NCBI GenBank assembly: GCA_029261165.1
Contig: JAJDBV010000087.1
Location: 1 to 60,603 of the forward strand
DNA length: 60,603 nt
Direction of reading: 5' to 3'
From: Nitrospirota bacterium
GTDB taxonomy: Bacteria > Nitrospirota > Nitrospiria > SBBL01 > JAADHI01
Under the pieces are notes generated by a model, which was given only the letters and a program-made list of their open reading frames with translations, was not told the origin of the DNA and searched no databases. Shown here in pieces: positions 1 through 60,603 of the stretch. The stretch's first letter is position 1; every line of letters begins with the position of its first letter. The translations under genes were made by a program, and so were the position numbers.

Positions 1-38
1 ACGGCTTGCAGGTATTCCTTTTTGGATCGTGGACTCAC
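1..38 (-). CDS. 5' end of a probable transposase/integrase (truncated by window edge)
   Basis: On the minus strand a GTG at 38 follows a strong GGAGGG ribosome-binding site (about 47-53) and opens a frame reading V/M-S-P-R-S-K-K-E-Y-L-Q-A before the window ends. From memory, this N-terminus resembles a family of integrase-type transposases common in environmental bacteria. Only 12 codons are visible, so the family is an inference. The neighbouring repeated motif at 69-136 fits the end of an insertion element. It could instead be an unrelated gene. Confidence 0.4.
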   Translation of the reverse strand, partial: MSPRSKKEYLQA

Positions 39-68
39 AATAGTACCCTCCTTTTATCGAAATCTTTG

Positions 69-136
69 GGTAACATTTATTATGAGTCAACGATCCCTCC
101 TCTGAGGCCGCTTCGGTAACATTTTATTTGAGTCAA
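69..136. repeat. Two 22-bp direct repeats, probable IS-end transposase sites
   Basis: Two 22-bp motifs, 69-90 and 115-136, both start GGTAACATTT and end GAGTCAA. They match at 19 of 22 positions, with starts 46 bp apart. They lie just upstream of the truncated transposase-like gene at 38-1 and before the prs ribosome-binding site. Repeated subterminal sites of this kind mark ends of some DDE transposable elements. The element end would lie near 136, but the other end is outside the window. Confidence 0.5.
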
Positions 137-214
137 TTCGGTATTGGCTCTTTCCGTTGACATGGGATCGGGGTTCATGTAGATTTACTTGTTTGTTATT
201 TCCAGAGGGAAAGA

Positions 215-1153
215 ATGCACAAATTAAAGCTCTTCTCAGGTAACTCCAATATAAATCTTGCCGAAGAAATTTCCCAGTATCTTGGAATTTCCTTAGGAGA
301 AGCAACCGTTTCAACCTTCAGCGATGGGGAGATTTTTGTAAAGATCGGAGAGAATGTTCGCGGAACCGACACCTTCGTGGTGCAATCGTCTTCAGAACCC
401 GTAAACACCAACATCATGGAGCTCCTTATCCTGATTGATGCCCTGAAGCGTGCCTCAGCGAAAGAGATTACCGCCGTCATCCCTTATTATGGTTATTCGC
501 GTCAGGACCGAAAAGACCAGCCCCGGGTTCCGATCACCGCAAAACTGGTTGCCGATCTCGTCGCGGTTGCCGGGGCACACCGTGTCCTCACCATTGACCT
601 GCATGCCGGACAAATTCAGGGCTTTTTTAATATCCCCGTTGATCATCTTTATGCCAGCCCCGTACTTCTGGACTACTTTAGAACGAAAGATTTCAATGAC
701 CTCATCATCGTCTCTCCGGATGCCGGAGGTGTTGAACGGGCCAGGGCCTTTGCAAAGAAAATGAATGTTGGTCTTGCCATTATCGACAAACGTCGGGAAG
801 GGCCAAACCAAACAAAAATCATGAATATTATCGGAGATGTTGCCAATCGGGACATCCTGATCCTGGACGACATGATTGATACGGCAGGGACAATTTCCCA
901 GGCAGCCCTTGCGATCAAAAAGAAGGGGGCCAACCGGATCTATGCAAGCTGCACGCATGCCGTCCTGTCGGGACCAGCGATGGAAAGACTGAATGATGCG
1001 CCGATTGAAGAGGTCATTGTGACCAACACGGTTCCTCCAAAAGGTGAGGGAGACCTCTACAGAAAGATCAAGGTCTTATCGGTCGCATCCCTCCTGGGTG
1101 AGGCAATTAAGCGGATCCACCAGGAGACTTCCGTCAGTTCCCTGTTTGTGTAA
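215..1153 (+). CDS. prs: Ribose-phosphate pyrophosphokinase (PRPP synthetase)
   Basis: 312 aa, the usual length for class I PRPP synthetase. The enzyme makes phosphoribosyl pyrophosphate from ribose 5-phosphate and ATP for nucleotide, His, Trp and NAD synthesis in the cytoplasm. Visible family signatures are the N-terminal FSGNSN segment, the YYGYSRQDRK ATP-binding flexible region, the TIDLHAGQIQGFF segment and the PRPP loop DDMIDTAGT near residue 218. The ATG at 215 follows a GAGGG ribosome-binding site. rplY and pth follow on the same strand, a common bacterial order. Identification is certain. Confidence 0.98.
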   Translation: MHKLKLFSGNSNINLAEEISQYLGISLGEATVSTFSDGEIFVKIGENVRGTDTFVVQSSSEPVNTNIMELLILIDALKRASAKEITAVIPYYGYSRQDRKDQPRVPITAKLVADLVAVAGAHRVLTIDLHAGQIQGFFNIPVDHLYASPVLLDYFRTKDFNDLIIVSPDAGGVERARAFAKKMNVGLAIIDKRREGPNQTKIMNIIGDVANRDILILDDMIDTAGTISQAALAIKKKGANRIYASCTHAVLSGPAMERLNDAPIEEVIVTNTVPPKGEGDLYRKIKVLSVASLLGEAIKRIHQETSVSSLFV

Positions 1154-1264
1154 AAGAAAGTATGGTTACCAAGACCGGACTTGGAAAATTCGTCATAAAA
1201 TTAATTTTTCGATTAGAATTGCCTGACCGATATGATATCGGCAGCACAGTATGAAGGAGGTTGT

Positions 1265-1972
1265 ATGCAGAAGATAACGGTTCAGGGAGAACGGCGGACC
1301 AAAGCCGGTAAAGGGGTCGCCAGGCAATTGCGCTTCTCCGGGAAGATACCCGCAGTCATCTACAGTGAGGGGAAATCAGCCCTCTTAACATTAACCCCGG
1401 AAGAGATAGAGAAGGTCCTGCACTCTGCCTCTGGAGAGAACACCCTGATTAACCTTCAGATCACGGGAGAGAAAAAGGACCCGTCTGATACCGGTGAACA
1501 TATTGCAATTTTGCGTGACTTTCAGAGAGATCCGATCACGGGAATGGTGCTCCACGCAGACCTTTTTGAGATCTCCATGACCGAGGCTATTTCCATTATG
1601 GTTCAGGTAGAAGTGATCGGGGAGACGCCCGTCGGAGTAAAAACCGATGGCGGCGCGCTTCAGCACAATATGCGTGAACTTGAAGTCCGATGTCTTCCCA
1701 CTTTAATCCCGGATCATATTCAGGTCGATGCCTCCGCCCTGGAAGTGGGTCAATCGATTCACGTGAAAGATCTTCCAGTGAAAGAGGGGATATCATTCCT
1801 GGCCGATCCAAGTCTGGTCGTCGTCTCAGTCACGGCCGCCATCTCTGATGAGAAGCTGGAATCAATGCTCTCTGCGGAACCTGGGGAAAGCAAAGAACCC
1901 GAAGTCACTGCGGAAAAAGAGGACAAAGAAGGAGCTGGCGCGGAGACAAAGGGGGAAGAAAAAAGCAAGTGA
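1265..1972 (+). CDS. rplY: 50S ribosomal protein bL25 (Ctc/TL5 type)
   Basis: 235 aa. It binds 5S rRNA in the large ribosomal subunit. The N-terminal L25 domain (about residues 1-95, with GKGVARQLRFSGKIPAVIY and the HADLFEI segment) is followed by the TL5/Ctc beta domain (about 96-190). A charged Glu/Lys-rich tail of about 40 residues ends the protein. The ATG at 1265 was chosen because AAGGAGG lies 4 bp upstream; the frame is open 11 codons further but without a comparable site. A perfect palindrome, CCGATAT-G-ATATCGG (1227-1241), lies in the leader and may form a hairpin. It sits between prs and pth. Confidence 0.95.
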   Translation: MQKITVQGERRTKAGKGVARQLRFSGKIPAVIYSEGKSALLTLTPEEIEKVLHSASGENTLINLQITGEKKDPSDTGEHIAILRDFQRDPITGMVLHADLFEISMTEAISIMVQVEVIGETPVGVKTDGGALQHNMRELEVRCLPTLIPDHIQVDASALEVGQSIHVKDLPVKEGISFLADPSLVVVSVTAAISDEKLESMLSAEPGESKEPEVTAEKEDKEGAGAETKGEEKSK

Positions 1973-2096
1973 TCATCATGATTTCCTGATGGGATATCCA
2001 TGACGAGACCATCTTGCCTCGCCCTTCCCCTGGTGGAAGCTTGAAACGGTATAAAACTTTGCCCCCAAAGGGCAAATTAATCCTGGGATCAGAACA

Positions 2097-2672
2097 TTGA
2101 AACTGATTGTCGGCCTAGGGAACCCAGGGAAAGAATACGAGGAAACCAAACACAACATCGGTTACTGGGTCGTTGACGCCTTTGCCGGGCAACACCACAT
2201 CTCTCTCCCAGAAATAAAGGGAGAAGCCAGAATAGGCCGTTCCCGTTGGAGAAGTGCTCACGAAGAGATAGACTTTCTCCTGGTGAAGCCGCTGACCTTT
2301 ATGAACCGGAGCGGTCGCTCAGTTCGTGCGATGCTTGATCTCTTTCCCGTCTCCCCTTCTGATATTATCGTTATTTTTGACGACCTTGATCTACCGTGCG
2401 GACGTATTCGCTTGAGGTCGAAGGGCGGGGCCGGTGGACATCGCGGGGTCGGCTCAGTGATCGAGGAAGTGGGTGCCGAGGCGTTTATCCGTCTAAAAAT
2501 CGGGATTGGAAGAGACCCGCAATGCAACCCCTCAGATTATGTCTTAAATCCTTTTCGCCCCGATGACAAGAGGTTGGTTTTAAACGGGGTGGAGAAGGCA
2601 GTCGCCTTACTTCCCCTCCTGTTGGAAGGTCGATTAACCGAGGCCATGAATAAATACCACCCCGAAAGATAG
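2097..2672 (+). CDS. pth: Peptidyl-tRNA hydrolase
   Basis: 191 aa. It cleaves peptidyl-tRNA released by stalled ribosomes. Signatures are the N-terminal LIVGLGNPGKEYEETKHNIGY with the catalytic His (KHN, residue 20), the FMNRSG motif, and DDLDLP followed by GGAGGHRGVGS. The start is TTG at 2097: no ATG lies near, and the family motif begins at the second residue. The ribosome-binding site is weak. A hairpin TTTGCCC/GGGCAAA (2058-2076) lies between rplY and this gene. It ends 10 bp before ychF, so the two are probably co-transcribed. Confidence 0.96.
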   Translation: MKLIVGLGNPGKEYEETKHNIGYWVVDAFAGQHHISLPEIKGEARIGRSRWRSAHEEIDFLLVKPLTFMNRSGRSVRAMLDLFPVSPSDIIVIFDDLDLPCGRIRLRSKGGAGGHRGVGSVIEEVGAEAFIRLKIGIGRDPQCNPSDYVLNPFRPDDKRLVLNGVEKAVALLPLLLEGRLTEAMNKYHPER

Positions 2673-2682
2673 GAAAGTAAGA

Positions 2683-3777
2683 ATGGCCATAAACTGTGGA
2701 CTGATTGGGCTTCCAAATGTTGGGAAGTCCACCATTTTTAATGCGATGACGCGCGGTGACGCCGCTGTCGCCAACTTTCCCTTTTGTACTGTTGATCCAA
2801 ATGTCGGCATCGTCGAGGTTCCTGATACCCGCCTGACCCGCCTGGCCGAGATTTATAAACCGAAAAAGCTCACGCCCACCAACATGGCTTTTGTCGATAT
2901 CGCCGGCCTTGTGGCCGGAGCCAGTCAAGGGGAAGGCCTCGGGAATCAATTTTTGAGCCACATGCGGGAAACGGATGCCCTGGTTCATATTGTCCGGTGC
3001 TTTGAAGATCCTGAAATTGTCCATGTGGATGGGTCAGTCGATCCCGTGCGCGACATCGAAACGATCGATACCGAACTGATCCTGAAAGACCTGGATACAG
3101 TGGAAAAGCGCCTTTTTCGAACCGAGAAAAAGGCAAAGTCGGGGGATAAGACGGCAATCCATGAAGCCGATTTGCTGAAGGAACACCGGGAATGCCTTTC
3201 CAAAGGAAAGTCGGCACGCACACTTGCGCTGGGAGAAGAGGAAAACCCATTCCTGGAAGAACTCGCCCTCTTGACCGCAAAGCCGGTTCTCTATGTTGCC
3301 AATGTCCCGGAAAGCGAGGTCAAGGGAGGGAATCGCTATTCCGAACGTGTCGCGGAGATTGCACGCCTTGAAGGAACATCATCCATCACCATCAGTGGTA
3401 AGATTGAGTCTGAGATCGCCGCGCTCCCGCCTGAAGAATGGGAGGCGTTCTTAAATGAACTCGATCTGTCTGAGTCGGGTCTCTCCCGTTTAATTCGGGC
3501 CTCCTACAAAATGCTCGGCCTCCTGACCTTTTTTACTGTGGGAGAAGATGAGGTAAAGGGCTGGACCATCCGTGACAATACCCCCGCAGTCCAGGCCGCC
3601 GGAAAGATCCATTCCGACATCGAAAGGGGTTTCATCCGCGCCGAGATCTTTCGATATCAGGACCTGATCGAACATGGCAGCCTACAAACGATTAAAGCAA
3701 GAGGTCTCCTGAGACTGGAGGGAAAAGAATATCTGATTCAAGATGGCGATTGTACATACTTCCGTTTTAACGTGTGA
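2683..3777 (+). CDS. ychF: Obg-family GTPase/ATPase YchF
   Basis: 364 aa, full length. It is a P-loop NTPase of the Obg-HflX group, ribosome-associated and implicated in translation and stress. The Walker A motif GLPNVGKSTIFN is at residues 7-18, followed by the switch segment NFPFCTVDPN and the G3-like DIAGLV. The C-terminal TGS-like domain ends with AEIFRYQDL and the tail YLIQDGDCTYFRFNV. The pth-ychF pairing is common in bacteria. The ATG at 2683 follows GAAAGTAAG, a moderate ribosome-binding site. Confidence 0.96.
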   Translation: MAINCGLIGLPNVGKSTIFNAMTRGDAAVANFPFCTVDPNVGIVEVPDTRLTRLAEIYKPKKLTPTNMAFVDIAGLVAGASQGEGLGNQFLSHMRETDALVHIVRCFEDPEIVHVDGSVDPVRDIETIDTELILKDLDTVEKRLFRTEKKAKSGDKTAIHEADLLKEHRECLSKGKSARTLALGEEENPFLEELALLTAKPVLYVANVPESEVKGGNRYSERVAEIARLEGTSSITISGKIESEIAALPPEEWEAFLNELDLSESGLSRLIRASYKMLGLLTFFTVGEDEVKGWTIRDNTPAVQAAGKIHSDIERGFIRAEIFRYQDLIEHGSLQTIKARGLLRLEGKEYLIQDGDCTYFRFNV

Positions 3778-3926
3778 TTCCCAGGATCCGCAGTCGCGGA
3801 ATTGGGTCATGATTTGACTCCGGTAGATCAAGTATGCTACAAAGCGTGACGATTTTGAATCCAACACCTAGCCACAATCCTCGCTCTAAAGACTGATTTA
3901 GGGCTAATAGCCAGGAGGGTCACTCT

Positions 3927-4286
3927 TTGAATGCCTACGAAACAATCTATATCGTAAAACCTTCCCTCTCCGAAGAAGAGATTACCAAAGTGACCGACAA
4001 GATCAAGACCCTGATTGAAAAAGATGGGGGGGAGGTCCTCGGGACGGAGTCCTTTGGAAAAAAGAGGCTCGCTTACGAAGTACGTAAAGAAAAAAGGGGG
4101 ATCTATCTCATCCTCCATTTCAAAGCAATACCTGCAACCCTATTGGAGCTGGAGCAAACTTATCGCTTGTCTGAGTCCATCATAAAGTACATGACTGTTA
4201 AAATAAGCGAAGACCAGATAGGCAAGATGATCCCTGTCCGTGATGAAAAATCATTCTCACCCCGGGCGAGGGGCGGACGGTATTAG
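3927..4286 (+). CDS. rpsF: 30S ribosomal protein bS6
   Basis: 119 aa. It is a small-subunit platform protein that pairs with S18. The start is TTG at 3927, set by the AGGAGGG site at 3913-3919 and by the family N-terminus MNAYETIYIVKPSLSEEE; the nearby ATG at 3931 is out of frame. The GKKRLAYEVRKEKRGIY segment is characteristic. It opens the rpsF-ssb-rpsR operon. A possible weak promoter (TTGACT, 18 bp, TACAAA) lies around 3814-3843 in the 149-bp gap after ychF. Confidence 0.95.
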   Translation: MNAYETIYIVKPSLSEEEITKVTDKIKTLIEKDGGEVLGTESFGKKRLAYEVRKEKRGIYLILHFKAIPATLLELEQTYRLSESIIKYMTVKISEDQIGKMIPVRDEKSFSPRARGGRY

Positions 4287-4325
4287 CGCGACCACCGGTC
4301 AGGAAGTCGTTAAGGGAGGCGTGTA

Positions 4326-4724
4326 ATGGTAAGCTTTAACAAAGTCATTCTCATCGGAAATCTGACCAGAGATCCTGAGGTTCGATACACCCCCAGCGGG
4401 ACGGCGGTTGCCAGTTTTGGACTGGCCGTGAATCATCGCTACAAGCAAGGGGACGAGATGAAAGATGAGGTCTGTTTTGTCGATATTGTGGTTTTTGGAA
4501 AACAGGCTGAAAATTGCGGACAATACCTTTCAAAAGGACAAGGCGTCATCGTCGATGGACGTCTCCAGCAGCGCAGGTGGGAAACAGAAGAAGGTCAGAA
4601 GCGAAACAAGCACGAGGTCGTTGCCCAATCTGTTCGTTTTCTCCCGAAACGGCAGGGACTGGACGGAGGAGCGGATAAAGGCGGCATGGCTGTTGAGGAG
4701 GGGGGCGACGACGTCCCATTTTAA
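4326..4724 (+). CDS. ssb: Single-stranded DNA-binding protein
   Basis: 132 aa. The OB-fold occupies about residues 1-105, starting MVSFNKVILIGNLTRDPEVRY. A short Gly/acidic linker follows, ending in the conserved acidic tip DDVPF that recruits partner proteins. It coats ssDNA in replication, recombination and repair. The position between rpsF and rpsR is the classical arrangement. The ATG at 4326 follows GGGAGGCGTGTA. Confidence 0.97.
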   Translation: MVSFNKVILIGNLTRDPEVRYTPSGTAVASFGLAVNHRYKQGDEMKDEVCFVDIVVFGKQAENCGQYLSKGQGVIVDGRLQQRRWETEEGQKRNKHEVVAQSVRFLPKRQGLDGGADKGGMAVEEGGDDVPF

Positions 4725-4733
4725 GGAGGATGT

Positions 4734-4961
4734 GTGGAAAAGAAATATCTTCAAAGAAGACGCGTATGTCGATTCTGTACCGAAAAGATAAAAGACATCG
4801 ATTATAAAGAAATCCAGATTTTAAAAGGATTTATCACGGAGCGCGGAAAGATCATCCCCATGCGCATCTCGGGGAATTGTGCCGGACATCAGCGCCAACT
4901 GACGACCGCGATAAAACGGGCCAGAAATATTGCCTTCCTGGCATTTGCAGAAGAACGCTAA
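4734..4961 (+). CDS. rpsR: 30S ribosomal protein bS18
   Basis: 75 aa. The GTG start at 4734 lies 6 bp after AAGGAGGAT. It carries CRFC near the N-terminus and a further Cys in [11 protein letters not shown], consistent with the zinc-binding (C+) form of S18. The C-terminal [12 protein letters not shown] is typical. It is translationally close to ssb (9-bp gap). The usual next gene, rplI, is not found downstream; a PilZ gene follows instead. Confidence 0.95.
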
Positions 4962-5057
4962 GGACCAAGCTCCCGGAAAATGAATCTTATTGACCCACTG
5001 CGCATAAATTGATATAGTTTATCCCACCTTGTTCTGATCTCCACCATCATATGGAGA

Positions 5058-5441
5058 ATGCCTATGTTGTCTTCCACAAAAAAACCCGGGACTAAAAATA
5101 ATAGAGTACACCAAAGAACCCCGTTTATCGTTTTAGAGGTCCAGGGGAAACATTCTAATGAAGTATTTCTGGCTTCCGCAGAAAATTTAAGCCCGGGGGG
5201 CCTTTTTCTTTCCTCCTCCAAGAAACTCAAGGTGGGAGGACAATTTCCAATTGAATTTGTCCTCCCCGATATGAAGACAAAGATTTTCTGTACCTGCGAA
5301 GTGGTCTGGAAAAAGAACTATGACAATCTTGGCCTCGCTTCAGAAGGAATCGGGGTTCGTTTTGTTGACATGGACCCCTCTCAGAAAAAAACGATTTCCG
5401 ATTGGGTTGATAAGAGACACAAAAAGAAACGCCGACCATGA
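5058..5441 (+). CDS. PilZ-domain protein, probable c-di-GMP receptor
   Basis: 127 aa. A single PilZ domain is visible: the RVHQR box near residue 17-21 (RxxxR type), then NLSPGGLFL matching the second ligand motif (D/N)xSxxG, and a C-terminal GIGVRF strand. Such proteins bind cyclic di-GMP and act on motility, polysaccharide or pili; the target here is unknown. The ATG at 5058 could be replaced by ATG 5064, better spaced from GGAG at 5053. The stop overlaps the start of the SNase gene by 4 bp, suggesting translational coupling. Confidence 0.85.
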   Translation: MPMLSSTKKPGTKNNRVHQRTPFIVLEVQGKHSNEVFLASAENLSPGGLFLSSSKKLKVGGQFPIEFVLPDMKTKIFCTCEVVWKKNYDNLGLASEGIGVRFVDMDPSQKKTISDWVDKRHKKKRRP

Positions 5442-5995
5442 ATCTATTTTTTTCCTTAACGCTTTTCATAAAGCGACACCGCAGGCACACCCTCCTCTCA
5501 TTCATCATCCTCCTTTTCCTTGCTCCATCCGTCACGCATGCCCAACCCGGAGAACTGCGGACCGATGTCTTTGATGCTAAAGTTCTCAAGGTCATAGACG
5601 GGGATACCATCCGACTGGAAGATGGAAGGCTCGTCCGCTATCTTGGAGTCAATGCCCCTGAAGTCCGGAAAAAAGTAGGCGGCAAATGGGTTTTTGATCC
5701 GGAACCTTTCGGCGAAGCGGCCACAGCTTTTAACCGGAAACTGGTAGAAGGGAAAACGGTCCGCCTACAAATTGACCCTGCACGTCCAAGAGACCGCTTT
5801 GGCCGTCTCCTCGCCTATGTTTTCGTCGAAAATGAAAGAAAATACTTTGTCAATGTAGAATTGCTGAAACAAGGCCTTGCAAAGATGGATATCATGCCCT
5901 TGGGAACAGAACACCGTATAATGTTTTGGAGTGCGGAAGAAAGTGCCTGGACAGATAAACGCGGTGTTTGGTCGGACGGTGGAAAACCGGAATAA
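5438..5995 (+). CDS. Secreted thermonuclease-like (SNase-domain) protein
   Basis: 185 aa. A basic N-terminus and hydrophobic stretch ending THAQ (about residues 1-36) form a signal peptide. The SNase fold follows: KVIDGDTIRLEDGRLVRYLG with the metal-binding Asp residues, the NAPE segment, and DRFGRLLAYV with the catalytic Arg region. Proteins of this family are Ca2+-dependent nucleases. It overlaps the PilZ gene (ATGA) and abuts the DUF4149 gene, so the three probably form one transcript. Confidence 0.9.
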   Translation: MNLFFSLTLFIKRHRRHTLLSFIILLFLAPSVTHAQPGELRTDVFDAKVLKVIDGDTIRLEDGRLVRYLGVNAPEVRKKVGGKWVFDPEPFGEAATAFNRKLVEGKTVRLQIDPARPRDRFGRLLAYVFVENERKYFVNVELLKQGLAKMDIMPLGTEHRIMFWSAEESAWTDKRGVWSDGGKPE

Positions 5996-6511
5996 ATGGA
6001 AGTCCCGATCCCTAACTTTTACTTCATGGGCATTCAATTCATCCATCTCTTTGCCCTTTCAGTATGGGTCGGCGGGATTGTCATCATCGGCGCCATTGTC
6101 GCGCCAACCCTCTTTAAGAAAATAGAACCACGACGGCAGGCTGGAGAACTCATGGGCCAGATCCTCTCGAAATTTGACAAAGTCGCCCTGTTCTGCAGCG
6201 GAGCCTTGATTAGCACCGGAATGATAAAATTTTTTACATGGGAAAACCTGACCCCATGGAATGCAACCCGCTATCTGGCAATCATGACCATGTCCGGAGT
6301 CTGTTTCTATTCGGTATTTGTTATTTCTCCGCGGTTACGGGCCAGGCTGCCGCAACAACCGTCCGGAAATAAAACGGATGAGAGCGACTTTCCGGGACAG
6401 GGACCTGAAGGTGGGATGCCGCGCACTGAGTTCAGCAAATTGCACTTGATTTCTGTTCGACTGATGATGGTTAATCTCGTTTGCGGCACTATCGCCCTCT
6501 TGATGGCATAA
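5996..6511 (+). CDS. DUF4149 (TMEM205-like) integral membrane protein
   Basis: 171 aa with about four predicted membrane segments (around residues 13-37, 60-80, 90-112 and the C-terminus). The FIHLFALSVWVGGIVIIGAIVAPTLF segment is typical of DUF4149 in its spacing of His, Trp and the AP dipeptide. Function is not established in this family. The ATG follows the preceding stop codon directly (TAAATG). A hydrophilic insertion at about 118-150 precedes the last helix. Confidence 0.75.
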   Translation: MEVPIPNFYFMGIQFIHLFALSVWVGGIVIIGAIVAPTLFKKIEPRRQAGELMGQILSKFDKVALFCSGALISTGMIKFFTWENLTPWNATRYLAIMTMSGVCFYSVFVISPRLRARLPQQPSGNKTDESDFPGQGPEGGMPRTEFSKLHLISVRLMMVNLVCGTIALLMA

Positions 6512-6626
6512 GTCCGCCGGGGGCTGGACAGACATTAGAAACCTGTCCCGTTTGCCTCGATCTACTGACGTTCCCTTTCTTTTGCACTTCCTTATATTAC
6601 ATACTTGTCGTACGCCTACGATTTAT

Positions 6627-6656
6627 TTGAGAATTTGGATCGTTCAGTTGTATAAT
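6627..6656 (+). promoter_or_regulatory. Sigma-70-type promoter of mazG
   Basis: A TTGAGA -35 box (6627-6632), an 18-bp spacer and a perfect TATAAT -10 box (6651-6656) lie just ahead of the mazG ribosome-binding site. It falls in the 166-bp gap after the DUF4149 gene and should start a separate transcript. Confidence 0.7.
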
Positions 6657-6680
6657 GAGCGTCCATTGTAGAGGAGCATG

Positions 6681-7496
6681 ATGTCGGAATCGTTTGATGC
6701 CCTGGTCGCAGTCATGGCACGTTTGAGAGGGGAAGGGGGTTGTCCCTGGGATCGAGAGCAAACGACAGAATCTTTAAAACCTTTCCTGATAGAAGAAGCC
6801 TACGAGGTCTTGGAAGCCATTGAATCCGGCCGGGCAGAGCCACTCTGTGAGGAGCTGGGCGATCTGCTTTTTCAAGTCCTTTTTCATGCCGAGATCGCAA
6901 AAGAGCGTCATCTCTTCGATATTGAAAAAATCCTGCTTACAGTCACAGAAAAGATGACCCGCCGTCATCCCCATGTCTTCGCACCTGAGAGGCCAGCGGG
7001 GAAGGACACCTCCCCGATGAATAGCAGGGAGGTCCTTGCAAAATGGGAGGAGATAAAAAAGAAGGAAGATCGGCATCGAGACCGGAAATCTGCCCTCGAC
7101 GGCATCCCGAAACAACTCCCGGCCTTGCTCCGCGCCCATCAACTTCAGGCGCGTGCAGCCCGCGTCGGATTTGATTGGAAGACCGCTGAGCCGATTCTCG
7201 CCAAGGTGGAAGAAGAGGTACAGGAACTCTGTGAGGCTGTCGCAGAGAGGGATACTGCCGGGATCGAAAATGAGCTGGGCGATCTGCTTTTCTCCATCGT
7301 CAACGTCGCGCGCTTCCTAAAAGTCAATCCGGAAGACGCCTTACGTGGGACGGTACAGCGGTTTACCGGACGTTTTAAAAATATGGAGTCGGCAGCAGAG
7401 AAGAGCGGCGGATTGAACGCGCTTTCGCTTGAGGAGATGGACGCGTTGTGGGAAAAGGCAAAATCAGACGAGAAGGCCTTACTTCCCCTGGATTAA
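6681..7496 (+). CDS. mazG: Nucleoside triphosphate pyrophosphohydrolase MazG
   Basis: About 271 aa. It hydrolyses NTPs/dNTPs to monophosphates and pyrophosphate (house-cleaning). Two tandem MazG domains are visible. The first has LRGEGGCPWDREQTTESLKPFLIEEAYEVLEAI and CEELGDLLFQVLFHAEIA; the second has VGFDWKTAEPILAKVEEEVQEL and ENELGDLLFSIVNVARFL. Both keep the EExxE and ExxD metal-binding pattern. The start is ATG 6678 or 6681; 6681 is preferred because GAGGAG ends at 6676. It is transcribed from the promoter at 6627-6656. Confidence 0.95.
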   Translation: MSESFDALVAVMARLRGEGGCPWDREQTTESLKPFLIEEAYEVLEAIESGRAEPLCEELGDLLFQVLFHAEIAKERHLFDIEKILLTVTEKMTRRHPHVFAPERPAGKDTSPMNSREVLAKWEEIKKKEDRHRDRKSALDGIPKQLPALLRAHQLQARAARVGFDWKTAEPILAKVEEEVQELCEAVAERDTAGIENELGDLLFSIVNVARFLKVNPEDALRGTVQRFTGRFKNMESAAEKSGGLNALSLEEMDALWEKAKSDEKALLPLD

Positions 7497-7524
7497 TGTT
7501 ATTTTATAAAAAGGAAACGGACCA

Positions 7525-8016
7525 ATGAGTCAGCAGCTCCGTATCATCCTCATTATGTTGTCAATCATTATCATCTTTGCCTTTTTTGTGCATCTTACGA
7601 CCAAGACAATCGCCCCGGAAAAAATGGATTCTGGAATGATTTCGTTTGATATGTCCCGCCCACGCGCCCCCAGCGAATCCCGGAAGGTGAAGAATCCGAT
7701 CCTGGTCTCGACAACGGTAATCAAAGAAGGAAAGGAAGCCTACCTCGGCAAGGGGGGGTGTGCAACCTGTCACGGCAAAACCGGGCGGGGAGACGGCGAA
7801 GGCGGTGTCCTGTTATCTCCTCCACCGCGCGACCTGACCGATGCGAACTTCCATCTCCTTCGCACCGACGGAGAGATGTTCTGGTCGATCAAACACGGTG
7901 TGGAGGGGACAGGGATGTTTAAATATGTCCCACGCATGCTTTCTGAAGAAGAGGCCTGGAAGGTCATCCATTATATTCGAACATTAAAACGGGAACATGT
8001 CTCGGGGTCCGGATAA
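7525..8016 (+). CDS. Membrane-anchored monohaem c-type cytochrome
   Basis: 163 aa. The N-terminal hydrophobic anchor (about residues 6-26) is followed by a periplasmic domain with one CxxCH haem site (CATCH) after GKGG. GRGDGEGG and LSPPPRDLTDANF follow. The candidate sixth ligand is a Met in GTGMFKYVPRML near the C-terminus, and EEEAWKVIHYIRTL is the typical last helix of class I cytochromes. It probably carries electrons in the periplasm; the partner is unknown. It lies 28 bp after mazG and before an Slp-type lipoprotein. Confidence 0.85.
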   Translation: MSQQLRIILIMLSIIIIFAFFVHLTTKTIAPEKMDSGMISFDMSRPRAPSESRKVKNPILVSTTVIKEGKEAYLGKGGCATCHGKTGRGDGEGGVLLSPPPRDLTDANFHLLRTDGEMFWSIKHGVEGTGMFKYVPRMLSEEEAWKVIHYIRTLKREHVSGSG

Positions 8017-8043
8017 TTCCAGCGAGGGCAAGAGGAGAGAAAA

Positions 8044-8547
8044 GTGAGGTTTTATCCCTTCATCCTGATCGTCATAACCCTTCTGGCCTCATGCGGACCG
8101 AAGATCATTCCGGATGAGATTTCGGTGAGGATTGACAAAGACCTCTCTTTCGAGGAAGTCACCAAAGATCCTGAGGCCTATCGTGGAAAGACCCTCCTGC
8201 TTGGAGGGGAAATCATTGAGACGCGTAATTTAAAGGAAGGCACAGAGATCGAGATCCTTCAAAAACCGCTCGACACAGGTTACGCGCCTCTCCCGGTCGA
8301 TGTGTCGGCAGGGCGTTTTTTTCTGAGCGACCCGTCCTTTTTGGACCCCGCCATCTATAAAAGCGGCCGCCGCGTAACGATCGTTGGGGTCGTGAAGGGT
8401 GGGCGCTCCCGTCAAGTCGGAGGTGCGGTGCGGTTCGATCTCGTCCTGGAAAAGGAATATATCCGCCTCTGGCCTCTGGGAAGGGGAAGACCCTACGATG
8501 CCTCGCCCACCTTTCACTTCGGTCTCGGTGCGATCTTCAGCAGGTAA
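8044..8547 (+). CDS. Slp-family outer-membrane lipoprotein
   Basis: 167 aa. The GTG start at 8044 follows AGAGGAG. The lipobox LLASC puts the lipidated Cys at about residue 17. The body matches the Slp/YeaY family: SFEEVTKDPEAYRGKTLLLGGEIIETRN, then LPVDVSAGRFF and VTIVGVVKGGRS. These are OB-like outer-membrane lipoproteins of unclear role, induced by starvation in E. coli. It lies 27 bp downstream of the cytochrome gene. Confidence 0.8.
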   Translation: MRFYPFILIVITLLASCGPKIIPDEISVRIDKDLSFEEVTKDPEAYRGKTLLLGGEIIETRNLKEGTEIEILQKPLDTGYAPLPVDVSAGRFFLSDPSFLDPAIYKSGRRVTIVGVVKGGRSRQVGGAVRFDLVLEKEYIRLWPLGRGRPYDASPTFHFGLGAIFSR

Positions 8548-8610
8548 AAACAGGAGCCGGACAGAAAGTACTTGTTATGCCTGAACAGACCCTTAAACAA
8601 AGGAGATGAT

Positions 8611-9042
8611 ATGCAGCGCGTGACCAAGAAACAAAAACATTCCCTGATGATATTTTTTTTCATCCTCCTGGCCATGGTTTTTTCAGGGATGCAGCCGGTA
8701 GAAGCAGACCATATCAGTGAGGCGGATGTTGAGCAGTTTGTCCGGGCAAGGATTGATCTTGGCGAGTCGATGGGGAAATTCTTCCGGGGTCGACGGTCTC
8801 CGCAATTTGGACCAGAGGGGGGAGCCCCCGACATGGAAGCGCTTCGAAGACTTGAAACGGAAATCAACAACCATGTCGCCAGTGTTCTGGCCAAGCATGA
8901 CCTGAGCATCGAGGCATATCAGGACAGAAGCCCCGAGATTTTTGAAGACAAAGAAGCCGTCAATCGGTTCTTAAAGGCCCATCCTGATTTGAAGGAACGG
9001 TATGAAAAGCTTCCTCAGAGTCCAAGGAGGCGGGGGCGATAA
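8611..9042 (+). CDS. Secreted hypothetical protein, helical
   Basis: 143 aa. The ATG at 8611 was chosen because AAAGGAGATGAT precedes it; the frame is open 13 codons further upstream. A signal peptide ends near VEADH (about residue 30). The mature part is charged and probably helical, with an Arg/Pro/Gly-rich stretch (FRGRRSPQFGPEGGAPD) and a basic C-terminus. I do not recognise the family; it resembles small periplasmic helical domains such as DUF4168 only loosely. It converges with the minus-strand gene ending at 9047. Confidence 0.6.
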   Translation: MQRVTKKQKHSLMIFFFILLAMVFSGMQPVEADHISEADVEQFVRARIDLGESMGKFFRGRRSPQFGPEGGAPDMEALRRLETEINNHVASVLAKHDLSIEAYQDRSPEIFEDKEAVNRFLKAHPDLKERYEKLPQSPRRRGR

Positions 9043-9046
9043 GACT

Positions 9047-10048
9047 CTAGCGTGCTTGACAATCGTTATTATTTCTGTGGAATGGGCCGACAAGAACGCC
9101 CCCCACACAGACGGTATTCGGCGCATTCTGGTTCATAGTGACAAATCCCGTGGAGGTTGCGTTAAAACCGCCCACCGGTTCGGTAACTGTAAAAGTCCCC
9201 GTTATGGCAGACGTCCCACCCGTTCCCGTATCCGGGCACCCAAACTCATCCCCTGTAAACGGACAGTTGATCGTATAAGATCCGGTGGCAGTTCCGACAA
9301 GGTCGCCGTTGACGTCTGTCTCGGAATTGATGATAAAATTCATCTTCATCCCTCCCTGCGCCTGTTCGGCCCCATCCAGATCCTCATCGAACGCGAACCG
9401 CATCTCATTGCAGCGAACGGTTGTCGGCGCCGGTGCGGCACAAATCCCACCAGCAGACGCAACAGGTCGCGACTCCAGGGTTTGGAAATGGGTTGTATCC
9501 AGGTTGTTCACCCCCGCGCCGCAGGTTGCTTGATCAAAACATTTGTTGGTAAGCTCTCCAGTGACCGTGATCAAAAAATTGGGTCCGGCCCCAACGGAGA
9601 CCGACCCGCCATGGACGGAGAACCCGGGGATCTGAACATTGCTCGAGCCGGACGGGACGGCATCATTCGTCGGTCCGCCGAAGGATAAGCCGGCGTCCAG
9701 GGTGGCTGGCGTCCCCAATATGGGATCCAAGCCGGTACCCAGCTGGGTATCCGCCCCGGACGGAATCAAGAACGGAGTAACACGGCAGGGGACAGGAGTC
9801 GGCGCTTGGTTGATCCCTTCGTGGCAGAGGTCAAAGCTGAGCGACCCCCCTTGAATCGGGATCGTGACCGTCCCGTCATCAAAGGCATCGGTCGGGTCAC
9901 GTTTGTTGGCGTTTTCGGTAAAGTTCATCTGATTCCGTCTCGTCGTTGTCCGAGTCCGAGAATCGGTGGCAAGAGCAAAATCAAATGCCCCAAAACCGAG
10001 GAGGATCAAGAAGAAAAGAGAGAGGCCTTTTATACTTTTACGATTCAT
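9047..10048 (-). CDS. Secreted beta-rich hypothetical protein (member 1 of a trio)
   Basis: 333 aa from ATG 10048, chosen because a signal peptide (MNRKSIKGLSLFF...ALAT) begins there; the frame extends upstream into the preceding gene. The mature protein is rich in Gly, Thr, Asn and Val, with several Cys pairs (CHEG, CGAG, CAAP, NCPF, FGCP). Motifs such as FAFDEDLDG and GSYTINCPF suggest an extracellular beta-sandwich. No catalytic motif is recognised. It lies 14 bp downstream of the similar gene at 11148-10063 and is probably co-transcribed. Compare the gene at 22553-21690. Confidence 0.6.
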   Translation of the reverse strand: MNRKSIKGLSLFFLILLGFGAFDFALATDSRTRTTTRRNQMNFTENANKRDPTDAFDDGTVTIPIQGGSLSFDLCHEGINQAPTPVPCRVTPFLIPSGADTQLGTGLDPILGTPATLDAGLSFGGPTNDAVPSGSSNVQIPGFSVHGGSVSVGAGPNFLITVTGELTNKCFDQATCGAGVNNLDTTHFQTLESRPVASAGGICAAPAPTTVRCNEMRFAFDEDLDGAEQAQGGMKMNFIINSETDVNGDLVGTATGSYTINCPFTGDEFGCPDTGTGGTSAITGTFTVTEPVGGFNATSTGFVTMNQNAPNTVCVGGVLVGPFHRNNNDCQAR

Positions 10049-10062
10049 TCTGTTTTTTCTCA

Positions 10063-11148
10063 CTATGGAATTGTTGTGCAATTCCCTACCGGCGCACCGG
10101 TGCATGGGGAGGCAGCCGATGATGAGCTCATCATCGGCAGTGTGGTCGTCGGGAATGTTCCGGCATTATAGGTAAAGCTGCCCGATATGGTGGAGGTATC
10201 GAACTCCCGGTTGGCAAAGTTAAGGTCGATAACCCCATCGATATTATCCCCAAAAACCGGGTTCTGTATCCGTTGGGTCCAATTGATGGTTGGGGGGATA
10301 AAGAAGGTCGCAGTGCTCCCGGTAATCTGCCACTCGGATGTCTGATCAAACACCTGTTCTCCTCCAATCCCCGCACCAACCGGACCCGGATCAGCCAGGG
10401 TTCCGAAGGCGGTCCCCGATACGGCGATTACCTCTTTTTCCCGCTGTTTGCTCCCCACGCAGGCAACAGTGCCAGCGGTACAGGCTACAGTCAGATCCAC
10501 ATCCGTGATGCTGGTTGTGGTGTTGTTCCAGATAAACCGGTTTTTCAGATCTAAACTGGCATGTAAATCAGAGGTGGTACCAAAATTTAAATTGGGCGTA
10601 TTCGAATCCCCCAAGAAAGTGGCGGGCGAAAAAATGACCGATTCGAGAATGTTGGCCGCCGGGAATGCCGGAATCGTCATCCCCTGGCTGGCCGGATCGA
10701 ACCTTAAATCCCCGCAGTTCAAGCTATTGCCCCCCGCGTCCACTTCATCCGGGCGGATGCCGTTTCCGTCATCTTGGCCACACCTGACCGGATCAGACGC
10801 CGCTGAGATCATTCCAAACATATTGTCCGTAATGGCGCCGGGGCCAAGGCGGCTGAAATGGGGAGCGATTTCCGTTCCTGTCACATCAACCCCATTCACA
10901 TTCAGACTAAATGAAATAGGACCCGCCAGCAAGTCAGGATCCGTTCCGGAGTGGAGGATGAGTGCAGAGGGGTTAAACCCAGGGCTATTGGCGGTACAAG
11001 TCGCATCGCTTGGGCAAGGGGAGGGTCCTGTTGCCAGTTTACTGGTCGATTGGGTGTTGCTGAAGAAGTCGGAGGTTTGGGACCACCCCTGCAGAGGATA
11101 AAGGAAAAAAATAGGGGAAATGACAATGACATAGACAAGGCGAACCAC
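10063..11148 (-). CDS. Secreted beta-rich hypothetical protein (member 2 of a trio)
   Basis: 361 aa. The GTG start at 11148 follows GGGAGGG (5-bp spacing). A signal peptide ends near GWSQ (residue 24). The mature protein is Gly/Thr/Asn/Asp-rich with Cys pairs and shares ITDNMFGMI and GSFTYNAG with member 3 (LTNSMFGEI and GSFVYNGP). It is therefore probably the same fold. It ends in a Ser/Thr-rich tail. It has its own promoter (11201-11173). Function is unknown; surface or secreted structural proteins are the simplest reading. Confidence 0.6.
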   Translation of the reverse strand: MVRLVYVIVISPIFFLYPLQGWSQTSDFFSNTQSTSKLATGPSPCPSDATCTANSPGFNPSALILHSGTDPDLLAGPISFSLNVNGVDVTGTEIAPHFSRLGPGAITDNMFGMISAASDPVRCGQDDGNGIRPDEVDAGGNSLNCGDLRFDPASQGMTIPAFPAANILESVIFSPATFLGDSNTPNLNFGTTSDLHASLDLKNRFIWNNTTTSITDVDLTVACTAGTVACVGSKQREKEVIAVSGTAFGTLADPGPVGAGIGGEQVFDQTSEWQITGSTATFFIPPTINWTQRIQNPVFGDNIDGVIDLNFANREFDTSTISGSFTYNAGTFPTTTLPMMSSSSAASPCTGAPVGNCTTIP

Positions 11149-11172
11149 GCAACCCTCCCTTCATGACCTTTC

Positions 11173-11201
11173 ATTCTGCCAAAGATTCCATAGTAGGTCA
11201 A
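11173..11201 (-). promoter_or_regulatory. Probable promoter of the 11148-9047 gene pair
   Basis: On the minus strand a TTGACC -35 box (11201-11196), a 17-bp spacer and CAGAAT (11178-11173) lie 25 bp upstream of the GTG start. The -35 box is identical to the one ahead of the divergent gene at 11439. Confidence 0.5.
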
Positions 11202-11262
11202 GGACTATTTTGCGATACGTAATACAAACGCAATTTTTGTCGATCCATCAGCGGGTGGCTAA

Positions 11263-11273
11263 GGGGGGGGGGG
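11263..11273. repeat. G11 homopolymer in the divergent intergenic region
   Basis: Eleven consecutive G residues lie in the 290-bp gap between two divergent exported-protein genes. The rest of the gap holds the two promoters and otherwise no recognised element. Confidence 0.9.
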
Positions 11274-11409
11274 ACATCCGCCCGGAACGGAAGGGTCCCA
11301 CTGGGGGATGAGTGAAGTGAGGACGGATGGAGGACTCGAAGGACGGGCCCTGCTGATCTCACAAGATTTATCCCGCTTGTACTCGTAAAGGTATATGCTT
11401 GACCTTATC

Positions 11410-11438
11410 TTGACCTTATAATAATCCCCGCATAAAAT
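11410..11438 (+). promoter_or_regulatory. Candidate promoter of the TIG/PD40 lipoprotein gene
   Basis: TTGACC (11410-11415), 17 bp, TAAAAT (11433-11438), immediately next to the ATG at 11439. A second copy of TTGACCTTAT begins at 11399, giving a direct repeat, and TATAAT also occurs at 11417-11422. No ribosome-binding site is visible, so the message may be leaderless or the true start may be later. Confidence 0.4.
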
Positions 11439-12674
11439 ATGACTATGTTTGTAAAACAGCGCTCGATATCTTGTGTCATTGTTTTTTCTCTTCTTCTCAG
11501 TTTATCCGTTATTGGTTGCGGTGGCCATGATGATGTGGGGCAGTTGCCGGTGATTTCGTCCGTCACGACGGAAAAGGGGACCGCAGAGGCCCCCGTTACG
11601 GGTGGAACGGCTGTGACGATTCGCGGGCTTCATTTTTCGGACGATGCGAAGGTGACGTTTGGCGGCCAGGAATCGGCCAAGGTTGATGTTCCCAATTCAA
11701 CGACGATCATCGCAACGACAGGGGCTGTTTTTCGCTCCGGAATCGTTCCGATCACAGTGACCACCGGAGGGCAGATCGTAAAGAAACCATCGGCCTTTAA
11801 CTATACGCCGCTGACTGCTTTTTTTTCTGACCGGGATGGCGACTTTGAGGTCTTCACCATGGAAACGGATGGAGCGGGGGTGAGGCAGATCACAAAGAAC
11901 ACCCTTCGCGATCCACTCGATCCGACGACGCTTATTACGGATGAGTCTCCAAGATTTTCCCCTGATGGGAGGAATATTATCTTTGATTCGAACCGTACGG
12001 GAGATTTTGAAATCTTTATCATGGGACGGGCCGGGACCGACCCGACAAACATCACAAATGATCTAGCAATCGACCAGACCCCCGCCTTTTCACCGGATGG
12101 GGGGCAGGTCGTTTTTATCTCAAATCGCTTGAACGGCTTCCAGAATCCCGAGGGGGATTTTGAAGTTTTTCTCATGGATCAGGACGGGAGCAATCTGCAG
12201 CAACTGACCCAAAATACCAAGAGCGATCGTGATCCGGTCTTCTCACCCGACGGCGGTCAAATACTCTTTGTCTCCGACAGGGATGGAGATGAAGAGATCT
12301 TTCTTATGGACCGAAATGGGAACAATCCACAGCAACTCACCCTAAATACCACGAGCGATCGCCATCCGGTCTTCTCACCCGACGGCAGCCAAATCCTTTT
12401 TGTCTCTGACAGGGATGGAGATGAAGAGATCTTTCTTATGGATCGAAACGGGAACAATCCGCAGCAACTGACCCTAAATACCGCGAGCGATCGTGAACCA
12501 GTCTTCTCACCCGACGGACGCGAGATTCTCTTCACGTCGAATCGCACCGGCAACCTTGAGGTCTTTCTGATGAAATGCGATGACGGCGGTATCGATTTCG
12601 CGACCTGCAACCTTACGGATGTAAACCTGACGCTCCATGTCGCCACGGATTCCGCGCCATCTCTCTCTCCCTGA
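11439..12674 (+). CDS. Lipoprotein with TIG domain and TolB/PD40-like beta-propeller
   Basis: 411 aa. A hydrophobic signal ends in the lipobox-like VIGC near residue 27. An IPT/TIG immunoglobulin-like domain follows (about 35-125: PVISSVTTEKG, GGTAVTIRGLHFSDDAKVTFGG). Then come about six PD40/WD40-like repeats with the hallmark FSPDG...I.F.S.R.G..EIFLM (about 125-400), as in TolB. Two repeats are near-identical at DNA level. It is probably a periplasmic or surface binding protein. It is embedded as the only plus-strand gene in the minus-strand export block. No ribosome-binding site is evident upstream; ATG 11445 is an alternative start. Confidence 0.8.
   Translation: MTMFVKQRSISCVIVFSLLLSLSVIGCGGHDDVGQLPVISSVTTEKGTAEAPVTGGTAVTIRGLHFSDDAKVTFGGQESAKVDVPNSTTIIATTGAVFRSGIVPITVTTGGQIVKKPSAFNYTPLTAFFSDRDGDFEVFTMETDGAGVRQITKNTLRDPLDPTTLITDESPRFSPDGRNIIFDSNRTGDFEIFIMGRAGTDPTNITNDLAIDQTPAFSPDGGQVVFISNRLNGFQNPEGDFEVFLMDQDGSNLQQLTQNTKSDRDPVFSPDGGQILFVSDRDGDEEIFLMDRNGNNPQQLTLNTTSDRHPVFSPDGSQILFVSDRDGDEEIFLMDRNGNNPQQLTLNTASDREPVFSPDGREILFTSNRTGNLEVFLMKCDDGGIDFATCNLTDVNLTLHVATDSAPSLSP
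12240..12503 (+). repeat. Two near-identical 132-bp tandem repeats inside the propeller gene
   Basis: The units 12240-12371 and 12372-12503 differ at only a few positions, and a third, more diverged unit starts at 12504. Each encodes one 44-residue propeller blade (FSPDG...LFVSDRDGDEEIFLMDRNG). The period equals 44 codons, so copy number can change without a frameshift. Confidence 0.85.
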
Positions 12675-12702
12675 CCGGACGCAGCCCCCGGCAGGCGCCG
12701 GA

Positions 12703-15700
12703 TCATCCATTCGGGGTCTGATCACACTGATCGCCTATCCCATCTCCATCGCTATCGGCCTGTTCGGGGTTGGGCGTAAAAGGACAGTTATCGACCTCGT
12801 TTGGGATGCCGTCTCCATCATCATCGACGGTAATGAACTCGCAGGCATCGCCGATTCGGTTGCCGTTTGCATCGGCCTGATCCGGATTGACAATATTCGG
12901 GCAGTTGTCACTTGCATCCAAGACGCCGTCCCCATCCGAATCCCCTGGGAGTGCCGCTTCCGGCCCGATTAATTTAATCACATAGGTGCTGTTTGGATCG
13001 AGGGAGAGGCTGTAGTTCCCATCAAGGCGCCCAGAAAGACAGTTTGGATCGGAGACGCAAATCTCATCGTTTCGGGTCCCTAATAAGGAGATCCCTGCGT
13101 TACCGACGCGGGTGCAGATGGTGCCCAGGGGCCGGCACGTGATCCCTCTTACCCCTACGGAGGAGGACGACCCTGGACTGACGAAGAGGTCGGCAAAGGA
13201 AAGGGTCTCAGGTTGAAAAACCGTCACAAGGGCGTTGCCCGAGAAGGGCCGGGTGGAGACCTCAGGGACCGCCTTGATCATCGCAAGCCCGACGGGAACA
13301 TTGAAGGCGATGAAACGGCCCCCCGTTGTTGTCTTATCGAGCACTTGCCCCGTGACACTGTTCTTCACATCGTCATTTGTTTCGTTCAGATACCGAACCG
13401 TCCCGACAGGGCTTCCACCTTCGTCCCTCACTTCAACCACGACCCCGTCTGCCGGGGATGAGAAACTTAAGAGGAGGGAGAGGGTCACTGATGCGGTGTT
13501 GGCGACGGCAAGATCGGCCCGGCCATCCTGGTTGAAGTCCCCTGCGACAAGGGAGCTTGGACCGGGTCCGACAGGAAACAACCTGGAGGCCGTGTTAAAG
13601 CGACCATTGCCCAACCCGAGGAGGAGAGAGACCTTCCCTGAAGCTTCATTGGCCAAGGCCAGATCAAGCCGTCCGTCCTGGTCAAAATCGATGAAGGTCA
13701 TGGCACGGGGGGCGCTCCCCGCTTCAAGGGGACAATCTTCAATGACCGCGGCCGTCTCCGGGAGACAATCCGTCTTCGTAAATCCACCCAGCCCATCACC
13801 AAGGAAGGACGTCACCGTGTCGGAACCGGCATTCGCCACCGTCAGATCAAGGTTGCCGTCTCCGTCAAGGTCCCCGACGGCAATGGCATTCGGTTGGGAC
13901 CCTACCTGGAGCGTCCCCGGGATGTTCCGGCTGAGGAGGAGAGAGACCGTATCCGATCCAAAGTTGGCAATCGCCTGATCAAGGAGCCCATCCCCATCAA
14001 AATCTCCGCTGGCGATAGCTCCGGGTGTGTTGCCCACCGGGCAGGGTATCGGACAGGGGGAGTCTTGCGAAGAGAAACCGCCGTTCCCATCCCCTAAGAG
14101 GATCGAGAGGTCGTTTGATATGCTATTGGCGACGGCAAGATCGAGGTTCCCGTCGCCGTCGATATCGTTTGTTGTGATAAATTGGGGGGCCAGACCAACC
14201 CCATCGCTAATCGCTCCAAATCGTTCTATAAATCTTCCGTTCCCGAGGCCGAATCGTGTCGAGACAGAGTCCGATCCCAGATCGGCCACCGCCAGATCAA
14301 GCCTTCCATCCCGGTCAAAATCACCGACTGTGATCGATCTGGGGTCCGTGCCAACCTGAATCGGAGGGAGGGTCGTTCCATCAAAGCCGCCGTCTTTCCG
14401 GCCAAGCAGAATGGAAACAAGACCAGGTGAGCGGACGACGGCAAGGTCAAGAAGATTATCTTCGTCAAAGAGGCCGGTGGCGACAGCATGGGGGGCGCTC
14501 CCCAACGAGATCGGACCGTTAGGATCCGGATTGAAGCTCGCCTCGACCACCTTTCCCGCCACCATCCCTTTTGTATTATCAAAGATGACGTTCCCCTTGC
14601 CGGCAAGATCTGATGTCTCCGTCATAGAGCTGATGAAAAGCCGCTGGTTTGGACGACCCGTCAATTTGGTCTTGAGCTGAAAGTTATAGGTATCGATAAA
14701 ACCCGCCTTTGTCGCCTTGAGGAGGAACTGACTATTTGCAGCCAACGACACGCCGGTTGTAAAGTCGCCTGAAGCAAAGGTGCCCTTTGCTCCCAGGACC
14801 GACACGCTAACATCCGGGACGGGAGTATCGCCTAGATTGGTCATCTTACCCGAGACAGAGACGGTTAAGGGTGTATGGTTGATCGTGATATCGGCCAGCG
14901 TCACGCCGCCCTGAAAGGTCCGTACCTGGAGATTCCCTGAGTCATCCGACGAGACGGCCTTAATCATCACTAGACCGGGAAGGAGATTCGAGATGAGAAA
15001 GCGGCCGTTTGCCGTCGTCGTGCTTAGATTCGGGTCGATGGCTCCGCCATTGAAGTAATCAATTTGACCGACCGGCTGTCCTGTGGTGATTGGAAGACCC
15101 TGGCCATCGATCCTCATCTGAGTCACCTCTATCACGACCTCGCCCACGGCGCCGTCAGGGCTTCTATTCAGGACCCTCCCCAATATCGCCCCGGTCCCTC
15201 CGGTCGGTGAAACGAGGGTTTTTGATACGGCGACCAGGTCCCGCACCATGTCCTGACGTCCCGTCCCGATGGTCTGGAATGTCGCCACATGATCGACGCT
15301 TTCATCCACTTGGACGATGTAACGGCTGTTGGCTAATAATGGAACGTCGTCGTCCAGGTCGGTCCCCTTTGCTATGGAATATAATCCATCTGCAGCAGTC
15401 GGGCCGGGATTTCCCGGGGGCGGTGTTGTAACACCGAGTATATTGATTGTTGCATTACCAACTGGTGTGCTTTGATCCTCTTCTGTGACCGTGCCTGACA
15501 ATGCGATTGTAAAAGGGGGCTCGCTCAAACCGACCCTCTCGATCGGTGTGACGCTGATCGTTTTCAACGAAATGCCATTCGGAAAAATGGGAACTATCGC
15601 ACTGCCAGCCGATTTCACGACACCGCTTCCTCCGATTGAGGCGACGGTGGCGTGGGCCGTCAAAAAGAGGTCGCCCGGGGGAAGATTCAAGATCATAAAC

Positions 15701-16812
15701 CGTCCGTTTGTACTCGTCGTCGCGAGGGCTGGATCCGGCCGGTCTGTCCCGGCATCAAAATAGGTGATATCACCCACCTCTCCCCCCAGGCGATTCGTTG
15801 CACGGACGATGCCCCCCCCCTTCCTTGTTCCAAACTCAACGATCCTACCGATGAGGATCCCCTTACCCGGATCCAGTGTGATCCCGGCTTCCGCAGCAAG
15901 GGATCGGCCCTCCCGGATAGAGACAGATCTCAGGTCTTGTATGACCTCTGTCGAGGCCGTTCCTGCCTGGAGTCGGCCTAGGTTTGTCGTTGTTTCCTGG
16001 TAGGTGTCATGATGATCCGCCGCGGTGACCTTCAAGAGAAAACGGCTGTCCGATCCAAAGCCGGAGCCACGAAAAGCCCCGGTGTTTGATGATGTCAATA
16101 TGCCGGATAGGCCCGGGACAGCAATTTCAGCCTGAGACACCCTGGTTGTGCCGTCCAATTCGTTCACCACGCCGGATAATATTACCGTCGGAATGGGGAC
16201 GGTGAAGACCTCCATGTTTGCCAATGAGACACCGCCGGCGAAAGCGGTGACGCGCCCGTTCCCCCTCCCTCCTCGTATGGCCTTGATGAAGAGCTCTCCC
16301 GGCGGGGCGTTAAAGACCGTGAAGCTTCCGGAGGCAGCAGTCCCCTCCGTATTGATGAACTCCGGGGTGCCGCTAATGCTGTTAAAGAGAAGGGGCGCGA
16401 CGATGTCCCCTGCGCTGTTCGTGACCCCGATGAGGGTATTCCCCTCTTCATCCTTGAGGATATTGCCGGCGGCATCGATGCCGCCAATTAAAACATTGCT
16501 GACGGGCGAACCCAGACCGTCGACAACGGTGCCGCTGATGACTCCGTTTTCTTGGGACTGTACCAGGTTTCCAGGGGCGGCAGTGACCAAGTTCTGGACA
16601 TCTGCCCCTGAAATGATCCTGAGATTCCCCTGTATTCCTGAGATGTCCCCCGACCCGGTTTTGAAATTGAAGGTATGCGTCGTCACGAAGGGGACCTGGA
16701 ATCCGGCGGTAAACTCTTCACCGACGGGGAAAGGATCGGAGTTGCATGCATAGAAGGCGACCCCTCCAAGAAAGAGAAGGGGGATCAGTTTCATAGACAT
16801 TCTTGCGAGCAA
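12703..16812 (-). CDS. Giant exported protein: regulatory-like modules, FG-GAP repeats, thrombospondin type-3 motifs
   Basis: 1369 aa. The N-terminal hydrophobic stretch LIPLLFLGGVAFYAC could be a lipoprotein signal, though Tyr at -2 is atypical. Residues about 90-770 hold repeated carboxypeptidase-regulatory-like beta modules (ISGTVVDGLGSPVSNV, GRFLISNLLPGLVMIKA). Residues about 777-1120 are FG-GAP/VCBS-type repeats (VGDFDRDGRLDLAVAD). Two thrombospondin type-3 calcium motifs (DSDGDGVLDASDNCP, DDDGDGIPNEVDNCP) end the protein. The start is TTG 16812, 11 bp after GGAGG; ATG 16800 is an alternative. The TPR-barrel gene lies 15 bp upstream, and its TAG stop abuts this ribosome-binding site, so they form an operon. 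A surface adhesin or scaffold is likely. Confidence 0.8.
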   Translation of the reverse strand: MLARMSMKLIPLLFLGGVAFYACNSDPFPVGEEFTAGFQVPFVTTHTFNFKTGSGDISGIQGNLRIISGADVQNLVTAAPGNLVQSQENGVISGTVVDGLGSPVSNVLIGGIDAAGNILKDEEGNTLIGVTNSAGDIVAPLLFNSISGTPEFINTEGTAASGSFTVFNAPPGELFIKAIRGGRGNGRVTAFAGGVSLANMEVFTVPIPTVILSGVVNELDGTTRVSQAEIAVPGLSGILTSSNTGAFRGSGFGSDSRFLLKVTAADHHDTYQETTTNLGRLQAGTASTEVIQDLRSVSIREGRSLAAEAGITLDPGKGILIGRIVEFGTRKGGGIVRATNRLGGEVGDITYFDAGTDRPDPALATTSTNGRFMILNLPPGDLFLTAHATVASIGGSGVVKSAGSAIVPIFPNGISLKTISVTPIERVGLSEPPFTIALSGTVTEEDQSTPVGNATINILGVTTPPPGNPGPTAADGLYSIAKGTDLDDDVPLLANSRYIVQVDESVDHVATFQTIGTGRQDMVRDLVAVSKTLVSPTGGTGAILGRVLNRSPDGAVGEVVIEVTQMRIDGQGLPITTGQPVGQIDYFNGGAIDPNLSTTTANGRFLISNLLPGLVMIKAVSSDDSGNLQVRTFQGGVTLADITINHTPLTVSVSGKMTNLGDTPVPDVSVSVLGAKGTFASGDFTTGVSLAANSQFLLKATKAGFIDTYNFQLKTKLTGRPNQRLFISSMTETSDLAGKGNVIFDNTKGMVAGKVVEASFNPDPNGPISLGSAPHAVATGLFDEDNLLDLAVVRSPGLVSILLGRKDGGFDGTTLPPIQVGTDPRSITVGDFDRDGRLDLAVADLGSDSVSTRFGLGNGRFIERFGAISDGVGLAPQFITTNDIDGDGNLDLAVANSISNDLSILLGDGNGGFSSQDSPCPIPCPVGNTPGAIASGDFDGDGLLDQAIANFGSDTVSLLLSRNIPGTLQVGSQPNAIAVGDLDGDGNLDLTVANAGSDTVTSFLGDGLGGFTKTDCLPETAAVIEDCPLEAGSAPRAMTFIDFDQDGRLDLALANEASGKVSLLLGLGNGRFNTASRLFPVGPGPSSLVAGDFNQDGRADLAVANTASVTLSLLLSFSSPADGVVVEVRDEGGSPVGTVRYLNETNDDVKNSVTGQVLDKTTTGGRFIAFNVPVGLAMIKAVPEVSTRPFSGNALVTVFQPETLSFADLFVSPGSSSSVGVRGITCRPLGTICTRVGNAGISLLGTRNDEICVSDPNCLSGRLDGNYSLSLDPNSTYVIKLIGPEAALPGDSDGDGVLDASDNCPNIVNPDQADANGNRIGDACEFITVDDDGDGIPNEVDNCPFTPNPEQADSDGDGIGDQCDQTPNG

Positions 16813-16827
16813 CGGGGCCTTTTCCTC

Positions 16828-19800
16828 CTAAAAGCTGTAAATGACCTCTAAGTAGAGACGATTGCTGTCTTTAAAGAAACCGATAAAGTCAAATTCACCG
16901 ACCCGCGTTCCCCGATCACCCAGGAAGAAGTCGGCACCGAACCGCAGTTGAACGCGATCCGTGAGCCTTGAATCCATACGCGGCCTCAGCAAATAATCGG
17001 CTTCATTGATAAAGTAGAGGATAAGCATCTGAGTGCTTATCCGGTCGTTCAAAAAGGTCTTCCTGCCAAAAAAAGCCGCGACGGTATCAATCTTGTCTTG
17101 CAGGATGGACCTTTCCCAATTGAGTATACCTTGCTGAAGAAGCTGAATAGCAAGATCGGTGCCGAAGAGAGAAAAATCGAGACCGACGGCATACTTTATA
17201 AAGTCCCTCTTTAATTCTCCCAGGGTCGGGCCGCTGTTGATGGCCCCAGTCTCAAGCAGTGTGCCGAAATGCTTTCCGAAGGTGTAGGCAAATTCACTGT
17301 TGAGGACGATTTTTCCAAAGCTTTTGGAGAGGGTCGTTCCGAGGATGGTCAGGCGCGTTTGTCGGGGGACGAAATTCACGGTCAGCGGCGCCTGGAATCC
17401 CCCGCCGGTTCCCCCCGTGATGGCCCGAAAACTGGCCGGGAAATCATCCCAGGTATAAAAGGCGCTGAATGAAAGTTCCCATCCTTGAATGTTTTTCAAA
17501 AGACGTCCGGCCGCCTCACTGTTCTTGAATCCATCGATATTCAGATCGAGGGAGGAAGAGAGAAAAGATTGAGGGGGCTCAAACCCCGGCAGGATCTGAA
17601 ACTGCTCAAATTCCGTCCCCTGAGGGGCTGGTTTGTGGGGTTTGACCTCAGTGATCCAGACCAGTTCCAAGGCGTAGTCTTTTGGGGAAAAGTCGGCCTT
17701 GACCATCATGAGTGGAATAAATCGGTCTTCCACCTCTCTCAGGATGAATTCAGAAAAGTCGAACGGGTTGAGTTCGTCCGTTACCCGCGACCCCTGAACG
17801 ACACCCCAGCGGACGATCTGCCTTCCGATGCGGAGATCCAAGGCTCCCAGATGGATATCGAAGAAGATTTCCCGTATCTCAAAACGGCGTTTGATCATAT
17901 CAACGTTCCTGGAGTTCTTGACGTTGACCCTGGCGACTTCCTCTGAGGTGGGTGTCTGGGGAAGCTGGGTGAGGACCGTATTCGGGAACCGCCTCGGACT
18001 AATGGTATCGATGTCGATCAAATCATAGATTGCATCATAGAATGCCCGAACCCGTGTCGTCACGCGGAGATCCTTTGCAAGCATATACCTTGTATTCAAC
18101 CGGAAAAGATTGAGCGACTTGGTGAATGAGACCGGTTCATTGATCCGATAGGCCGTCTCATTTTTAAATGAGCCATCGAGACTGAGCCGGGATTTGGCAA
18201 AGCCCAAGATGTTGTTTTTCATAAGGGGTTTCTTTTCCTTTGTACCAAGCTTGCGCTTCCAGAACCGCTCAAAAACCGTTGGGACAAGGGGATCTCGACC
18301 GAAATGAAAACGGATTGCCCCTCGAATATCGAATCCATCCAAGCTAAGCTTCAGCTTACTTGGTCTTGCGCCTTCGACCACTTGATCTCTCTCACACGCG
18401 ATCACCTGGACGGTTTCTCCCTCTGTTCGGGTATCGACCTGCCGAAAACAGGGGCTGTCCGAGATGCCTGGAAGACCGGCAGGGATCAGACGGAAGTCTG
18501 ATGGAAATTCCCGTTTTACTTTCAGTTTTGAGATATTCCCCCAGATATAATCCACATTCAATCCGACCGATAACCAGGACAGCAGGAAAAATTCTCCGCC
18601 GATACCGAAGCGGGTTGTGAAGCCTCTCCCTTTCGACTCGGTTGATCCAAATGAGGCGAAGGGATTGCCGATTGGGTTTTCTTCAACCTTTATCAGGGAG
18701 TCGATGGTCAGGGTGGCGAGGACTCCGCCAACCAATCCGATATTCAGGTGCATCCGACCCTTTTCAGGACTGTTGATGATGGAATACCGCCATGCAAGTT
18801 GGAAGTGGTTGATTGTCAGGTTATATCGGGCGCTTCTTGGCACGCGTAAAGGCGCTTCGTTCGGGGAAAGGAGAAGTGGAACCATATCACTTCTGATAGA
18901 GGCATTCTGCCATTCTGATACAGAGAAGACAAGAGAATGTCTCTGACTGATCTCCCATTCTGCTTCAATACCCACACTGAAATCTCCGCTGACTTTAGAT
19001 ATGGGCATGTTCCGGGACTCAGAGAGGAAGTCCGGGTTTGAAGGAAGGAGATGGTTGGGGTCTTGGATGATGACCCTTCCTGAATTGGCAAGTACACTGT
19101 TCAGCCCTTTTAAGGCGGGGCGATAGTAGCCTGTTGTCAAGCCAACAGTGAGGCGCTTTCCGATATTATTCCAGGTCGGGTATGGCACCTTCAGATCTGT
19201 GGTAAGTGTTGCCCCGAAGCTGACAAGGGTCCTCCGGTAGGCCCCAAGAGAAGCGGCCTGGCCGGAGTTGAGGCTGACCAGGGCGATCGGCGCCGCCGCG
19301 GAGAGGTTCGATTTGTTCTCTTCTCCTAGATACCTGGCGAATAAGGAGAGCCCAGGGGTGAGCCGATATGTCAGGCCGATCCTGTATGTCGTCAAAATAT
19401 TTCGTCTGCGGCGCGACGTCCCCTCACTCAGGGCCAGAGAATCGGGGCGACTAAACCGGGTATAGGTCTTGGTCAATCCGAGATTGCCCGTGACATTCCG
19501 GGTGAACGCCCGCTCATAGGTCAGAGAAACGGCATGCGATCGATTTGCCTGATCATTGGCATCGATATTATTATCAAGAAAGGTGTAACTTAAGCCGGGC
19601 CGCCCCAGACGATATCCCCTTGCTTGGAGGTTTTGGGCCGCACCCAGCCTGACGCTCTGTCTGGTTGCATCAAAGATGGGGTTCGTGCGCGCCTTCAAGC
19701 GTTGATAATCATAATGGAGAACAATCTGACTCGGCGTTGTTCCAAGCCTGACGATCTCGCCCGAGAAGGTGTGGCTGAGAAATGTCGAGCGGGTTTCCGT

Positions 19801-21552
19801 TTCACTTCCGCCGGAGAAACCATGCCGTAGGCGATATGATTGTAGGAAGGTATAGGGCGGATAAAAGGAGACAGCCGAGAGTGAGAGCCCTTCATTGAGG
19901 AAAAAGAGCTGTGTGCGGTGGAGAAATCTGTTTTGGATATTCACTTGAAGAGGGAGAAGAAATCTGGGTGTTTTTCTCAGATAATAGGTCAGTCCGAGAG
20001 CGATATTGGAGGAAAGTTCACTTTCCGGATTGCGGCTTCGGTTCCGATTGCTGTCATAGGTCAAGAAGGTATCGGTGAAGCTGACACGGTATCGTTTTTC
20101 ATAAAAATCGACGCGCCCTTTCGCCCGTCGCCCCTCCGGCGTCTCCTCCCGCTTCGGCTGGGCGAGCACCTTCCGGTATGCTTCAACTGCCTCCTTATAC
20201 AGGCCCTGTTTTTCAAGGAGGACCCCTAGACGGAGGTGGGGGGGCGCTTCCCTCGGCCTAAGCGCGCCCGCCTTCTTGTAGAACCGTATCGCCTCCTCTA
20301 TCTGATCCTTCTTTTCGTAGAGAGACCCCAAGCGCAGGTGGCTCGGGTAGTGGCTGGGGTCGATCTCTATCGTCCGCAGAAACCTGGCCTCAGCCGCCTT
20401 CGCTTCTCCTTTTTTGAGGGCGATCCGGCCGAGATTGAAGTGGGCGAAGACCTGTTCCGGCAGGAGGGAAAGAACGGCCAGGAATTCAATCTCAGCCTTC
20501 CCCGGGTTTCCACCGGCCAGAAATGCCACCCCTTTTTCGATGTGGGCCTGAACTTTCCGGCCGACCTCGAGTGTTTCACCAATCTGGCTCAGTTTTCGCC
20601 TGGCCAACTGGGCCTTCTCCTGATCCTTATCAGGGGCTTGTGACAGGACCGTTTGATATTCGAGGATTGCCTCCTTGATCCGCCTCTGTTTTTCATAGGT
20701 CTCCCCTAGGAGGAGACGGGCAGAAAAGAAATCTTCTTTTTTTTCCAGGGCCTTGTTGAGTAATATGGCAGCCGCGTCCAAGCGGTTTTTTCGGCTTGCG
20801 ATTGTCGCCAGATTGTATAAAGCAAAGGGGTTGTCCGGATCGAGTGAGATCACCTTCTGGAAGGCCTCTTGGCTATGCTCAAGGTCCCCTTTTCGTAAGA
20901 ATTCTATCCCCACCTCAAAATGGGCGTCCGCCTCTTCCTTAAACTGCGTGAGTCGTTTTTCCGCTTCTTGGACCTCGCTCCCCTTCCCCCTTAAGGAGAG
21001 GACGATCCGATACTCCTCGATGGCCTTCTCGACGAGCCCCTGGGTTTGGTAAAGGAGCCCGAGGACATAATGACTCCCCGCATGGTCCGGATCGATGGCA
21101 ATGGCCACCTTGGCTTCCTCGACGGCCTTCTCAGTAAGGCCCATGGCGGCATAGGCCTGCCCCAGGAGGAGGTGGGCCTCCAGGAGCTCCGGCTGGTGTC
21201 GAATGGCCCCCCGGAATACCTCGATCGCCTGATCGATTTCCCCTTTTCGTGTATAAATGATCCCGAGATTCAGATAGGAAGGGGAATGGGCCGGGTTGAG
21301 CGCAATGACCCCCCTGAACATTTTGATGGCGTTTTCCAGGTCTCCGACCGCCATGAAGCGGCGGCCTTCCTCAAAGAGCGCCTCTCCTGCCGCATCTGCC
21401 TCTCCTTGACCCAAGAGGGGCGCAGGGAATATCAATTGTGTACAAAGGAGGAAGAAGAAGATCGAAGCCTGCCATGAGGGCCGGGACGCTTTACGACCTT
21501 GGGGCTTCGGTGATAATGAGGATTGAAAGGTTATTTGCTTTGATCCCTGCAC
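16828..21552 (-). CDS. TPR domain fused to two outer-membrane beta-barrel regions (C-terminal DUF1302-like)
   Basis: 1574 aa. A long N-region with signal peptide (about residues 28-49, ending LLGQ) is followed by about ten TPR repeats (50-470, for example AIKMFRGVIALNPAHSPSYLNLG). A beta-barrel-like region (about 480-1084) has alternating aromatic strands and ends GFDIRGAIRFHFG. A second barrel (about 1085-1574) has the DUF1302-type signature RIGRQIVRWGVVQGSRVTDELNPFDF near residue 1250. It finishes with the outer-membrane-type terminal strand YLEVIYSF. It probably sits in the outer membrane with periplasmic TPRs, as an export or assembly platform for the 1369-aa partner encoded 15 bp downstream. 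Confidence 0.75.
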   Translation of the reverse strand: MQGSKQITFQSSLSPKPQGRKASRPSWQASIFFFLLCTQLIFPAPLLGQGEADAAGEALFEEGRRFMAVGDLENAIKMFRGVIALNPAHSPSYLNLGIIYTRKGEIDQAIEVFRGAIRHQPELLEAHLLLGQAYAAMGLTEKAVEEAKVAIAIDPDHAGSHYVLGLLYQTQGLVEKAIEEYRIVLSLRGKGSEVQEAEKRLTQFKEEADAHFEVGIEFLRKGDLEHSQEAFQKVISLDPDNPFALYNLATIASRKNRLDAAAILLNKALEKKEDFFSARLLLGETYEKQRRIKEAILEYQTVLSQAPDKDQEKAQLARRKLSQIGETLEVGRKVQAHIEKGVAFLAGGNPGKAEIEFLAVLSLLPEQVFAHFNLGRIALKKGEAKAAEARFLRTIEIDPSHYPSHLRLGSLYEKKDQIEEAIRFYKKAGALRPREAPPHLRLGVLLEKQGLYKEAVEAYRKVLAQPKREETPEGRRAKGRVDFYEKRYRVSFTDTFLTYDSNRNRSRNPESELSSNIALGLTYYLRKTPRFLLPLQVNIQNRFLHRTQLFFLNEGLSLSAVSFYPPYTFLQSYRLRHGFSGGSETETRSTFLSHTFSGEIVRLGTTPSQIVLHYDYQRLKARTNPIFDATRQSVRLGAAQNLQARGYRLGRPGLSYTFLDNNIDANDQANRSHAVSLTYERAFTRNVTGNLGLTKTYTRFSRPDSLALSEGTSRRRRNILTTYRIGLTYRLTPGLSLFARYLGEENKSNLSAAAPIALVSLNSGQAASLGAYRRTLVSFGATLTTDLKVPYPTWNNIGKRLTVGLTTGYYRPALKGLNSVLANSGRVIIQDPNHLLPSNPDFLSESRNMPISKVSGDFSVGIEAEWEISQRHSLVFSVSEWQNASIRSDMVPLLLSPNEAPLRVPRSARYNLTINHFQLAWRYSIINSPEKGRMHLNIGLVGGVLATLTIDSLIKVEENPIGNPFASFGSTESKGRGFTTRFGIGGEFFLLSWLSVGLNVDYIWGNISKLKVKREFPSDFRLIPAGLPGISDSPCFRQVDTRTEGETVQVIACERDQVVEGARPSKLKLSLDGFDIRGAIRFHFGRDPLVPTVFERFWKRKLGTKEKKPLMKNNILGFAKSRLSLDGSFKNETAYRINEPVSFTKSLNLFRLNTRYMLAKDLRVTTRVRAFYDAIYDLIDIDTISPRRFPNTVLTQLPQTPTSEEVARVNVKNSRNVDMIKRRFEIREIFFDIHLGALDLRIGRQIVRWGVVQGSRVTDELNPFDFSEFILREVEDRFIPLMMVKADFSPKDYALELVWITEVKPHKPAPQGTEFEQFQILPGFEPPQSFLSSSLDLNIDGFKNSEAAGRLLKNIQGWELSFSAFYTWDDFPASFRAITGGTGGGFQAPLTVNFVPRQTRLTILGTTLSKSFGKIVLNSEFAYTFGKHFGTLLETGAINSGPTLGELKRDFIKYAVGLDFSLFGTDLAIQLLQQGILNWERSILQDKIDTVAAFFGRKTFLNDRISTQMLILYFINEADYLLRPRMDSRLTDRVQLRFGADFFLGDRGTRVGEFDFIGFFKDSNRLYLEVIYSF

Positions 21553-21634
21553 GAGGGTATTATAAAGGAAGGAGTCGGCGATTCGCCACTCTCGCCGGTG
21601 GCCTCAAAGGTTCGGTACCCTCTAATTAATGAGA

Positions 21635-21669
21635 AAGGGAGAGAACGCCCTGAAGAACGTCTCTCCCTT
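21635..21669 (-). terminator. Stem-loop between exported-protein genes
   Basis: AAGGGAGAG (21635-21643) pairs perfectly with CTCTCCCTT (21661-21669), and the inner ACG/CGT pairs extend the stem with one bulge. It lies just downstream of the minus-strand gene ending at 21690. The T-tract on that strand is short (TTTCTCATT), so it may attenuate rather than fully terminate. Confidence 0.5.
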
Positions 21670-21689
21670 GTCAGAAATCACCACTTCAT

Positions 21690-22553
21690 TTAGGGAATCG
21701 TCGCCGATGTGTCCCCTATGGATTGACTCGGGCCTGAAGGATGGGATGCATCGTCAAAAGTATTGCCGGGCCCATTATAGACAAACGAACCCGCGGCGGG
21801 ACTGAGGACAAATCCCCCTTCCTCAATCGTTTGCTCAAAGTTGATGACCCCCCCTGTATTACCTTCCGTCGGATTTTCTACAAATTCGCTATCAACCGAA
21901 AAACTGACAACCTGAAAGTCCGTCCCCCCGAACCCTCCGACAAAGGTCGTCTGACCTATTGTCTGGTCGAACCTTGACATTCGGCTTTCACCTGCTGGCG
22001 CAGCATCTGTAGCAGGATCTACATTGAAAAGAAACTCGAATGTCATTGTCTTCGTAATCTCGACGCCAGCCTTTCCTCCGCTAATCGCTGTTGTTCCGGC
22101 GGTTCCCGTAACGGGCGTTCCATCATTGAGGAAATCCTGATTATCCATCGGCAAACTGAAGATAAAGGGGCCGGAATCATTACAATTGCTGCCGCAAGCG
22201 GCCGCTCCTGGGAGATCCATGTCCTGATTTCCGACACCAAAGGATTGGTCGCCCAGGTCCGCGTCGGCATTCTCTCTAATCTCCCCAAACATGCTATTGG
22301 TCAACGCGCCGGCCGTGTTTCCAAGGGCCGTGTTTGGGCAGGAAAAACAAGGCCCTAGAGTGGGGTCGGTGTTTATCGCAGCAGGGAGGAGGTTGAGCGA
22401 TGCGTCAAACCCGAGGATGGTACTCCCCTCAATGTTCCCCTCTGTAACATTCTCCTGATTTACCTGAGCCGATGCGACCTTTCCGATCATTAGGCTCGCT
22501 GCAGCAATCACCAATCCTAAGATTAATGCTTTCCCTACATGCCTAAATTTCAT
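21690..22553 (-). CDS. Secreted beta-rich hypothetical protein (member 3 of a trio)
   Basis: 287 aa. The ATG at 22553 follows GGAGGGTACGCAAA. A clear signal peptide ends VASAQ (about residue 30). The mature region is Gly/Asn/Asp/Thr-rich with CFSC and CGSNC Cys pairs, MTFEFLFNVDP and GSFVYNGPG. It resembles the gene at 11148-10063 in several short motifs and in overall composition. It has a good promoter and an 18-bp palindrome upstream. Function is not recognised; an extracellular or surface protein is inferred. Confidence 0.65.
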   Translation of the reverse strand: MKFRHVGKALILGLVIAAASLMIGKVASAQVNQENVTEGNIEGSTILGFDASLNLLPAAINTDPTLGPCFSCPNTALGNTAGALTNSMFGEIRENADADLGDQSFGVGNQDMDLPGAAACGSNCNDSGPFIFSLPMDNQDFLNDGTPVTGTAGTTAISGGKAGVEITKTMTFEFLFNVDPATDAAPAGESRMSRFDQTIGQTTFVGGFGGTDFQVVSFSVDSEFVENPTEGNTGGVINFEQTIEEGGFVLSPAAGSFVYNGPGNTFDDASHPSGPSQSIGDTSATIP

Positions 22554-22600
22554 TTTGCGTACCCTCCTGCGTTATGTACACTCTGTTCACCCACTGATAT

Positions 22601-22618
22601 TTACTAAATGTTTAGTAA
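22601..22618. promoter_or_regulatory. Perfect 18-bp palindrome, candidate repressor operator
   Basis: TTACTAAA-TG-TTTAGTAA is a perfect inverted repeat 48 bp upstream of the ATG at 22553 and about 33 bp downstream of the -10 box at 22651-22656. The size and symmetry suit a dimeric regulator such as a TetR-family repressor. No regulator gene lies adjacent. Confidence 0.55.
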
Positions 22619-22650
22619 GATATTTGTTATATTCGTAACATTTTAAAGCC

Positions 22651-22679
22651 ATCCTAACCAAATTCAATTATTAAGTCAA
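22651..22679 (-). promoter_or_regulatory. Promoter of the secreted-protein gene at 22553
   Basis: On the minus strand TTGACT (22679-22674), 17 bp, TAGGAT (22656-22651). The adjacent tract 22680-22699 (C8-AAAAGA-G6) can form a short GC hairpin just upstream of the -35 box. Without a T-run, its role is unclear. Confidence 0.5.
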
Positions 22680-22781
22680 CCCCCCCCAAAAGAGGGGGGT
22701 AGCGAGTTCATAATGTGTCCGATTCTTAGCACATAAATTGTCCAGTTGATGTTACCTGGAGGAAGGAGGTGGAACGAGACG

Positions 22782-22871
22782 ATGGCGGAACATGGGATAT
22801 TCAGCTGCTTCTATCGCGATCGCGGGAGCCATTACTGGTATGTGCCTGAAGCGGGGGCAAGGGGGGATGAT
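22782..22871 (+). pseudogene. Fragment of a DDE transposase (integrase catalytic region)
   Basis: A 30-codon stretch reads GIFSCFYRDRGSHYWYVPEAG, which I recognise as the region around the second catalytic Asp of ISNCY-type transposases (Y-x-D-R-G-S-H-x-W). Nothing resembling the rest of the transposase flanks it; the LolA-like gene begins to overlap right after. It is a remnant in the 328-bp gap 22554-22881 and indicates past IS activity at this locus. Confidence 0.5.
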
Positions 22872-22881
22872 CGGATATCGC

Positions 22882-23697
22882 TTAACTCGGTTTTCCCCGC
22901 ACCAGGGTCCGATCTGTAAAGAGGGCGTCTCTTAGGCCTGCATTGATCTTGACGCCGCTTATTTCAAAGATCGTCCTGTGGCGAGTTTGGACGTTTATGA
23001 TCTCAGAGCGTTTCCAGACGAGGATATCCTCAATCCTTTGCCAGATAATCAATTGAATCTTCAGGGGATTCATATTTCTATCATAAAACTCGATCTTACG
23101 GGCGATCTCATCCTTCTTAGAGATGAAGAACCGTTTCTTTCCATAAGGACTATCCTGCTCTTTCGGTACGCTCTCGATGACATAGCATGGCTCTTTCAAT
23201 TGCCGACACATCCCATCAAAGAAAATATGATGGTCGTCTTCATCCAGGCGCCTGTCCCCCATATCGGCAAAGGTCAAGTCCGAACCCATAAAGGCGTCAT
23301 GCTGACCCCGCGTCGTCATCCGGCGGACACTCCTCAAGGCAGGGAGATAGAGCCAGAGGTCATCCGGTTTTTCTTCAATAGCATAATCCCAGATCAAGAA
23401 GCCGATCCCCTTCGCATCCGGGGGGAACTCTGTGAAAAAGATGCTCTTGCTGTCAAATCCATCTTTTCCGCCGTAATGCTTGTGCAAGCGATAGGTCTCG
23501 ACCTTTCTTCTGCTTCCAAGTTCGTCGATTAGATGCATTGTAACGGTAGAGGTCTGATCCATCGTCATATTGGCCTCGTCAACCCTTTTCATAATCTCAA
23601 GCGCCGTCAACTTCTTCTCCTCGGCAAAACCCATATCAGAGTAAAAGAAAAGGAGACAAAAGATCAGACCCAGTCTCCAAACAATCGAATTTCTCAT
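22882..23697 (-). CDS. LolA-like outer-membrane lipoprotein-sorting protein
   Basis: 271 aa. A signal peptide ends GFAEE (about residue 26). The body has the LolA-like pattern: LTALEIMKRVDEANMTMDQTSTVTM, KSIFFTEFPPDAKGIGFLIWDY, DDLWLYLPALRSVRRM, FMGSDLTFADM and YGKKRFFISKKDEIARKIEFYDRN. Such proteins are half-open beta-barrels in the periplasm. In other genomes they often accompany DUF1302 barrels and RND/MMPL exporters. Here a DUF1302-like barrel is nearby, but no exporter is seen. The ribosome-binding site AAGGAG precedes the ATG. A frameshifted ORF ends 18 bp upstream. Confidence 0.8.
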   Translation of the reverse strand: MRNSIVWRLGLIFCLLFFYSDMGFAEEKKLTALEIMKRVDEANMTMDQTSTVTMHLIDELGSRRKVETYRLHKHYGGKDGFDSKSIFFTEFPPDAKGIGFLIWDYAIEEKPDDLWLYLPALRSVRRMTTRGQHDAFMGSDLTFADMGDRRLDEDDHHIFFDGMCRQLKEPCYVIESVPKEQDSPYGKKRFFISKKDEIARKIEFYDRNMNPLKIQLIIWQRIEDILVWKRSEIINVQTRHRTIFEISGVKINAGLRDALFTDRTLVRGKPS

Positions 23698-23715
23698 TAT
23701 CTTTCTCCTTAAATC

Positions 23716-23905
23716 TCAAAATCCTTCTTCGGGTTCCAGCCTCGTCTGGCCGATGGGCAAACCGGTCACCAGAAGTCTCTTATCCGGTCTCCAGTCCTTC
23801 TCGGAGATTATTTCAAAGTATGCCTCCCCCTCCTGATACTGTCAAGTTCACAGATTCATTGACCAGCGGCGCCCCAACATTGTCGTCTGAGACAAAGAAG
23901 ATCAT
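23716..23905 (-). pseudogene. Short frameshifted ORF upstream of the LolA-like gene
   Basis: On the minus strand, ATG 23905 opens MIFFVSDDNVGAPLVNESV..., which breaks at a G5 tract near 23823. Removing one G would join it to EAYFEIISEKDWRPDKRLL and on to a TGA at 23718-23716. The joined product would be about 62 aa (longer if the frame from 24022 is used). Both halves look like real protein and end with operon spacing to the next gene. It could be a decayed gene, the 3' end of a lost exporter subunit, or a sequence error. The family is not recognised. The rest of the 371-bp gap 23698-24068 holds nothing else clear. Confidence 0.4.
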
Positions 23906-24068
23906 CTCCCCTTCCGCTTTTTTTGCAAGTTGTGTCAAAAAATGGAAGCGCGTAACATATATTTTTAAGGCATTTCTTTTTGGCTTAACACATAAATATT
24001 TTGCTGTTTCAGGAGAGCCCAATTTTATGTTACCTTAGCTTCGAATTATTATATGGAAAGGAGCCCTT

Positions 24069-25862
24069 TTGAACGAGGCCAATCTGCCGCGCTGGGACTT
24101 AAGCGATCTATATACCGGAACGGATGATCCGAAGATTACGTCCGACCTGGCGACGGCTTTGAAGAAGGCCGTTCAGTTTGAAACGCAATATCGGGGAAAG
24201 ATTGCGGCAGAGGAGACCGGGGCGAAAGGACTTTGTGAGATGATCCGCGCCTTGGAGTCAATCCGGGAACGGGGGGATCGCACCATCTCCTATGCCTCGC
24301 TTGTTTTTTCTGCCGATACAAATGATCCTAAAAACGGCGCGTTGTTACAAGGGGTTCAGGAAGGCCTGACCGAGATCAATAAACACCTTCTGTTTTTTGA
24401 ATTGGAGTGGGCGGCTGCCCCTGAAGATCTCGTGGACGCATGGATGAAGACACCTTCCCTGGCAAGAGACCGGCACTTCCTGGAGGAAATCCGGAAGTTT
24501 GCCCCCCACCAGCTCTCCGAGCCGGAAGAAAAAATCCTGGATGAAAAGGCCAACACGGGCATACGGGCCTTCCAGCGCCTCTTCGACGAAGCCATCAACC
24601 AAATCCGCTTTAAGGTCGAGAGTAAGGGAGAGATCCAGTCCTTGACCGAGCAGGAAGTCCTGGCCCTCCTCCATGATCGAGAGCGTTCCACACGCCGTGC
24701 CGCAGCCCTCGGTCTGACCGAAGGGCTGAAGGAGCACGCGCCTGTCCTTACTTTTATTCTCAATCAGGTCACCGCAGACCATGCCAGCGATGACCGGCTC
24801 CGCCGCTTTCCTGATGTGATGGCTTCCCGGAACCTGTCGAATGAGATCGAACCAAAGGCCGTGGACGCCCTTCTCTCTTCCTCCGAGGAATATTTCTTTC
24901 TTGTGGCACGTTATTATGAACTCAAGAAAAATGTGCTGGGGCTTGAGACCCTTTATGATTACGACCGTTACGCCCCTCTGGATGCAAGGACTGAATTCAT
25001 CTCATTCGATCAGGGTCGTGAGACCGTCCTCGCTGCCTTTCATGACTTCTCTCCGAAGGTTGAAGAGGTCGCGGCCCTCTTTTTTGAGAAACACTGGATC
25101 GATGCCGCCGTCCGGCCCGGGAAGCGGGGCGGGGCCTTCAGTCATAGCACCGTCCCCAGCGTCCATCCTTATGTCTTCGTGAACTACCTCGGCTCTCCGC
25201 GTGATGTGATGACGCTTGCTCATGAACTGGGTCACGGCGTTCATCAGTGGCTCTCTCGCCAACAAAGCTATTTTAATTTTTCCACCCCATTAACCACTGC
25301 GGAGACGGCCAGTGTCTTTGCGGAGATGCTCGTTTTTCACCGGCTCAAAAAGTCGGAAAAAGATCCGAAAAAACGCTTGGCCTTGGTCATGTCGAAACTC
25401 GAGGAGGATTTTGCCACCGTCTTCCGGCAGGTGGTCCTCTGCCGCTTTGAACAGATTGTTCATACCGCCCGCCGAAACGAAGGAGAACTCAGCACCGCGC
25501 GGATCAACGATCTCTGGATGGCCGCAAACCGGGAAATGTTCAAAGGGTCGGTCACTTTGACCGACGATTACAGCTGGTGGTGGATGTACATCCCTCACTT
25601 TATCCACTCACCCTTCTATACCTATGCCTATGCCTTCGGCCACCTCCTGGTCCTTTCTCTTTTTCAAAAATATATGGAGGAAGGGAAGAAATTTGTTCCT
25701 AAATATCTGAATCTCCTCTCCGCGGGAGGCTCGGTGCGCCCTGACGCGCTCCTTCAAGACAAGATGAATCTGGACATCAAAGATCCTCTCTTCTGGCGAA
25801 GGGGCCTGGGCCTGCTCGAAAAAATGGTCGGTGAAGCCGAGCGCCTGGCCGACCCTAAATAA
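24069..25862 (+). CDS. pepF: M3-family oligoendopeptidase (PepF-like)
   Basis: 597 aa, normal for the M3B subfamily. It is a cytoplasmic zinc metallopeptidase cutting short peptides. The active-site motif HELGHGVHQW (HExxH) lies near residue 390, with the downstream Glu in ETASVFAE. The N-terminus PRWDLSDLYTG is typical. The start is TTG 24069, preceded by GGAAAGGAG; no ATG lies near. It is divergent from the LolA-like gene. The dehydrogenase gene follows after 15 bp. Confidence 0.92.
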   Translation: MNEANLPRWDLSDLYTGTDDPKITSDLATALKKAVQFETQYRGKIAAEETGAKGLCEMIRALESIRERGDRTISYASLVFSADTNDPKNGALLQGVQEGLTEINKHLLFFELEWAAAPEDLVDAWMKTPSLARDRHFLEEIRKFAPHQLSEPEEKILDEKANTGIRAFQRLFDEAINQIRFKVESKGEIQSLTEQEVLALLHDRERSTRRAAALGLTEGLKEHAPVLTFILNQVTADHASDDRLRRFPDVMASRNLSNEIEPKAVDALLSSSEEYFFLVARYYELKKNVLGLETLYDYDRYAPLDARTEFISFDQGRETVLAAFHDFSPKVEEVAALFFEKHWIDAAVRPGKRGGAFSHSTVPSVHPYVFVNYLGSPRDVMTLAHELGHGVHQWLSRQQSYFNFSTPLTTAETASVFAEMLVFHRLKKSEKDPKKRLALVMSKLEEDFATVFRQVVLCRFEQIVHTARRNEGELSTARINDLWMAANREMFKGSVTLTDDYSWWWMYIPHFIHSPFYTYAYAFGHLLVLSLFQKYMEEGKKFVPKYLNLLSAGGSVRPDALLQDKMNLDIKDPLFWRRGLGLLEKMVGEAERLADPK

Positions 25863-25877
25863 AAGGAGAAAAAGACA

Positions 25878-27158
25878 TTGCCGAACCTTGAAGACCAATA
25901 CACGATTGCCGTCATCGGCCTCGGGTATGTCGGGCTTCCTCTGGCGGCCGAATTCGGAAAGTGCTTCAAAACGGTCGGGTTTGATATCGACATTGACCGG
26001 ATTGCGTCCCTCAAAAAAGGGATAGATACCACATTGGAGGTCAGTACTGAAGGGCTGAAATCAGCCAAGAAACTTTCATACACCACAAGTACGGAAGGGT
26101 TGAAAGATTGTAACTTCTTCATTGTGACCGTACCCACGCCAATTGATGCCTACAAGAGACCCAATCTTACAGCATTGACCAGTGCGTCAGAGTCTGTTGG
26201 CGCAGTCTTGAAGAAAAACGATATTGTCGTCTATGAGTCGACCGTCTACCCCGGGGTAACAGAAGAGATTTGTGTCCCGATCCTGGAAAAAACCTCAGGC
26301 CTGTGCTTCAATCGCGATTTTTTTGCGGGATATTCTCCGGAACGGATCAATCCGGGAGATAAAGAGCATGCCGTCACGCAAATCCTGAAAGTGATTTCCG
26401 GGTCGACACCCGAGGCCCTGGAATCGATCGACGCCCTTTACCGTGCAATCATTCAGGCCGGAACCTATCGCGCCGAATCGATCCGTGTGGCCGAAGCAGC
26501 CAAGGTCATCGAAAATACACAGCGGGATGTGAATATCGCCTTAATCAATGAGTTCGCCCTTCTCTTCAACCGCCTCGAAATTGATACTGACTCGGTCTTG
26601 AAGGCCGCGGGAACCAAGTGGAACTTTTTGGGGTTTTCTCCCGGTCTGGTCGGCGGGCACTGTATCGGCGTTGACCCTTACTACCTGTGCCACAAGGCTC
26701 AGGAAGTCGGATATCATCCGGATGTTATCCTCGCCGGGAGGCGGATCAATGACAACATGGGGAACTATGTGGCGGGAGAGGTTGTCAAGCTGATGATTCG
26801 GAAGCGGATCCAGGTTGGCGGAAGCCGCATCCTTATTCTGGGCCTGACGTTCAAGGAAAACTGCCCGGATATACGGAATACACGCGTTATCGATATCATC
26901 CATGAGCTCAAGAACTATCATGCCGAGGTTGAAGTTTTTGATCCCTGGGCGGATCCCTCAGAGGTCGAACACGAATACGGCCTTAAACTGACTAAAACCT
27001 TATCCGAACATCAGTATGACGCCATCATTCTGGCCGTTCCCCACGACCAGTTTAAAAAATGGGGAAAAGACGATCTCGAGCGGTACAGGAAAGAAGCTTC
27101 TGTCATCTACGACGTAAAACATCTCTTCGATCAGGCCTGGGTTGATGGAAGGCTTTAA
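25878..27158 (+). CDS. tviB: UDP-N-acetylhexosamine 6-dehydrogenase (TviB/WbpO type)
   Basis: 426 aa. It oxidises a UDP-N-acetyl sugar to the uronic acid for surface polysaccharide. The NAD site is [18 protein letters not shown] (residues about 9-26), followed by the [12 protein letters not shown] and [13 protein letters not shown] segments. [21 protein letters not shown] and the catalytic Cys motif [17 protein letters not shown] are closer to TviB than to UDP-glucose dehydrogenase. The start is TTG 25878 after AAAAGGAG. With the downstream epimerase it suggests capsule or O-antigen sugar supply, although no glycosyltransferases are adjacent. Confidence 0.88.
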
Positions 27159-27299
27159 GAGCGGTGAATCGGAAATGGGGAACGGTAAATGAGCCTTGGT
27201 GAGGGAGATACCTTTCAACTGCTCGAACGGGTTGCACGCCTAATCTCAGGGTTACATCGGAGGGTCAAAAATGAGGTGTTGTAGTTCACCATTCACGCA

Positions 27300-28310
27300 A
27301 TGAAGATTTTAGTCACCGGGTCCGCCGGTTTTATCGGTTTTCATCTTACACAGCGCCTTCTCTCTCAAGGAGAGGAAGTCGTCGGCCTCGATAATCTCAA
27401 TGATTATTACGATGTGCGGCTCAAAACCAACCGTTTGAAAAAATTAAGCGGAGCGTCTCTGTTTCGCTTCGTCAAGACAGACCTGGCGGATAAAAAAGGC
27501 CTGGAAGACCTCTTTCAGAAAGAGCGATTCGATCGGGTCATTCATCTCGCCGCGCAGGCGGGGGTCCGTTACAGCCTCGAAAACCCCCATGTCTATATAG
27601 AAAGCAATCTCGCAGGCTTCCTTCATATTCTGGAGGGATGCCGACATACCGAGGTTCCCCATCTGGCCTATGCCTCTTCGAGTTCGGTCTATGGCGCGAA
27701 TACCCGGATGCCTTTTTCCATTCACGATAACGTGGATCATCCTGTCTCCCTATACGGTGCGACAAAAAAGGCGAATGAACTGATGGCCCACGCTTATTCC
27801 CATCTTTACAAAATCCCGACCACTGGCCTTCGATTTTTTACCGTTTATGGCCCATGGGGGAGGCCCGATATGGCCCTCTTCCTTTTTACAAAGGCCATCC
27901 TGAAAGGAGAGCCGATCGATGTATTCAATCACGGCCGGATGCAGCGGGATTTCACCTATGTCGATGATATTGTGGAAGGGATTATCCGGGTGACAGAGAA
28001 GATCCCTTCGCCAAACCCGGAATGGAACGGGGCCAAGCCGGATCCGGGAACAAGCAGGGCACCCTACAAGGTTTATAACATCGGGAACAACAACCCCGTC
28101 GAACTTCTAAAGCTGATCGAGGTCTTGGAAGACTGTCTCGGGAAGAAGGCAGAGCGCCGACTTTTGCCAATTCAGCCAGGGGATGTCCCCGCAACCTATG
28201 CCGACGTCGATGATCTGATGCGGGATGTCGGGTTCAAACCGGCGACACCGATTGAAGAAGGGGTTCAACGCTTTGTCGCTTGGTACAAAGAATATTATCA
28301 AGTAAAATAA
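27300..28310 (+). CDS. NAD-dependent epimerase, UDP-glucuronate 4-epimerase type
   Basis: 336 aa. It is an extended short-chain dehydrogenase with the nucleotide site [11 protein letters not shown] at the N-terminus. [13 protein letters not shown] is typical of the UDP-glucuronate 4-epimerase group. Then come [14 protein letters not shown], a Ser-Ser-Ser-Val-Tyr-Gly strand and the catalytic YGATK. It probably makes UDP-galacturonate or a related sugar. A 141-bp gap with no obvious element separates it from the dehydrogenase. Confidence 0.88.
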
Positions 28311-28372
28311 TCCAAACCTTAAGAATCTCTCCTTGCCGTTTTCTGATCCACGCCAATAGAAATTCGAGGTCC

Positions 28373-29059
28373 ATGTCGTTTCGTTCAAAAATCAAAAAAC
28401 ATCTCCTCTCTTTTTCAGCCGTTATTTTTATTCGCGCTCTGATAAAAATATGGCAATGGACCTGCAGGATTGAAGTCAGAGGGCCACTCCTGGATACTCT
28501 CAAGGGGGAAAAACCGGTGATCCTGACCTGCTGGCATCAGGACATGATCTTTAACTATGCCTACCTCCTGAAGATCAATCCACGGAGAAAAATCGCGACA
28601 ATTGTCAGTCACAGTAAGGATGGGGATCTTGCCGCGACTGTCATCCAAAAACTTGGAGCGATCGTGGTCCGCGGCTCCAGTTCAAGAGGGGGGCGAGAGG
28701 CTCTGGGAGGCTTGACTCGCACAGTTCTCCAAGAAAAGGCGGTCGGGATGATCGTCTGCGACGGTCCGAAACCGCCGGGACGCATCGTCAAACCCGGCAT
28801 CCTGTTGTTGGCGCGGCAATCAGGGCACCCGATCATCCAGATACGCTCCTGGAGCGATCGCGGATTTCTCTTTAAAAAAAGCTGGTCTAAGCTCCACGTC
28901 GTGTTCCCCTTTTCCCGTGTCATCATCTGGTCAACTCCCCCGCTCCTTATCCCCGTCGATACTAAAAAACCAGAAATGAAGGCCTTCCGTTTGCGCATCG
29001 AAGAAGGCTTGAATGAGATGGCCGATCACTCCGAAAATTACTTTACAAAACAAAGATAG
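28373..29059 (+). CDS. DUF374 lysophospholipid-acyltransferase-like protein
   Basis: 228 aa from ATG 28373, chosen to avoid overlap with the epimerase; GAGG lies 3 bp upstream. It belongs to the DUF374 branch of LPLAT enzymes: CWHQDMIFNYAYLL carries the H-x4-D-like acyltransferase motif variant, followed by IVSHSKDGDLAATVIQKLG, VVRGSSSRGG and CDGPKPPGR. These are membrane-associated proteins thought to act on lipid A or phospholipid. The position after sugar-nucleotide genes fits an envelope role. Confidence 0.8.
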   Translation: MSFRSKIKKHLLSFSAVIFIRALIKIWQWTCRIEVRGPLLDTLKGEKPVILTCWHQDMIFNYAYLLKINPRRKIATIVSHSKDGDLAATVIQKLGAIVVRGSSSRGGREALGGLTRTVLQEKAVGMIVCDGPKPPGRIVKPGILLLARQSGHPIIQIRSWSDRGFLFKKSWSKLHVVFPFSRVIIWSTPPLLIPVDTKKPEMKAFRLRIEEGLNEMADHSENYFTKQR

Positions 29060-29112
29060 CGCTTAAAAACTTCGGAATTGACTCTCCCCATAAGATTTGA
29101 TAGCCTGACCCC

Positions 29113-29433
29113 ATGCGCAAAAAGCTGTTTCTTAAACCTTTTCAGCTCTCCGTCCCCGGTACCGCTGTCACCGGGATCACTGGGGGCGTGGTGGGTTCGT
29201 TTATGGGCGGACCCGTTTTCATTATCGGCATGGCCCTGATCGGTGCCCTGATTGGAAACGTCGTGTGGATGATGGGCGGACAGGATTTTTTTCTCTTTAT
29301 TGTCGTTGGAATCGTTCTCGGTTCGGGCCTCGCCGTCTTTTTAAGCGGATTGGAATCAGCATTGATCGGTGCGGGAACAGGCGGGGCGATTGGGGGATTT
29401 GTTGCCGTAAACAAGAGCATGCTCACAAAGTAA
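29113..29433 (+). CDS. Small glycine-rich membrane protein
   Basis: 106 aa. The basic N-terminus MRKKLFLK is followed by three hydrophobic, Gly-rich segments (about residues 15-50, 56-77 and 80-97). It resembles glycine-zipper membrane proteins in composition, but no family is assigned. The ribosome-binding site is weak. A TTGACT box about 35 bp upstream may be part of a promoter. It stands alone between DUF374 and the chagasin-like gene. Confidence 0.5.
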   Translation: MRKKLFLKPFQLSVPGTAVTGITGGVVGSFMGGPVFIIGMALIGALIGNVVWMMGGQDFFLFIVVGIVLGSGLAVFLSGLESALIGAGTGGAIGGFVAVNKSMLTK

Positions 29434-29466
29434 AACCGCCGATTTGCATGAAGGATCTTGGTCTTG

Positions 29467-29495
29467 TTGACATTAAAACGAGATTTAGATAAAGT
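29467..29495 (+). promoter_or_regulatory. Promoter of the chagasin-like gene
   Basis: Consensus TTGACA (29467-29472), 17-bp spacer, TAAAGT (29490-29495), ending 30 bp before the ATG at 29526. Confidence 0.6.
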
Positions 29496-29525
29496 CGTCA
29501 TTAAGTAAATCTTGGGCTAGACAGA

Positions 29526-29834
29526 ATGATTCAAGGGAAAAGTGAAATTAAAAAGATTCAGGCCAAGGCGGGGGAAGCCTTTAAGATCCGGATCTGGGAA
29601 GACCGAACCAAGGGGGGATGCCGTTTTGTCCCGACCTTTGATGCTGGCGTTTTAAGACTGCTGAGCGATGAGTACGATCGGACCCGGAATATTCGTGTAA
29701 CCGATTCAGGGATGCGGTCTTTTGAATTTGTCGCGATGTCTCCCGGAAAAACCACCATTGAACTTGAATCAAGGTATGGCTGGAAGTTCTCCGCCGAAAG
29801 CCATCTGAGCTACGAAGTTGATATTATAGAATAA
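29526..29834 (+). CDS. Chagasin-like (I42) cysteine-protease inhibitor domain protein
   Basis: 102 aa. The pattern matches the chagasin fold: KAGEAFKIRIWEDRTKGGCRFVPTFDAG corresponds to the first inhibitory loop region, RSFEFVAMSPGKTTIELESRYGW to the later strands. The family inhibits papain-like cysteine proteases. The classical first-loop NPTTGY is replaced by EDRTKGG, so activity is uncertain. There is no signal peptide, unlike many bacterial homologues, which implies a cytoplasmic location or non-classical use. No ribosome-binding site is obvious. Confidence 0.6.
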   Translation: MIQGKSEIKKIQAKAGEAFKIRIWEDRTKGGCRFVPTFDAGVLRLLSDEYDRTRNIRVTDSGMRSFEFVAMSPGKTTIELESRYGWKFSAESHLSYEVDIIE

Positions 29835-29856
29835 AGCGAACTGGTATTTTTTCAAC

Positions 29857-29932
29857 GGTCCCATCGTCTAGTGGCCTAGGACGTTGGCCTCTCACGCCGA
29901 AAACACGGGTTCGAACCCCGTTGGGACCACCA
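29857..29932 (+). tRNA. tRNA-Glu (anticodon CTC)
   Basis: 76 nt with all arms. The acceptor stem is GGTCCCA/TGGGACC, D-stem GTCT/GGAC, anticodon stem TTGGC/GCCGA with loop CTCTCAC (anticodon CTC), and T-arm ACGGG-TTCGAAC-CCCGT. The CCA end is encoded. Confidence 0.95.
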
Positions 29933-30132
29933 GTTTTTTCACCTTGCGTTCTCTCCTTCATGATTCTCATGGTTTTCTGGCTTTTGTAGACCCGTCGGTT
30001 TTTTTATTTGTTTTCCTAACCAGGTTTTTCAATCACTCCGATGAACGCAACCTTGCAATTTTAATTTGTTTTTTTGCGGGGGTGTACTACATACATTCGC
30101 TATTAAAGACTGCTTTCTTCAAGGACATATTG

Positions 30133-30603
30133 TTGAAAAATTATTTTTCCGCCCAACGTTTCGGTATTTTTTTACTGCTCTTTCCGATACTTCTTTTCCC
30201 CATGTTGCATATTCACCCGGCATACAATCACCCGTATGGTGAAACCGAAGACCATCAGCATCATTCTACCGTTCATGCCGATTTCTTTCCGGATGCCGTA
30301 CATGGGCACGAAAAACACAATGACCCTGGGCAACATGGCCAGGACCTCAAAGCAACAGACGTTTCAATTGACCTCTCAAAGCACACGCTTTCCCAAATTA
30401 ATCTTCTTTCGTTTCATATCGGTCAATCTTTACAAGTTCCTTCAGCCTTCAAAAGAAACCTCAACGCCTTAGATCAGGATTCGCTTGAGCTCTCTAACGC
30501 TCCTCAATTTCAAAGGGGGGCTCCGATACGGCAACAGGCCCCTCCATTTCAGACACCCCGTTTTTCACCCCGCTTACTCCGCGGGCCTCCATATTTTGCG
30601 TGA
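30133..30603 (+). CDS. Histidine-rich exported protein, probable metal-related
   Basis: 156 aa from TTG 30133, chosen because AAGGA lies 7 bp upstream and the resulting N-terminus MKNYFSAQRFGIFLLLFPILLFPMLHIHP is a good signal or anchor. The frame runs further upstream but only through the tRNA. A His-rich segment follows (HPAYNHPYG, EDHQHHSTVH, HGHEKHNDPGQHGQD, about residues 28-75), then a neutral Pro/Gln-rich tail. HupE-like and DUF6488 genes downstream suggest nickel, cobalt or zinc handling. The family is not named. Confidence 0.6.
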   Translation: MKNYFSAQRFGIFLLLFPILLFPMLHIHPAYNHPYGETEDHQHHSTVHADFFPDAVHGHEKHNDPGQHGQDLKATDVSIDLSKHTLSQINLLSFHIGQSLQVPSAFKRNLNALDQDSLELSNAPQFQRGAPIRQQAPPFQTPRFSPRLLRGPPYFA

Positions 30604-30708
30604 CCTCTTTAGTAATTTCCTTCGTTTTGATTTGAAGGTGATTGATTCTTCATCGGGAAGGGGTTTTCCGTTTTTCAGGCTACTCTCGCGAATATCTTGG
30701 AGGAGAAA

Positions 30709-31500
30709 TTGAAAATATCAAAATTGAATAGAATCGTGATGACCTTGTTACTGATGTCCTTTCCCGCCGTTGTACTGGCGCATGGTATTTCTGAAGCAGA
30801 CAAAGCGGCAATGTTAAGCGGCGGCTATCTTCGTTATCTCTGGCTCGGGGCAAGTCATATGCTCACCGGATATGATCACCTGCTCTTTATCTTCGGAGTG
30901 ATCTTTTTTTTGACCGGGTTTCGGGACATTGTTAAATACATCACCATTTTTACGGCGGGGCACAGCCTGACACTCATCTTCGCCACAATCTTTGGAATAA
31001 CCGCCAACTATTTCCTGGTCGATGCCGTCATCGCCCTCAGTGTCTGTTATAAAGGATTTGATAATCTGGAAGGATTTAAAAAATATTTGAAGATGCCTTC
31101 ACCCAATCTATTTTGGGTCATTTTTATTTTTGGGCTGATTCACGGCTTCGGCCTTTCGACAAGACTCCAGCAATTGCCCCTGGGAGAAAGCGGCCTGATC
31201 CTGCGGATACTGTCTTTTAATCTTGGGGTTGAATTGGGACAGGTCACGGCCCTGTCCGTCATGCTGATCCTGATTGCGGGTTGGCGTAGAACCCGGTCAT
31301 TTGTCCAGTTCAGCACGGTCTCCAATGCCGGATTGATTGTTGCGGGTGCCTTCTTGTTTTTGATACAAATACACGGATATACGCACACCACAGATCCGGA
31401 TGGCTTTGGGTTCAGCACAGACAACCATCTTCACGAACATCAGCAGATGGAAGAAAAAATAATAGAGCAACAGAAAGACCGTCACGACTCAATCTTTTAG
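30709..31500 (+). CDS. HupE/UreJ-type membrane protein, probable metal permease
   Basis: 263 aa. The start TTG 30709 is set by GGAGGAG at 30699-30705. A signal peptide ends VLAHG, then about six membrane helices follow. HupE/UreJ family motifs are GASHMLTGYDHLLFIFGVIFFL, TAGHSLTLIFA, FIFGLIHGFGLS and FNLGVELGQ, with conserved His, Asp and Glu that bind metal in nickel permeases of this kind. The His-rich C-terminus (HTTDPD, HLHEHQQ) supports metal binding. It is followed after 9 bp by the DUF6488 gene. Confidence 0.85.
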   Translation: MKISKLNRIVMTLLLMSFPAVVLAHGISEADKAAMLSGGYLRYLWLGASHMLTGYDHLLFIFGVIFFLTGFRDIVKYITIFTAGHSLTLIFATIFGITANYFLVDAVIALSVCYKGFDNLEGFKKYLKMPSPNLFWVIFIFGLIHGFGLSTRLQQLPLGESGLILRILSFNLGVELGQVTALSVMLILIAGWRRTRSFVQFSTVSNAGLIVAGAFLFLIQIHGYTHTTDPDGFGFSTDNHLHEHQQMEEKIIEQQKDRHDSIF

Positions 31501-31509
31501 GAGGATCAG

Positions 31510-31860
31510 ATGAAAAAAATATCAGCCTGTTTACTTGTTTTATTTATGCTTTCGAGCCCATTGGTTTTTGCCGGTCCCGGAGGTGGCGACCACTCTCATG
31601 AACCCGCTGCGCCTATATCAGAGGGCGAGGCCTTAAAGAAAGCGAGCGGCATCGTGGCGAAAAATGTTAAAAAAGGGAAGTTACCGAAATCCTGGGGGGG
31701 GGTGAAGCCTGAAAAAATCATACAGAAGACCTTTAAAAAAGGCCCGGAATGGGTGGTCACCTTTGATAATCCGAAGGTGGAAAACAAAGACAAGCAGACC
31801 TTATACGTCTTTCTCAGTTTGTCAGGAAAATACCTCGGCGCGAATTTTTCAGGGAATTAG
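31510..31860 (+). CDS. DUF6488-type small periplasmic protein
   Basis: 116 aa. A signal peptide ends VFAG (residue 21), followed by a GGGDHSHEP His motif. The conserved body is ISEGEALKKASGIVAKNVKKGKLPKSWGGVKPE, with EWVVTFDNP and LYVFLSLSGKYLGANF near the end, matching what I recall of DUF6488. These are commonly encoded beside HupE-like or metal-resistance genes. AGGAGGATCAG precedes the ATG. Function is unknown; it is probably a periplasmic metal chaperone-like partner. Confidence 0.75.
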   Translation: MKKISACLLVLFMLSSPLVFAGPGGGDHSHEPAAPISEGEALKKASGIVAKNVKKGKLPKSWGGVKPEKIIQKTFKKGPEWVVTFDNPKVENKDKQTLYVFLSLSGKYLGANFSGN

Positions 31861-31865
31861 TCTTG

Positions 31866-32684
31866 ATGATAAATCGATTGCATGCCGGGCAGCATAGCGA
31901 TAAGACTCTGTCTGGTTTTTGGAGAAGCCTTCTTTTCACGAAGGTGACCCTTGGCCTTGTTTTTCTTTTTATTGCACCTATCTTTCTTGGCGCGTGCACT
32001 TTTCGGCAGCATGCTCCTTTTGCCTCAGCTTTGCCATTGGCCCTTTCCGAAAATGCCCTGGAGGGAAAAGACCAGCCTTTCTGGTGGGCGGCCCGGTTTA
32101 AAATTGTCTGGAACCCGGATCACGCGCCGGATGGCGCCGTAGACCTCTTCCTTGCACATGCCATTATCCAGCCTTTGTTGAAAGACCATTCCAGGCATCT
32201 CCTGCGGTGGCGATTTCATCGTCGGGCAGCTCCAGACACAAGCGGTCATCAATTCACTTTTTTTTTCTACACAAATGCAAAAACCGCGGCCGAACTCTTT
32301 AAAAAAATTCAAGAAAATGATCTACTCGATCAAGCCGTGTCGGCTCAGATTGTTGAGAAGGTGGTTCTGGACAACCCCGACAGGCTCTCCCGTCCCCACA
32401 TTGAAGATACGAGCGATCCGAATTGGTCACCATCGCTTCAAAAGAATTGGCCTTCGTATATCATGGGGGTCAGCGCGTTATGGCTCGGTCTTATCGACGA
32501 TGAGATGTCACAGGTTCCTGCCCTCGCCACAATGAAGATCTCCGAAAAAGTAGAAGCCTATCGCAAAGCGGAGTCCCACATCACGAAGTCCTGGCATCGT
32601 GAAGGGCAGCACGCCTTCCTTCATCATCTCAGCGCGATATTCGGGTATGAACCCTTACACATCAGGAAAGATATTCTCTTTTAG
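31866..32684 (+). CDS. Hypothetical lipoprotein
   Basis: 272 aa. The ATG at 31866 lies 6 bp after the DUF6488 stop (TTG 31863 is possible). A long N-region leads to a lipobox LGAC at about residue 44. The mature part is Trp- and His-rich (FWWAARFKIVWNPDH, HSRHLLRWRFHRR) with a mixed alpha/beta look and ends HFLHHLSAIFGYEP-like. I do not recognise a family. The arrangement suggests it belongs with the preceding metal-related cluster. Confidence 0.6.
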   Translation: MINRLHAGQHSDKTLSGFWRSLLFTKVTLGLVFLFIAPIFLGACTFRQHAPFASALPLALSENALEGKDQPFWWAARFKIVWNPDHAPDGAVDLFLAHAIIQPLLKDHSRHLLRWRFHRRAAPDTSGHQFTFFFYTNAKTAAELFKKIQENDLLDQAVSAQIVEKVVLDNPDRLSRPHIEDTSDPNWSPSLQKNWPSYIMGVSALWLGLIDDEMSQVPALATMKISEKVEAYRKAESHITKSWHREGQHAFLHHLSAIFGYEPLHIRKDILF

Positions 32685-32726
32685 GAAATGGCGACCAGGT
32701 GCTTTAAGGATTAGGAGGAAAACTGT

Positions 32727-33494
32727 ATGAAATGTCACGAAGTAGACTACCAGGTAATCGGAGATGATATGCAGATCGTAGAGGTCGAGCTTGACCCTGG
32801 AGAAACCGTCATCGCCGAGGCAGGTGCCATGAACTACATGGACGACGGCATCACCTTTGAGGCAAAAATGGGGGATGGGTCCAACCCTGACGAGGGTATT
32901 TTTGGCAAACTTTTGAATGTCGGTAAGCGGGTACTCACGGGGGAATCTATCTTTTTGACCCATTTTACAAATGAAGGTCGCGGCAAAAAGCGTGTCTCCT
33001 TCGCCGCACCCTATCCCGGAAAAATTATTCCCATACATCTCGCAGACGTCCAGGGAGAGCTGATGTGCCAGAAAGATGCCTTTCTCTGCGCGGCCTTTGG
33101 GACCGAAATCGGGATTGCCTTTACAAAGCGTCTTGGCGCGGGCTTCTTCGGGGGTGAAGGATTCATTCTCCAGCGCCTCCGAGGCGACGGGATGACCTTT
33201 GTCCACGTCGGGGGGACTGTGATCAAAAAGACCTTGAATAATGAACGCATTCGCGTGGACACCGGTTGTCTTGCGGCATTTACCTCAGGCATTCATTATG
33301 ATATTGAGCGGGCCGGCAACCTGAAGTCGATGTTTTTTGGGGGGGAAGGTCTTTTTCTCGCCACCTTAAGCGGGACCGGGACGGTCTGGCTTCAGAGTCT
33401 TCCCTTCTCTCGCATGGCAGACCGTATTCTTCAACATGCCCCGGCTGCCGGTGGAAGCCGTAGAGGAGAAAGCGGGATTTTGGGAGGATTTTGA
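32727..33494 (+). CDS. AIM24 family protein (TIGR00266 type)
   Basis: 255 aa. Family signatures are [23 protein letters not shown] at the N-terminus, then [34 protein letters not shown] and a C-terminal [15 protein letters not shown]. The fold is a triple beta-prism. The mitochondrial homologue affects inner-membrane organisation; the bacterial role is unknown. The tail is Gly-rich ([14 protein letters not shown]). AGGAGGAAAACTGT precedes the ATG. It converges with purU 8 bp away. Confidence 0.88.
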
Positions 33495-33502
33495 AGACTC
33501 CG

Positions 33503-34378
33503 TTACGAAAAAACCACCGTCCGATTGTCGTATACCAAGGTTTTTCGCTCTACGTGAGATCGGATGGCCCTTGAGAGGACCAGCTTTTCAAGGTCACGCC
33601 CTTTCCTGATCAAATCTTCTACCGCGTCGGTATGACTCACCCGCGTGACATCCTGTGCGATGATCGGACCGGCGTCCAGCTCCGATGTGACGTAATGACT
33701 TGTCGCCCCGATCACCTTGACCCCGCGATCATAAGCAGAATGATAAGGCTTTGCGCCTGGGAAGGCCGGAAGAAAGGAATGGTGGATATTGATAATCCTG
33801 TTTGGGTAGTGATTGACAAAGTCCTTGGTTAGTATCTGCATGTAGCGGGCGAGGACGACAAAACTGATTTTGTGTTCTCGCATCAGGGCCAATTGGCTTT
33901 TTTCCTGCCCCTGTTTATTTTGAGGTGTGATCTCGGAGTGATGGAAACACATCCCAAATTGGTCGGCAATATGCTTTAAGTGCTTATGGTTACTGATGAT
34001 GAGGGGGATGTCTACTTTCAGCTCGCCTGATTTATAGCGGGCAAGGATGTCGTATAAACAATGTGGAAGTTTAGAGACAAAAATAGCCATCCGAGGAACT
34101 TCACCAGAATAGTTTAGCGTCCACTGCATGTTGAACGGATCGCCAATCAGGCTTCCAAAGGATTCACCGATTTTTTCACGCGGGATGGAAAATCCGGACA
34201 TGTCCCATTCGATCCGCATAAAAAAGACGTCTTTTATCGGGTCGACATGCTGCTCGAGGGAAAGGATGTTTCCTTTGTTCTTGAAGATGAACTCGGTCAC
34301 GGAGGAAACCACGCCCCTCATATCCGGGCAGTGGATCAATAATATCGCAGAATTGCCAGCGCAGGCTTTTTCTTCCAT
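33503..34378 (-). CDS. purU: Formyltetrahydrofolate deformylase
   Basis: 291 aa from ATG 34378, where the family N-terminus begins; the frame continues 33 codons upstream. An N-terminal ACT domain (LLIHCPDMRGVVSSVTEFIFKNKGNIL) is followed by a formyltransferase-like domain. The catalytic Asn/His/Asp are within LARYMQILTKDF, NIHHSFLPAFPGAKPY and TSHYVTSELDAGPII. It releases formate from 10-formyl-THF to supply PurT-type purine synthesis and balance one-carbon pools. No purT gene is nearby. Confidence 0.93.
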   Translation of the reverse strand: MEEKACAGNSAILLIHCPDMRGVVSSVTEFIFKNKGNILSLEQHVDPIKDVFFMRIEWDMSGFSIPREKIGESFGSLIGDPFNMQWTLNYSGEVPRMAIFVSKLPHCLYDILARYKSGELKVDIPLIISNHKHLKHIADQFGMCFHHSEITPQNKQGQEKSQLALMREHKISFVVLARYMQILTKDFVNHYPNRIINIHHSFLPAFPGAKPYHSAYDRGVKVIGATSHYVTSELDAGPIIAQDVTRVSHTDAVEDLIRKGRDLEKLVLSRAIRSHVERKTLVYDNRTVVFS

Positions 34379-34496
34379 GATGATTCTAATGATACATTCG
34401 AACAGAAACAAGGCACATGAACCGGGGAGGTTCATGACAGGATCCTGACAGGTCACGCAACCAGAACGACCTGTCAATTATCGGTCGCACAAAAGC

Positions 34497-34925
34497 TTAT
34501 TTCACCGCCATGACGGCAGGTCTTTTTTCCGCTTCATCCATTCGGGTCATTGTGGATATGGTATTGCCTTCCTCGGTCATCTTCGAAGTCCCATTGAATT
34601 GCGCGCCCTCTTCGATGATAAGCGAAGGCGTCATGATCTCTCCGGTGACAACAGAACTCTTGAGGAGTTGAACCTTCTGGTGGCCAATAATCTTTCCATT
34701 GACCTTACCGCCGACAGTGATGAGATCGCCGTCAATCTCGGATGAGATCACCGCACCATCTCCCAGAACAAGGCTCCCTTTCGCCGTAACCTTACCTTCC
34801 ACTATTCCGTCAATTCGACCCGATCCGTCAAAGCGGATGTCGCCCTTGATTTCGACCCCTTTTCCCATATAAATGATCATTTCATCCGCCGAACTGTTGC
34901 TGTAGTCCTCTTTTCCGAACACCAT
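34497..34925 (-). CDS. Bactofilin (polymer-forming cytoskeletal protein)
   Basis: 142 aa. The beta-helical bactofilin core (about residues 20-105) shows the regular pattern GVEIKGDIRFDGSGRIDG, GKVTAKGSLVLGDGAVI, GDLITVGGKVNGKI and SSVVTGEI. These proteins polymerise without nucleotide and scaffold cell shape or envelope enzymes. An Asn/Ser-rich N-terminus and a charged tail flank the core. GGGAGGTTAAGCGG precedes the ATG. It is next to purU but probably transcribed separately. Confidence 0.88.
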   Translation of the reverse strand: MVFGKEDYSNSSADEMIIYMGKGVEIKGDIRFDGSGRIDGIVEGKVTAKGSLVLGDGAVISSEIDGDLITVGGKVNGKIIGHQKVQLLKSSVVTGEIMTPSLIIEEGAQFNGTSKMTEEGNTISTMTRMDEAEKRPAVMAVK

Positions 34926-35063
34926 CCGCTTAACCTCCCTTATTTTAACTGCGCAACTATGATGCCAACTTTAAAAGTATAGCTGATCATCATAAAATGT
35001 CAAAGAAGTCGGCCGACCCCTTAGATCCATCATGAAATACGAGGTGATGCCCCGCGAACAAAG

Positions 35064-35091
35064 AAAAAGGCCCGGGAAACCGGGCCTTTTT
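35064..35091. terminator. Bidirectional rho-independent terminator downstream of ssrA
   Basis: AAAAAGGCCCGG-GAAA-CCGGGCCTTTTT is a perfect 12-bp stem with a GAAA tetraloop and T-runs on both strands. It lies just past the 3' end of ssrA (minus strand). Confidence 0.9.
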
Positions 35092-35096
35092 CTAAT

Positions 35097-35441
35097 TGGT
35101 GGAGGCGGCGGGAATCGAACCCGCGTCCGAAGAAATTTAGTCAAAGACCACTACATGCTTAGTCTCTACTTTAAAATTCGCATGAAATCCCACCTAGAGA
35201 CAGGTTGGACCATCTGCTAGCCTCATAAATCTTACCCGCTCCCCTGAGGCCATGAAACGAGCCAGCCTGCTATCTGGCATCTTCCCCCCGCGCAGACAAA
35301 GGAAGGTTGATGTCACTGCACTTAGGCAGCGAGGGCTAACGGTGTGTTAGCAATTATGTTTTTCCCATTTGTTTAACGAGCCCAATGGGACCTCGGCATG
35401 CACTCCTTGACCTCCAAACCCCGTCGAAGCCAGTCGCCCCC
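35097..35441 (-). ncRNA. ssrA: Transfer-messenger RNA
   Basis: 345 nt on the minus strand. The 5' GGGGGCGACTGG pairs with the 3' CGCCTCC next to ACCA in the tRNA-like acceptor, and a T-arm TTCGATTCCCG is present. The tag reading frame (GCT at 35351 to TAA at 35324-35322) encodes ANTPLALAA followed by stop, giving the expected degradation tail LAA. smpB lies just upstream on the same strand (14 bp), and a strong terminator follows. Confidence 0.95.
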
Positions 35442-35455
35442 TTTCTTTTCAAAAC

Positions 35456-35932
35456 TTATTCGTCCTGACTCTTTGCCCTGACCGCCTTCTGCATCTCCCG
35501 CTGTGCGGTCTTCTTGGCCTCAGACGCGCGCTTATCGTAGAGATTCTTCCCTTTGGCCAAGCCCAGCTCTACTTTGATCCAGCCACGCTTAAAATAGACC
35601 TTCAAAGGGATCAGGGTCAGTCCCTTAATTTGTGTCTGTCCGATAAACCGGTCGATCTCTCTCTTCTTGAGCAGGAGTTTCCGTCTACGGGTCGGCTCAT
35701 GATTTGCGAGATTTCCATGGCGATATGGACTGATGTGACAATTATAGAGGTAAAGCTCTCCTTTTTCAAGCCGCGCAAAACTGTCTTTGAGATTAATGCG
35801 CCCATCACGAATCGATTTTACTTCAGTCCCTAGTAGGGCGATTCCGGCCTCCAGGGACTCCTGAATGAAGTAGTCGTGGAAGGCCTTTCGATTTTTCGTG
35901 ATGATTTCATCACTTCCTTTTACCTTAGACAT
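35456..35932 (-). CDS. smpB: SsrA-binding protein
   Basis: 158 aa. It is the OB-fold partner that brings tmRNA to stalled ribosomes. The signatures are ITKNRKAFHDYFI, EAGIALLGTEVKSIRDGRINLKDSFA, LYNCHISPY, HEPTRRRKLLLKKREI and the C-terminal GKNLYDKRASEAKKTAQRE with the decoding tail. It is immediately upstream of ssrA in the same direction, so both factors of trans-translation may share transcription. Confidence 0.97.
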   Translation of the reverse strand: MSKVKGSDEIITKNRKAFHDYFIQESLEAGIALLGTEVKSIRDGRINLKDSFARLEKGELYLYNCHISPYRHGNLANHEPTRRRKLLLKKREIDRFIGQTQIKGLTLIPLKVYFKRGWIKVELGLAKGKNLYDKRASEAKKTAQREMQKAVRAKSQDE

Positions 35933-35992
35933 TCTGCACCCTTTAGATGACCAGGCGTTGACTTCAATCTTTCGCTATTATAACATCGTGCC

Positions 35993-36484
35993 ATGGCAAC
36001 AGGCTTATCATCAATTACGCCGATCCTGAACAGACTGACGAGAAAAGCGGGATTGGAAAAAGGGATCGCCTCCTTTAACTTAGGAGAGCATTGGGAAGAG
36101 GCGGTTGGACATCAGATCGCAGTCCATACACATCCTCAAGAGATACGCTTCGAGACACTGACAATTCTGATTGACGAGGCTGTCTGGATGCATCAACTCT
36201 CCTTCATGAAGAAAGAAATTATTGACAAGGTCAATTACTTCCTGAAAAAGCGCCCGATCAAAAATATTCACTTCCGAATCGCTCCTCTCCCGCCCCGTTC
36301 CAGGGCTTCAGAAACCCCTCCAGTTCCGCAGAGCACAAAACTAAGCCATGAGGATGCGGCCATCCTGAGCAAAGAACTTGAATTCATCACGGATCACGAC
36401 TTGAAGGCGGTTATTCAAAAAGCCATGCGGCAACATCTCACGAAGAAGATCAGGAACCGTGGGTCAGGGCCTTTAACTTATTGA
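35993..36484 (+). CDS. DciA-like (DUF721) protein
   Basis: 163 aa. The N-terminal DUF721 domain (about residues 8-95) shows GLEKGIASFNLGEHWEEAVGHQIAVHTHP and LTILIDEAVWMHQLSFMKKEIIDKVN, typical of DciA, the loader of the replicative helicase DnaB in bacteria without DnaC. The C-terminal half is low-complexity and helical. A location beside gyrase and dnaA genes fits. Its 3' end overlaps the convergent TPR gene by 35 bp. Confidence 0.8.
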   Translation: MATGLSSITPILNRLTRKAGLEKGIASFNLGEHWEEAVGHQIAVHTHPQEIRFETLTILIDEAVWMHQLSFMKKEIIDKVNYFLKKRPIKNIHFRIAPLPPRSRASETPPVPQSTKLSHEDAAILSKELEFITDHDLKAVIQKAMRQHLTKKIRNRGSGPLTY

Positions 36485-37271
36485 TCTTTGCGGCTAGGAT
36501 CTCTTGGTTTGGATAAACCCCTTCCAACTCCTGATAGAGTTTAAGCGCCTCTGCCCGGCTTTTATTTTCCTCAAGACAGTTGGCGGTTCTGAACTTGGCA
36601 AAGGGACTCACCTCATGTTCAGGGTATTCCGTGTAGAGGGTCTGGTAGATTTCGATCGCCTCTTCACACATGCCGACGATAAAATAAGTGCCTCCACCCC
36701 GGTAAAGGGCCACGGGAGCCCACCTGTTTTTCGGATCTTTGCTGGCCAATAGATCCCATTCAACACGGGCCTGGGCCAGGTCTCCCAGATCGAAGTAGAG
36801 GGCGCCCACCTTGTATTGGACCTCCAAAACCTGATCCGGATCGGGTGCGATTTCCATCACCCTTTCATAAATCGCAATCGCTTTTTTAGTCTGGTTTAGC
36901 TTTTTCGCGTAGATTTCTGCGATGTAAAGATAAGCCTCCAGGACGTGGGGCTTATCTAAAGGGGAAACGGCGACCCGAATGCTTTCATTAAAAGAGGCCA
37001 TGGCCTTCTGGGCATTGTCCAGATAGAGAAAATATGCGACCCCTTTCCAGTAGTTGGCCTCTGAAGCCAGGCGGCTGCCGGGATATTCTTCGATGATTCT
37101 CTCGTAATTGCGAATCGCACCGAGATAGTCTTCCTTTTCCCATCGGAGTTCGGCTGATTCAAGGTATCGGCTTGATGTGCGTTCCGCATCCGACCAAAAC
37201 CACCAGATCGTCAACGAAAGGGCGACCAAACAAAAGAGAGCCCAAGGGAAAACCCTTGAACGGAGATTCAT
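36450..37271 (-). CDS. TPR-repeat protein with N-terminal membrane anchor
   Basis: 273 aa. A signal anchor (about residues 7-27, WALFCLVALSLTIWWFW) precedes about five or six TPR units (for example AIRNYERIIEEYPGSRLASEANYWKGVAYF and EAIEIYQTLYTEYPEHEVSPFAKFRTANCL). It resembles BamD/YbgF-type scaffolds, but no lipobox is present. It lies 30 bp downstream of gyrA on the same strand. Confidence 0.75.
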   Translation of the reverse strand: MNLRSRVFPWALFCLVALSLTIWWFWSDAERTSSRYLESAELRWEKEDYLGAIRNYERIIEEYPGSRLASEANYWKGVAYFLYLDNAQKAMASFNESIRVAVSPLDKPHVLEAYLYIAEIYAKKLNQTKKAIAIYERVMEIAPDPDQVLEVQYKVGALYFDLGDLAQARVEWDLLASKDPKNRWAPVALYRGGGTYFIVGMCEEAIEIYQTLYTEYPEHEVSPFAKFRTANCLEENKSRAEALKLYQELEGVYPNQEILAAKINKLKALTHGS

Positions 37272-37301
37272 ATCAATTCCTTAAACTTATATGGAGAAGG
37301 G

Positions 37302-39761
37302 TCAGGTGTTTTCTTCCGATTCTTCCGGTTCCCCTTTTTCAGCCAGCCCTGCCACACCGATGACACGATCTCCGGCACTCATTTCGATGAGGCGGACGCC
37401 TTGCGTATTTCGACCGATGACGCGGAGGTCCTTTATCTTAAGGCGGACAATCTTCCCGCTTGCAGTCATAATCATCACCTCGGCCTCTGGATCGACCTGG
37501 AATGCCGCAACAACATTTCCATTGCGCAGACTGGTCTGGATGGTAATAATGCCTTGCCCGCCGCGAGCTTGCGTTCGGTATTCCGACAGATCAGTCCGCT
37601 TTCCATACCCCTTCTCGGTCACTGTCAGAACAGCAGAATGACTGTTCGGCGTCAGGGTTTCCATGCTGATGACTTCATCTCCCTTTCGCAAACGAATGCC
37701 CCTTACGCCGGCCGAGACCCGGCCGAGCGGCCGCGCTTCTTTTTCCTGAAAACGGATGGAAAGTCCGAGTGTTGTCCCGATCAGGATATCATGATTTCCT
37801 GAAGTCATCCCGACCGCAATCAAGCGGTCTCCTTCGGCCAGATTGATCGCTCGGATTCCACCAACGCGCGGATTGCCGTAGGCCTTCAAAGCGGTTTTCT
37901 TGATCAAGCCGCGGGCCGTCGACATCACGACAAACTTTCCTTCCTGAAACTGCTCTACCTTGAGAATCGCTCGAATTTTCTCCGTTTGTGAAAGTTGGAG
38001 GAGGTTCACGATCGCCTTTCCTTTGGAGGCACGCCCGGCCTCCGGAATTTGATGGACCTTCAACCAATAGACCCTTCCGGCATCTGTGAAGAAGAGCAGG
38101 TAGTCGTGTGTCGAGGCGAGGAAGAGATGTGATACGAAATCTTCCTGCTTCAGGCCCGCGCCGATTTTCCCTTTGCCACCGCGCCGCTGGCTGCGATAAA
38201 TCGAAACCGGGTTTCGTTTGATATAACCGGTGTGGGATACGGTGATTACCATTTCCTCATGCGCGATAAGGTCCTCGATATGGATCTCCCCCGTCTCCGG
38301 GATGATCTCGGTCAACCGACTATCTCCGTATTTTTCCTTGATCTCCCCAAGTTCCTCCTTGATGACCTTCCGGATGAGGAGATTGTTGGCCAGGAGGGCC
38401 TTGAGCGACTTGATCTTCTTCAGGATCGCCTGATACTCTGAGATCAGTTTTTCTCGCTCAAGGGCTGTCAAACGCTGTAACTTCATGTCGAGAATCGCTT
38501 GTGATTGTATCGGTGAAAGACCGAAGCGGCTGATCAATCCCGTCCGCGCCGACTCGGGTGAATCTGAGGCCCGAATCAGAGCAATCACTTCGTCAAGGTG
38601 GTCCAGCGCAATCTTCAAACCTTCGAGAATATGGGCACGGGCCTCCGCCTGACGGAGTTCAAAGCGGGTTCGGCGGATAATCACCTCTTTCCTAAAGTCG
38701 AGGAAAGACTGAAGAATCTCTTTGAGATTCAGAACGCGCGGCTGTTTGTTCACCAGCGCCAACATGATGACCCCGAAAGACGATTGTAATGCGGTATGTT
38801 TATAAAGTTTGTTCAGGATAATCGCCCCGATCTCTCCACGTTTCAGCTCGATGACGATCCGCATGCCGTCGCGGTCCGATTCGTCCCGAAGATCCGATAC
38901 CCCTTCTATTTTTTTGTCCCGGATAAGGTCGGCAATCTTTTCGATCAGCCTTGATTTGTTCACCTGATAGGGAAGTTGGGTGACAACGATAGTCTCCCGC
39001 TCAGTCCGCGGATTGACCTCTATGACAGCCCGCGCCCGCATCATCACGGACCCCCGACCGGTCCGGAAGGCATCTTCTATCCCCTTCGTCCCATAGATAA
39101 ATCCAGCCGTCGGGAAGTCGGGCCCCTTAATCACCTCCATCAAGCCGTCGATGGAAACCGCCGGATCTTCCAGGAGAACCTGCAAGCCTTCAATCAGTTC
39201 AGATAAATTATGGGGCGGGATATTTGTCGCCATCCCGACCGCAATTCCGGCGGAACCGTTCATGAGCAGATTCGGGATACGCGTTGGAAGAACGACCGGT
39301 TCAATCACGGTCTCATCAAAGTTCGGGGAGAAGTCGACCGTGTCCATGTCAATATCGGCCAGCATCTCTTCCGCCAGTTTTGTCAAACGGGCTTCGGTAT
39401 ACCGGTATGCGGCGGCGCGATCACCATCAATCGAACCATAATTCCCTTGGCCGTCGACTAGGGGATAGCGCATATTAAAGTCCTGCGCCATTCGGACCAT
39501 GGTATCGTAGATCGCCGTGTCTCCATGGGGATGATATTTCTTGATCACCTCTCCCACTACACCCGCAGATTTGGAGTAACGGCGATTCGCTAAGAGACCT
39601 AAGCGAAACATCGCATAGAGGATCCGTCGGTGAACCGGCTTGAGCCCATCCCGAACATCGGGCAAAGCCCGACCGACGATGACACTCATCGCGTAGTCCA
39701 TATAGGCCGTTTTCATCTCGGCCTCGAGATTCACAGGGATACCGCTTTCCTCTACGGGCAT
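37302..39761 (-). CDS. gyrA: DNA gyrase subunit A
   Basis: 819 aa. The catalytic Tyr lies in [11 protein letters not shown] near residue 120, after [25 protein letters not shown]. The C-terminal DNA-wrapping domain carries the GyrA box QRRGGKG, which separates it from ParC. With GyrB it introduces negative supercoils. It lies 18 bp after gyrB on the same strand. Confidence 0.97.
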
Positions 39762-39779
39762 AATGACTCCAATATAATT

Positions 39780-42251
<2,472 letters not shown>

Positions 42252-42297
42252 TCAGCACTCTTGCACCATTGAACCGCCTGGAAAAAAACGAATAGAT

Positions 42298-43419
42298 TTA
42301 GACCCGCATCGGCATGATAACGGCTAGGAAGTTGTTTGACTCTTCTTTGATTAAACAAGGCGAAAGTGCATCTTTAAATTCGAGAGTGACTTCCTCTTTT
42401 TCCAGGACGGAAAGAACATCAAGAAAATAACGGGCATTAAATCCCGTCGTCAGCCCTTCCCCTTTGAATGACGTCATCACCTCTTCACTGGCTTCTCCCA
42501 TCTCCGGATTGTTTGAACTCAGGGTGATACCCCCTTCTTGAAGGGAGAATTTAATGGCGTTTGTCTTCTCCCGTGCGAGGATCGAAACACGCCGTAATCC
42601 CCCCTCAAGTTCACGTTTTACAACGGTGACCTTTTTCACGTTTCCCTTTGGAATAACCTGTTTGTAATTTGGGTAGCTTCCCTCCATTAATCGAGAGGTC
42701 AGCACAAAGGATCCCCTTTGGAAAACAAGCTGGTTCTTTCCGATCAAGAGTTCGGGGACCTCTCCGTCTTCGTCTTCTTCAAGCGCTTTTTTAATCTCAA
42801 GAATGGCCTTCTTTGGAATGATCACGTCTCTTTCTTCTGTTTCATCTTTGACTTTGATTGACCCCTCTGTGAGGGCCAATCGATGTCCATCTGTCGCAAC
42901 AAAGCGTATGCCCTGTTCCTTTCCCTTGATCTTCTCCAATTGTAGGAGAAGTCCGTTCAGGATATAGCGGGTATCGTTTTCGCCTGAGGCAAAGAGGGTC
43001 CGCCGGATCAATCCTGCAAATAGCGGGGAGTCAATGAGAATCTTATGCTGACCATCTGGTGGAGGAGATGTTGGGAACTCATCCGGAGGAAGGCCCACGA
43101 TTTTAAAATAGCTTTTTCCTGATTCTATGACGACCCAATGATTTTCCTGGGTTGTCAGTGTCACGGTCCCTTCAGGAAACTCACGAATGATCTCATGAAG
43201 TTTTCTTGCAGAGAAGGTCATTTTCCCTGGTTTTAGAATTTTAGCAGGATACGAGCCCTGGATTCCAATTTCAAGATCGGTGGCAAAAAGTGTAATTCCA
43301 TCATCGTTTGTTTCCATGAGAATATGGGCGAGGATCGGCATGGTGTTGCGCTTTTCTACAACCCCCTGGACCCGCTGTATCCCGGTCAGTAGCTCCTTCC
43401 GGTTGATCTCTATCTTCAT
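42298..43419 (-). CDS. dnaN: DNA polymerase III beta clamp
   Basis: 373 aa. Three clamp domains are visible, starting MKIEINRKELLTGIQRVQGVVEKRNTMPILAHIL and ending in the standard C-terminal AVIMPMRV. It forms the ring that tethers polymerase III to DNA. It is separated from dnaA by only 3 bp on the same strand. recF, its usual neighbour, is missing. Confidence 0.97.
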   Translation of the reverse strand: MKIEINRKELLTGIQRVQGVVEKRNTMPILAHILMETNDDGITLFATDLEIGIQGSYPAKILKPGKMTFSARKLHEIIREFPEGTVTLTTQENHWVVIESGKSYFKIVGLPPDEFPTSPPPDGQHKILIDSPLFAGLIRRTLFASGENDTRYILNGLLLQLEKIKGKEQGIRFVATDGHRLALTEGSIKVKDETEERDVIIPKKAILEIKKALEEDEDGEVPELLIGKNQLVFQRGSFVLTSRLMEGSYPNYKQVIPKGNVKKVTVVKRELEGGLRRVSILAREKTNAIKFSLQEGGITLSSNNPEMGEASEEVMTSFKGEGLTTGFNARYFLDVLSVLEKEEVTLEFKDALSPCLIKEESNNFLAVIMPMRV

Positions 43420-43422
43420 CGC

Positions 43423-44751
43423 TCATTCCTCCTTAAGATGTTGAGCCAAGCTCTCTAGTGTCGTTCTCAAATTAAAATTTTCTTGTTTTTCTTTTTCGAT
43501 GTGTTTACAGGCGTGGATAACCGTTGAATGATCTTTCCCTCCAAAACTTTTCCCGATTTCCGGAAAGGAAAGATTCGTCAGTTGTCTTGAGAGATACATA
43601 CCGATCTGCCTGGGATAAACCAGATTCTTGGTCCGTCTTTTTGACTTTAACTCCATAATTTTCACCTGAAACCGTTCCGAAACCATTCTCTGAATATTAT
43701 CGATTGTAATGATTTTCTTTTCCTCATGGATCGTATCCCTTAAGACACGTTTCGCCATTTCGAGGGTAATCTCATGACCGGTTAATGAACTGAAGGCCCC
43801 AAGACGGATAAGCGAACCTTCAAGCTCCCGGATGTTTGATTTAATATGCGTCGCCAGGAGAAGCGCAACATCGTCTGGAATGATAATTTCATCATTCTCT
43901 GCTTTTTTACGAAGAATAGCCACCCTTGTTTCGAAGTCGGGAGGCTGAATATCCGCAATGAGTCCCATCTCAAATCTGGACCGGAGACGCTCTTCCATAT
44001 CCGACATCGCCTTAGCAGATCGGTCACTTGAAATAACAACCTGCTTGTTGTCATCGTATAATGTGTTAAATGTATGAAAAAATTCCTCCTGAGTTCGTTC
44101 CTTGCCAGCAATAAACTGGATGTCATCGACCAGCAATACATCGACGCTCCGATATTTACTACGAAATTCGATCATTCTGTCGTAGCGAATGGAATTGATC
44201 ACATCATTTGTAAATTGTTCCGAAGAGAGATATGCAACGCGAAGGCGCGGATCTCCGGCCGTGATAAAGTTTCCAATAGAACTCAGCAGATGTGTCTTGC
44301 CTAATCCCACCCCGCCATAGAGAAAAAGCGGGTTGTAAGATGTTCCTGGTTGCTCCGCGACCTTGAGCGAGGCGGCATGGGCAAACTGATTGCTCGATCC
44401 AACCACGAAGGAGCGAAAAGAATATTTTGGGTTGACCGATCCTTTTCTCTTCTCCCGCCGTTGACCCAGTTCTCCTGAATCTTCTTTTTGTTCCCAAGCC
44501 AGCGCATCCTGAATGACAAATTGAACCCGGACGTTCGCTTCTGAGAGTTCTTTTTCTAGGGCCTTCTTTATGAGAAAATAATAATGCTCTCGAATCCAAT
44601 CACAGAAAAAACTATTAGGAACGGTCACTTGTACTTCAGTATCTTTTACAGAAAGGAGGGTCGTTGGCTTAAGCCAGGTATCGAAACTCTTTGGATTGAT
44701 ATGAGGCTGAATCTGTGCTAGAACCTGCTTCCATATCTGAGCCAGTTGCAT
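43423..44751 (-). CDS. dnaA: Chromosomal replication initiator DnaA
   Basis: 442 aa from ATG 44751 (a TTG directly before it is possible); GAAGGG is the ribosome-binding site. Domain I is at the N-terminus (LAQIWKQVLAQIQ). The AAA+ domain has Walker A GGVGLGKTHLL near residue 148 and Walker B VLLVDDIQFIAGKERTQEEFF. The C-terminal DNA-binding domain has the signature GKDHSTVIHACKHIEK. It opens and loads helicase at the adjacent oriC. Confidence 0.98.
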   Translation of the reverse strand: MQLAQIWKQVLAQIQPHINPKSFDTWLKPTTLLSVKDTEVQVTVPNSFFCDWIREHYYFLIKKALEKELSEANVRVQFVIQDALAWEQKEDSGELGQRREKRKGSVNPKYSFRSFVVGSSNQFAHAASLKVAEQPGTSYNPLFLYGGVGLGKTHLLSSIGNFITAGDPRLRVAYLSSEQFTNDVINSIRYDRMIEFRSKYRSVDVLLVDDIQFIAGKERTQEEFFHTFNTLYDDNKQVVISSDRSAKAMSDMEERLRSRFEMGLIADIQPPDFETRVAILRKKAENDEIIIPDDVALLLATHIKSNIRELEGSLIRLGAFSSLTGHEITLEMAKRVLRDTIHEEKKIITIDNIQRMVSERFQVKIMELKSKRRTKNLVYPRQIGMYLSRQLTNLSFPEIGKSFGGKDHSTVIHACKHIEKEKQENFNLRTTLESLAQHLKEE

Positions 44752-45168
44752 CAAAACCCTTCATTATTATACACAAGGTTGTCCACAGGTGTGAATTACT
44801 AATTACAATGAAAAATCAATTACTTACTGATAGAGTCTTTTGTAATACGAGTATGCCTCTATAGGTTTATTTCGCCAAGCCAGGCCATTATACATAAACA
44901 AAAAAATTGAATCAAGTTTTTCTCTAAACCCATCTTTTATCAACACCCCTATCATCATCCTTTTTCTTTTAATTTTAAGGGTCTCAGTAAGTTATTCATA
45001 GAAAGTGGCCCTTCTTATTATTAATTTCCTAAAGCTTTTTATTAAAACAAAAAATAAGAAAAGTATTTATTAGTTTTTTTTAAACGATAGCAGACCTGCG
45101 AGAATAAAAATATTCTTAGTAAGCTCACGAAAGAAGTCAGAAGACTAGATCTTCTTTAAATTTAAAGC
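44752..45168. other. Chromosomal replication origin (oriC)
   Basis: AT-rich gap between divergent dnaA and rpmH. DnaA-box-like 9-mers occur at 44767 (TTATACACA), 44779 (TTGTCCACA), 44888 (TTATACATA), 44937 (TTATCAACA) and 44992 (TTATTCATA). A very AT-rich stretch at about 45010-45110 is a candidate unwinding element. The gene order around it is the canonical origin order. Confidence 0.85.
44766..44795 (-). promoter_or_regulatory. dnaA promoter overlapped by DnaA boxes
   Basis: On the minus strand TTCACA (44795-44790), 18 bp, TATAAT (44771-44766). A consensus DnaA box TTATACACA (44767-44775) covers the -10 edge, and TTGTCCACA (44779-44787) fills the spacer. This layout predicts repression of dnaA by its own product. 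Confidence 0.65.
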
Positions 45169-45197
45169 TTGACATGAAAGGTGAAATTTAAGATGAT
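45169..45197 (+). promoter_or_regulatory. rpmH-rnpA promoter
   Basis: Consensus TTGACA (45169-45174), 17-bp spacer, GATGAT (45192-45197), 30 bp ahead of the rpmH start. It faces away from the origin. Confidence 0.55.
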
Positions 45198-45226
45198 TGG
45201 CGTTTTAACCAGATTGGGGAACGGCG

Positions 45227-45364
45227 ATGTCAACAACATACAGGCAACCGAGTAACCGTAAACGTAAAAGGACGCATGGTTTTTTAAAAAGGATGGAAAC
45301 CGCAAATGGTCGGAAAGTGATTAAGAGGAGACGGGAGAAAGGGAGAAAGCGCCTCAGCGTATAG
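45227..45364 (+). CDS. rpmH: 50S ribosomal protein bL34
   Basis: 45 aa, too short for most ORF cut-offs. The protein is very basic and ends in the hallmark arrangement: [20 protein letters not shown] then [19 protein letters not shown]. It is the usual first gene rightward of oriC and lies 19 bp before rnpA. The leader has only a weak GGGGAACGGCG ribosome-binding site. Confidence 0.96.
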
Positions 45365-45383
45365 TATTCCACTATAGTATTCT

Positions 45384-45713
45384 ATGAAGCGTCTCAGAGA
45401 TGAGAAGACCATTCGAAAGATCTATCGCGATGGGGAGAGAAGAACCTCAAACGAACTCACCTTGTTATATCTTCAAAATCAATGTCACCGACTCAATTAT
45501 GCGATACATGTTGGAAAAAGATTTGGGATTGCAGTGAGGCGGAACAAAATAAAGCGTGTTTTTAGAGAACTTCTCTTGCAGTTTAAGGAGAAACTGGTTG
45601 GATATGACATCGTTATTCGGCCAAAAAAGAAGGCTGAAGAAATAAGTTTTCATCAACTATCTCAAAGGGTTGAGAAACTTTTTATAGAGGCGGAAATCCC
45701 GATTCAAAAGTGA
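45384..45713 (+). CDS. rnpA: Ribonuclease P protein component
   Basis: 109 aa. It is the basic protein that assists the RNase P ribozyme in tRNA 5' maturation. The conserved motif is [13 protein letters not shown] near residue 53, preceded by VGKRFGIAV. It is in the rpmH-rnpA-yidD-yidC operon and overlaps yidD by 4 bp. The RNA subunit gene is not in the window. Confidence 0.95.
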
Positions 45714-45922
45714 TAGCCTTATTATATACTGGAATGGTAAGATTTTATCAACGGTTCATCTCTCCTGTTTTTCCCCCGGTTTGTCGGTTCTCCCCAAGTT
45801 GTTCATCCTATTCCCTTCAGGCAGTTAAAAGGCATGGGTTTATTATTGGAATCCTGATGACCTTGAAGCGTCTGATGCGTTGCCACCCGTTTGGCAACGG
45901 TGGTTACGATCCCATAAGATAA
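45710..45922 (+). CDS. yidD: Membrane protein insertion efficiency factor YidD
   Basis: 70 aa, GTG start overlapping the rnpA stop (GTGA). The family motif is [31 protein letters not shown], with the CRFxPSCSxY core, followed by [17 protein letters not shown] at the C-terminus. It assists insertion of membrane proteins by YidC. Confidence 0.95.
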
Positions 45923-45953
45923 TATAATTAAAGAAAAGGAAAAGAATCCGTCT

Positions 45954-47618
45954 ATGGAGAAACGTCTTGTCATCTTCTTAGCATTATCTGTCTTTATTAT
46001 ATTTTTGTACCCTTTCTTCATCACCTGGATCATCGGAACGCCTGTAGAGGAACCGTCTGTTCCGGGGAGTGTTTCAGAACAAAAAGCCCCCCTCAAGGAG
46101 ACTACAATAGTTGATCATAAGGAGGGGCGGGTTGAAGAAAATCGGATTGAAGTAGGAAAGGAAGAGACAGATGTCTTAGGCGAGCAAACGCTTAAAGAAA
46201 CGGCCTCAGAGCTTGATGAGAAGTTAAAGGTGATCGAAAGTGATCTATATCGAATTACGCTTTCAAGTCTTGGAGGGACAATTAAGGGGTGGACGTTAAA
46301 GAAATATACGGAAAAAGATGAAGAAGGAAAAGAACACGGAATAGAATTAGTCTCTGTTGACGCAACGGTCAGTCCGCTGAGCCTTTTTATCGGGGAAGTT
46401 GCAGAAGATGAAAACAGGATTTATTCATTAGATGAGAGTTTGCTACAACTGAGCGAAAATAACCCGAAAGGCTCAATTCAGATGACATTCATGGGCCCGG
46501 GTGGAAAAAAGATACGAAAAGACATTCGTTTTTATCATGATCAGTATCGCGTCGATGTCAGCATTCATACAGAAGGGTATGATAATGGATACAGCCTTTC
46601 ATTGGGGACAAATTTTGGTATCCATGACTGGAGTAGTCAGGGAGGACGGAGCACAGGCGCAATCAGTTTGATTAATGGTGACGTCGTGAGAGATCTCCCT
46701 TCTAAAATGGAGGGGAGTGTCATCCACGAAGGGGAGCTACGGTGGGCGGCGCTTAATGATAAGTATTTTTTGAGCGCCTTAATCCCTGGAGACGCGACCG
46801 AAGTGGGACCGGTCTCTGTCGAAGGTGAGGGGGACAATGCGATTACATCATCAATTCGTATCACGTCTGAAAAGAGTCATGGGACGAAAGAATTTTCACT
46901 TTATGTGGGTCCAAAAGAATATGATCGTTTAAAGGAAATGCGGGTTAATCTTGATGAAAGTATTGATTTTGGCTGGTTTATCTCTGGAAGCTGGCTCCCG
47001 GTGAGACTCATCGCAAAACCGATCTTTTATCTCCTGAGATTTTTCTTTCGATTTACAGGGAACTACGGAGTTGCAATCATTCTCGTAACGGTCCTGGTCA
47101 AAGCCATTCTCTTTCCGGTTACCTGGAAAAGTCTTAAATCGATGAAGGCAATGGGCGCGGTTCAACCGAAAGTTGCTGCTATCAAGAAAAAGTGGGCCAA
47201 GGACAAGGAAAGACTGAACAAGGAATTGATCAATTTATACAAGGTAGAAAAGATTAATCCGCTCGGGGGCTGTCTTCCGATGCTGGTCCAGATTCCGGTA
47301 TTTATCTCGTTGTTCAACATTCTTTATACAACAATTGATTTAAGACAAGCGCATTTCATGTTTTGGGTCACAGATCTTGCCGAGAAAGATCCATACTATG
47401 TGTTACCCGTTATTATGGGTGCAACAATGATTTTACAGCAATATACGCAACCAAACACCATGGAGCCATCACAGGCCAAGATGATGAAGTTTCTTCCAAT
47501 CGTCTATACCTTCTTCTTCCTGAACTTTCCTTCCGGTTTAGTTCTTTACTGGCTGGTGAATAACATTCTGAGTGTCGGCCAGCAGTATCTTATGAAACGA
47601 GAAAACGTCGCCGCATAA
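45954..47618 (+). CDS. yidC: Membrane protein insertase YidC
   Basis: 554 aa. The N-terminal anchor (about residues 4-24) is followed by an acidic linker, the large periplasmic P1 domain (about 90-345) and the conserved five-helix insertase core. The core motifs are FRFTGNYGVAIILVTVLVKAILFPVTWKSLKSM, LGGCLPMLVQIPVFISLFNIL and FFFLNFPSGLVLYWLVNNIL. The P1 domain identifies a Gram-negative-type protein. The usual jag gene does not follow; mnmE does. Confidence 0.97.
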   Translation: MEKRLVIFLALSVFIIFLYPFFITWIIGTPVEEPSVPGSVSEQKAPLKETTIVDHKEGRVEENRIEVGKEETDVLGEQTLKETASELDEKLKVIESDLYRITLSSLGGTIKGWTLKKYTEKDEEGKEHGIELVSVDATVSPLSLFIGEVAEDENRIYSLDESLLQLSENNPKGSIQMTFMGPGGKKIRKDIRFYHDQYRVDVSIHTEGYDNGYSLSLGTNFGIHDWSSQGGRSTGAISLINGDVVRDLPSKMEGSVIHEGELRWAALNDKYFLSALIPGDATEVGPVSVEGEGDNAITSSIRITSEKSHGTKEFSLYVGPKEYDRLKEMRVNLDESIDFGWFISGSWLPVRLIAKPIFYLLRFFFRFTGNYGVAIILVTVLVKAILFPVTWKSLKSMKAMGAVQPKVAAIKKKWAKDKERLNKELINLYKVEKINPLGGCLPMLVQIPVFISLFNILYTTIDLRQAHFMFWVTDLAEKDPYYVLPVIMGATMILQQYTQPNTMEPSQAKMMKFLPIVYTFFFLNFPSGLVLYWLVNNILSVGQQYLMKRENVAA

Positions 47619-47642
47619 TTCTAAGCGGTATCGGTTCCGAAA

Positions 47643-49028
47643 ATGCTTGAAATGAACGGTGAAAACGATACGATTTGTGCCATCGCAACACCGGCGGGAA
47701 AATCGGCGATCGGGATTGTCCGGATCAGCGGGACAAAGGCCTTCTCTATCGTGCAGCCGCTCTTCAAGCGAAAAAAGCAGTTGTCTGATCTCAAAACCCA
47801 CACAATCCATTATTCTGAAATTCAGGACCCACAAACGGAAGAGGTCATCGACGAAGGTGTCTTTCTCGTCATGAAGGGTCCTGGATCATACACAGGTGAG
47901 GATACTGTTGAAATTCAATCTCATGGGAATCCCCTTGGCCTAAGGAGGATCTTGTCCTGTCTGGTCAAAGAGGGAGCGCGCATTGCAGGGCCAGGAGAGT
48001 TCACACGACGGGCCTTTCTCTCCGGGAAGATTGATCTTGCACAGGCAGAAGCGGTGATGGAGGTCATCTCTTCAGAAGGAGAGACGCATTACCAGTGGGC
48101 GCTCAGCCAGTTAAAGGGGGCCTTGTCTGGAAAAGTTGATGGTTTACGTAAAAAGCTTCTCTCTTTTCTGGCGGAGATTGAGGCATCGATCGACTTTTCT
48201 GAGGATGGGATCTTGCCGGGGAGTCATAAAGCCTTACTCCTCGGATTGACGGCAATCGACGAAGAGGTCAGGACTCTGTTATCAGAATTTGAAGCAGGTC
48301 AGAAGATTCGAGAAGGGTTTACGGTCGCCATCGTCGGGCGTCCGAATGTCGGAAAATCGAGCCTGATGAACGCGCTTCTTAGGGAAGATCGGGCCATCGT
48401 GACGCCTTTTCCGGGGACGACCCGGGACCTTCTGAAGGAGTGGGTCGATCTGGAGGGGATCACGGTACGGTTGATCGATACGGCCGGATCTCGGGAAACA
48501 GACCATCCCATTGAGCTGGAAGGTGTTTTGCGGGGTGAAGCGGCTGAAAAAGAAGCCGACTTAACCGTCTGGGTCATTGATTCAAGTGAACCCTTCAAAA
48601 AAGAGGATGATCGTCTGAACGAGCGCTTAAAAGAACGTAAAAGGCTTGTCGTTTTAAATAAGATCGACCTCCAAAGGGTTCTTGATACAAAAAACATTCA
48701 GGAAGATGCCCGTTTAGATCAGGTTGTTGAGGTTTCAACGCTAACCGGGGAGGGGATTGCGGATCTTCGGAGGGCAATGAAAAGCTTCCTTATTCCGCAG
48801 GCAATGAGGGAGCGGCCCCTGGTTGCCTTGGTAAGGCACCGAAACGCCCTGGAGCGGGTTCAGGAAGGCCTTGGGCGGGCGATAATCTCTGTTCAAAGAT
48901 ACAATTCTTCGGAGTTCATTGCGATTGATGTCAGAGATGCGATTGATGCGCTTGGAGAAGTTGTCGGTGAAACCACGACTGAGGAGATCCTGGACGAGAT
49001 ATTCAATCAGTTCTGTATCGGAAAGTGA
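47643..49028 (+). CDS. mnmE: tRNA modification GTPase MnmE
   Basis: 461 aa. The N-terminal tetrahydrofolate-binding domain (DTICAIATPAGKSAIGIVRISG, GSYTGEDTVEIQSHGN) is followed by a helical domain with an inserted G domain. The P-loop is GRPNVGKSSLMNALL near residue 225, with FPGTTRD and DTAGSRETDHPIE. The C-terminal catalytic Cys motif is FCIGK. With MnmG it makes cmnm5U at wobble uridines, and mnmG is the next gene. ATG 47652 is an alternative start. Confidence 0.97.
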   Translation: MLEMNGENDTICAIATPAGKSAIGIVRISGTKAFSIVQPLFKRKKQLSDLKTHTIHYSEIQDPQTEEVIDEGVFLVMKGPGSYTGEDTVEIQSHGNPLGLRRILSCLVKEGARIAGPGEFTRRAFLSGKIDLAQAEAVMEVISSEGETHYQWALSQLKGALSGKVDGLRKKLLSFLAEIEASIDFSEDGILPGSHKALLLGLTAIDEEVRTLLSEFEAGQKIREGFTVAIVGRPNVGKSSLMNALLREDRAIVTPFPGTTRDLLKEWVDLEGITVRLIDTAGSRETDHPIELEGVLRGEAAEKEADLTVWVIDSSEPFKKEDDRLNERLKERKRLVVLNKIDLQRVLDTKNIQEDARLDQVVEVSTLTGEGIADLRRAMKSFLIPQAMRERPLVALVRHRNALERVQEGLGRAIISVQRYNSSEFIAIDVRDAIDALGEVVGETTTEEILDEIFNQFCIGK

Positions 49029-49038
49029 TATCCGGGTT

Positions 49039-49078
49039 GGAGAGAGAATGTTCCACGTGGAACATTCTCTCTCCTTTT
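49039..49078 (+). terminator. Terminator-like hairpin containing parS
   Basis: GGAGAGAGAATGTTCCAC is followed directly by its exact reverse complement (49039-49056 and 49057-49074), an 18+18 bp perfect palindrome. A TTTT tract (49075-49078) comes next. It lies 10 bp past the mnmE stop and would act as a strong hairpin in RNA. Confidence 0.7.
49049..49064. promoter_or_regulatory. parS centromere site
   Basis: TGTTCCACGTGGAACA is a perfect 16-bp palindrome equal to the classical bacterial parS recognised by ParB/Spo0J. It lies about 4 kb from oriC between mnmE and mnmG, as expected for an origin-proximal centromere. Confidence 0.93.
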
Positions 49079-49112
49079 ACCCTTCCACGGCATTCAAGGT
49101 GGGGCGAAGCGA

Positions 49113-51038
49113 ATGAAGATGGCGAGACAAAAATTTGACGTTATTGTTGTCGGCGGAGGCCACGCCGGGTGTGAAGCGGCGTTGGCCGCAAGTCGAATGG
49201 GGGCCTTAACGCTTTTGGTGACCCTCAAGCTCGAAAATATCGGTCAGATGTCGTGTAATCCTGCAATTGGGGGGATCGCAAAAGGACACCTTGTCAGAGA
49301 AATCGATGCCTTGGGAGGTGAAATGGCCCGTGCCATTGACAGTGCCGGGATTCAATTTCGTATGTTAAATATGAGCAAGGGGCCGGCGGTACGGGCCCTC
49401 CGTGCCCAGGCAGACAGAGACATTTACAGGCGTGTGATGACAGAAGCCCTCTCTCAGGCCCCGAATCTAAGCCTGTTAGAGGCGGCCGTTGAGCGTTTAC
49501 TGGTAGAAAAGGGCCAGGTGCAGGGTGTGATCCTGGATGATCAGTCGAGATGTAAGGCTCCGGCAGTCATCCTCACGACGGGTACGTTTCTACGGGGACT
49601 TATTCACATTGGGCAACGTTCTTTCCCGTCCGGAAGGATGGGAGAGGCCCCCGCAATCAAGGCCTCTGAAAGCTTGCTCGATCTAGGGTTTCACCTTGGA
49701 AGGCTTAAGACGGGTACGCCTCCCCGGCTGGATGGCCGAACGATCGACTATACAAATCTCTTACCTCAGTATGGTGATGACCCGCCGACTCCTTTTTCTT
49801 ATACCACCAACCGATTGGACGTCGATCAGCTTCCTTGTCACCTGACGTATACGAATGAGAAAACGCACGAAATGATCCGGGCACATCTTGGAGAATCGCC
49901 TCTCTATTCAGGTGTGATCACCGGGGTGGGTCCACGTTATTGTCCTTCCATTGAAGATAAGGTCTCCAAGTTCTCCTCTCACCCACGCCACCAGATCTTT
50001 CTCGAGCCGGAGGGAAGAAGTACGCCGGTCGTTTACCCCAATGGCATCTCAACCTGCTTGCCCGAGGCGGTACAGCTTGACTTTGTTCAAACGATCCCTG
50101 GACTTGAAAAGGTTAAAATGCTTCGACCCGGCTATGCAATCGAATATGACTACATTCCTCCAACGCAGCTTAATTTGACGCTGGAGACCAAGCCGGTGGC
50201 AGGACTTTACCATGCCGGACAACTCAACGGGACCTCTGGGTATGAGGAAGCGGCAGCCCAGGGGCTGATGGCTGGAATCAATGCGGTCCTGAAGCTTCGC
50301 AAGGAGCCGCCACTCATCCTCGACCGCTCAGAGGCTTATATCGGGGTCTTGATTGATGATTTGGTGACCCTTGGTACTGAAGAACCGTATCGGATGTTCA
50401 CTTCGCGCGCAGAATACCGTCTCCTGCTCCGCCATGACAATGCCGATCTAAGGCTGATGGCAAAGGGTTATCGTATCGGGTTGATCTCGGAGGAGCAATA
50501 TCAGGCGAGCGCGTCAAAGAAAGAGCAGGTCGCCGCAGCAAAAGAATGGTTAAATCAAACCCAGGTCCGGATGTTGCCTGGAGGGATCGAAACACTCAGA
50601 TCTGAAGGGATCGATAACGCACTCCCCTCCTTGAGTCTGGCAAAGCTGCTTAAACGTCCTGGTGTTGATTACAAGAAGATGCAGGCGTGGTTTGACCTGA
50701 ATGGGGAGATCGATCCTTCGATTGCGGATCAAACTGAAATAGAGCTTAAGTATGAGGGCTATATTCGGCGGGAATTTTCACAGGTCGCCCGTTTTCGCAG
50801 ACTCGAGGGAAAGAGGATACCGGACTCCTTTGATTTTGAGGCGGTGAGTTGCCTTTCGAGCGAGGTGAAAGAAAAGCTGGGGCGGATTCGTCCCCAATCC
50901 CTGGGACAGGCATCACGTATTTCAGGGGTGACGCCCGCAGCCATCTCCATTTTGATGGTCGCCCTTGAACGGAAAAAGTCCCCTTTGGCGCCACCTCTTG
51001 GAGAAGAGGGTCATGAAGAGACCTCTCGCACGGCCTAG
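49113..51038 (+). CDS. mnmG: tRNA uridine 5-carboxymethylaminomethyl modification enzyme MnmG
   Basis: 641 aa. It is the FAD-dependent partner of MnmE. The FAD site is [21 protein letters not shown] at the N-terminus, followed by [15 protein letters not shown]. Also visible are [16 protein letters not shown], the conserved [13 protein letters not shown] and [17 protein letters not shown]. The C-terminal tail ([18 protein letters not shown]) looks non-native and may come from a short repeat that runs into the gene end. ATG 49119 is an alternative start. Confidence 0.96.
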
Positions 51039-51089
51039 TGTTGTGTCTTCCTTCCTTCAAATTGAGGCTCAAAACCATGAATAGCGAGC

Positions 51090-51120
51090 GCAAACCCCAG
51101 TCCCTTGGGACGGGGTTTGC
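51090..51120. repeat. Strong hairpin between mnmG and rsmG
   Basis: GCAAACCCC (51090-51098) pairs with GGGGTTTGC (51112-51120), and inside it GTCCC pairs with GGGAC around a TT loop. No T-run follows, so it is more likely an RNA-stability or dispersed repeat element than a terminator. Confidence 0.5.
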
Positions 51121-51144
51121 CAGGCGACCAGAGAATACAGACCC

Positions 51145-51807
51145 GTGATGAAGATAGATCCGAGAACACGACTCATCTCCGGAAGTGAATCACTCGGCCT
51201 GTCCTTATCTCCCTCCCAGGTTGATCAATTCATGACCTACCTTTCAGAACTTATCCGATGGAACCAAAAGATCAATCTGACGGGCTTCCAACACGAAGAC
51301 GAAATCATTGTCAAATTCTTTTTGGACGCGCTTATGCCGCTGGTGATGCCGGAGACAATCTATGGGGTACGGTGGATTGATATTGGAACAGGAGCCGGTT
51401 CTCCGGGGCTTCCTCTCAAGATTGTCAGGCCGGACGTGCAGATGACGCTGGTCGAACCGCTTGAAAAGAAAGTCACCTTTCTTCACCATATCATCGGTCT
51501 GCTAGGTCTTTCGAGGGTCACCGTCGCCCACGAGAGGGTGGATTCCTTACGCGGGGACAAATGGGACCAGGCCTATGATCTGCTCATAACAAGAGGACTT
51601 GATCCGGCGATTGTTATCGAGAAAGGATCCCCTCTCGTTCGTAAAGGGGGCCGCCTCCTTTTTTATCAAACAACTGTACTTGAGGACAGGTGGAATAATC
51701 TCATTAAGGGATATCCCGATCTGGTGTTAGGTGAGGTGCGTCCGGTTCGTCTTCCGTTTAGCACAGATTCGAGAACGCTTGTCCTGATAAACCGCCGATT
51801 CACTTGA
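51145..51807 (+). CDS. rsmG: 16S rRNA 7-methylguanosine methyltransferase RsmG
   Basis: 220 aa. It methylates G527 (E. coli numbering) of 16S rRNA using SAM. The N-terminal helix YLSELIRWNQKINLTG is followed by the SAM-binding motif DIGTGAGSPGLPLKIVRP and EPLEKKVTFLHHI. GTG 51145 and ATG 51148 are both possible starts. It belongs to the mnmE-mnmG-rsmG order. parA and parB, the usual next genes, are absent; tRNAs and an island follow. Confidence 0.95.
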   Translation: MMKIDPRTRLISGSESLGLSLSPSQVDQFMTYLSELIRWNQKINLTGFQHEDEIIVKFFLDALMPLVMPETIYGVRWIDIGTGAGSPGLPLKIVRPDVQMTLVEPLEKKVTFLHHIIGLLGLSRVTVAHERVDSLRGDKWDQAYDLLITRGLDPAIVIEKGSPLVRKGGRLLFYQTTVLEDRWNNLIKGYPDLVLGEVRPVRLPFSTDSRTLVLINRRFT

Positions 51808-51821
51808 AATACTGCGTTATC

Positions 51822-51876
51822 GGTCTTCGCTGGCTCCTCACCGTACGGCGGTACGCCTCGACCGTCAACGAAGACC
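51822..51876. repeat. Palindromic intergenic element after rsmG
   Basis: GGTCTTCG (51822-51829) pairs with CGAAGACC (51869-51876), with an inner CCGTACGGCGGTACG block. The text resembles short dispersed palindromes I have seen in other environmental genomes, but only one copy is in this window. The rest of the 214-bp gap before tRNA-Arg holds a promoter (51982-52010) and nothing else clear. Confidence 0.45.
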
Positions 51877-51981
51877 TCTGGCCTTGTCTTTCATCCGACT
51901 TGACTGTTTGCCCTAAAACTCTGCTGGTTAAAACCCCGTCACTTGCAACAGTTATTGACGATTTTTGGAGCGGCCTTTTGA

Positions 51982-52010
51982 TTGTTTCAGCTTACCTTTT
52001 GTGATATAAA
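51982..52010 (+). promoter_or_regulatory. Promoter of the tRNA-Arg/tRNA-Lys pair
   Basis: TTGTTT (51982-51987), 17-bp spacer, TATAAA (52005-52010), 12 bp before the tRNA-Arg gene. Confidence 0.5.
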
Positions 52011-52021
52011 GAACCGACATT

Positions 52022-52098
52022 GCGCCTGTAGCTCAATTGGATAGAGCGCCGGCCTCCGGAGCCGGAGGTTGGGGGTTCGAGCCCCTCCAGGCGCACCA
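52022..52098 (+). tRNA. tRNA-Arg (anticodon CCG)
   Basis: 77 nt. The acceptor stem is GCGCCTG/CAGGCGC, D-stem GCTC/GAGC, anticodon stem CCGGC/GCCGG with loop CTCCGGA (anticodon CCG), and T-arm GGGGG-TTCGAGC-CCCTC. The CCA end is encoded. Confidence 0.95.
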
Positions 52099-52114
52099 TA
52101 AGGTGTACATATTC

Positions 52115-52195
<81 letters not shown>

Positions 52196-52219
52196 TCAAT
52201 GGGTTATACAATCTCACCC

Positions 52220-53269
52220 TCAGCCTTTTTTTACCGAGGGTGATAAAATTGTGATAACTTTTTTTCTTTTTTTGAGGATCTCAACGCCATCCCGGAGACT
52301 CTCGGGATAATGGTGCGCATATCGCTGGGTCATGATCGGAGATTTGTGGCCCAGTAGCCGCTGCACTTTATAGATCTCGATACCTGCCTGAATGAGGCGT
52401 GTTGCAAAGGTATGCCTGAGATCGTGGAAGTGCAGGTTTTTGATCCTGGCCGCTGTAATCGCCCTTCGGAAGGCACGCCTGAGGTTATGATCGTCAATCG
52501 GCGTACAGGCTCTTCCGTAGAAGACCAGGTTGGTTTTAATCGGCCTGACCCTTGATTTTTCTTTAAGGAGCCTAAGGACGATCCGGTTAATCGGGATTGT
52601 CCTCCGTTCTCCGTTTTTTGAGTGAAAGACCGTCACCGTCCGCCGGAAAAGACTGACCCCTTCCCAGGTGAGGGCGAGGATCTCTCCCATCCGCGTCCCG
52701 GTATGCAGGGCAAAAAGAACGATCTCTTTGAGCCAAGGAGGAGAGACTTTCATCAGTTTTTCTTCTTCCTCATCGGTCAGCCATCTGTCTCTTTTGTTAT
52801 TCTCCTTCTCCATTGAGACCTTGCAAACCGGGTTGTCCCGGCACCACTCCCACTCTCGAATTGCCAGGTTGAAGGCGGCTTTCATGACGGCGAGCTCCCT
52901 GTTGATCGTTGCAGGAGCGACACCATCATCGTAGCGCTTGGCCTTATACCCAACAATACGCGCAGGCGTAATCTCGGCCAGGGTAACGCTCCCAAAGAAC
53001 GGAATGAGGTTTTTGATGTACCCCCGGTAAGACCTTTGACTCGCTTTTTTGACCACATAATCTGACTGATACCGTTCCATCATCTCCTCAAAGGTCCGCT
53101 CATTTTCTTCAAGGGTGTCAAAGAAGCGTCCCTCAAAGATCTTGACCGTGACTTTTGCCAAGATTGCCTCGGCTAACTTCCGGTTGGAAGTCCCGGTCGG
53201 TCTTCTGATTTGTTTTCCCTGATGGGATATTGCCATCCACCAGACCTTACCTCGTTTATACAGCCCCAT
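52220..53269 (-). CDS. Tyrosine site-specific recombinase (island integrase)
   Basis: 349 aa. The N-terminal arm and SAM-like core-binding region (about 60-150) are followed by the catalytic domain. The first Arg is in GTRMGEILALTW (near residue 194). The HxxR motif is in HDLRHTFATRLI (near 280), then LLGHKS and the nucleophile Tyr in RYAHH (near 317). It lacks the extra IntI-type insertion, so it is a phage/island-type enzyme rather than an integron integrase. It lies 30 bp inside the tRNA-Lys end. An inverted repeat CACCCTC/GAGGGTG at its 3' end (52215-52242) may terminate transcription. Confidence 0.93.
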   Translation of the reverse strand: MGLYKRGKVWWMAISHQGKQIRRPTGTSNRKLAEAILAKVTVKIFEGRFFDTLEENERTFEEMMERYQSDYVVKKASQRSYRGYIKNLIPFFGSVTLAEITPARIVGYKAKRYDDGVAPATINRELAVMKAAFNLAIREWEWCRDNPVCKVSMEKENNKRDRWLTDEEEEKLMKVSPPWLKEIVLFALHTGTRMGEILALTWEGVSLFRRTVTVFHSKNGERRTIPINRIVLRLLKEKSRVRPIKTNLVFYGRACTPIDDHNLRRAFRRAITAARIKNLHFHDLRHTFATRLIQAGIEIYKVQRLLGHKSPIMTQRYAHHYPESLRDGVEILKKRKKVITILSPSVKKG

Positions 53270-53270
53270 T

Positions 53271-53576
53271 TTATTTCTCCTTACCTTTGGGCTGATTCAG
53301 GCCTGGTTTCCCCGCAAGTGCCATTGTAGACCCCTCGCTTCGCCCTTGCAATGAGGGAATAGATGTCGCACTTTTTTCTTTTGGCATCCTATTCCGAAAA
53401 CCCTCAAGCCATGTCTTGATCTCATATTTTCGAAATCGAATCACTCCATGTATTTTAATCGACGGGATCTTGTTTTGAGCACTCCACGCATAGAGCGTAG
53501 AGATCTTGATCTGTGGATAGTCCGATAGGGCTTTGATATCAAAGTAAGGTGTTTTGTTCCGATCTTGCTCACTCAT
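53271..53576 (-). CDS. Excisionase-like helix-turn-helix protein
   Basis: 101 aa from ATG 53576 (the frame continues upstream). The core TPYFDIKALSDYPQIKISTLYAWSAQNKIPSIKIHGVIRFRKYEIKTWLEGF is a winged helix-turn-helix of the excisionase/MerR-like type (HTH_17). The C-terminal third is basic and low-complexity. The stop lies 1 bp before the integrase start, so the two are co-expressed. It probably controls excision direction or integrase expression. Confidence 0.75.
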   Translation of the reverse strand: MSEQDRNKTPYFDIKALSDYPQIKISTLYAWSAQNKIPSIKIHGVIRFRKYEIKTWLEGFRNRMPKEKSATSIPSLQGRSEGSTMALAGKPGLNQPKGKEK

Positions 53577-53639
53577 TGTTTGCGTTCCCGGATCGTGCCC
53601 GATAAAGAAAATCAGGCATATTCCCCCTCCACTTATCAT

Positions 53640-54490
53640 CTCCCTCTGATGCCAATGCTGTCGTCCACTATAGTTTTACCACCAAAACCGTACAAATAAA
53701 TGTCCCGTTTATGAGGCACTTATTTTCACGGTTTTTCAGGTAGGATCAGTAGCAACTGAAAAGGCAAGATGCATCTTAAAAGATTGTAAGAAGGGGTGGA
53801 ATCCCGGTAAGCGAATCAAGGCGTGAAGGAGGTTGGGTATTCTTGCGAGATCCCTCTTTTTTCTGTCACACCCCACGCAACGTTGGAGTGCACCTTGGGT
53901 AGACCGATGTGATTTAACATGTTGAATAAACAAATAAAATCGAAAGACCACCGGTATACCGTGGGTAAACCACCCACCGCTTTATTAATCCAAAGCATTT
54001 GAAATATAAGGGATTTTACGGTCTACCGATTTGATTCTAATTTCACGAAAGGAGTGTCCCTGTTATTTTGGCAAAAAACTACTCTCTTCCAGGCAAAACC
54101 GAGTGAGATTAAGCCCCCTTAGGGAGTGTACAAAGGGCACGGACTGACCACTCCGAGCAACCATACTCATGATCCCCCCGCCCACCCCGGCAGGGCCGAA
54201 AGACGCCCAGGCGGACTATGCAGAAAGAAACCTGCAAAGACCGCCAACCCTGACCGCCTTAATTCCGCCCTGCCTAGTCGCCCATCTGCCCCCAGCGGGG
54301 GCTCCCAAATTGTGAGGAGGAGAGCCTGGAAATCATATCCCTTGAGCCTGTTTTGATCGGGCGATTGTGGTAAATAATCAACCGGATTATAAATATGCCA
54401 TCGAAAAGATGACTGGGCCTAGGCTTTTCAATGATCTTTTTGAAATAGAATCAGGATGACACAAGTTCCTAAATCTGGTATTTTTGAGCG
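53640..54490. other. Island control region without a convincing gene
   Basis: 850 bp with no supported CDS. Features seen: a perfect palindrome CGGTATACCG and a neighbouring TGGGT/ACCCA repeat near 53950-53975, and two related motifs, GACCGATGTGATT near 53903 and TACCGATTTGATT near 54024. A GC-rich stretch lies at about 54170-54310. These could be regulator or integrase arm sites. The frame at 54126-54356 is of low-complexity composition and I do not accept it. Confidence 0.4.
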
Positions 54491-54742
54491 ATGGAGGACT
54501 CGGCACATTTTGCTGACATGCTTCACGAGCGTCGTATCAAACGAGAGTGGGCTGATCACACAGTGGACAATCCTGACGTGATGGAAGATCACGAAGATGG
54601 GACGCGCCATTTTATCAAGCAGATATCCGAATGTGATGATCGATGGCTCCGGGTGATTGTAAATGTTAATGTGAACCCAAATCGTTTGGTGACGGCCTTT
54701 TTCGACCGTCGGTTGAGGAAAAACTATGCGAGTAAAAGTTGA
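54491..54742 (+). CDS. DUF4258 protein, probable toxin of a type II pair
   Basis: 83 aa. The pattern MLHERRIKREWADHTVDNPDVMEDHEDGTRHFIKQI with WLRVIV and VTAFFDRRLRK matches DUF4258, a RelE/BrnT-like fold often encoded with DUF2283. The His, Arg and DRR residues of the family are present. The stop overlaps the DUF2283 start by 17 bp, the usual sign of a coupled toxin-antitoxin pair, though a biochemical role is not established for this family. Confidence 0.75.
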   Translation: MEDSAHFADMLHERRIKREWADHTVDNPDVMEDHEDGTRHFIKQISECDDRWLRVIVNVNVNPNRLVTAFFDRRLRKNYASKS

Positions 54743-54926
54743 CAAAGCAAGCGACACGCTCTATTTCCGTTTTGACGAAAATATGATCGTGGAATCTGAG
54801 GAAGTCCGTCCAGGCGTGATACTCGATTTCGATGAAAATGAACGGGTTGTCGGCGTAGAATTTCTCAATATCTCCTCTCGAACCACCCCCGAAGATCTTT
54901 CATCGATCCAATTCCAATCTGTCTGA
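54726..54926 (+). CDS. DUF2283 protein, partner of the DUF4258 protein
   Basis: 66 aa. The sequence begins MRVKVDKASDTLYFRFDEN and continues PGVILDFDENERVVGVEFLNIS, the standard DUF2283 pattern of a small beta-sheet protein. It overlaps the DUF4258 gene. In this order (toxin-like first) it would be the antitoxin-like partner. Confidence 0.8.
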   Translation: MRVKVDKASDTLYFRFDENMIVESEEVRPGVILDFDENERVVGVEFLNISSRTTPEDLSSIQFQSV

Positions 54927-54974
54927 GAACAACAACGAATTGTTTACAACAGTTGCATGTGTTTAGTTTACTTT

Positions 54975-55005
54975 TTGGGCTGACAAAGGTAGATCATCGT
55001 ATAAT
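54975..55005 (+). promoter_or_regulatory. Possible promoter of the DUF433 gene
   Basis: A perfect TATAAT (55000-55005) lies 25 bp before the coding region, with TTGGGC (54975-54980, 19-bp spacer) as a weak -35 box. Confidence 0.4.
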
Positions 55006-55029
55006 CCATAGATAGACGGAGGTGATAAA

Positions 55030-55242
55030 ATTACGATTCTTAAGGATCGAATCACCGTTGACCTGGAACAATGCGGTGGCCGACCCTGCGTTCGCGGTAT
55101 GAGAATCCGCGTCAGTGATGTGCTCGACCATCTTGCAAATGGCTTAACCCCAGAGCAGATCCTTGAAGAATTGTCAGACCTGGAAATAGATGATATCCGT
55201 GCCTGTCTTCGGTTTGCAAGTCATCGTCTTGACCATCAGTGA
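55030..55242 (+). CDS. DUF433 antitoxin-like protein with non-standard start (ATT)
   Basis: 70 residues: LKDRITVDLEQCGGRPCVRGMRIRVSDVLDHLANGLTPEQILEELSDLEIDDIRACLRFASHRL is a complete DUF433 domain (winged-helix, VapB-like). There is no ATG, GTG or TTG between the in-frame TAG at 55009 and the conserved region. The best candidate start is ATT 55030, 8 bp after GGAGGT. The usual partner, a DUF5615 PIN-like toxin, is not found downstream, so it is an orphan or a decayed pair. Confidence 0.65.
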   Translation: MTILKDRITVDLEQCGGRPCVRGMRIRVSDVLDHLANGLTPEQILEELSDLEIDDIRACLRFASHRLDHQ

Positions 55243-55479
55243 TTTCGACACTTCAATTTGAGAGTAACACTTTGTGCTCACATGAAAGGTTCTTAGCCAT
55301 TTTAAAAATCCTTTCCATACGACGGAAGATCATGGTTTCGGAATTATCTTTGTTTTCTGGATCGGCAGGATATAAGATAATTCCGCTCAAATACCAATGA
55401 AAGAACTTGTACTTTTTGGTTTGCTTCTTTAATATCGAGAAACGAGATACTTTCTTGTTCCCGGTGACTGGCGTCGCCG

Positions 55480-55530
55480 GGAATCGCGGCACTCGACCCG
55501 ACTGCTCGCGGGTCAGTGCCGCGATTAGCC
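55480..55530. repeat. Inverted-repeat site A (attC-like) before the PIN-like gene
   Basis: AATCGCGGCACT (55482-55493) pairs perfectly with AGTGCCGCGATT (55515-55526), with one bulged C and an inner GACCCG/CGGGTC stem. It ends in ATTAGCC. The size and the extrahelical base resemble integron attC sites, but the essential GTT triplet is ATT here, so it may be a degenerate site or a simple hairpin. Confidence 0.4.
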
Positions 55531-55554
55531 TCCTGGTTTACGTATGAGTAAAAA

Positions 55555-56700
55555 GTGAAATTTATATCGACATTTGAGAAGCATAAAAAGGAACCAAAAA
55601 TCAGTGTTGATGAATATATTCGTAGCAGGTGTATTCAGTTAGGTAAGTCTGTTCTAGACCACAAGATTGTCTATCTTGACACTAATTTCTGGATAAATCT
55701 TAGAGACGTATCTCTTGGAAGAAAATCAAGTAAGGTTGCAATTGATTTCTATGAAAAAGTAATGGAACTGGTAAGGCTGGGGACATACATATTTCCTATC
55801 AGTGAGGATATTTTCCTTGAGGTTCTTAACCAAACAGATGAAGTGACCATAAATGAAACGGTGACTCTTATCGATTCATTGTCAAAGGGAGTATCACTCA
55901 TCAGCTTGGATGAAAGGGTGTCACTAGAGCTTCTTCACTTTATGCACGACTCAACCGGATCAGAAGTATATAACTGCAAGGAATTGGTGTGGACAAAGCT
56001 GACATATAATATGGGGTTTACAACCCCAGTCAATGATCGAATAGATGAAAAGCTAGACCAACTAATCCAAAAGGCTTTTGTTGACCAAATGTGGGCTATC
56101 TCTTTGAGCGATATGATTGAAGTTATGAAGAAAAATGGAGGTTCTTTATTTCCTAAAAGGCCTAGCTTAGCTGATTCACTCAATAGAGGTAAGTTTGAAC
56201 ACGCTCATGAAAATATCTCATTTCAGGAAATGTTTTTAAGTGAGCTGGCAGGAATCCTAGATATCTACAAAAGCGAGTTTCCTAGAATAATGGCTATTAT
56301 ATATAAACAAAAGACGGGCAATAGTGCCACTGAAAATGAGATCAATAACTCTAAGTCCGGGCGTTTATTGTTTAATCTGATTTACAATCTCTTTAAATTG
56401 GGTAAGGCTAAAGACAAATTCCCAACAATCGGAGTATTAGCTGGTCTGTATGCTGCAACTCGCTGGGATAAAACTCAGAAATTTGAAGATAATGATATCC
56501 ATGATTTTAGGCATGCGGCATCTGCACTACCATATGCTGACTATTTTTTCACTGAGAAAGGTCTTGCGCATTTAATAACTCAGAAATCGACCGAATATGA
56601 CAAGCTTTATTCATGCAATGTACAGTCAAAGATAAAGGGAGCATCCGAAGCATTATCTGAGACCAAGGCTAAGTCGCTCAACCCGACTGCGTACGCGTAA
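55555..56700 (+). CDS. PIN-like domain nuclease, long form
   Basis: 381 aa. The N-terminal strand IVYLDTNFWINL carries the first PIN acidic residue (D42, with Asn44 in the DTN pattern). The C-terminal DNDIHDFRHAASALPYADYFFTEKGLAHL (from D312) supplies the later acidic residues and the typical F-T-x-x strand. The middle 200 residues are helical and not recognised. Probably a metal-dependent RNase; it could act in defence. The GTG start overlaps the stop of a 4-codon frame (ATG 55544), suggesting coupled translation. It is AT-rich. No antitoxin is apparent. Confidence 0.65.
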   Translation: MKFISTFEKHKKEPKISVDEYIRSRCIQLGKSVLDHKIVYLDTNFWINLRDVSLGRKSSKVAIDFYEKVMELVRLGTYIFPISEDIFLEVLNQTDEVTINETVTLIDSLSKGVSLISLDERVSLELLHFMHDSTGSEVYNCKELVWTKLTYNMGFTTPVNDRIDEKLDQLIQKAFVDQMWAISLSDMIEVMKKNGGSLFPKRPSLADSLNRGKFEHAHENISFQEMFLSELAGILDIYKSEFPRIMAIIYKQKTGNSATENEINNSKSGRLLFNLIYNLFKLGKAKDKFPTIGVLAGLYAATRWDKTQKFEDNDIHDFRHAASALPYADYFFTEKGLAHLITQKSTEYDKLYSCNVQSKIKGASEALSETKAKSLNPTAYA

Positions 56701-56743
56701 TACTTTGCGGCCTTCGGGTGGGCTCTGAGGGCGACGGGTTAGC
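56676..56743. repeat. Inverted-repeat site B (attC-like) after the PIN-like gene
   Basis: GCTCAACCCG (56676-56685) pairs with CGGGTTAGC (56735-56743) with one extrahelical C. The left end GCTCAAC matches RYYYAAC, and the right end GTTAGCT matches GTTRRRY at six of seven positions. The PIN-gene stop codon lies inside it, as in integron cassettes. This is the best of the three sites. Confidence 0.5.
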
Positions 56744-56782
56744 TTCACGATATCCATAAGGTTATCTCCTTCAGGACACATA

Positions 56783-57817
56783 ATGAACATATTGTTTGCA
56801 AGAATAGGTTACATGAAATTCTATCAAGGTCCTCAGAAAGGGGATGAAAAGCCTATTGGTGGTGGTAAGTACAATAAAGACAAAACTGGACATGAAGCGT
56901 TTAACTTCAAGGAAATAAGTGGGAAAGTATTTGGCTATTTCCAACCTCATATGAAATCACCCTATAAAATAAATCTCCAGAGGATAAGCCCTGTAATTCA
57001 AGAAGATCATGCTGATGATGTTTTGGTAATTTTCTTTTCAAAAAATCCGGCCAGTAAAGGACAAGTTATAGTAGGTTGGTATAACGGAGCTACAGTTTAC
57101 GAATATTGTCAAGAGACGAAGAATCAAAAATCAAGAAAAAACTTCGGATATAATGTCGTAGCCGATCACAAAAATGCAGTATTACTACCTATTTTAAAAA
57201 GAAGGTTTTTTATAGGTCATGGGATTTCAGGCACTAAAGAAGGCAATCCTGGTCAAGCTAATGCTTTCTATTGTTTAAATCAGAACTTTAAAAATAAGCC
57301 AAACGATAAGCTAAATTCGTGGATATATAGGGCTATTGAGTATGTACAGAGTTATGATGGCCCATGCATCAGTTCATTCGAAGACGAAGTTTCGGAAGAG
57401 TTAGAGAATTCTGCATTTGGGGGATCAGGCCAAGGCTTTCAATCAAATATCGAAAAGAAGGCACTTGTTGAACAATACGCTATGGAAAAATGCAAAAAAC
57501 ATTTTTCAAAAGATGGATATGCAGTAACTGATGTTTCTCTTACAAAACCATATGATTTCCTGGCAAATAAGGGGCGATACGAATATTTCATAGAAGTTAA
57601 AGGTACACAGACTGATGGGAAAAAAATAATACTCACTAAAAATGAAGTAAAAATAAGTAAAGTAAACGGAGATAAGATGATCCTTTATCTGGTTCATTCC
57701 ATTGAAATTAATAAGAAGTCAGTAAAAAAAGGAAGCGGGAAAGTTGTGATCATAAAACCTTGGAAGCTTAAAGAGTCAAAATTAACCGCCGTGAGTTACA
57801 CGTATAACATGAGCTAA
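56783..57817 (+). CDS. DUF3883-domain restriction-like nuclease
   Basis: 344 aa. The C-terminal DUF3883 domain has a PD-(D/E)xK-type site: KPYDF (D258), then FIEVKGTQ (E271, K273), after NIEKKALVEQYAMEKCKKHF. The N-terminal half has VIVGWYNGATVYEY-type strands, like the reader domains of modification-dependent restriction enzymes. Likely cleaves DNA, possibly modified or foreign; the reader specificity is unknown. AGGA lies 7 bp upstream of the ATG. It is AT-rich. Its stop lies in attC-like site C. Confidence 0.7.
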   Translation: MNILFARIGYMKFYQGPQKGDEKPIGGGKYNKDKTGHEAFNFKEISGKVFGYFQPHMKSPYKINLQRISPVIQEDHADDVLVIFFSKNPASKGQVIVGWYNGATVYEYCQETKNQKSRKNFGYNVVADHKNAVLLPILKRRFFIGHGISGTKEGNPGQANAFYCLNQNFKNKPNDKLNSWIYRAIEYVQSYDGPCISSFEDEVSEELENSAFGGSGQGFQSNIEKKALVEQYAMEKCKKHFSKDGYAVTDVSLTKPYDFLANKGRYEYFIEVKGTQTDGKKIILTKNEVKISKVNGDKMILYLVHSIEINKKSVKKGSGKVVIIKPWKLKESKLTAVSYTYNMS

Positions 57818-57907
57818 CAGGAGACTGCACTCGGACTGCCAAAAGCGGTGCGATTTTCGCGCTACGCTACGGCCACGCCACTCTTGTCACCCGGTGAGCT
57901 GCTTAGC
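57813..57907. repeat. Inverted-repeat site C (attC-like) before the Mrr gene
   Basis: GCTAACAG (57813-57820) pairs with CTGCTTAGC (57899-57907) with one extrahelical G. Imperfect inner arms surround a GC-rich TTCGCGCTACGC region. The left end contains AAC and the DUF3883-gene stop codon (TAA). The right triplet is CTT instead of GTT. Confidence 0.4.
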
Positions 57908-57937
57908 TGCCGCATTAGAACCTCTGGAAAAGATCCT

Positions 57938-58783
57938 ATGGAAAAAGACAAGGTTCCAACATTTGATAAGCTGATAAATCCGATTCTCAGGGCCTTGCAC
58001 AAGATGGGAGGAAGCGCGTCAATCCAAGAGCTTGAAGACACGATAGTGACCAACTTAGGGTTGTCTGAGGGAGTTGCGGAAATCGAACATGGCAAGGGCA
58101 GTCAAACTGAAGTTGGCTATCGAGCAGCCTGGGCTCGCAACTATCTGAAGAACTACGGATTTCTTGAGAACTCCAGACGCGGAGTGTGGGCGCTCACTGC
58201 AAAAGGACTTCAGACGAAGGAAGTAGATTCGAAGAAGGTTGTACGAGAAGTGCAAAGATCTCAGCGAGAGGCACGCGGTAATACCGAACAACCTACTGTG
58301 GTAGAGGAACAGTCAGAGGATCGTTCTTGGCAAGATGATCTACTTGAGATCCTCCGAGAGATGAACCCAAGTGCCTTCGAAAGGTTATGCCAGCGGCTTT
58401 TAAGGGAATCAGGATTCATAGAAGTAGAGGTTACTCGTCAGTCAGGAGATGGCGGAATAGATGGTTTTGGAACGATCCGACTAGGGGGACTGATTAGTTT
58501 CAACGTGCTATTTCAAAGCAAACGTTACACTGGAAATATTGGGCCAGAGACCGTTCGAGATTTTAGAGGTGCAATGGTGGGTCGGGCCGATAAAGGTCTG
58601 CTAATAACCACCGGAGGTTTTACTAGGGAGGCAAGGAGAGAGGCGACTCGTGATGGGGCTCCACCAATCGATCTGATAGATGGCCAATTATTGGTAGATA
58701 AGCTAAAGGAACTTGGCCTAGGGGTCATGGTGAAGAAAGTAGAGAATGTGGAAATTAATAAGGAATGGTTTCACTCCATCTGA
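57938..58783 (+). CDS. Mrr-type restriction endonuclease
   Basis: 281 aa from ATG 57938, where the family N-terminus starts (the frame extends upstream into site C). The winged-helix Mrr_N domain (about residues 5-90: PTFDKLINPILRALHKMGG, AWARNYLKNYGFLENSRRGVWALT) is followed by the Mrr catalytic domain (about 130-270). Catalytic residues are D175 in GDGGIDG and Q193-x-K195 in FQSKRY, then KGLLITTGGFT and IDLIDGQLL. Such type IV enzymes cut modified or foreign DNA. It is the last cargo gene of the island. Confidence 0.88.
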   Translation: MEKDKVPTFDKLINPILRALHKMGGSASIQELEDTIVTNLGLSEGVAEIEHGKGSQTEVGYRAAWARNYLKNYGFLENSRRGVWALTAKGLQTKEVDSKKVVREVQRSQREARGNTEQPTVVEEQSEDRSWQDDLLEILREMNPSAFERLCQRLLRESGFIEVEVTRQSGDGGIDGFGTIRLGGLISFNVLFQSKRYTGNIGPETVRDFRGAMVGRADKGLLITTGGFTREARREATRDGAPPIDLIDGQLLVDKLKELGLGVMVKKVENVEINKEWFHSI

Positions 58784-58996
58784 GGGGAGCTAGCCCACAT
58801 CACATTCACATTACCGCAAGAAGCTGTGGTTTTCGGAAGCCCGTCTCCCCCTCGTATGCCGGTGTTCCTGATATCTGTCCAACTCCGCACATTGCATTCA
58901 GAATCTCTAAAAGGGATTGTGATAGATTTGTGATAAAAATGGTCTAAATCGATATAATTCGGCGTACTCATTCAACGCAATGTAATGAGATTAACT

Positions 58997-59041
58997 GCTT
59001 GATTTTATAAAGAAAACGGGGAAACCAGCCTAAAATCAAGC
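58997..59041. repeat. 11-bp inverted repeat next to attR
   Basis: GCTTGATTTTA (58997-59007) is exactly complementary to TAAAATCAAGC (59031-59041), with a 23-bp loop. It lies 25 bp before attR. TTGTGATAA also occurs near both island ends (52249 and 58928). The rest of the 282-bp gap 58784-59065 shows no gene. Confidence 0.6.
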
Positions 59042-59065
59042 CGTTGTGAAAATATGCTGTTTTTC

Positions 59066-59116
59066 ACTCTTAATCAGCGGGTCCACGGTTCGATCCCGTG
59101 ACGGCCCACCAGTTTT
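59066..59116. repeat. attR: second copy of the 51-bp tRNA-Lys 3' end
   Basis: Identical to 52145-52195; it includes part of the anticodon loop, the T-arm and CCA, but no 5' half, so it is not a functional tRNA gene. It marks the right end of the island. Confidence 0.95.
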
Positions 59117-59243
59117 ATCTATATTTTCAAGGAGTTGTGAGCCTCTTTCCGTGATGCGGGGAGGGGCTTTTTTGATCGGCGCCTTGAAAGAGAACCCTTG
59201 CGATTGACACACTTTCAAAGAAACAAGGGTAAGAATGAGAGGC

Positions 59244-59657
59244 TTACTTCAATACTTGGAGTCTTTGGCGAGCCTGTTTTGCGCGAAAAGAGGCCTTTTC
59301 TGCTGAGGCCAGGGCGGCCCTTTGCTTGTTTTTCTCACCGAAGCGGACTGCTGCTTCCGTTTTTTCAATCATTTCTTCGATCAAGTCCGTAATTTTCTTC
59401 TTGTTTTTTATCTTTTGGGAATCGTTCGACGCGATTTTTTCAAGCAGTGTCGGAGCGCGTTTAAGAATTTTTTTTCCATAGGAAACAATCTCTTCCGTAT
59501 GCCCATCGCTTCCATGTTCGACCATATCTTGGGCAATCCGATAGATTTCATTGGTCAGCTGCTGGATGGATTTCAACGAATTGTCAGCGGCGAAGGCCGG
59601 AGAGGTCCAGAGGATGATAAAAATTAATAGGATGATGGGGACTGTGCGTTTTTGCAT
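59244..59657 (-). CDS. SmbP-like small secreted helical protein
   Basis: 137 aa from ATG 59657 (upstream in-frame codons are possible). A signal peptide ends AFAADN (residue 24). The helical body has MVEHGSDGHTEEIVSYGKKIL, close to the repeat of small metal-binding protein SmbP, but with fewer His than the type protein. The C-terminus is Lys/Arg/Ala-rich. It probably binds metal in the periplasm; the assignment is tentative. It is divergent from the YCF48-like gene with an 80-bp gap. Confidence 0.55.
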   Translation of the reverse strand: MQKRTVPIILLIFIILWTSPAFAADNSLKSIQQLTNEIYRIAQDMVEHGSDGHTEEIVSYGKKILKRAPTLLEKIASNDSQKIKNKKKITDLIEEMIEKTEAAVRFGEKNKQRAALASAEKASFRAKQARQRLQVLK

Positions 59658-59737
59658 TTTGGTTTCAGATGTTGTAGAAAGATAGCATAGGGGAAGAAGA
59701 AATATCAAGATCCCTTGTTGTTGACCATGAGGAGAAA

Positions 59738-60603
59738 ATGACCCGGCTTAGCGCTTGTTCCATCGTATTAATAATTGTAACGGTTCTCTTATGTACCGGA
59801 CTGAGTGACCGCTCCGCTCTCGCCAATGAGGCGAAGGCATTGGGAGAATGGCGAATTGAACAGGGGGAGGTCAGTTCAAACGCGCTATGGGGGGTCTACT
59901 TTATCTCCGCCAATGAGGGCTGGGCCGTCGGTGCACTTGGCAGCATTCTCCATACAACGGATGGCGGGGCACACTGGCGGGCACAATTTAGAAAACGAGG
60001 GGAACGCTTTTTTTCGATCCATTTTCCCGACCGCTTAAACGGCTGGGCGGCAAGTTGGACGGGAAATCTTTACCACACAAAAGATGGCGGCGAACATTGG
60101 GTGAAACAGAAAGGCCCGAAGACGGCCTGGCTGTGGTTTATCCGCTTCGTCGATGCGAAGACGGGCTGGGCCGTGGGTGCCCAGGGGGCGGTTTTCCATA
60201 CGACTGATGCCGGGGAACACTGGGCACTTCGGGATGTCGGGTATAATGCCGGTCCATTGTTGGAGATCTTTTTTCTCAATAAGAAACTCGGCTGGATCGC
60301 CGGATGGGATGGAACCGTTCTCCATACAAAAGACGGCGGTATTAAGTGGGTTCGTCAGAAAACCGAGACGAAGATTCCCCTGGAAGGTATCTTTTTTATA
60401 AATGAGAACGATGGATGGGCGGTTGGCCGACGGGGTGTGATCATCCATACGAACGACGGGGGAAAGACCTGGAGCCCTCAAGAGAGCCACTTCCACAAGT
60501 CCTTGCTACTCTCTGTGCAGTTTACCTCTCCGAAAGTCGGTTGGATCGCAGGGGGGTCGGGTGTCTTTCTGAAAACAGAAAATGGGGGGGAGACCTGGAA
60601 GGC
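59738..60603 (+). CDS. YCF48-like beta-propeller protein (3' end beyond window)
   Basis: At least 288 residues, still open at the window end. A signal peptide (about residues 1-30) is followed by six or more repeats of the type GWAVGxxGxIxHTxDGGxxW, spaced about 43 residues, as in YCF48/BNR-type propellers. Bacterial relatives are exported and assist assembly of membrane complexes or bind ligands; the role here is unknown. GAGGAGAAA precedes the ATG. Confidence 0.85.
   Translation, partial: MTRLSACSIVLIIVTVLLCTGLSDRSALANEAKALGEWRIEQGEVSSNALWGVYFISANEGWAVGALGSILHTTDGGAHWRAQFRKRGERFFSIHFPDRLNGWAASWTGNLYHTKDGGEHWVKQKGPKTAWLWFIRFVDAKTGWAVGAQGAVFHTTDAGEHWALRDVGYNAGPLLEIFFLNKKLGWIAGWDGTVLHTKDGGIKWVRQKTETKIPLEGIFFINENDGWAVGRRGVIIHTNDGGKTWSPQESHFHKSLLLSVQFTSPKVGWIAGGSGVFLKTENGGETWK

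Follow-up and report, generated by a model that had tools for sequence, protein, structure and literature searches.

Several described systems resemble parts of the locus reported here. Outer-membrane proteins that carry more than one β-barrel in a single chain form a described class, as set out in two papers, according to which GfcD, of the GfcD/YjbH type, combines one 12-stranded with one 13-stranded barrel (PMC8592465, PMC11494523). SLAM/DUF560 proteins (PF04575, TXISS) export lipoproteins as well as other proteins whose genes lie close to their own (PMC8406197). AmeABCD of Castellaniella defragrans comprises a DUF1302 protein, LolA/DUF1329 and an HAE3 RND transporter, and has been shown to affect the export of hydrophobic compounds: on its deletion, cells took up more Nile Red and became less tolerant of monoterpenes (PMC6394551).

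The window, i. e. the whole stretch of 60,603 nucleotides from a Nitrospirota bacterium that was analysed, encodes a protein that can be compared with each of these. Its reading frame is open across 1574 codons on the minus strand (21552→16828), which confirms the assumption of an earlier sequence-only reading that a single polypeptide is encoded, and the GC content along the gene is roughly even (0.50–0.57). The features of the locus are as follows:

12703–16812, minus strand: large lipoprotein, 1369 aa, directly downstream of the fusion; FG-GAP_3 (E 2.5e-37) and TSP_3 (thrombospondin-3 repeats, E 4.5e-13)
16828–21552, minus strand: TPR-A-B-C fusion protein, 1574 aa; GTG start, TAG stop, signal peptide at residues ~28–49; one open frame, architecture recurring in L003 (genome G001), L039 (G002), L040 (G003) and L054 plus L055 (G007)
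20142–21390, minus strand: TPR region of the fusion, residues ~55–470; ~11 repeats in three blocks, Pfam TPR families (lowest E 3.9e-49), presumed periplasmic
19192–20106, minus strand: predicted barrel A, residues ~483–787; SlipAM-superfamily type, 14 hairpin-alternating strands by eye
18298–19167, minus strand: predicted barrel B, residues ~796–1085; possibly OmpW-like, 8 strands by eye, long outer loops
16831–18210, minus strand: predicted barrel C, residues ~1115–1574; DUF1302 type, final strand RLYLEVIYSF
21690–22553, minus strand: small secreted protein, 287 aa, with signal peptide and CxxC and CGxNC cysteines (CFSC and CGSNC in the window); candidate cargo
22882–23697, minus strand: LolA-like periplasmic carrier, 271 aa; PF17131 (E 7.5e-45) and DUF1329 (PF07044, E 6e-10)

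The TPR count was made by eye on the translation and agrees well with the about ten repeats proposed before. The TPRs are followed by ~1100 residues of barrel-like sequence, in which A and B are joined by a linker of ~10 aa and B and C by one of ~30 aa. The GTG start has no clear Shine-Dalgarno sequence (21553–21580, minus strand) and is preceded at a distance of ~9 bases by a TATAAT box, so that the mRNA may be leaderless or the true start may lie elsewhere.

According to the sequence-only reading, a first barrel-like region and a DUF1302-like barrel follow the TPRs. The presence of several barrels in one chain stood, but not their number, which becomes three by homology to stand-alone A, B and C genes. 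The supposed first region splits into A and B, because each of them also occurs as a complete separate gene whose product ends in Phe, and the two-barrel reading was dropped, B being a separate gene in relatives. Across the Nitrospirota, the A, B and C proteins encoded by separate genes are similar in length to the corresponding parts of the fusion, and their boundaries match those of the fused domains. A terminal Phe is found in all aligned stand-alone copies (..NWSF and similar in A, ..RFYF or ..QFHF in B, ..TYSF in C). The stand-alone B genes carry their own signal peptide and end exactly at the position of the ..RFHF that fused B retains at residue 1084; the last strand of fused A, SFGATLTTDLK, has lost its terminal Phe.

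The strand pattern of the aligned homologues (A, n=19; B, n=14; C, n=20; alignments A1–A3) was assessed by a simple amphipathicity scan with column shuffles as control. This gave 11 strand peaks for A (2.9±1.4 in shuffles, maximum 6), 9 for B (3.2±1.6, maximum 8) and 14 for C (7.8±2.1, maximum 14), the signal for C being weaker than those for A and B. In turn, PF06980 matches all 20 members of the C alignment as well as residues 1155–1426 of the fusion itself (E 2.3e-12), which bears out the DUF1302 assignment made earlier. Six of the 14 B members have weak matches to PF13505 (OMP_b-brl), the best of them at E 1.3e-4, and a profile search with the aligned A members touches several barrel families. 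Searches of PDB sequence profiles with A and B yielded no significant match; for C, the one hit (E 0.0044) spans 76 columns of CdiI, a soluble immunity protein, and was regarded as fortuitous. AlphaFold2, run on only 3 sequences, gave uninterpretable models (pLDDT 25.5 for A+B+C and 36.6 for B). With this low-confidence B model, Foldseek returned OmpW as the best PDB match (E 0.042; none reached 0.001), so that the OmpW likeness of B is only a hint.

Homology of A, B and C together with the strand-pattern control thus places at least two outer-membrane barrel domains in one chain at the sequence level, as is characteristic of multi-barrel proteins, and it is very likely that a genuine fusion with three barrel-type domains is at hand. 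Conceivably, A, B and C could instead close together into one giant barrel of roughly 36–38 strands. This appears highly improbable, however, as each domain occurs elsewhere as a complete secreted protein of full length with a terminal Phe, and the inter-domain linkers are conserved.

In the multi-barrel survey of Solan et al. (2021), combinations with 8-stranded barrels are reportedly common and fusions lineage-specific, which would fit B. Like the GfcD/YjbH proteins, the fusion has more than one barrel domain per chain; compared by description, it differs by its three dissimilar barrels (14-type, 8-type and DUF1302) behind a TPR arm and by an A–B join that consists of a short linker instead of a periplasmic domain. 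The earlier statement that two barrels in one chain are rare holds for solved structures, but multi-barrel proteins as such are a described class, as the two papers cited above set out, the first of them with reference to Solan et al. (2021). A literature search found no description of a TPR plus three-barrel protein or of a Nitrospirota cluster of these genes, and the combination of three barrels with TPRs looks new.

An obvious objection is that separate genes were wrongly joined by assembly or annotation. Separate genes indeed occur in relatives and in the same genome, but the TPR-A-B-C order recurs at 51% identity in G001 (on the same contig as JAJDBU010000048), G002 and G003, and both linkers are kept in the four full-length fused copies. 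In G007, two contigs end inside the gene, and both sides are fused (residues 33–818 and 772–1574, 41 and 59% identity). Moreover, loss of a stop codon cannot yield the fused order, as B lies upstream of TPR-A in the split clusters described below. Because independent, diverged assemblies (four full-length ones from three genera and a fifth at a contig break, ~40–60% identity) share order and linkers, the artefact, and with it the misjoining of two genes considered in the sequence-only reading, can be practically dismissed. Altogether, the fused form was found in five of the eight family genomes examined, from three genera, and not in the remaining G004, G005 and G006. The search for split homologues that the sequence-only reading had proposed was likewise successful, both in relatives and within the same genome, and together with the five fused genomes it upholds the claimed multi-barrel fusion.

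In the A, B and C trees, the fused copies each form one clade (support 99/98, 100/100 and 100/100), which fits a single fusion event. Beyond stop-codon loss, this event must, we infer, have inserted B between the other two barrels, because B is located upstream of TPR-A in the split clusters. The fused genomes also retain stand-alone B or C copies, so that the fusion is part of an additional, paralogous system.

Such stand-alone copies are found on two other contigs of the same genome. Contig C16 carries a 1095-aa TPR-A gene, followed by a 535-aa DUF1302 gene (C) and a lipoprotein gene, and contig C17 carries a LolA-RND-B set with a 372-aa B gene that matches residues 798–1084 of the fusion only. 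In G004, the three parts are separate genes within one cluster. Loci L042 and L043 begin with LolA-like, MMPL RND and B, which are followed by one or two small secreted proteins and then by TPR-A, C and the large lipoprotein; L041, L047 and L050 show B, two small proteins, TPR-A, C and lipoprotein. The reading frames of TPR-A and C share a few bases in L042 and L047, suggesting coupled translation. The MMPL RND of the split clusters was assigned by Pfam and matches the HAE3 model TIGR00921 (E 4.7e-51, under its cut-off). LolA, a second DUF1302 gene, RND and B are found in L045, and DUF1302, RND and B in L044 and L048 (the RND of L048 was read from sequence only). This second, more distant DUF1302 protein thus adjoins an MMPL-like RND and B (L045:6059–13239, L044:15019–19998, L048:368–6390), and these genes are an Ame-like module apart from the TPR-A/C/lipoprotein module. 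A moaA-like radical SAM gene, recognized by eye, also recurs within or next to the clusters, where it separates B from the small secreted proteins (L037:10049–11044, L044:11807–12799, L048:12394–13431).

Of the cluster, the window retains the LolA-like protein, one secreted protein, the fusion and the lipoprotein. The LolA-like neighbour had been noticed before and is substantiated by the PF17131 match; orthologues with 67–71% identity adjoin the fusion in L003 and L039. No RND gene adjoins the fused copies in the window or at L039. This agrees with the earlier remark that no RND exporter is visible, and a scan of the same genome detected MMPL proteins only outside the window contig, C86; the nearest RND by kind lies beside B on C17. 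Hence, the fusion system resembles AmeABCD in its DUF1302 domain (PF06980), the LolA/DUF1329 protein of the window (PF17131, PF07044) and the HAE3 RND partner in the split clusters. It differs by the missing RND beside the fused copy and by the additional TPR-A, B, lipoprotein and small secreted proteins. The fusion could accordingly be the outer-membrane part of an HAE3 RND/LolA path for lipids or hydrophobic compounds instead of proteins, with the lipoprotein and the secreted protein as structural accessories. The joint occurrence of DUF1302, LolA-like/DUF1329 and MMPL RND proteins in the split clusters, as in AmeABCD, speaks for such hydrophobe traffic. Yet, it would leave the TPR-SlipAM-type barrel as well as the invariant lipoprotein and secreted proteins unexplained, and the lack of an RND gene adjoining the fused copies adds to making it rather unlikely.

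An export role for proteins is suggested by a different relationship. When the profile of A was compared with Nitrospirota TPR proteins that pass the cut-off of PF04575 (SlipAM), hhalign aligned them end to end over 274 columns (P 99.5%, E 1.5e-21); the B and C profiles did not match these TPR-SlipAM proteins. Against bona fide SLAMs from the same class, the A profile gave no significant direct alignment. PF04575 itself matches 3 of 19 A members weakly (best E 0.001), and neither the window member nor any other protein of the same genome. The fusion has in common with SLAM/DUF560 proteins a signal peptide, a TPR arm that is N-terminal as in SLAMs according to Pfam, a 14-strand-type barrel and an adjoining lipoprotein. 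It is set apart from them by the lack of a PF04575 match in the window protein, by two extra barrels and by the neighbouring lipoprotein, in which the Pfam scan detected no TbpB-type domain.

This conserved lipoprotein is a candidate for the adjacent surface-lipoprotein substrate that a SLAM protein would have. A Shine-Dalgarno-like AGGAGG in front of its gene overlaps the stop codon of the fusion, and a downstream lipoprotein is kept at all 18 loci examined, with a lipobox-like Cys in 18 of 18 homologues. Convergent with its gene is that of a TIG and PD40/WD40-like β-propeller protein with a lipoprotein-like signal and near-identical internal repeats (11439–12674, plus strand). On the other side of the fusion, the small secreted protein has one or two homologous copies at each fused locus with upstream sequence (L003, L039, L040 and L054; L003:1296–3073) and aligns with proteins of the split clusters; searches of Pfam, NCBIfam and PHROGs gave no match for it.

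A TPR superhelix fused to an outer-membrane barrel is also the plan of the exopolysaccharide exporters PgaA, BcsC and PelB, and the window carries sugar-nucleotide dehydrogenase and epimerase genes on the opposite strand at a distance of 4 kb. However, these sugar genes are not kept beside the fusion in L003 or L039, and the conserved cluster contains no polysaccharide synthase. The fusion further departs from PgaA, BcsC and PelB by its two additional barrels, and A links to SlipAM-type barrels, all of which makes an exopolysaccharide exporter quite improbable.

Taken together, the SlipAM-type link of A, the conserved lipoprotein neighbour and the AmeABCD-like set of DUF1302, LolA/DUF1329 and HAE3 RND proteins favour an export platform. 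An export role of the fusion seems about evenly balanced, and its reading as a lineage-specific fusion in which three outer-membrane proteins together form the outer-membrane terminus of a SLAM/Ame-like export pathway is put forward tentatively, at slightly less than an even chance. The notion of a fused secretion or assembly machine in the sequence-only reading thereby gains a tie to an export or assembly pathway, although this continues to derive from gene neighbourhood and the profile link of A to TPR-SlipAM proteins. That the specific cargo is the lipoprotein, the small secreted protein or both is suggested by the neighbourhood only and is doubtful.

A, B and C might all insert as side-by-side barrels in a fixed 1:1:1 assembly, with the TPR arm in the periplasm. 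Least certain is the export route itself, in which the LolA-like protein could carry a client that is lipidated or hydrophobic as far as the TPR arm. The SLAM-like A barrel may then move this client, most likely one or both of the neighbouring large lipoprotein and the small secreted protein, to the cell surface, while B and C would act as accessory channels or docking partners. A pump, if any, could come from elsewhere in the genome, or the fused copy may need none. A point against this reading is that fused A has lost its terminal Phe, so that the internal barrels would have to assemble without a free C-terminal signal. A more far-reaching and unlikely variant is a single-chain translocon with three lumina, in which SLAM-like, OmpW-like and DUF1302 barrels work in relay with the TPR arm and the LolA-like carrier to bring lipoproteins and small secreted proteins to the surface independently of the RND pump of the parent cluster.

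The fusion may also be regarded as a Rosetta stone that ties together three outer-membrane proteins which elsewhere in the Nitrospirota are spread over two neighbouring modules. As it links parts of the RND/LolA module and of the TPR-barrel/DUF1302/lipoprotein module, these are predicted to act together. It points toward an uncharacterised surface-export system in the Nitrospirota and would offer a tractable single protein for studying the BAM-dependent folding of internal barrels that have no free C-terminal signal.

A separate observation concerns the TPR-SlipAM proteins of the Nitrospiria, which are encoded directly upstream of FecR-domain proteins at both loci checked (L109 and L110), with other weak PF04575 matches at L111–L118. 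The TPR-SlipAM/FecR pairing may mark another SLAM-like export system.
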